In this document: piece by piece, positions 1 through 32,675 of the stretch
Position numbering within the stretch: position 1 is the stretch's first letter
How the letters are laid out: every line of letters begins with the position of its first letter
Assembly: GCA_007124745.1 (NCBI GenBank)
Contig: SLEO01000009.1
Span: 1 to 32,675, forward strand
Origin: Myxococcales bacterium
GTDB lineage: Bacteria; Myxococcota_A; Polyangia; Polyangiales; SLQV01
Direction of reading: 5' to 3'
Length of the DNA stretch: 32,675 nt
The notes under the pieces: generated by a model
What the model was told of the DNA's origin: nothing
Seen by the model: the letters and a program-made list of their open reading frames with translations, nothing else
Databases searched by the model: none
Program-made: the position numbers and the translations under genes

Positions 1-2
1 AC

Positions 3-980
3 GCACGGGATGCTTACGTGCTCACCCGCAACGAAGCCTCAACGGACATCCTGAGCGACTTCGGTGTGGTTGCCGAAACGGGCACCGACACTGCGTGGAC
101 CTTCGCACCGAGCACCCCGGAGCGCGCGGCTACGCTCGCAGAGGCCGCCGGCCTTGACCCCGAGCGGCCCATCCTCACGCTTTGCCCCATCAACCCATTC
201 TGGTGGCCGGTAGCGCCCAGCGTGCGCAAGGCCGTCGCGCATCGCGCTCTCGGGCTCTACAGCGCGTCGCACTACGCCTCGCTCTATTTCCATAAGCACG
301 GCCCGGAGGTCCACGAAGCGCAGACGCGTTACATCCAGGCCCTTGCGCGTGCCGCCGAGGCCTTCGCGCGACGCCACGACTACCAGGTGATGATCGTGGG
401 CATGGAAGCCCTCGACCGAGGTGCCTGTGAGAGCCTGGCTGCGGCGCTCACCGTACCATCGACCGTCTTCGTTTCGGACGAAGTCGATATGTACGATTTG
501 GTGGCGCTGCTGCGACAGAGTGCGCTCCTCGTGTCATCGCGCTACCACGCCATCGTGACCTCCATGCCCGGCCTTGTGCCCTCCATCGGCGTGACGATGG
601 ACGAGCGCATCCGGCATCTGCTCACCGAGCGCGGCCACGCCCACTACTGCTTCAATGTCGACGACGCGAGTTTGGAGCAGCAACTGGGTGGTGCGCTCGA
701 AGCCGCCCGTGCCGAGGGCCCGGCGTTCAAGAACGCCCTCAAGACCTCCGTCGCAAGCCACCTCGAACGCATGGGCGGCATGGGGCAGAGCTTGATGAGT
801 CATCTCAGCGAGCGGCTCGTGGGCTTTCAGCCGCGGCCCGAGGTGGCCGGCGAGGCCAGCCCTTGGGCCTACTTGCCGCCCCTTGAACCGCGGCTGCGGG
901 ACTTGGTGGCCGAGGTGCGCGGCCGAGAACTTGCGGACACGTTGGCTGAGGATACATCCCAGCGCGGCGTGGCCGCTTGA
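3..980 (+). CDS. Polysaccharide pyruvyl transferase family protein (C-terminal part, 5' end outside window)
   Basis: Frame is open to the window edge (ARDAYVLTRNEASTDILSDFGV; the listed GTG at 18 is probably internal). The RD-x-S region, 'LLVSSRYHAIVTSMPGLVPSIGV' and overall layout match the PS_pyruv_trans family. Confidence 0.75.
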   Translation, partial: ARDAYVLTRNEASTDILSDFGVVAETGTDTAWTFAPSTPERAATLAEAAGLDPERPILTLCPINPFWWPVAPSVRKAVAHRALGLYSASHYASLYFHKHGPEVHEAQTRYIQALARAAEAFARRHDYQVMIVGMEALDRGACESLAAALTVPSTVFVSDEVDMYDLVALLRQSALLVSSRYHAIVTSMPGLVPSIGVTMDERIRHLLTERGHAHYCFNVDDASLEQQLGGALEAARAEGPAFKNALKTSVASHLERMGGMGQSLMSHLSERLVGFQPRPEVAGEASPWAYLPPLEPRLRDLVAEVRGRELADTLAEDTSQRGVAA

Positions 981-1070
981 GGGATGGCGCGCTCTGCCGC
1001 GCCATGCGAAACGACACGCAGCCCTTGAAGCAAGCTCGATAGGCTTCCGGGCACAAAAAAGGACAGAAGT

Positions 1071-2852
1071 ATGGCGTGTGTGCAAAGAATCTTAGACCAG
1101 GTGGCGCAGCAGCCCGGTCGACCCTGGCTCATCGAAATCCACGGGACTACACCGCTACCGGTGCGGGGACGCACCTTGCTCCAATGGGTCGGCCAGTACC
1201 GCGCAGGCCTCACGGCAGCGGGCGTGGCCCCCGGTGACCGCGTAGCGCTGGTCGCCCCCAATAGCGCCTACTGGGTGGCAGCGGACCTGGCTATCCTGGC
1301 GCACGGCGCCGTCACCGTGCCGCTCTATGCGCGGCAGGCGCGTGGTTACCTGATCAATCAACTGGTCCACGCCGACCCAGCCTTCGTTTTTCTCTGCGGA
1401 GCGGGAACCCTCACACCAGAGGACCTGACGCGTGAGCTCGGTGCTTTGATGGACAAAGCGCCCCCCATCGTCGAACTCAAGGCCTGGGTGTCGGGCTCAC
1501 CGAGTGCGAGCCAGGGCGTCGTGCCGGCGACGCGTCCCGAAGCCGTAGCCCCTGTCGGTGAGGACGACCTCGCCACCATCATCTACACCTCGGGCACAAG
1601 CGGCGAAGCCAAGGGCGTCATGCTCTCCCACGGCAACCTCGACACCATGCTCACGCAGGTCGAGGGCGCGCTAAACGACCTCATCGGCGGCTCGGGGCAT
1701 GAAGAGGCTGTCTTCCACTACCTCCCGTTCTGCTTCGCCGGTTCGCGCATTGCTGTGCTGTGCCAGCTGCTTCGCAATAACTCCGTGTCGTTATCGACGG
1801 ATTTGAGCGAGCTGCCGCAAGAACTTAAAGCCGCAGCGCCCCACTACTTCTTGAATGTGCCCATGCTGCTCGAGCGCATGAAACGCACTGTCGAGGAAGA
1901 GCTTCAGCGGCGTTCTAAGCTGCTCTTTCGCGGCTACGAGCGGGCTCTGGCGGCCTACCGTGCGGAGCAGGCGGGACGGGCTACCCTGGCGGACGGGTTG
2001 GCGCTGCGCGCCGCGCGCCGGACGCTTTTTCCGGCACTGAAAGCGGGGCTCGGCATCAATCTGCGCTTTCTCATCTGTGGTTCGGCACCCTTGAGCCCCG
2101 AGACCCAAGCGTGGTTCGAAATGCTGTCCGTGCCGGTCTACCAAGTTTACGGACTCACGGAAACCACTGCCATCGTGAGCCTCGACGACGCGACCTCACC
2201 CCTTGGAGGCACCGTTGGCAAGCCGCTACCCGTCGGCCACTGCCGCATCACCAGCTCCGGCGAGCTGCAGGTGAAGGGGCCGCATGTCTTCCGCGGCTAC
2301 TTCCGCAACCCGGCGGCTACCGCAGAAGTCTTCGAAGACGGCTGGTTCAAGACCGGTGACCTTGCGGCCTTCGACGAAGCAGGCCGGTTGCGCATCCTCG
2401 GCCGCGCCAAGAACCTGATTGTGCCCGCGTCCGGGCACAACGTCGCGCCCGAGCCCATAGAAGAGGCACTCATCACGCAGCTTCGGGGTCTCGAAAATGC
2501 CGTTGTGGTGGGGGATGGACGACCATATCTCACCGTGCTTTTGGCGGGGCGCTTCGAAGCAGAGGCTGCCGAGGCCGCGCTTGCGCGGGTCAACGCCGAG
2601 CTGCCCCACTACCAGCAGCTCCGTGCCTACGCCCACGTAGGCGAGTCGCTACGCGACGTTGAAGGTGTGTTCACTAGCAATCAGAAGTTGCGTCGAGGCG
2701 CGTTCCTAGCGCACTATGAAGCGGAGATTGACGCGCTTTATCGGCGTCAGCGGACAAGTTCAGGGGTGGTACGGGTGAGTGCCGACCGAGCGAGCCGCCT
2801 CGAGAGTGCCTGGGCTTGGCTGAGTCGCGCAGGACGTCACCGGAAACACTAG
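1071..2852 (+). CDS. AMP-dependent synthetase/ligase (long-chain acyl-CoA synthetase / FadD-like)
   Basis: 593 aa. ANL motifs: IIYTSGTSGEAKGVMLSHGNL, VYQVYGLTETTAIVS, FKTGDLAAFDEAGRLRILGRAKNLI. Confidence 0.93.
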   Translation: MACVQRILDQVAQQPGRPWLIEIHGTTPLPVRGRTLLQWVGQYRAGLTAAGVAPGDRVALVAPNSAYWVAADLAILAHGAVTVPLYARQARGYLINQLVHADPAFVFLCGAGTLTPEDLTRELGALMDKAPPIVELKAWVSGSPSASQGVVPATRPEAVAPVGEDDLATIIYTSGTSGEAKGVMLSHGNLDTMLTQVEGALNDLIGGSGHEEAVFHYLPFCFAGSRIAVLCQLLRNNSVSLSTDLSELPQELKAAAPHYFLNVPMLLERMKRTVEEELQRRSKLLFRGYERALAAYRAEQAGRATLADGLALRAARRTLFPALKAGLGINLRFLICGSAPLSPETQAWFEMLSVPVYQVYGLTETTAIVSLDDATSPLGGTVGKPLPVGHCRITSSGELQVKGPHVFRGYFRNPAATAEVFEDGWFKTGDLAAFDEAGRLRILGRAKNLIVPASGHNVAPEPIEEALITQLRGLENAVVVGDGRPYLTVLLAGRFEAEAAEAALARVNAELPHYQQLRAYAHVGESLRDVEGVFTSNQKLRRGAFLAHYEAEIDALYRRQRTSSGVVRVSADRASRLESAWAWLSRAGRHRKH

Positions 2853-3754
2853 CCTTGAGCCTCGCTAACAAAGACAGAACCTCGATAGGCGAACACACCT
2901 TCGAAGGTCAGGCCCTGCGCTGGAGCCTCGAAGGCGAGGTCCTTGAGGTCGAGCTTCGCCGAACACCTTGTAACGAGCTGGGCACGATTGCGCTTGAAGA
3001 GCTTGAGGCCCTGTTGCGCACCCTCGAATGGATCGCGCACCGCGTGCGCGCCGTACTCTTCTTCTCTAGTGTGGAAAAGGGCTTCTGCGCAGGCGCAGAC
3101 TTGGTGGAACTTCAGCGCGGCCTGCGGCATCTTGAGCCCGCTGCGGAAGTCGACGAGCGCAGCTACGCCAACCTGCGGGATTTCGTCGACCGCATCCATC
3201 GCGTCTTCCGCCGCATCGACCACCTGCCCGTCCCCACAATTGCCGCCGTCCACGGCTTCTGCTTTGGGGGCGGCTTCGAGCTCGCGCTCTGCGCCGATGT
3301 GGTCATCGCGGACCGAAGCGCGCGTTTTTGCTTTCCGGAGCTGCGCCTCGGGCTCATCCCAGGCTTCGGCGGCATCCCGCGGCTCAAGCGCAAGGCGGGG
3401 GAAGCACTGGTTCTCGACCTGCTGCTCAGTGGTCGCAGTATTCAGGCGCAGCGTGCCCATGCGCTCGGCTTGGTGAGTCAGGTCGTGGGGCGCGGCGAAG
3501 CCCTGGACACTGCCCGGCGGCTAGCAGCGCAAACGCTTCTCTATGACCGCGCGGCAATCTTTGAGCTGAAGTGCTTCACAAAGCGCAACATCGACGATGA
3601 ACTGCGCGCCGAACGTGAGGTCTTCCTCAAGCTCCTCACCTCCCCTACCGTGCGCGCAAGCCTCAGCGACTTTGTCGCCCGCAAGGACGACCCCCACGCC
3701 TACCTGCCCCGCGTGCCGTCGGCCATCGATATCGACGACCTTCTGCGCGCCTAA
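2816..3754 (+). CDS. Enoyl-CoA hydratase/isomerase family protein
   Basis: Crotonase signature GFCAGADLVEL and IAAVHGFCFGGGFELALCADVVIADRSARFCFPELRLGLIPGFGG. Overlaps the end of the ligase gene (TTG start at 2816 or 2855). Confidence 0.92.
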   Translation: MAESRRTSPETLALSLANKDRTSIGEHTFEGQALRWSLEGEVLEVELRRTPCNELGTIALEELEALLRTLEWIAHRVRAVLFFSSVEKGFCAGADLVELQRGLRHLEPAAEVDERSYANLRDFVDRIHRVFRRIDHLPVPTIAAVHGFCFGGGFELALCADVVIADRSARFCFPELRLGLIPGFGGIPRLKRKAGEALVLDLLLSGRSIQAQRAHALGLVSQVVGRGEALDTARRLAAQTLLYDRAAIFELKCFTKRNIDDELRAEREVFLKLLTSPTVRASLSDFVARKDDPHAYLPRVPSAIDIDDLLRA

Positions 3755-3776
3755 GGCCAGCCGGCGCAGTGTCGAG

Positions 3777-4028
3777 CTACAGGCGCCGGCGAATGACGGC
3801 AGCGAGACTCGCGAAGGTACGCACGTCTTGCATTTCGTAGTCCGGTATCTCGATGCCAAAGGTCGCCTCTACCTCCGTCAACAGCTCCAGCGCCTGGTAG
3901 CTATCGATCTTCAGCGACTCGAAGAGGTCGCTCTCCAGCGCGAGCGTTCCTGGCGCTTTGCCGAAACGGCTCTCCGCCACAGCCATCAGCCGCTTACCTA
4001 CATCATCGTTCCCTAGCTGGCTCATCAT
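3777..4028 (-). CDS. Acyl carrier protein
   Basis: 83 aa with a phosphopantetheine-type DS context (ESLKIDSYQALELLTEVEATFGIEIPDYE). Convergent with the enoyl-CoA hydratase. Confidence 0.88.
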   Translation of the reverse strand: MMSQLGNDDVGKRLMAVAESRFGKAPGTLALESDLFESLKIDSYQALELLTEVEATFGIEIPDYEMQDVRTFASLAAVIRRRL

Positions 4029-4136
4029 GCATCCTTCAGCGTTAGCACCCGCAGTACGCCGTATTCCGTTGCGCCGTTCCCTCGCGGTGAGACGGCGGGG
4101 TAGCAGCGCGTCACTGCCGCAGCAAGCGCGGCTCTT

Positions 4137-5567
4137 GTGGCGCCTGCCATAGGAACCAAGCGCTTCTATGCTAGGTACGCTTGGGTGAATAGGGCGCGAC
4201 AGGCTGCGTGGGCGAGGTGGCTGAGCGACCGGCGTCTCGGGAGCGAAAGTACGGACGACGGCCGGACACGGTACGAAGGCCGTTCGGAGTTTGAGCGCGA
4301 CTACGACCGCATCATCTACAGCAGCGCCTTCCGGCGCATGCAGGACAAGACACAGGTCTTTCCCCTATCGCCGACGGACTACACCCGTACACGCCTCACC
4401 CATAGCCTCGAAGTCTCTACCGTCGGCCGCTCCCTCGGCCAGATGGCCGGGCGTTTCCTTAAAGCCGAGGGGCTGCTCCCGGGGGACGTTTCACGCGCGG
4501 ACCTAGGCACCCTAGTGGCCGCTGCTTGCATCGCCCACGACCTTGGCAACCCGCCCTTCGGGCATGCGGGTGAGGCTGCCATCCAATCGTGGGCGCGGCG
4601 CTGGCTCGATAAGCGGCGGCCCGCGTTGAGTGATGCGGAACGGCTGGACCTGCTGGAGTTTGAAGGCAACGCCCAGGGCTTTCGCATCGTCAGCCGGCTT
4701 CAGGCGCGGGAGCGGCGGGGCGGTTTGCAGAACACCCTCGCCTTCATCGGTACGATGGCCAAGTACCCCGCCGCCTCATGGCCACAAGGCCGTGCCAGGG
4801 ACCTAAGCGTCGCCGCGGAGAAGAAGTTCGGCTACTTTCAGGAGGACAAAGCACTCGCTGAATCCGCCTTCTCCACGCTCGGGTTAGTGCCGGTCGCTGA
4901 AGGTATCTACCGCCGCCACCCCCTCGCCTACCTGATGGAGGCCGCCGATGACGTGTGTTACGGCGTCATCGATATCGAGGACGCCTTCAAACTGCGCCTC
5001 ATCGACTTTACTACCTGCCGCACTCTGCTTGAACCGCTGGCAAAGGCGACGCCCGGCTTCCGCGACCACACGGCGGACTCCCAATCGAGCCGCGTCTCCC
5101 GGCTGCGCGCCGCCGCGATTCACGCGCTGACCGTGGCGTGTTTCGAGGCCTTCAAGGCGCACCTTGAGGACATTGAAGCGGGCACCTTCGCGGGTAGCCT
5201 CATCGACCGTGCCCCCATGATCGACGCCTACCGGGAGCTCATCGATGGCGCGCGCCGCCACGCCTACAACAGCGAGCATGTCGTGCAGGTCGCCTGCGCT
5301 GGCTTCCGGGTCCTGGCAGGCCTCCTTGAGCTCTTCGCCGACGCCCTCACCGCGCCGACGCTTTCGATGCACGACCGCATGCTGCTGCACCTGCTACCAC
5401 TCGAAGGCTTCAGCAGACCCGGTCGCGACTTCACCAGCCTAGACGCCGTCCGCGAACAGCTCACGCCTGCAGAAAAGCTGCTCACGCTGACCGACTACGT
5501 CTCCGGCATGACCGACAGCTACGCCCTCCAACAATACCAGTACCTCTTCGGCATCCGCACCCCCTGA
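4137..5567 (+). CDS. dgt: Deoxyguanosinetriphosphate triphosphohydrolase (dGTPase)
   Basis: RSEFERDYDRIIYSSAFRRMQDKTQVFPL, TRLTHSLEVSTVGRSLG, ACIAHDLGNPPFGHAGE: the HD-domain dGTPase pattern. The true start may be slightly downstream. Confidence 0.93.
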   Translation: MAPAIGTKRFYARYAWVNRARQAAWARWLSDRRLGSESTDDGRTRYEGRSEFERDYDRIIYSSAFRRMQDKTQVFPLSPTDYTRTRLTHSLEVSTVGRSLGQMAGRFLKAEGLLPGDVSRADLGTLVAAACIAHDLGNPPFGHAGEAAIQSWARRWLDKRRPALSDAERLDLLEFEGNAQGFRIVSRLQARERRGGLQNTLAFIGTMAKYPAASWPQGRARDLSVAAEKKFGYFQEDKALAESAFSTLGLVPVAEGIYRRHPLAYLMEAADDVCYGVIDIEDAFKLRLIDFTTCRTLLEPLAKATPGFRDHTADSQSSRVSRLRAAAIHALTVACFEAFKAHLEDIEAGTFAGSLIDRAPMIDAYRELIDGARRHAYNSEHVVQVACAGFRVLAGLLELFADALTAPTLSMHDRMLLHLLPLEGFSRPGRDFTSLDAVREQLTPAEKLLTLTDYVSGMTDSYALQQYQYLFGIRTP

Positions 5568-5570
5568 GTG

Positions 5571-5843
5571 AACGCTTTCAGGGGCTATTTTGGCAAAATG
5601 CCCCCGGGCTTACGGGAGTGAATCCCGCAAACCCTCCCCCACTCTGCCTTCGAGGTGGCCTAAAGCCGGCAAGCGGTGCCAGGGCGCCCACTTGCTTTTT
5701 CCCGCAGCGTTTTCGCTATCTGGACCCCCTGAACGGGTACCAATTCACCGAAGAAGGTGTGTTGAAGCCGCTCGCAGGCTCCAACACCCACGTGCTCTCT
5801 CCCGAAGGCTCTTCACCTACTTGACCGGCTGAACACTTACATC
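5571..5843 (+). repeat. Dispersed palindromic repeat family, copy 1 (core about 5571-5740 plus a degenerate duplicate of the right half about 5765-5843)
   Basis: Hairpin GGGGCTATTTTGGCAAAATGCCCC, then GGGCTTACGGGAGTGAATCCCGCAAACCC; ends CCCCCTGAACGGG. Near-identical over about 170 bp to copy 4 at 31830-31998. Confidence 0.9.
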
Positions 5844-5902
5844 TGAGCCGCCATTCTGACACGACGCTGTGCGTTCGCCGACGCGCAGACTCAAGGAGAT
5901 AG

Positions 5903-6391
5903 CTATTGAGTTTTGGCGAGACCACCACAGTCGGTGCCCATTATTCTTTCGCATTTTGGACATGCGCAAAGGTAGGTCTGGCACGTTCTGAATCCTGAAG
6001 CCGCCTCCTGGGCACCGGCCCGCGAAACAAGCACGCGCGATAAACCAGGCGGGACCAAAAATCTCAGCTCCGAATATTCAGCCGTGGTTGAAATAACTGA
6101 AAACTCTTCTAGCGGCAGAGGCTGTGGGTCTGATACCAGCACGGCTTCACTGTCTTGCAGGCGATCGATCCAAAGAGTAGCAGCGCTGCTATCGGGTATC
6201 GCGATTGCACCTGTAGGCACAGTCATGGTTTCAATGCACGCGGCTGCGGGCGCCTGTTTACTGCCGCTTGCCTCCGCCACCTCAGACCCATCGACGGCGC
6301 AGCTACACAGCACCCCGGCAATTGAGACAAGAATCGGAAAGTGCAGATGTGTCGTTAAGTCCATAGCGATCGTCATGACATTGCAGATCAC
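5903..6391 (-). CDS. Hypothetical lipoprotein with Cys-rich C-terminus
   Basis: Signal-like N-terminus with lipobox-like GVLCSC. C-terminus CQTYLCACPKCERIMGTDCGG. Start probably at the internal Met (MDLTTHLHFP). Confidence 0.6.
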   Translation of the reverse strand: MICNVMTIAMDLTTHLHFPILVSIAGVLCSCAVDGSEVAEASGSKQAPAAACIETMTVPTGAIAIPDSSAATLWIDRLQDSEAVLVSDPQPLPLEEFSVISTTAEYSELRFLVPPGLSRVLVSRAGAQEAASGFRTCQTYLCACPKCERIMGTDCGGLAKTQ

Positions 6392-6469
6392 CGACGACTC
6401 TGCAAACGGGCATGTTCCTTCTGAGTACCAAGTTAAGTTCTCATCCTGGACTACGCTTTCGGAAGCACT

Positions 6470-8983
6470 CTAGGGCGCGAGCTTTTTGGGTGGGGTGCGG
6501 GAGGGTCGGGGGGGTTTGCCGCGGGTGAAGAGGCGGCGCCATTCGGCTTGGTTGTTACGGTGGGCGACCTTGAGGTCGGACAAGATTTCTTGGAAGTCGC
6601 GGTTGCGGCGGAGGGCATCCCACGCTTGGTTAGAGGCGAACCAAGGGTAGTTCTCGTTGCCTAGATAGATAGAACGGCGCAGCCACTTGAGGGCATTGTC
6701 GCTCTCGTGGAGACGCGCGTAGTAGGTGGCCATGCGATAGGCCATTTCGCAGTCCGCTTCGGCGACGGCAAAGAGCTCCGGCGTGAGGTAGGCCTCGGCC
6801 TCTTCGGCGCGGCCTTGCACCACAAGGCAGGTCGCCAGAATCATCGACGCCAGACGCAAACACGGGTCGAGTTCGAGCAGCGACTTGAGCTGGCGCTCCG
6901 CTTCGAGCTGTTGGCCGGTGCTGAAGTCGAGGAAGGCGTAGGTGGTGCGCAGCAGCACGTGGTCGGGTATCAGGCGCATGCCGCGTTGTACTTCGATACG
7001 CGCCAGGTCGAAGCGCCCTAGGTACTGATAGACGCGGGAACGATGGTTGAAAAGCGTCGCCGCGTCCGCCGGGTTAAGTGCCATTGCGCGAGAGAAGGCC
7101 GCCAGCGATTCGTCGTAGAGGCCGTCAAGCCTGAGGATGAGCCCCGCTAGCGCGTGGGCGTCCGCATTGCGCGGCGCGTGATTCAAGAGTTGCTGAACGC
7201 CGCTGCGCGCTTCGTGTTTTTTGCCGCGCCAGAGCAAGGTGTAGGTTAGGTAGACCTGTGCTTCCGTGAGTTGGGGGTCGAGTTCGAGCGCTTGCTCCAG
7301 GGCAGCTTGACCGCGTTCCAGTTCGCGGCGCCCACCGAATCCGAGCCGCACCGCATAGTAGTGCGCAATGCCAAGCGCCGAATGAACCAGCGCGGAATGC
7401 GGCTCGGAGTGGGCCAGCGATTCGAGCATGCGCGTCGCATCCTCTAGGTCTGGCCGCTGGGTGCCGCGCACCGCAAACTTGGTCAGCAAGCCACGCGCGT
7501 CGAGATAGTCCTCGGAAGGCGCGGCGAGGAACGAGTCCTGCCACTCGGCCACGGATCCGAGCCGCCAGAAGCCCTCGCTTGCAAGCGCCGTGAAAAGGGC
7601 TTCGGCGCCCTGCTCTTCCACGTCTGCAAGGTCCGTTGAATCGATGAAGAGCGTGCCGCCGAGGCGCACCTGTTGGCTCTCGATCGCGACGACCTGCCAG
7701 CTTAGGCTCACGCCCGCACCCACCTCGGCGTAAGAGCCCAGGACCACGTGGGCGCAGCCGATGCGGCGTACGCTCGCAAATAGGTCACCATCTGCGGCGC
7801 GCTCGGCGCTGAGCGCCACGCTAGCTTTGACCACCAGCCCGTTCATCGCGCTCAGCCGGGCCGTAAAGGCATCCGCCAAAGCGCGGCCCCAGCGCTGGCT
7901 TTTCTTGGTGGCATCTAGCCCGCGAAAGGGTGCGACGACGAGCGTATTGGCCGGCAGCGGCCGCTGACCTGGCCGAAAGAGCCGCGCGCCCACCGCCGAA
8001 AAAAACGAGCTGCGCCGCTCACTAGGCTCGGCGCTGTCCTTCGGCGGAAGGGTAAGCGGCGCGCCCTCCTCGTCGTCGCCGGTTTCGTCGCCTGTATCGA
8101 CGCGCAGCGAGCGCAGTACGTTGCGCAGGGCCTCACGCATCGCCCGCGCGGAATCAAAGCGTTGTGACGGATTCTTGGCGAGGGCCTTCTTGATGACGCC
8201 CTCAAGACTAGGCGTAAGCGTGCCGCGCAAGCTCGTCGCTGCGAAGGGTTCGCGAAACTGGATAGCCTGCTCCAGCTGAACCTGGTCGAGGCCCTGGACC
8301 CAAAACGGATGCCGCCCGGTCACCATCTCGTAGAGGATGATGCCGAGGGCGAAGATGTCGGTCTGCTCGGTGGCGCGCAGCGTGACGAAAAGCTCCGGCG
8401 CCATGTAGGCGGCAGTGCCGAGGTGGGCGGTTGACGCAAAGGGCCCTGCCGTCGGATCCGTCTCCGCCTGGAGCTGGCCGCCCACCACCTGGCGCCTACT
8501 CGCCAGGCCGAAATCGAGGATTTTGGCCAGACCAGAGGCCGCCACCATGATGTTGGCCGGCTTCAGGTCTCGGTGGAGGATGCCGAGAGCGTGCGCGGCC
8601 TGGAGGCCTTCAGCTACTTGGATGCCTACGGAGAGCGCGAAGAAGATATCGAGGGCGCCCTGGGCTTGTATCAGGTGCTGCAGCGTCTGCCCCGCCACGT
8701 ATTGCATGACGATGAAGGGGCCTTCGGTGCTCTCGCCTACTTCGTAGATGGAGCAGACGTTGGGGTGGTCGATGCTAGACGCGATACGCGCCTCCCGCAG
8801 CAATGCCTCGCTATGCGCATGCTGGGAGGTGCTACCGCCCGCAGCGGCCGCCGCCGTACCATGGAGCATCTTGAGCACCACGGTACGGCGCAGCTTTTCG
8901 TCGAACGCCTGGTAAACGACGCCTGCACTACCGGTGCCTAGTTCGCGTTCGACGCAGTAGTGCTCAATGAGCCGTTCTCCCAC
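6470..8983 (-). CDS. Serine/threonine protein kinase with TolB-like middle domain and C-terminal TPR repeats
   Basis: Hanks-type motifs: ELGTGSAGVVYQAFD, VVLKML, ILHRDLKPANIM, KILDFGLA, GTAAYMAPE. The middle region resembles a TolB-like domain, followed by repeated TPR-like helices. Confidence 0.95.
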   Translation of the reverse strand: MGERLIEHYCVERELGTGSAGVVYQAFDEKLRRTVVLKMLHGTAAAAAGGSTSQHAHSEALLREARIASSIDHPNVCSIYEVGESTEGPFIVMQYVAGQTLQHLIQAQGALDIFFALSVGIQVAEGLQAAHALGILHRDLKPANIMVAASGLAKILDFGLASRRQVVGGQLQAETDPTAGPFASTAHLGTAAYMAPELFVTLRATEQTDIFALGIILYEMVTGRHPFWVQGLDQVQLEQAIQFREPFAATSLRGTLTPSLEGVIKKALAKNPSQRFDSARAMREALRNVLRSLRVDTGDETGDDEEGAPLTLPPKDSAEPSERRSSFFSAVGARLFRPGQRPLPANTLVVAPFRGLDATKKSQRWGRALADAFTARLSAMNGLVVKASVALSAERAADGDLFASVRRIGCAHVVLGSYAEVGAGVSLSWQVVAIESQQVRLGGTLFIDSTDLADVEEQGAEALFTALASEGFWRLGSVAEWQDSFLAAPSEDYLDARGLLTKFAVRGTQRPDLEDATRMLESLAHSEPHSALVHSALGIAHYYAVRLGFGGRRELERGQAALEQALELDPQLTEAQVYLTYTLLWRGKKHEARSGVQQLLNHAPRNADAHALAGLILRLDGLYDESLAAFSRAMALNPADAATLFNHRSRVYQYLGRFDLARIEVQRGMRLIPDHVLLRTTYAFLDFSTGQQLEAERQLKSLLELDPCLRLASMILATCLVVQGRAEEAEAYLTPELFAVAEADCEMAYRMATYYARLHESDNALKWLRRSIYLGNENYPWFASNQAWDALRRNRDFQEILSDLKVAHRNNQAEWRRLFTRGKPPRPSRTPPKKLAP

Positions 8984-9083
8984 GGCTTCAAGCTTCCTCT
9001 ACCTACGCCACCGCCTCAAGCCGTATTCTCAAAGCGTTCGCGATTTCGGGCCAGCATCTGGGCAGAGCGCAGACTCGCCGTGT

Positions 9084-9983
9084 TTAAAGTCCTAAAGGGT
9101 ACTCCTCTCCTGGGTGCCCCGGTGGCTGCTGAGTAGACTGAGTCGGTCCCCCTGGAATGGGCGCCCCTGGTCGCCTGGTCGCGTCCGTTCCGGCCGGAAA
9201 CACTGTCCCGGACTCGTAGTTCCACCCAAGATTAACTGGGCTAAATGCTCGACCACATTGGTTGTTGGCAGCTGCTCTTGCGCGCTCAATGATATCGGAG
9301 TTCGGAAGCAGTCCGAACGTTCTGGTGATGTTCGCGGCGATAGGAACGAACTTGCCGGTAAGGCCGTTTTCGCCGGCAGCAATGCTGCTGTAGTCGAGCG
9401 CGAGCAGCACGGCGACAACGATAGGTTGGTTTCCGATGAATCGGCTGCCAGCCCGTGGGTTCTGGAAGAACGACCGGATATCGACGCTACAGGCGGGGGC
9501 ACCATTCCGGGGCTCGCACTTAAAGTTAGCGTCCTGGTAGCTTCCGAGCTCGGACAGCGTCATGAGTGGTTTAGCGTCTGTGTAGAACGCGCCCTGATTA
9601 TAGTGAAGGTCGAGGTGCGCAAAGTCGATGCTTTGGCTGTAGGCGCCCACGAACACCTTGTAGTGTCGCTCCCCGCCAAGCTGCGCCAGATACCGCGCAC
9701 CTGCAGATCCCTCTGCCGGCGCTGGCAGACCCAAATTGGAAGGGAAGGAAATGTGAAGCCGCTGCGGGCCCTCGATGCGGGTTCGCTCACCTTCATACAG
9801 GTACGGCGTGATCTGCAGGCCTGCTGGCAAAGCGCATTCGCCCGGCGTGAACTCAGACGTAGCAGCCGCCGTGGCTTGTTTGGTGCCGTCGTCGAGGGCG
9901 CCGGTGTCGGCGGTGCAAGCGAAGGCGGTGGTGGCCGCGGCGGTCATGGCGCTGACGCGCAGCGCGTGGGTGAACTTGGTCAT
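9084..9983 (-). CDS. Hypothetical secreted lipoprotein
   Basis: MTKFTHALRVSAMTAAATTAFACTADTG (signal peptide plus lipobox-like AFAC). 299 aa, Pro/Gly-rich tail. The antisense ORF 9114-10031 lacks such features. Confidence 0.75.
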   Translation of the reverse strand: MTKFTHALRVSAMTAAATTAFACTADTGALDDGTKQATAAATSEFTPGECALPAGLQITPYLYEGERTRIEGPQRLHISFPSNLGLPAPAEGSAGARYLAQLGGERHYKVFVGAYSQSIDFAHLDLHYNQGAFYTDAKPLMTLSELGSYQDANFKCEPRNGAPACSVDIRSFFQNPRAGSRFIGNQPIVVAVLLALDYSSIAAGENGLTGKFVPIAANITRTFGLLPNSDIIERARAAANNQCGRAFSPVNLGWNYESGTVFPAGTDATRRPGAPIPGGPTQSTQQPPGHPGEEYPLGL

Positions 9984-10321
9984 GAATCTCTCCTCAGGGC
10001 GGGGCCCCGCATGCGTGTCTCGCGTGCCTAGTGTCGGACGCGGGCTTACGTTTGCAGCCGATGTGCCACTTTAGTACACATCCCGTAATCATGAGGTTTC
10101 TGGGTGCAGGGGCCACCGTAACTCGGTGTCGCAGCGGCCGGAGTGGCGGCTGCGTCTTCCGGCTCGCATGGGGCTTGTGGCCCCAGCGCCCGCTGGACAA
10201 TGCCTCGTTCACCGCGGTAGCCGGCGCGCCAGGGCCTCCCGCGTGGGTGACGCGTGGGGACGCGAGGGCAGCACTTGTCTTGGATGCCTCGGGGTGTCGG
10301 GGTAGAGGCCGGTCGAAGTGC

Positions 10322-10359
10322 AAAAAAGAAAGCCCCCGAGGCGGGACCTCGGAGGCTTT
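10322..10359 (-). terminator. Rho-independent terminator reading on the minus strand
   Basis: Minus strand AAAGCCTCCGAGG-TCCCG-CCTCGGGGGCTTT followed by CTTTTTTG (6-T tract). Confidence 0.8.
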
Positions 10360-10393
10360 GGTTCACGACACTATGGGTTTACGACACTGTGGG
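10360..10393. repeat. Two 17-nt direct repeats at 16-nt period (GGTTYACGACACTRTGG), with a degenerate third at about 10405-10417
   Basis: GGTTCACGACACTATGG then GGTTTACGACACTGTGG, then ACTCGACACTAGG. Confidence 0.75.
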
Positions 10394-10435
10394 AAAGGAA
10401 ACCGACTCGACACTAGGCTCGGGAAAGCCAAACAA

Positions 10436-10699
10436 CTTAGAGCGCCGACGCCGGGCCCCGCAGGCCACGAACATTGGGGGGTGGGGGGAGGTGCCCGAAG
10501 CACTCCAGAACCCAGCGCCGCCGCTCTAAGCCTTCCATCAAGCAATGCTTGTGCCAAACGCACCCCCCGCCTGGAACCCAGGGCTTTTCAGGAGAAATGC
10601 GCTTGGACAGCTCGCGGGGAAGAACCCTCAGGCACCGCGGCGCGGGCGCATGCGCCGTGCTGGCGCACCTGCTGTCCTCTTGAGTCCCCAAATCCTGGG
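10436..10699 (-). ncRNA. Candidate structured non-coding RNA region (minus strand), family unidentified
   Basis: About 800 bp gap without a convincing CDS. Long-range arms CTTAGAGCGCCGACGCCGGG (10436-10455)/CCCAGCGCCGCCGCTCTAAG (10511-10530) and nested CCCAGG/CCTGGG (10577-10582/10694-10699) with GGACAGC/GCTGTCC (10605-10611/10671-10677). A minus-strand intrinsic terminator lies just downstream. Confidence 0.35.
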
Positions 10700-10853
10700 A
10701 ACCCGATGCCCCACGGGTGCACTGGAGGGTGTACGCCCTAGGGACACCGACCCGCCACACGACCCGCGCGCATACACGCGGAGCCCAAACCTCTGCGCAC
10801 GGTTGAGCCGCCGGCATCGAGACCATCTGCCCTTCCCAACGGTGATCGGCGCG

Positions 10854-11414
10854 CTAGCGCCGGCTGATGCGGACTTCGTTCAAGCGGATGTCCGTCTTGG
10901 GCTTGTCCGAGCCGTCACGCGGGGAGTGCGTGATCTTCTTGATGATGTCGTGGCCTTCGAGGGTAGCGCCGAAGACCGCGTGGCGGCCATCGAGCCAAGG
11001 CGTCGGCACTTCGCACAGGAAGAACTGCGAGCCATTGGTATTGGGGCCGGCGTTCGCCATCGAGAGCACGCCCGGGCGGTCGTGCTTGAGCGCGGGGTTA
11101 ATTTCATCGCCGAAACGGTAACCCGGTCCGCCGCGGCCCGTGCCCGTTGGGTCGCCGCCCTGAATCATGAACTCGGGGATGACGCGGTGAAATATGGTGT
11201 TGCTGTAGAGCGGCTCGCTCGTCTTCTGGCCGTTTGGCTTAGTCCACTCCACGGCGCCGGTGGCAAGCGCTACAAAGTTCGCGACGGTGCGCGGGGCTTC
11301 TTTTTCGAAAAGCTCGACGACGATTTCGCCAAGGCTGGTGTCAAAGGTTGCGATGAGGGTGCCCGTCCCGGCGATATCAACGGCGGGGGCGGGGGTGTCC
11401 GGATTCAACGTCAT
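10854..11414 (-). CDS. Peptidyl-prolyl cis-trans isomerase, cyclophilin type
   Basis: [78 protein letters not shown]. Confidence 0.95.
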
Positions 11415-11473
11415 AGGCCCGGAGCCTAGCCGGGGGAGCCCGCGGGCTCAAGGACTGCTAACACCGCCACACC

Positions 11474-14400
11474 ATGCTCTGGGTCCACCGCTCGAACCAC
11501 TTGGAGCAGCTCGCCGAAGCGCTGATCGAGGTGCTGCTCGGTGGCCAAGGGTCCGGCGAAGGCCCCGAACGCCTACATTTCTTTAACCCGCTGTCCCCAC
11601 CCCCCATCGCCGTCCAAGGCCGGGGCATGGAGCGCTGGCTGTCGCTGCGCTTGGCCGAACGCCTTGGGGCGTTCGTCGGCGGCACCTTTCCCTTTCCCGA
11701 AGCCCTGCTCGCCGAGCTGTGCGCCACACGCCCGCGCATCGCCGACGAGGCGCCCGGCACACGCCAGGGTCACGCCTTGGCGGGCCTGCTGCTTGATTTG
11801 CTGCTTGAAGTCACGGCCTCCGGCGCGCTCGCAGTCGATGCGGCCGTGTCCAGCTCGCAGGCACATGGTGCACCGCGCCACGCCGGCGCAAACGTGCCCG
11901 ACGAAGCCGTTCCGGAGGCGCTGCGCCGCGTCCTCGGCAGCAGCGACGATGCGAGCTTGCGCGCCGTGAACCTGGCCTTCGAGCTCAGCGAACTCTTCGC
12001 CTTTTATCTGCGTTACCGTTCGGATTGGCTTGATGCCTTCGAGGCCGCGCAGCTACCGGACGAGCTCGACACCCCGGCGGCGCGGGAACACGGTGCCTGG
12101 CAGGCTTGGCTTTGGCGCGCGCTGCGGGCGCGCCTCGCCGACGGCTCGGCCATCGTCAACCTGCGTACCTGGACGCGTGCAGAACACCTGCTTGCCGCGC
12201 AGGCGGAAGTGCCGGCGCTGGCCGCTGCCGCCCGCGGCGAGCCCACCGCCCGCCTGCATCGCGCGCGGGCCGCGGGCGAGCCCCTGCTGCTCTTCGGCTT
12301 CGCTAGCCTGCCGCCCTTCTTCCTGCAGGTACTCGAGGCGGAAGCGACGCTGCGGCCGGTGCACCTTTTTGTGCTCGCCCCCACACAAGCCTACGTCGCG
12401 GACCTAAAGCCCCGCGCCCAAACGCTTTCCGAGAGCGAGCGCTTGGCCTTCGCGCGGCTGGCAGCGGGTTTGCTGCCGGAAGCGCTTGCCGCCGCAGGTG
12501 GCCACGCGGCCGCAGACCTGATCGTCGGCGAGACCGAGGTAGGCCCTGACGATGCGCCTCACCCCCGGCAGGCTCTCGACCCGCTCGCACTCTTGGCGGA
12601 TGACGATATCCCCGAAGTGCTCCTCTACGCCGGAACGCTGGGACGCCATTTTCAGGGACTGCTCGAAGAGCTCACCTACCAGCAGGAAGACCACTTCACC
12701 GAGCCATCCGCACCGCACTTGCTCGGCGCCCTGCAACGGAGCCTCTTTGAAGCAAGCGTCTCGCTGCATGCCCCCTGCGCCGCGTATGCGGACGACGGAA
12801 GCGTTGAGATTCACGGCTGTGGCGGCCCGTTGCGCGAGGTGGAGGCGCTTTTCGACCGCCTCGCCGCGCGCTTCGCCGCGGACGAGACGCTCACGCCGGA
12901 AGATGTCCTTGTGCTCGTACCGAGCCTCGACGCCTACACCGCGGCCATCGCCAGCACCTTCGCCCTCATCGACGACGCGCCCGTTGCGGGTCACCTAGAC
13001 GCGGCGGGCTCGTCCGCTACCCGCGTCGCCGCGCTGCCCGCCGCGCGGCATTCCACCCTGCCCGCCTCCCTGCCTGCTACCCTGCCTGCTACCCTTGCGG
13101 ACCGCAGCCGCCTCTATTCGGACCCGGCACAGGTCTTCTGCCGGAGACTCTTCGCATTGCTGACCGAAGCGGCGACGCCGGAAGCCTTCCTCGACCTCCT
13201 ACTCCTACCCGGCCTCAGCGAGCCCTACGCCCTGAGTGGCACGGAGGCCGAGGGCCTCTTTGATCTACTTGAAGCAGCGGGCGTGCGCATCGGTCTCGAT
13301 GCGTCGCAGCGCGCCGCGAGCTTAGGCGTAACGCGAACAGAGGGCACGCTCCTCGCCACGCTGGACAGGCTCATCCTCGGCTGGATGGCGCCGGGCGCGC
13401 GTCTCGGCTGGGAGCGCCCCGACCCTTACACGGGAGACCCCTTCGCGGCGGACGCATTTACCCAAGCGTTTGATGCCGTCGAAGGCGAAAGTGCCGCTTG
13501 GGTACTGCGGCTCGCGCACGCGCATGCGGACGTACGCGCACTCAGCGACGGTGGCCCGCGACCCCTTGCGCAATGGTGCGCCGATTGGGCCGCCCTCCTC
13601 CGAGCATGGCTGCTGCCCACCGCTGCGCGCGAGCGACTACTCCGCGCCCTCGCCGCTGCCCAGGCTGACGCGTCGGAAGCGCCACTCGGCGGACTCGGCC
13701 AAGGCGTCGCAGGGACTGAACCGGGCAGTGCACCGGTTGGTGCACCGGGTAGTGCGACCTCCGGCCCATCTCCCGCACCCGGACAGCCCATCAGCCTTGC
13801 GGCCTTCCGCGCCTGGTTCGAGCACATCTTTGGCAACGAGCGCGACCTAGGCGGCCTCTTGCGCGGCGGCATCACCTTCTGCGAACCCGTGCCCATGCGC
13901 TCGCTACCCTTTCGTATCGTGGCGTGCTTGGGTCTTGGCGAAGGCGCCTTCCCGCGCGCCGGCCAGCGCCCGGCTTATGACCTTGCCGCCGCCAAGCCGC
14001 GCGCCGGTGACCGCTCCGCACGCCTCGAAGACCAGCATGTCTTCCTCGAGTCCATCCTCTCCGCCCGCGACGCATTCTGGGTTTTCTACACCGCCAAAGA
14101 TCCAAGCACCGCCCAGCCCCAGAACCCCTCGCCGCTCACCGTCGCCCTCGACCAAACCCTGCGCCAAATCACCGGCTTCGGGGTCGCGCCGCAGGCAGCG
14201 CCCCCTCAGGCACGCGCCACCACCCCACCTCCCTGGGAGGTGGTGCACCCGCTGCAACCCACTGCCCTCGCCTACGCCACGGGCGCTGCATGGACCTTCA
14301 GCCAGGCGCATGCGACGCTCGCCCACGCCTTTCATGGTCCTGCTGCGAGCGCCGCACCCCCTCCGGAGGCGGGCGCAGCGTCCACCCCATCGGCTCAGGA

Positions 14401-15397
14401 ACGCCGCCGCACCCTCGACCTCGAAGCGCTGCAACGGTCGGTGCTAGCGCCCTGGCGTACGACGCTACGCTACGTGCACGGCGCCGCCTCCGCACCCCGC
14501 TTAGGCCGCAGCACCCTCGACGAAAGCGCGCTCGCCAAGGGGCTCGCCCGCTACAAACTCCGGGAGGCACTGCTCGAAGCGCTGGTCACGGATAGCGCCA
14601 TCGAACGCGCGCTCTTCGAGTTGCGAAGCGCCGGCGAGCTCCCGCCCGGAGCGCTTGGCCGCTGGCATGTCACCGCTGCCCTGCAGCAATGCCGCGCGCT
14701 GCTCGAATGCGTGCGGGCGGAGCGCTTCAGCCAGCCCGAATGGCATACCCTCGACCTCGCCCACTGGCAGCCACCCCAAGGGGTGACCACCGCCATCGAC
14801 GCGCCCGCATCCCAAAAGGGACAGGACTTCGCTGAAGGGTCGAGCGTGGCGCATCCCGGCGCGGGTCGCCTGCGACTCTGGCGGCGCGACGGCAAACATT
14901 GCCAGCTCATTTTCGCCTTCCGGAGCAAGGCAGGCCCGAATGCGTGCCTCCGCGCGGCGGTGCACCACGCCTGGGCACAGGCTGCCCTCGGAGAGCCCAT
15001 CGAAACCTGGGTCGTCAGCCTCAAGGACTCGGGAGAGACGAGCTTGACCTGCATCGCTGACGTTCCGGACTTGGGCGTATTCTGGGCGCTCGACGCCGCA
15101 GCGAGCACGGGCGATGCACTCTTCATCCCCGACATCTCCCTCAAGTTCGCGAGCGACCGCGCCAAGGGCACAGGCGATATCGACGCCCTCGAACGCGCCC
15201 AACCGAGCGACGCGGGCGCCCGCACCCCAGGCCCGCTGGACGACCCGGACCTCCACCTCCTCTACGGCACCCGGCCCTGGGTAGAAGACCTAAGGCGCAT
15301 CCTCGACGACCCCGCCGACTGGGCCAACTTCGACCACTGGATCACCGCCCTAGCGACCCCTCTCGCCGCCACCTTCGGCACTCACGCCACCCGCTAA
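11474..15397 (+). CDS. recC: Exodeoxyribonuclease V subunit gamma (RecC)
   Basis: 1307 aa. N-terminus MLWVHRSNHLEQLAEAL...VQGRGMERWLSLRLAERLG and internal CEPVPMRSLPFRIVACLGLGEGAFPR are typical of RecC. Confidence 0.9.
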   Translation: MLWVHRSNHLEQLAEALIEVLLGGQGSGEGPERLHFFNPLSPPPIAVQGRGMERWLSLRLAERLGAFVGGTFPFPEALLAELCATRPRIADEAPGTRQGHALAGLLLDLLLEVTASGALAVDAAVSSSQAHGAPRHAGANVPDEAVPEALRRVLGSSDDASLRAVNLAFELSELFAFYLRYRSDWLDAFEAAQLPDELDTPAAREHGAWQAWLWRALRARLADGSAIVNLRTWTRAEHLLAAQAEVPALAAAARGEPTARLHRARAAGEPLLLFGFASLPPFFLQVLEAEATLRPVHLFVLAPTQAYVADLKPRAQTLSESERLAFARLAAGLLPEALAAAGGHAAADLIVGETEVGPDDAPHPRQALDPLALLADDDIPEVLLYAGTLGRHFQGLLEELTYQQEDHFTEPSAPHLLGALQRSLFEASVSLHAPCAAYADDGSVEIHGCGGPLREVEALFDRLAARFAADETLTPEDVLVLVPSLDAYTAAIASTFALIDDAPVAGHLDAAGSSATRVAALPAARHSTLPASLPATLPATLADRSRLYSDPAQVFCRRLFALLTEAATPEAFLDLLLLPGLSEPYALSGTEAEGLFDLLEAAGVRIGLDASQRAASLGVTRTEGTLLATLDRLILGWMAPGARLGWERPDPYTGDPFAADAFTQAFDAVEGESAAWVLRLAHAHADVRALSDGGPRPLAQWCADWAALLRAWLLPTAARERLLRALAAAQADASEAPLGGLGQGVAGTEPGSAPVGAPGSATSGPSPAPGQPISLAAFRAWFEHIFGNERDLGGLLRGGITFCEPVPMRSLPFRIVACLGLGEGAFPRAGQRPAYDLAAAKPRAGDRSARLEDQHVFLESILSARDAFWVFYTAKDPSTAQPQNPSPLTVALDQTLRQITGFGVAPQAAPPQARATTPPPWEVVHPLQPTALAYATGAAWTFSQAHATLAHAFHGPAASAAPPPEAGAASTPSAQERRRTLDLEALQRSVLAPWRTTLRYVHGAASAPRLGRSTLDESALAKGLARYKLREALLEALVTDSAIERALFELRSAGELPPGALGRWHVTAALQQCRALLECVRAERFSQPEWHTLDLAHWQPPQGVTTAIDAPASQKGQDFAEGSSVAHPGAGRLRLWRRDGKHCQLIFAFRSKAGPNACLRAAVHHAWAQAALGEPIETWVVSLKDSGETSLTCIADVPDLGVFWALDAAASTGDALFIPDISLKFASDRAKGTGDIDALERAQPSDAGARTPGPLDDPDLHLLYGTRPWVEDLRRILDDPADWANFDHWITALATPLAATFGTHATR

Positions 15398-15429
15398 AGG
15401 CCCGGGAGCGCGGCACGTCCTGGGCCTTT
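15396..15429 (+). terminator. Hairpin terminator between convergent recC and SDR genes
   Basis: AAAGGCCCGGGA-GCGCGGCACG-TCCTGGGCCTTT begins inside the recC stop codon. Confidence 0.65.
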
Positions 15430-15539
15430 CAGAACATGCGGCGCCGGGGTGCGGTTCCAAGCACGCGGGATCTTCAGCAAGCCCACGGCGGACTCAGGCC
15501 CTCCACCGGCCACGCATGACGCGCTGTTGGTTGGCACGC

Positions 15540-16334
15540 CTAGTTGGCGCTGTTGTAGCGAGCGGCGGTGGCGACGACGGTGCGGCGGGGCAGGACGCGA
15601 TTGAGGAAGGCGGTGGCCTTGTTCAGGGTGCCCGCGATAACGGAAGCGTCGCCAGCGAAGAGGGCGTCGATGCCGGCTTCCGCCACGGGACGGCTCTTCA
15701 TCATGACGCGCTCGAGCCACTTGGTAAGGTTGTGGCCCGAGACGTCGAAGAACTCGGTTTCGGTGATGCCCGGGTTCAGCACGGCGACCTTGATGCCCGC
15801 GCCCTTCAGCTCGAAGTTGAGCGCCTCGCCCAAATGAAGGACGTAGGACTTGGTGGCAGCGTAGGCCGCGCTGTTGGGACACGCCTGAAAGGCGGCGAGG
15901 CTGCCGACCTGAAGGATGTAGCCCTCGCCCGCGGCGCGCATGGCCGGCAGCACGGCGTGGGTAAGCTCGGTCAGCGTCACGATGTTCAGCTGAAGCATGG
16001 CCTGAACGCGTGCCCACTCCGAGTCGGCGAACGGGCCGTGTGCGCCCACCCCGGCGTTGTTGATGAGCACTGTCGGGTTGACGTCCCCCGCCTTGAGCTG
16101 CTCCAGCAGCGACGTCACGGCCCCGGGCACACTGAGGTCGAGCGCGATCACCTTGACCGCCACGCTGTGGCGCTGGCGCAGATCCTCGGCGACGGCTTCA
16201 AGCTTGTCCGCTCGCCTCGCCACGAGGACGATATTGGCCCCGTTACTCGCCAAGATATCGGCGAAATCGACGCCCAAACCGCTGCTTGCTCCGGTCACAA
16301 GCGCCCATTTGCCCTGCAGGTTGACGTTGGTCAT
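15540..16334 (-). CDS. Short-chain dehydrogenase/reductase (SDR)
   Basis: KWALVTGASSGLGVDFA, VLINNAGVGAHGPF, S-x(12)-YAATKSYVL. Start taken at MTNVNLQGK; the ORF track extends to 16370. Confidence 0.94.
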   Translation of the reverse strand: MTNVNLQGKWALVTGASSGLGVDFADILASNGANIVLVARRADKLEAVAEDLRQRHSVAVKVIALDLSVPGAVTSLLEQLKAGDVNPTVLINNAGVGAHGPFADSEWARVQAMLQLNIVTLTELTHAVLPAMRAAGEGYILQVGSLAAFQACPNSAAYAATKSYVLHLGEALNFELKGAGIKVAVLNPGITETEFFDVSGHNLTKWLERVMMKSRPVAEAGIDALFAGDASVIAGTLNKATAFLNRVLPRRTVVATAARYNSAN

Positions 16335-16532
16335 TCCGTGCAAGGTGAGACGTGCGCGGCATCGGGGCAAGCGTTGGCCGCGGAACCGCCCCGGGCGAGA
16401 GTCGTTGACAGCGGGAAACGGGCACGTCTACCGTAGAAGTGTGATGGGGTTGCCGGCTTGCACCTTGCCGGGCGACTCCACTTTTGAGGTAGCGCAGCCC
16501 GAAGGCGGACTGCAGCGGGCGAGGAAAAGCAG

Positions 16533-18314
16533 ATGAGCCAAACGATCTTGGTCTTCGAGAGCGACCCTGCTTTCGCCAAAGAAGTACAGTACGGCTTCGG
16601 TCGCATGGGCGCGACGGTGCACATCGTGACCGAAGGCCACAATGCGCTGGAAAAAGCGAAGGGCATCACGCCGGACCTCATCTTCCTTTCGGCGGAGCTG
16701 AAAGAAGCAAACGGCTTTCTGCTCTGCAAAGAGTTCAAGCGAGACACCAGCCTTGGCGCCGTCCCGCTGGTGCTGACCTCGTCGGACGCGGACGCGGAGA
16801 CCGTATTCGCCCAGCACCAAAAACTGCGAACCCGCGCGGAGGCTTACATCAAGAAGCCCGCCCCCTTTGATTCGATCATGGCGCAGGTCGGCCACCTAGT
16901 GAACCTCCAGGCAGCGAGCGAAGAGAGCCTGTTCCCCATCGAAGACGACAGCCTGAGCCTTGAACTGACAGGCAGTGACGACGACTCTTTCGCGGAGGAG
17001 CTCCGTACCGTCGATATCGAGGAAATCTCGGGGTTGCGCCGCGACCCTGAAGCCGAGGTCGTCGATATCTCGCTGGAGGACGACGAGGACGATATTGACG
17101 ACGCCATCCTGACGGACCGCCCCGCCAGCCCAAGCGCCGTCCTCGATGCGGAAGAGAGTACGGTTCGGGCGCAGGCTCAGAACCCAACCGGGACCACGGG
17201 CGCCGAGCGCAAAGCCACCCGCGACCCCGTGCCGCGACCCGCCGCGCAGACGCGCGAGGCACGCTTGCCCGCAGCTCAACGCGAAGGCGTGCGCCGCAGC
17301 ACGCGCGAGGAGCCCGCCGAGGCCCCTCGGCGTGAGCGCCTGCCTTCCGGGGTCGAAGCCGGCGGCGCCGCGGCACCGGTGCAACCTCAGCCTCAAGCAG
17401 AATCGGTGCAGCCCAAACAGGAAGCCGCACCCGCTGCCGGCGAGCGCGCCGAGACCGCGCATGCCGAAGAAGTGCCTGTGCGCATCTCCAGCGTGCCCGC
17501 GGCGCATCCAGACGTGATGGCGCTCGAGGGACGACTCAACAAGGTGGTGGCAGAGCGCGATGCCCTCCAGGCCGCCGTAGCCAAGGAGCGCGAGCTGCTA
17601 GCCCGCGAACGCAGCGCGAGCGCCGAGAAGATACGCGCGCTGGAAGAAGGGCTTGAAACGGCGCGGGCGGCGCATGCTAGCGAGACGACGGAGACGCAGC
17701 AGGTCGTTGACCTGCGCACGAAGCTCCATGAGAAAACCAAGGAGACGCTCGCTTTCCACCAGGCGATATCCGATCGCGACCGCGAGCTTATCGAGCAGCA
17801 AGAACGACTCCTTGTGTTGGAGAAAGCCAAAGGGAGTTGGGAGGAGCAACAGCGCTCCCTCCAGGCGCGCACCGAGGCGTTGCTCCAAGAAGGTGCGCAG
17901 CTCAGTGCAGACCTTGAAAGCAAGACGCAGAGCGAGCGCGAGCTGCAAGCCAGCGTCGCCACTCTCACCCAGCGCCAGACGGAACTCGAAGCGCAAACCG
18001 CCGAACTTTCGGGCCAGGTGGAACGGCTCACAGGAGAGCGTGACGCGCTACGGGAGGCCAAGGCCACACTAGAGCAGACCCTCTCGGAGCGCGACAAGAC
18101 CCTAGGCGACCGGGAGAGTGCGCTTAGTAAGGTGACGCAAGAGCTTGCGTCCCTCCAAGAGGCGCTGAGGCGCGTCGAACAGGTCTACCGCGACGCCCAC
18201 ACGCAAGCCGCCGATCTCATGCGCTCCGTCGGGCAGAGCGCGGAGACTAGCGACCCCCGCGCAACGAGCGACGGCAGCAGGTCATCGCTCTCGGCGCAAC
18301 GCGCACGGGCGTAG
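16533..18314 (+). CDS. FrzS-like protein: degenerate receiver domain plus long coiled coil
   Basis: N-terminus MSQTILVFESDPAFAKEVQ...GFLLCKEFKRDTSLGAVPLVL...AQHQKLRTRAEAYIKKPA matches my memory of the Myxococcus FrzS pseudo-receiver layout. Charged linker, then heptad-rich region from about aa 325 to 570. Confidence 0.75.
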   Translation: MSQTILVFESDPAFAKEVQYGFGRMGATVHIVTEGHNALEKAKGITPDLIFLSAELKEANGFLLCKEFKRDTSLGAVPLVLTSSDADAETVFAQHQKLRTRAEAYIKKPAPFDSIMAQVGHLVNLQAASEESLFPIEDDSLSLELTGSDDDSFAEELRTVDIEEISGLRRDPEAEVVDISLEDDEDDIDDAILTDRPASPSAVLDAEESTVRAQAQNPTGTTGAERKATRDPVPRPAAQTREARLPAAQREGVRRSTREEPAEAPRRERLPSGVEAGGAAAPVQPQPQAESVQPKQEAAPAAGERAETAHAEEVPVRISSVPAAHPDVMALEGRLNKVVAERDALQAAVAKERELLARERSASAEKIRALEEGLETARAAHASETTETQQVVDLRTKLHEKTKETLAFHQAISDRDRELIEQQERLLVLEKAKGSWEEQQRSLQARTEALLQEGAQLSADLESKTQSERELQASVATLTQRQTELEAQTAELSGQVERLTGERDALREAKATLEQTLSERDKTLGDRESALSKVTQELASLQEALRRVEQVYRDAHTQAADLMRSVGQSAETSDPRATSDGSRSSLSAQRARA

Positions 18315-18382
18315 GCGCGCCTGCGTGAGGCACTGCACGCCGGCTTGAGCACGCATGCGCTTGAACTAAGCTCGCCCCTGCG

Positions 18383-18973
18383 GTGAGTCTATCCGAAGAG
18401 CCCCAGGTGCGTGCCCTGCGCTGGCTGCGCGGCCATCCCAGCGCGCTGCGAAGCCCCCTGTGGCTGAACTGGATACGCAGCAGCGTCCTGCTGGCCGCCG
18501 CACTGCTAACCGGGGCACTGACGGCCCACGCCTGGCGCGGTCTCATGGAGGCTGCGCTGGCGCTACGTGCGCCTAGCAGCCTCCACTACCTTCAGGCGGC
18601 GCTGGGCCTGCTGCTCCTCGGCCTGCTCGGTCTGTGGGTCACACACCGCCACGCCCGGGCGGGGGGAAGTTGGCAACGCCTGAGTGATACCCGTCTCAAG
18701 GCGTCTATTGGCGGCGTCGTCGCCGCCCACACGCTGCGGGTCACCCGCCTGCATCAGGCCATCGACATCCTGGCTGGCGTCGCTGCCGTCGCGACCGGCA
18801 GCGTATTGCTCACGACCCGCGGTACAAGCCCGGTTCCGTGGATTGCAGCGCTGGCTGCACTTCTGCTGCTATCCGGCGTCTCTCGTTACGTCAGCGAGCG
18901 CTACGCCGCCGCGCACACGCTGACCACACTGACCCGCAACGCCCCTCGCACCCGCCGCAAACGCCGCGCCTAA
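18383..18973 (+). CDS. Hypothetical multi-pass membrane protein
   Basis: About four hydrophobic segments (SSVLLAAALLTGALTAHAW, LQAALGLLLLGLLGLWV, AIDILAGVAAVATGSVLL, WIAALAALLLLSGVS) and a basic C-terminus. Confidence 0.65.
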   Translation: MSLSEEPQVRALRWLRGHPSALRSPLWLNWIRSSVLLAAALLTGALTAHAWRGLMEAALALRAPSSLHYLQAALGLLLLGLLGLWVTHRHARAGGSWQRLSDTRLKASIGGVVAAHTLRVTRLHQAIDILAGVAAVATGSVLLTTRGTSPVPWIAALAALLLLSGVSRYVSERYAAAHTLTTLTRNAPRTRRKRRA

Positions 18974-18998
18974 CCCACACCACGCCTAACCCACACCA
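18967..18998. repeat. 16-bp tandem duplication spanning the stop codon
   Basis: GCCTAACCCACACCAC / GCCTAACCCACACCAA. Confidence 0.75.
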
Positions 18999-19010
18999 AC
19001 CGTCGGGCAG

Positions 19011-19322
19011 GGTAAGCGTTCAGGGGGTCCAGATCTGAGCGATCCCCTTATGAACTCGAGACGCAGAAAGCCGCGGGGACATGGGCCTGGAGTAAGTATG
19101 GTGAGGTGGGTGGGTCCGCGCACGGAACGCCCATTTTCCCGTGGCTTTCGTCCCCCAGGCTCACCCTGGGGAAGGCTCAGGGTCCAGATAGCGAACACGC
19201 CACGGAAAAGAGCAAGTGGGTGCAGGGCCCCACGCGCAGCTTTAGGTTTTTAGGGGCGGGGTTGCGGGATTCATTCCCGCAAACCCGGGGGCATTTTGCT
19301 AAAATGCCCCCTGAACAGTTGC
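19011..19322 (-). repeat. Dispersed palindromic repeat family, copy 2 (inverted, long form)
   Basis: Begins GGTAAGCGTTCAGGGGGTCCAGAT and ends GGGGGCATTTTGCTAAAATGCCCCCTGAACAGTT. The reverse complement carries the same two hairpins and CACCCACTTGCTCTTTTCCG...GCTATCTGGACC blocks as copies 1 and 4. Confidence 0.88.
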
Positions 19323-19347
19323 GCATGCAGGGACCTGCATGCGCAAC
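19318..19347. repeat. Perfect inverted repeat with 14-bp arms
   Basis: GTTGCGCATGCAGG-GA-CCTGCATGCGCAAC. Confidence 0.9.
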
Positions 19348-19412
19348 CACGCCCTGTGACCCCGAGCACCAGGCCGCGGCTTCGGCTCATTTCTGCTGGC
19401 AGTTAAGCCGCG

Positions 19413-19898
19413 TTACTCACCATGTATGCTGTGTGCCAACCAGGGAGCGAGGACTGCTGAGAGACGAGCGCTAGCGGGGGTGGTCGCGTCGTCCCGCGCC
19501 CCCTCGAAAGCTAGCCGGTCGGCGGGACCGAGCCACTGCGTATCGGATCGAGACGCAGTCTCTTGGTAGCTGTCTGCCTGCGTCGGGGTCGCGGCAGCGG
19601 TGAGGCCGTGCCAAGCACCGGCGGCGAGGCCAAGGAGCACCGCCATACCGAACATCAGGGGCCCCCAGGGACTCACATACTCAGCCGAGCAAGCGCTACC
19701 GTCCACGGTCCGTGATGCCCAAGTGCCTTCGCGCACATCCGAGCCCATGGCAGCATGACCCAGTGTCACTTCGCGTACGTCCTGCGGAGGCGGGTGCCGC
19801 TCAACGCTCCCTGCGCTGCAGACCAACGGGCGTGCTGAGCTCACTTCCACCGTAGTAGAATGACAGATGGTGCACCGACTGGGAAGGCACCCATGCAT
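19413..19898 (-). CDS. Hypothetical protein with one predicted TM segment and N-terminal Cys motif
   Basis: MHGCLPSRCTICHSTTV...PWGPLMFGMAVLLGLAAGAWHGL. The ORF track extends to 19943; start chosen at the second Met. Confidence 0.45.
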   Translation of the reverse strand: MHGCLPSRCTICHSTTVEVSSARPLVCSAGSVERHPPPQDVREVTLGHAAMGSDVREGTWASRTVDGSACSAEYVSPWGPLMFGMAVLLGLAAGAWHGLTAAATPTQADSYQETASRSDTQWLGPADRLAFEGARDDATTPASARLSAVLAPWLAHSIHGE

Positions 19899-20042
19899 TT
19901 CGGCACGCGGTGCTGGGCGGGCCAAGGGTAGGGCGCGGGCCACGCGTTAGTGCTGCGGCATGCGGCGGCTTTTATCCGGTTGCGTCTGGCGCGGGACGGT
20001 CTGGCGGCACCCGGACGCGCCTGCGTGGTAGGCTCGCGCTGC

Positions 20043-22562
<2,520 letters not shown>

Positions 22563-22637
22563 GCCGGAAAGTAGCCGCGGCTCGAACGAATCGTGCCGGG
22601 ACTTGGCCGCACTCGGCCAGCGGGCTAAACTAAGGAT

Positions 22638-23171
22638 GTGGCTGTACTCGAAATCCTGCGCTACCCCGACCCGCGCCTGCGCAACCCCGGCAAGGTGGTC
22701 ACTGCCTTTGACGACAAGCTCGCAAAGCTTGTCGATGACATGGCGGAAACAATGTACGCCGCGCCGGGCGTTGGGCTTGCGGCGCCGCAGGTGGGCGTCT
22801 CAGCGCGCCTCTACATCATCGACGTGGCCGCGGGCGAGGACGCACCCAGCGAGCTGCGCGTGTTCGTGAACCCGGAGATCGTCGAGAGCCGCGGCGAAAT
22901 CGACTGGGATGAAGGGTGCCTCAGCTTTCCCGGCGCCCGTGAGGAGATCAAGCGCGCTGAGTGGGTACGCGTTCGCGCCCAGGATGCGAGCGGCAAGACC
23001 TTCGAGCTCGAGAGCGACGGTTTGCTCGCCATCGCCATACAGCACGAAGGCGACCACCTCGACGGCAAGTTGATGATCGACCGCATCGGCGTATTGCGCA
23101 AACGCATGCTCCACCGGCGCATGGAAAAGGCCGCGCAGACCGGTCGACGTGCCCTTGAGGGATGTCGCTGA
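22638..23171 (+). CDS. def: Peptide deformylase
   Basis: GVGLAAPQVG, DEGCLSFPG, IAIQHEGDHLDG: all three deformylase motifs, although the third has QHEGDHLDG rather than the usual QHExDHLxG form. Confidence 0.95.
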   Translation: MAVLEILRYPDPRLRNPGKVVTAFDDKLAKLVDDMAETMYAAPGVGLAAPQVGVSARLYIIDVAAGEDAPSELRVFVNPEIVESRGEIDWDEGCLSFPGAREEIKRAEWVRVRAQDASGKTFELESDGLLAIAIQHEGDHLDGKLMIDRIGVLRKRMLHRRMEKAAQTGRRALEGCR

Positions 23172-23211
23172 TGCCACTGCAGCACGCAACCGCAACAAGC
23201 TTCCGCACAGC

Positions 23212-24204
23212 ATGACGGCGATACGCGTTGTCTTTATGGGCACGCCGTCCTTCGCGGTGCCCACGCTCGAAGCCCTTGTCGCGGATGAAGCTTTTGACGT
23301 CCGGGCCGTCGTGACCCAGCCGGATAGACCCGCCGGGCGTGGACAGCGGCTCACGCCATCACCGGTCAAGACCCTGGCCCTCGCCCATGGCTTGGCCCTG
23401 CTCCAACCCGAAAAGATCAATACGCCTCAGGCCTGGCAAGCACTCGAGGCGCTCGGTCCCATCGATTTAGCGGTGGTCGCGGCCTTCGGCCAAATCCTGC
23501 GTCCACACCTGCTGGCGTGGCCCAAGGCTGGCTGCCTGAACGTGCACGCCTCGCTGCTCCCCCGCTGGCGCGGCGCGGCGCCGGTGCCCCACGCCATCCT
23601 CGCGGGTGACGCGGAACTCGGCGTCTCGTTGATGCAGATGGAAGCGGGCATGGACACGGGGCCTATCCTCGCCACACGCGCCCTGCCGGCGAGGCCACCG
23701 CGCGTCGACGGCGCCACCAGCGCCCAGCGAAGTGACGCCCACTACGGCCCTAGCGACTGGGATACGGGGACGGCCCTTGAGGCTCTGGCACACCTCGGCG
23801 CCGCGCTCACCGTTGAGGTCGCACCCCAGTGGGTGTGCGGCACCTGGCCGGCGGAGGCGCAGGACGCTGAGCGGGCGACTTACGCGCCTAAGTTCGACAA
23901 GTCCCTGGGATTCATCGAAACGCAGCGCGACGGCCACACCATCGAACGCATGATTCGCGCGTTCAGTCCGAGCCCGGGTGCATCATTGCTGTGGCAAGGG
24001 CAGCGGCTGAAGGTGCTGTCGGCGGCGCTCTGTCCTCAGCTTCTGCCCGAGCCTCCCCAAGGCGCAACCCTGCGGCGTCTAGGCAAACGCCTCTACCTCG
24101 ATGCGCCGGATGGCAAAGTGCTGCGCATCGAGCGCGTCCAAGTGCCCGGCAAGGCCAGCATGGACGCTGCAACCTTTTTGGCAGGCTACGGAGACCGCAT
24201 TTGA
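23212..24204 (+). CDS. fmt: Methionyl-tRNA formyltransferase
   Basis: IRVVFMGTPSFAVPTLEAL, GCLNVHASLLPRWRGAAPVPHAILAGD. Start at MTAIRV; the ORF track extends upstream to 23149. Confidence 0.95.
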   Translation: MTAIRVVFMGTPSFAVPTLEALVADEAFDVRAVVTQPDRPAGRGQRLTPSPVKTLALAHGLALLQPEKINTPQAWQALEALGPIDLAVVAAFGQILRPHLLAWPKAGCLNVHASLLPRWRGAAPVPHAILAGDAELGVSLMQMEAGMDTGPILATRALPARPPRVDGATSAQRSDAHYGPSDWDTGTALEALAHLGAALTVEVAPQWVCGTWPAEAQDAERATYAPKFDKSLGFIETQRDGHTIERMIRAFSPSPGASLLWQGQRLKVLSAALCPQLLPEPPQGATLRRLGKRLYLDAPDGKVLRIERVQVPGKASMDAATFLAGYGDRI

Positions 24205-24908
24205 AGATCTACACCAAGAGCGGTGACGATGGCACCAGCCGCGACTTCCGCGGCACCTGTGAACGCAAAAGCGCGCGCATCTTCGCGGCGTTGGGTGACC
24301 TCGACGAGAGCAACGCGGCCATCGGCTTAGCCCTCGCCACCCTCACGGCGCCTGCGTCCGCCTCGGGGGCCATCGCCGGACAAGCACCACCGCCCGGCGC
24401 GACGAACAACGCGAAGGGCAACGCGAAGAGCAACGTGAAGGCCGGCGTGAACGGCCCGGCGCACGCAACGCGCATGGATGCGCCAGTCGACGCGGACGCC
24501 CTGCACCCGCACATCAAGGATGTGCAAGCCCTGCTGCGTGCAGCGCAGCCCGCCCTCTTCAGCTGCGGCGCAAGGCTGGCCGGTGCGAAGCGTGACCAAG
24601 TAGGCGGCCTCGACGAAGCGACCGCCGAGCTGGAGCGCTGCATCGACCAGCTCGACAGCCAGCTCCCACCCCTGCGCACCTTCATCCTTCCCGGAGGGTC
24701 CACCGCCGCCGCCCAGCTTCACCTCGCGCGCTGTATCGTGCGGCGCGCCGAACGCAGTCTGAGCGGCCTTGACCTCACCCCCGAAGACGCAGACCTTCAG
24801 CGCTTCATTAACCGCCTAAGCGACGCCCTCTTCGTAGGCGCCCGCGCCACCAACGCCGCCTTAGCCACCCCAGAAGCCCCCTGGCACGCCTCACCCAAGC
24901 CAGCCTAG
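24201..24908 (+). CDS. Cob(I)yrinic acid a,c-diamide adenosyltransferase (PduO-type ATR)
   Basis: KIYTKSGDDGTSRDFRG, GDLDESNAAIGLA, FILPGGSTAAAQLHLARCIVRRAER. TTG start overlaps the fmt stop (TTGA). Confidence 0.88.
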   Translation: MKIYTKSGDDGTSRDFRGTCERKSARIFAALGDLDESNAAIGLALATLTAPASASGAIAGQAPPPGATNNAKGNAKSNVKAGVNGPAHATRMDAPVDADALHPHIKDVQALLRAAQPALFSCGARLAGAKRDQVGGLDEATAELERCIDQLDSQLPPLRTFILPGGSTAAAQLHLARCIVRRAERSLSGLDLTPEDADLQRFINRLSDALFVGARATNAALATPEAPWHASPKPA

Positions 24909-24912
24909 TGGT

Positions 24913-25103
24913 AGTCGTTCCGGGGGCATCTTCGCGGGCATGCACCCGGATTCTCGGCAGCCAATCCCACTCTGCTAGCCGAAGCAGGTCCTCCCCCCTC
25001 TCTGCCCATAAGTTGGGCTGAAGCTGCGCGTGGAGTCCCAGCACCCACGCGGCTCCTTCCCGCGGCTTTCTACGTCTCGACTCAATGAGGGGATCGCTCA
25101 GGG
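24913..25103 (+). repeat. Dispersed palindromic repeat family, copy 3 (degenerate)
   Basis: CGTTCCGGGGGCATC..., CTCCCCCCTCTCTGCCC, AGCTGCGCGTGGAGTCCCAGCACCCAC, CCCGCGGCTTTCTACGTCTCGACTCAATGAGGGGATCGCTCAGGG. The last block matches the reverse complement of 19037-19078. Confidence 0.75.
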
Positions 25104-25112
25104 ATCGCGCAG

Positions 25113-25952
25113 CTAGGCAATTAGGCTATCGAGAAGGAACTTAGCGAGCGCCTCGCCTGTGGAGGCGCTCGCGTTCCCAGCGCGAAAGAGCGCCTGATTC
25201 AGCTCGACTTCGATGCCGATGTACGACGCCTCAGCGAAGTGGCGACGGAAGTAGGTTGGCAGCCCGTCGCTGACGCCTCGGTAAGGGTAGTTGCGCCGGA
25301 TGCGCAGCGGTGACTGCATTGCCAGGGTCTCCGCCCAGCGCCGGCAGAGCTCCGCTTCTGGGCTTCGGCGCGGGTCGTAAAGCAACGCGACATCTGCCCG
25401 GCGCTTCTCCCCGTTGAGGTTGGGCGTGAAGGAATGGATGGCGAGGTGGAGCACGGGCATACCGCTTCCACCGGGACCGCGCTTGGCCGCCGTCTGCACA
25501 GCGCGCGGCGTCGTTTCTCGCGATGAGACCGCCACTTGCCCGCGCGCGGGAGAGGAATCCAGATCGACAGCCGCGTCGACCATCGCGAAAGCGCCGTCCG
25601 AAGACTCGGACATCAAACGCTCGCGAATCAGTGCCGTAAGCGCCGCGACGTGAGGCTCCCAATAGCGCTCAAGCAAGTGCTGACGTAGCGCTGCGGGTAG
25701 CTGCCGGCTCTCGTAGGAGAAGCGCGCCGCCCCACGGGTACGGTTGAGGTCGACGACCAAACGGTTCACAACGCCAGCCACAAGCGGGGCGCCCGTCAGC
25801 CGAGCGAGCGCGCGCGCCACCTCAAGCGCACCCGGATCCCATCCGCGATGAGACCTCGCGCGCTCCGGGTCGATGACTAGCTTGCCGTATAGGTCCGGCG
25901 GCAACGCATCGGTCGCATGCTCGCAGGACAGTACAAGACTGAAGGTCGGCAT
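25113..25952 (-). CDS. N-formylglutamate amidohydrolase family protein
   Basis: LVLSCEHATDALPPDLY, VVDLNRTRGA, LHLAIHSFTPNLNGEKRRADVALLYDP, NYPYRGVSDGLPTYFRR, YIGIEVELNQ. Confidence 0.85.
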   Translation of the reverse strand: MPTFSLVLSCEHATDALPPDLYGKLVIDPERARSHRGWDPGALEVARALARLTGAPLVAGVVNRLVVDLNRTRGAARFSYESRQLPAALRQHLLERYWEPHVAALTALIRERLMSESSDGAFAMVDAAVDLDSSPARGQVAVSSRETTPRAVQTAAKRGPGGSGMPVLHLAIHSFTPNLNGEKRRADVALLYDPRRSPEAELCRRWAETLAMQSPLRIRRNYPYRGVSDGLPTYFRRHFAEASYIGIEVELNQALFRAGNASASTGEALAKFLLDSLIA

Positions 25953-25958
25953 GATTTG

Positions 25959-27260
25959 TCAACCCGCCGTCGGGTACTCCGGCAGCCACAAGCGCCCCTC
26001 GGCCTGCGCCTGCGCGAGCTCAACTGCCTGCGCCCTCAGCTGCGCGCGCGTTGGCTGGGCGCCAAGCTGCCGCAACTGTCGCCGAGCGAGCGGCCCTTCG
26101 CGCAGGAGCACCTCAAGCGGCGCTTCCGCGAACTTCGGCAAGTCCAGGTGCGTCCGCGTGCCCGAGGCGCCCTCAAACAGCGCGCGCCACAGACGACCAA
26201 GCGCTACCGGCGCGCGCTGCCCGAAGAGCGCTAACACCTCGGCACTCTCCACGGTCGCCTGCTCACCCTCGCGCACCGCGCGGCGATAGAGCTTTGCGAG
26301 GTCGGTTGTGCTCACAGCTTCTTGCGCCGCCAAGGGCACGAAGCGTTCTTCAACGAGCGCGCGCAGCAGCGCCACCGTCGCCGCCAAGATGCTTATCGCT
26401 GCCAGCGGACACTCCTGCGTGTCGATGATGCGGATCTCGATGGCATTGCGGTCGAAGCGCGCAATCGCGCCTCGGGCATTCAGCCACTCATCCTGAAGAA
26501 TGCCCTCGGGGTCAAAAGGCGCGATGTCTGCGTACATCGGCGCAAGCACATGTTCGCGGTAGTGCGCCTCACTGGTGCTGACATCGGGAATGATGGCGCC
26601 CGCAATCGACGGCAGGCGCGCGGCGTTGGTACCGTATACCTCAAGGCGGTGGTCGAGCTGGCCTCGGTGCACGCCTTCGCAGTAGGGCGAGGCCGCAGCT
26701 AAGGCGGGTAGCAGCGGCAACACGATACGGATGGCAGAGTGCAGCCGGCGGAAACTCTCATCGCTCGCGAACGGCAGATTCAAATGAACGCTCTGGAGGT
26801 TGCACCACCCATGTCCTTTCGAGCCGAAGATGCGGTCGAAGGCTTGATAGATTTCCCGCTGTCCGTGCGGCCAGAGCACGCGCTCTTCCGGCAGCATCCA
26901 GGGGTGCATGCCGCCGGGCAGTAGCGTTGCACCGTGGGGCGCGAGCAGCCCTCGAATCTGCTGTAGCCCCGCGTCAAAATGCTCGGCCAATGGTGCCAGA
27001 CTGGGCGCCGGGCCGTTGGTCTTCAGCTCAATCACATGGCAGACGAGCTCATTGGACCAGGCCAACGGCCCCCGCTCCACCTCCAGGACCACCTCGCCCC
27101 CCGGGCTTTGCAGAAGTTTCTCCGCAAGGGGCAGCACGTCGAAAGTGGCTGCGTCGACAATCATGACCTCAAGCTCAACGCCAAAGGCCTCGAAGAGGTC
27201 GAGAACGCGCGGCGCGCGCACGGTATTGTCCGACTCAGTCATGCAAGCTCCTTCAGGCAC
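25959..27260 (-). CDS. Glutamate-cysteine ligase family 2 (GCS2 / YbdK-like carboxylate-amine ligase)
   Basis: FEAFGVELEVMIVDAATFDVLPLAEKLL; GCNLQSVHLNLPF-type core (GWCNLQSVHLNLPFASDESF); AIEIRIIDTQECP. Confidence 0.82.
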   Translation of the reverse strand: MPEGACMTESDNTVRAPRVLDLFEAFGVELEVMIVDAATFDVLPLAEKLLQSPGGEVVLEVERGPLAWSNELVCHVIELKTNGPAPSLAPLAEHFDAGLQQIRGLLAPHGATLLPGGMHPWMLPEERVLWPHGQREIYQAFDRIFGSKGHGWCNLQSVHLNLPFASDESFRRLHSAIRIVLPLLPALAAASPYCEGVHRGQLDHRLEVYGTNAARLPSIAGAIIPDVSTSEAHYREHVLAPMYADIAPFDPEGILQDEWLNARGAIARFDRNAIEIRIIDTQECPLAAISILAATVALLRALVEERFVPLAAQEAVSTTDLAKLYRRAVREGEQATVESAEVLALFGQRAPVALGRLWRALFEGASGTRTHLDLPKFAEAPLEVLLREGPLARRQLRQLGAQPTRAQLRAQAVELAQAQAEGRLWLPEYPTAG

Positions 27261-27266
27261 ACTCCT

Positions 27267-28835
27267 TCATGCACGTTCCGGCAAGCCGCGCAGGGCCGTG
27301 ATGCGAGCGATGAACTTCTCCAAAATGCGGTCGTACAACGCCTCGCCGGTCACCTGGTCTTCAATCCCACCATCGATGTTAGGATTATCGTTCACTTCAA
27401 TCACGATAGGCTGACCATCGACTTCTTTCAGGTCTACGCCATAAAGCCCCTGTCCAATGAGGGACGTCGCTGCCAAAGCCGTGCGCTTCACGGCCTCCGG
27501 CGCTGCCTCCACCGGCAGCGTTTCAAACAGCCCATCGCTCAGCTTCTTGCCCGCTGCATCGCGTTGAACGATTTGCCAATGACTGCGCGCCATATGGTAG
27601 CGACACACGAAGAGCACTTCGCCTTCCATCACCCCCACTCGCCAGTCGAAGGACGTCGGTACGAAGGCTTGAGCCACCACAAGCTCCGAGGTCTTGAGCA
27701 ACTGGCGGGCGCGCTCCGCCAGCGCGTCGCGCGTTGAGACTTTGAATACGCCGGCTGAAAAGCTCGAATCCGGCATCTTCAGCACGCAGGGCAAGGGAAG
27801 CTGTTCGAGCAAGGCGCCGAGCTTCGGTTTTGAGAGCACCCAGGTCTGGGGCATCGGAACTTTGTGTTTTCGAAAGAGCTCCGCCTGGTAGACCTTATTC
27901 GAGCAGCGAACGATGTCCTCGGGTGCATCGATCACAAAAAGGCCGGCCCCTTTCGCTGCCTGCGCAAAGCGGTAGGTGTGATGATGGACCGCAGTCGTCT
28001 GGCGAATGAAGAGCGCATCGAAGGCCGGGACGCGCGGCAAATCGCTCGGCCCGATCAACTCAACGCCGAGACCTAGACGTTCCCCGGCCCGCACGAAGCA
28101 CTTCAGTGCACGTTCATTGGAAGGCGACTCGCGTTCCTGGGGGTCGCGGAGAATCGCGAGGTCAAAGCGCGTCGCACTTCGTCCGGTGACCGGTCCCGCC
28201 CCCGGGCTGCGCGGTGCGCCGAGCCATTCGGCCACCCGCTCCTTCGCCAGCGGCGAGAGTTCGCGCAGCTCGGGACTGAGCCGCCATAGACTCCAGGATT
28301 CCGCACTCGGCACGTAGCGGAAGGTCGCCACCAAGAAGGGCGCGGGAAAGGTACGAAACAGAAGGCGCGCGAGACTCGCCGCCTTGGGCTCATCGCTTTG
28401 GCCAAAGGCGACTTCCAGGTGGCGCACCTCGCCGCGCGTGCCGCGTCCCCACGTGCGACTTGCAAGCCGCTCCACCTGCGCACGCGCCGACCGCGATAGT
28501 GTCGCATGCTTGATGTCCTGAAGTGTGGCGAGGGTCGGGAGGGGCTTAAAGCCGCGCGCCTCGGCGAGAAGCGAGACGTAGTAACCGATACGCTGATAGC
28601 GATAGGAACGACACAGATTCACCACGCGGCTTGCCCCTCGACCCAGGCTTTCGTCCTCTAGAAACGCTCGCGCGGTGACGACCTGAGAGCGCGGGCTCAG
28701 CGCCGGCCAGAGCGTCGCGTCCTCGACGACGATGAGGCTGGCGCGCTTCTCCGGCTTGCTCACTAGCGCTGGCGTTTGGATGCCTTCGCTGCACACAGGA
28801 GCCTTATCGCGAAGGGCATCAATCGAAGGGCACAT
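27267..28835 (-). CDS. RimK-like ATP-grasp ligase with N-terminal RLAN-type domain
   Basis: N-terminal alpha/beta region (VVNLCRSYRYQRIGYYVSLLAEARGFKPLPTLATLQDIKH). ATP-grasp core: PCVLKMPDSSFSAGVFKV, VAQAFVPTSFDWRVGVMEGEVLFVCRYHM, GVDLKEVDGQPIVIEVNDNPNIDGGIED. Confidence 0.88.
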   Translation of the reverse strand: MCPSIDALRDKAPVCSEGIQTPALVSKPEKRASLIVVEDATLWPALSPRSQVVTARAFLEDESLGRGASRVVNLCRSYRYQRIGYYVSLLAEARGFKPLPTLATLQDIKHATLSRSARAQVERLASRTWGRGTRGEVRHLEVAFGQSDEPKAASLARLLFRTFPAPFLVATFRYVPSAESWSLWRLSPELRELSPLAKERVAEWLGAPRSPGAGPVTGRSATRFDLAILRDPQERESPSNERALKCFVRAGERLGLGVELIGPSDLPRVPAFDALFIRQTTAVHHHTYRFAQAAKGAGLFVIDAPEDIVRCSNKVYQAELFRKHKVPMPQTWVLSKPKLGALLEQLPLPCVLKMPDSSFSAGVFKVSTRDALAERARQLLKTSELVVAQAFVPTSFDWRVGVMEGEVLFVCRYHMARSHWQIVQRDAAGKKLSDGLFETLPVEAAPEAVKRTALAATSLIGQGLYGVDLKEVDGQPIVIEVNDNPNIDGGIEDQVTGEALYDRILEKFIARITALRGLPERA

Positions 28836-28901
28836 GGTTCATTTCCAGAGGCTTTGGGTTAGGTTCGAAGCATGAAGCCATCTGGCAGAGGTGGGACTGC
28901 A

Positions 28902-29651
28902 TCACGCCTCCTCGGCGGGCTCAACCGCGAGCACGTTGCCGTCGTACGTCAGTACGCCCAGATAGATGGCGCCGATCAATCGGTGGACATCGACTTGGTA
29001 GGTTTGATTAAGCGATGCCATAGGGTTGGGGCGCAGCGGGTCCGCAACCGTCACCGTGCCTTCGACCTCATCGAAGCCTGTTAAGACCACGAAGTGCCCG
29101 GAAGGTTCGCCCCGCAGGTCGTCGTAGTCGCAGTTGGGACCGAACTCGCGGGCGGTGCGGTAAAGGAACGTCGCCGAGAGGCCTACCAAGAGGGGTCGGC
29201 CGCGCGCCAGGTATCTTCGGAATAGCTCGGGCGTTAGTTCCCCGAGGCGCAGCTCGCCACCGAGGCGACAAAACTCCGCATAGGCGCGCGTGGCTACCTT
29301 GATTTTGGCGCCGCCCTTGTAGCGCATTTGCGCTTCGAGCTTCTGGATAAGGAAAGGCGAGACGCCCTGCACGAACCAAGTCGGGTCGAAGATCTGCAGG
29401 TTGCAGGTGTAGAGCGTCGCCTTGAAGCCCGCAGCGAGCGCGTGCTGCCCGAGAAGTGGCCCAAGGGTCCCGCCCCCCGCCACCATGGGCACATCCCCGA
29501 TGACCTCTGTCAGCGAGGCCTTGTGGCCGTAGTAGCGATACACCGCATGCAACGCCGTCGGCCCGCACGTAAGCTCATCGGGTTGCGCATCGATCTCTAA
29601 ACGCCGCACGTCCACCTTGCCGGCTCGCCGTGCACCACTAGTCCGCCACAA
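28902..29651 (-). CDS. C39-like (papain-fold) peptidase family protein
   Basis: QPDELTCGPTALHAVYRYYG (Cys), GHFVVLTGFDEVEGTVTVADPL (His/Asp): a C39-type catalytic layout. Confidence 0.78.
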   Translation of the reverse strand: MWRTSGARRAGKVDVRRLEIDAQPDELTCGPTALHAVYRYYGHKASLTEVIGDVPMVAGGGTLGPLLGQHALAAGFKATLYTCNLQIFDPTWFVQGVSPFLIQKLEAQMRYKGGAKIKVATRAYAEFCRLGGELRLGELTPELFRRYLARGRPLLVGLSATFLYRTAREFGPNCDYDDLRGEPSGHFVVLTGFDEVEGTVTVADPLRPNPMASLNQTYQVDVHRLIGAIYLGVLTYDGNVLAVEPAEEA

Positions 29652-30079
29652 CGCCGGGCGTGTTGCCCACCCGAACCGAGTGCGCGCACTCGCGGGCTGC
29701 GCGCCGCGAACGGTCGTGCAACGGACACAACGAATCGGGCGGGGATAATTTCCATAACGAGGCTGACACCTCTCATGTCGAAGCGTGGCACGGGCGCGTG
29801 CTTTGGCAACGCCTGCGCTCGTTCGCGCCCCCCTCCCGCACAGGCTTCCGACGTGCGAGCGCTACCTGCGTGAGTGGGCGCGCGGTCTTCGGGCAGCGCC
29901 CTTGCACCCGCAGCGGATCGCGTCGCGATCGCCCTCCGGTCGCTCCAAGACGCGACCAGCGTCCAATACAAGTGGCCGCGGAACACGCGCTTCGGGCCGC
30001 AGCGCAAGGCGATTGCACGGATGCGCACACACTGCGCCACGCGAGCACCTAAGCCCACCGAAGTCGCGTCGGAGCGGCG

Positions 30080-31771
30080 ATGAGGGCGGCAGAGGAGGTG
30101 CGTGCCCGGATACCCTCGGTGGCTATGTCCGTTCACGCCGCGCCGCCACGCCTGGGCCTTCAGGTCGCTGCGGCGCAACCGCACTTGCCCCTAGGTCGCC
30201 TAGCTAGACGCGCCGAACCGGCGTCCCTGCCGAGCATCCCGGCGCAGAACCCGCTGCAGCAGGAGCATAGTGGTCTACGGCGGCTCTCGCCGCCCGCCCG
30301 CACGAGGGATGCAGCGCAGCTCGACGTTCAGCGCATCCGGCGGCTAGGCTGGAGCGCTGCCACCATCCTGGGCACGGCCATGGCCGGCCATGCGCTTCTA
30401 GAAACCGCGCGAGACGCCCTCTTTCTTAGAGCGCTTCCCGCCACGCGACTGCCTTGGGCATATCTCATGATTGCCGCGCTGACCGGACTCTTCATTCGGA
30501 AGCGGCGGCGGGGGGGGGGACCATCCGTAGGGAAGCGTGACAGCCAGCGGGAGCGGCTCATGTCGACCCTACTCCTCGTGGCGGTCGGGACGGCACTGGC
30601 GGGTCTCACGCTCGCACATCGTTCTGGCCTCGCCGCCTTCGGCTTTTACGTGTGGACGGGCATCGCGGCCACCCTCACCGCACTGCGTTTCTGGGTACTG
30701 CTCGGGAGGTCGGTAAATCGCCGCAGCGCCGAACGGCTCTACGGACCCATCGCCGTCGGCGGCTCACTGGGCGCGGCGCTAGGGGCGCTTTTTGCGAGCG
30801 GCCTCCTGCGTCACTTCGAACCCGAGGCGCTCATCATTTTCGCCAGCGCCTTCTTCGCCGCAGCGGCGGCGCTCGCCGCATGGCTTCCGGCAGATGCGCC
30901 GGCCAGCACTGCCGAAGACGTCGTCCCGGCGGCTCAGAATGGGAGCACGCCTGCACTGGACGCCACCAACCAGCATACCGCGCACCCGGTGGTGAGCGGC
31001 GAGGCAAGCGGTCGATGGGCAGGCAGTCGTGACCCACGGCTGCCTAGCCAAGCGTCGCGTGAAGCAAGCGGCTGTGGCGTCCCTGGCGGCACTCGGACAA
31101 CCGCTCAGGGACTCGATAAACGCAACACGCTTCCGTCTCGGGCCTCCGCGGAAGCGCGGGTGGGCTCGTGGGATCTGCTTCGTGACCCGTTGGTTCTAAC
31201 CCTCGCGACACTGGGCTTTTGCGCCACACTAACGCTCACCGCTGCGGACTATCTCGTGAAGGCCGCGGTCGCTGCGGAGATCAGCGGCGACGCACTCGGA
31301 CCGTTCTTCGCCAAACTCTATGCCGCATTAAATCTTGCGTGCCTTGGCGTGCAGGTGATCGTTGCGCCGTGGTTTCTGCGCGTGATGGGTGTCACGCGCT
31401 CATTGGCGGCTCTTCCACTCTTGATGCTTTCCGCCACACTTGGTCTCGTCGTTCTCGGCGGCCTGGTTCCCGTGTTGATGCTGAAGGCCGCTGACGGCGC
31501 GCTTCGCGGGCCGGTGTATCGCACCGCATCGGAGGTGCTTTACGTCCACCTGCCGGGCGAAACGCTGGAGCGTGTCAAGGCGCTCATCGACAGCGCGGGC
31601 CACCGCATCGCCCAAGCCGTCGCCTCGTTGATGTTGCTGGTCGCGGCCTCCCTCGGCCTCGGTCTGCACCAACTCGCTCTAGCCCTGCTCGTGCTCGGCG
31701 TAGCCTGGCTTGGCTGCGTGCTTTGGCTCATCCCGCGTCGGGCCGACGGGCACCACAGCGTCAACACGTGA
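30080..31771 (+). CDS. MFS-type transporter resembling the Npt1/Npt2 (TLC ATP/ADP) nucleotide transporter family
   Basis: HALLETARDALFLRALPATRLPWAYLMIA, RLYGPIAVGGSLGAALGALFASGLL, DALGPFFAKLYAALNLACLGVQVI; about 11-12 hydrophobic helices. True start is probably downstream (e.g. MSVHAAPPR). Confidence 0.6.
   Translation: MRAAEEVRARIPSVAMSVHAAPPRLGLQVAAAQPHLPLGRLARRAEPASLPSIPAQNPLQQEHSGLRRLSPPARTRDAAQLDVQRIRRLGWSAATILGTAMAGHALLETARDALFLRALPATRLPWAYLMIAALTGLFIRKRRRGGGPSVGKRDSQRERLMSTLLLVAVGTALAGLTLAHRSGLAAFGFYVWTGIAATLTALRFWVLLGRSVNRRSAERLYGPIAVGGSLGAALGALFASGLLRHFEPEALIIFASAFFAAAAALAAWLPADAPASTAEDVVPAAQNGSTPALDATNQHTAHPVVSGEASGRWAGSRDPRLPSQASREASGCGVPGGTRTTAQGLDKRNTLPSRASAEARVGSWDLLRDPLVLTLATLGFCATLTLTAADYLVKAAVAAEISGDALGPFFAKLYAALNLACLGVQVIVAPWFLRVMGVTRSLAALPLLMLSATLGLVVLGGLVPVLMLKAADGALRGPVYRTASEVLYVHLPGETLERVKALIDSAGHRIAQAVASLMLLVAASLGLGLHQLALALLVLGVAWLGCVLWLIPRRADGHHSVNT
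30510..30519. repeat. Poly-G(10) homopolymer inside the transporter CDS
   Basis: CGGCGGCGGGGGGGGGGACC, encoding RRRGGGP. Confidence 0.85.
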
Positions 31772-31829
31772 GGACCAGCCACGACCCCGTAGGCACACCG
31801 AACCTGTCGACGAACCGATACGGCTGCGC

Positions 31830-31998
31830 TAACCGTTCAGGGGGCATTTTGGCAAAATGCCCCCGGGTTTACGGGAGTGAATCCCGCAAACCCTCCCCCG
31901 CTTTGCCTTCAAGGTGGCCTAAGGCCGGCAAGCCCGGCCAGGGCGCCTACTTGCTTCTTCCCGCAGCGTTTTCGCTTTCTGGCCCCCCTGAACGGTTA
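31830..31998 (+). mobile_element. Dispersed palindromic repeat family, copy 4: MITE-like element with 15-bp perfect TIRs
   Basis: TIRs TAACCGTTCAGGGGG (31830-31844) and CCCCCTGAACGGTTA (31984-31998). 9-bp direct repeat CGGCTGCGC at 31821-31829 and 32000-32008. Perfect hairpin GGGGGCATTTT-GGC-AAAATGCCCCC. Confidence 0.8.
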
Positions 31999-32121
31999 CC
32001 GGCTGCGCGCCCACAGAGTGAGCCTACTTTTGGGGGCCAAGTGCGACCTTCTACGTCTGTCACCTGCCAAGTAGAGGGAGTGCTCTGTGGCTCGGCATAG
32101 GGAGTGCATACACTGTGCGAC

Positions 32122-32675
32122 ATGGGGACTCTCCTACGCAGCGCAACACTTCTGGCTATTGGAGTAAGCATCTTCGCGTGCCGGCCTGACGCCGAACAGC
32201 GACTTCGCGACAGTGGCCTCGGCATCTTCGGTTTTTGGGAGTATGTCGAGACAGACCGGCAGGCAGGCGTCATCCCCGACTGCGGTCGCCAGGGCATCCG
32301 CTGCTGTACAAGCGTCACCGCCTGCGAGGCGGGTTCCGTGTGCTCACCCGAGCGCTTTTGCGTAGCGGATGACAGCCCCGAGTTAACGGCGAACCTGGCC
32401 TATTGCGGCGGCAACGGGGAACCGTGCTGCCCCGGTGCACGCCCGGATTGCGTGGCAGACGGTCTATGTACCGGCCCCGACAATGCTTTCGCATGCCGCG
32501 ACGGCGGCGTCTGTGACAAGGGTGGCTTCTGCCGCCCCAAGCGCGACGCTTGTGACTACGCCACCTGTAACGAGTGCGCGCTGGATCGTGACTGCGGCTG
32601 GTGCTCCGCCACCAGCACTTGCCTCCCCGGAAGGGCGAGCGGACCGGAAGAAGGCATCTGCGGAACACGGACGGA
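32122..32675 (+). CDS. Cys-rich lipoprotein with PSI-like domain (3' end outside window)
   Basis: Read directly (absent from the ORF track because there is no stop): MGTLLRSATLLAIGVSIFACRPDAEQ... lipobox-like, then many Cys, with CDYATCNECALDRDCGWCSATSTCLPG resembling a plexin-semaphorin-integrin repeat. Confidence 0.7.
   Translation, partial: MGTLLRSATLLAIGVSIFACRPDAEQRLRDSGLGIFGFWEYVETDRQAGVIPDCGRQGIRCCTSVTACEAGSVCSPERFCVADDSPELTANLAYCGGNGEPCCPGARPDCVADGLCTGPDNAFACRDGGVCDKGGFCRPKRDACDYATCNECALDRDCGWCSATSTCLPGRASGPEEGICGTRT

Follow-up and report, generated by a model that had tools for sequence, protein, structure and literature searches.

A conserved operon pairing two amide-forming ligases with two hydrolases in a Myxococcales bacterium, and its candidate role in making a small amide-linked compound

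Four minus-strand genes in a 32,675-nucleotide stretch of DNA from a Myxococcales bacterium (GenBank assembly GCA_007124745.1, contig SLEO01000009.1; this whole stretch is hereafter called the window) encode a C39-like peptidase, an RLAN/RimK-type ATP-grasp ligase, a GCS2-family ligase and an FGase-family amidohydrolase. These genes almost certainly serve one pathway, because at least six phyla have kept the four enzyme genes as a linked set with a shared order. With moderate confidence we read them as a single cytoplasmic pathway that assembles a small amide-linked, (iso)peptide-like compound and trims it. More tentatively, the set could represent a widespread bacterial pathway to a new class of small amide-linked peptides, in which GCS2 and GNAT would be interchangeable as second enzymes, each with matched deblocking hydrolases (FGase, or a DUF2817 protein at one GNAT-form locus). 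Retention of the enzyme set over such phylogenetic breadth implies a useful product.

Gene arrangement and enzyme families

An ORF check on the window located all four genes on the minus strand with intergenic gaps of 66, 6 and 6 nt, in agreement with the compact operon described in an earlier note made from the sequence alone. The family names given there were also upheld by profile searches, all Pfam assignments of the four proteins exceeding curated cut-offs (E-values of 2.7e-9 for Peptidase_C39_2, 4.7e-33 for RLAN, 4.8e-8 for RimK, 4e-31 for GCS2 and 3.7e-24 for FGase). None of the four proteins reached an equivalog cut-off in an NCBIfam search, and therefore none is a recognised housekeeping enzyme; the presence of separate glutathione synthase and glutamate-cysteine ligase (GCL) genes in the same genome points the same way. 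Predicted catalytic positions, chosen among the invariant residues by what is generally known of the families, were invariant in all four families (alignments of 39–56 sequences per family). A promoter and terminator scan gave no signal above chance.

The first gene encodes a C39-like papain-fold cysteine peptidase, and its start was revised. The TTG at 29651, at which the note had begun the gene, is probably too early: a close relative (L031, about 90% identical) aligns from an in-frame GTG (GTG-CGG-CGT-TTA) that matches position 29609, and in this relative no in-frame start stands shortly before that codon, which favours GTG 29609 as the start and 28902–29609 (minus strand) as the probable extent of the gene. 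When read from this codon, the protein has no signal peptide by eye and is probably cytoplasmic. Residues Q23, C29, H186 and D204 (numbered from the TTG start) were invariant in 56 C39 sequences. This predicted Q/C/H/D active site, seen in the alignment, and a papain-like fold, seen in the structural matches of the model, together place the protein among C39-like papain-fold peptidases. An AlphaFold2 model (pLDDT 91.8) was best matched by Foldseek to the C39 leader peptidases PCAT1/ComA, then to the pseudomurein endoisopeptidase PeiR and to phytochelatin synthase, all of these matches being remote (11–17% identity). The protein does not fit the bacteriocin-processing type, which is fused to an ABC transporter and acts on a double-glycine leader, since it stands alone with no transporter or conserved precursor nearby.

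The second gene (27267–28835, minus strand) codes for a protein of 522 aa, which combines an RLAN domain (residues 56–187; PF14401, 114.4 bits, cut-off 25) with a RimK-type ATP-grasp ligase (residues 312–489; PF08443, 33.3 bits, cut-off 21). Five positions, K314, K353, D468, E480 and N482, were invariant in 50 RLAN-RimK sequences and correspond to the predicted ATP-grasp lysines and D/E/N metal positions. Structure comparison of a predicted model of the ATP-grasp part (pLDDT 86.8) placed it closest to ArgX/LysX, D-Ala-D-Ala ligase and RimK structures. The protein does not qualify as the RimK alpha-L-glutamate ligase responsible for RpsF modification (TIGR00768, 58.5 bits versus 143.4; PRK10446, 17.8 versus 331).

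A GCS2-family (YbdK-like) carboxylate-amine ligase of 433 aa is encoded at 25959–27260 (minus strand). It scored 108.9 bits against PF04107 (cut-off 21), and the GCS2 profile matched YbdK (1r8g) and, remotely, plant GCL. Invariant positions in 40 GCS2 sequences were E29, E31, N70, E71, H75, E78, K80, H150, Q156, N161, R205, E275 and R277, and the conserved positions include the E.E and EIR..D motifs. Equivalog status as GshA or EgtA was not reached (best score 48 bits versus 371; TIGR02048, 36.5 versus 249). The last gene (25113–25952, minus strand) encodes a 279-aa amidohydrolase whose FGase profile matched 2odf, its nearest solved relative and itself a hypothetical protein, at 8.5e-38, and in which E11, H12, D39, R64, N70, R71, H169, H173 and E248 were invariant across 39 FGase sequences. 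The name ‘N-formylglutamate amidohydrolase’ given to it earlier holds as a family label only: membership of the FGase family stood, whereas identity with HutG, the N-formylglutamate deformylase of histidine breakdown, was rejected (TIGR02017, 17.8 bits versus a cut-off of 278.75). The source genome encodes a second FGase outside the operon.

Conservation of the cassette and exchange of its second enzyme

A RLAN-RimK profile scan of genome contigs recovered at least 581 confirmed relatives, the best 80 of which were analysed; these 80 and a further 22 strong Myxococcota matches (window included) were then searched by profile for each of the four proteins. In this neighbourhood survey, of the kind suggested in the earlier note, the four families did co-occur beyond the source genome: among the matches listed, all four genes were present together in at least 47 loci, with the order C39 > RLAN-RimK > GCS2 > FGase in nearly all of them. 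These four-gene loci came from at least six phyla (Pseudomonadota, Planctomycetota, Bacteroidota, Myxococcota, Thermodesulfobacteriota and Balneolota), and RLAN-RimK with GCS2 was also seen, among the matches listed, in Acidobacteriota, Nitrospirota, Krumholzibacteriota, Sumerlaeota and Tectimicrobiota. Cultured hosts of the enzyme set include Legionella, Thiobacillus, Roseivirga and Rufibacter. Across the surveyed loci the cassette genes mostly overlap or stand a few tens of bases apart, GCS2-to-FGase gap lengths being left out as inflated by split domain matches. FGase adjoins GCS2 in 50 of the 50 FGase-bearing loci among the matches listed and is never found there without it. Many of the listed loci have no FGase or no C39 gene, so that not all four genes are always needed; some gene absences reflect contig ends.

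Since these loci had been chosen by RLAN, each family was searched independently in 284 Myxococcota genomes. RLAN-RimK was detected in 22 genomes. All 21 genomes with the GCS2 subfamily, and likewise all 16 with the C39 subfamily, fell inside this set of 22 (hypergeometric p = 7e-31 for GCS2 and 1e-21 for C39, kinship ignored), with co-occurring hits spread over about 20 genera. The sole RLAN genome without GCS2 (G010) carries the GNAT form (L016). In another genome (G081), RLAN, C39 and a pair of neighbouring GCS2 and FGase genes are all present, although spread over different contigs. The association of FGase is looser, its high-scoring subfamily being present without RLAN or GCS2 in at least two Myxococcota genomes (G173 and G240). 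Conserved order and nested co-occurrence support the view, put forward in the note, of a single operon acting in one pathway. Clustering of all flanking ORFs revealed no further conserved gene family around the cassette outside near relatives, the clusters consisting of taxon-local families and shadow ORFs only, and no conserved small precursor ORF (18–110 codons) was found next to the cassette beyond near relatives.

In several Myxococcota (L019, L020 and L022), RLAN, RimK and GCS2 share a single open frame some 1000 codons long, which suggests successive action of the two ligases. At 13 RLAN loci among the matches listed, a GNAT acyltransferase stands in place of GCS2. The two partners were almost exclusive (Fisher 4e-9), the sole locus with both (L041) having a weak GNAT match, and a rapid phylogeny of 101 RLAN-RimK proteins, many of whose deep branches were weakly supported, indicated about three GCS2/GNAT partner exchanges. 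One GNAT-form locus (L108) displays a fusion of GNAT to a C39-like DUF3335 domain, beside a DUF2817 protein weakly resembling the M14-type amidase MpaA. As GNAT takes the place of GCS2 elsewhere, the second enzyme may cap or extend an RLAN-RimK intermediate.

Proposed pathway and competing explanations

The linked gene unit, the ligase fusions and the invariant residues were observed, and the reaction steps that follow are inferred. In the pathway that we favour, a single small (iso)peptide-like intermediate would be worked on by the two ligases one after the other and trimmed or deblocked by the two hydrolases. The RLAN-RimK ATP-grasp enzyme would convert a carboxylate into an activated acyl phosphate before joining it to an amino group; GCS2 would add another amide bond to this intermediate, with GNAT serving instead as the capping or extending second enzyme in GNAT lineages. 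The FGase-family enzyme, presumably metal-dependent, would take off the acyl or glutamyl group placed by GCS2, and the C39-like cysteine peptidase could cut or transfer, inside the cell, a peptide or isopeptide bond in the substrate or product. A non-ribosomal substrate is favoured because, beyond near relatives, no conserved extra gene or small precursor ORF accompanies the cassette.

Protein tagging is a live rival because the closest ATP-grasp folds act on a protein C-terminus, ArgX/LysX ligating to the carrier protein LysW and RimK adding Glu to RpsF. RLAN-RimK and GCS2 would then attach amino acids at the C-terminus or at a side chain of a cellular protein, and C39 and FGase would take these off again, an arrangement consistent with the pairing of ligases and hydrolases in one operon and with the match of the C39 model to the endoisopeptidase PeiR. 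However, the likeness of C39 to isopeptidases is remote, and no conserved gene for a carrier or substrate protein was found with the cassette among flanking-ORF clusters or small ORFs. Unlike LysX/ArgX and RimK, the operon enzyme has an extra RLAN domain, and its scores fall well short of the equivalog thresholds for LysX and RimK. Functionally characterised GCS2 enzymes (GshA/EgtA/YbdK) use, to our knowledge, small molecules, which also counts against a protein substrate, and we regard tagging as possible but doubtful. If the substrate were instead a ribosomal peptide, the ATP-grasp enzyme would install amide bonds in a precursor in the manner of graspetides, and the leader would be removed by C39; C39 peptidases do cleave leaders, and the graspetide ligase PsnB was among the ATP-grasp fold matches. 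This is nonetheless highly improbable, given that small ORFs (18–110 codons) beside the cassette are conserved only in near relatives, that no ABC transporter partner was found among flanking genes and that we know of no graspetide cluster with GCS2 or FGase among its parts.

Glutathione synthesis (GCL plus GshB, or the GshF fusion) likewise combines a carboxylate-amine ligase with an ATP-grasp enzyme, with fusions known. A glutathione or gamma-Glu-Cys thiol pathway, in which GCS2 would serve as glutamate-cysteine ligase and glutathione synthase activity would come from the ATP-grasp enzyme, would use the same fold pair as the plant/cyanobacterial route and would fit the remote likeness of GCS2 to plant GCL and the match of the C39 model to phytochelatin synthase, a glutathione user. 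It is very unlikely, however, because the source genome has separate genes elsewhere for a glutathione synthase (L111, 315 bits versus an equivalog cut-off of 272) and for a plant/proteobacterial-type GCL (L112). The operon enzymes lie outside those subfamilies, GCS2 falling far below every GshA equivalog cut-off, and the GNAT swap is ill-suited to a thiol tripeptide. The chance adjacency of four unrelated housekeeping enzymes, which the family names by themselves might suggest, has a negligible probability and was ruled out by gene order over at least six phyla, by the fusions and by nested genome co-occurrence.

For linked amidoligases, roles in peptide synthesis or tagging were reportedly predicted by Iyer et al. 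in 2009. The RLAN/RimK neighbourhoods reported there resemble the operon in having RLAN on a RimK-like ATP-grasp protein, another amide-forming enzyme and peptidases; the fusions, the nested co-occurrence and the exchange between GCS2 and GNAT are results of the present analysis. The GNAT form recalls the N-acetylglutaminylglutamine amide (NAGGN) solute pathway, of which TIGR03103 is the GNAT-ATP-grasp enzyme. That pathway is alike in principle (ATP-grasp, a second acyl-transferring enzyme and a peptidase), but the cassette has a different ATP-grasp subfamily and no conserved amidotransferase. PMC10318531, citing Iyer et al. 2009, presents GNAT-DUF3335 fusions as possible peptide ligases, and this GNAT-C39 form was also found here, at L108; ATP-grasp genes operonically linked to COOH-NH2 ligases or GNAT are described in PMC4431377. 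Full-text literature searches, whose coverage did not extend to the 2009 amidoligase paper, found no publication on this gene set.

Atypical loci and genes around the operon

One locus (L017; G169:C7) has the changed order RLAN > C39 > GCS2 > FGase, and its genome carries a second GCS2 copy on contig C117. In one divergent member (L079:1135-2307), a second RimK-like ATP-grasp gene is situated directly upstream of the C39 gene. The Pseudomonas aeruginosa plasmid pZYPA1927 (L117) carries RLAN-RimK alone at 3902–5491, with no GCS2, GNAT or C39 annotated beside it. Two metagenome-assembled genomes, titled Klebsiella pneumoniae (L102) and Rhizobium sp. (L055), have RLAN proteins that group with unnamed gammaproteobacteria and with Thiobacillus, respectively; because these titles do not fit the tree placements, the records are likely mislabelled or mixed bins.

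Within the window, a 476-aa ORF at 4137–5567 had no Pfam match at 1e-5. Just past the 3' end of the operon and convergent with it, plus-strand genes at 22638–24905 encode peptide deformylase, methionyl-tRNA formyltransferase and cobalamin adenosyltransferase; the position of these formyl/deformyl neighbours beside an FGase operon is probably coincidental. Divergent from the operon, a 563-aa membrane-protein-like ORF at 30080–31771, also with no Pfam match at 1e-5, could encode a transporter.
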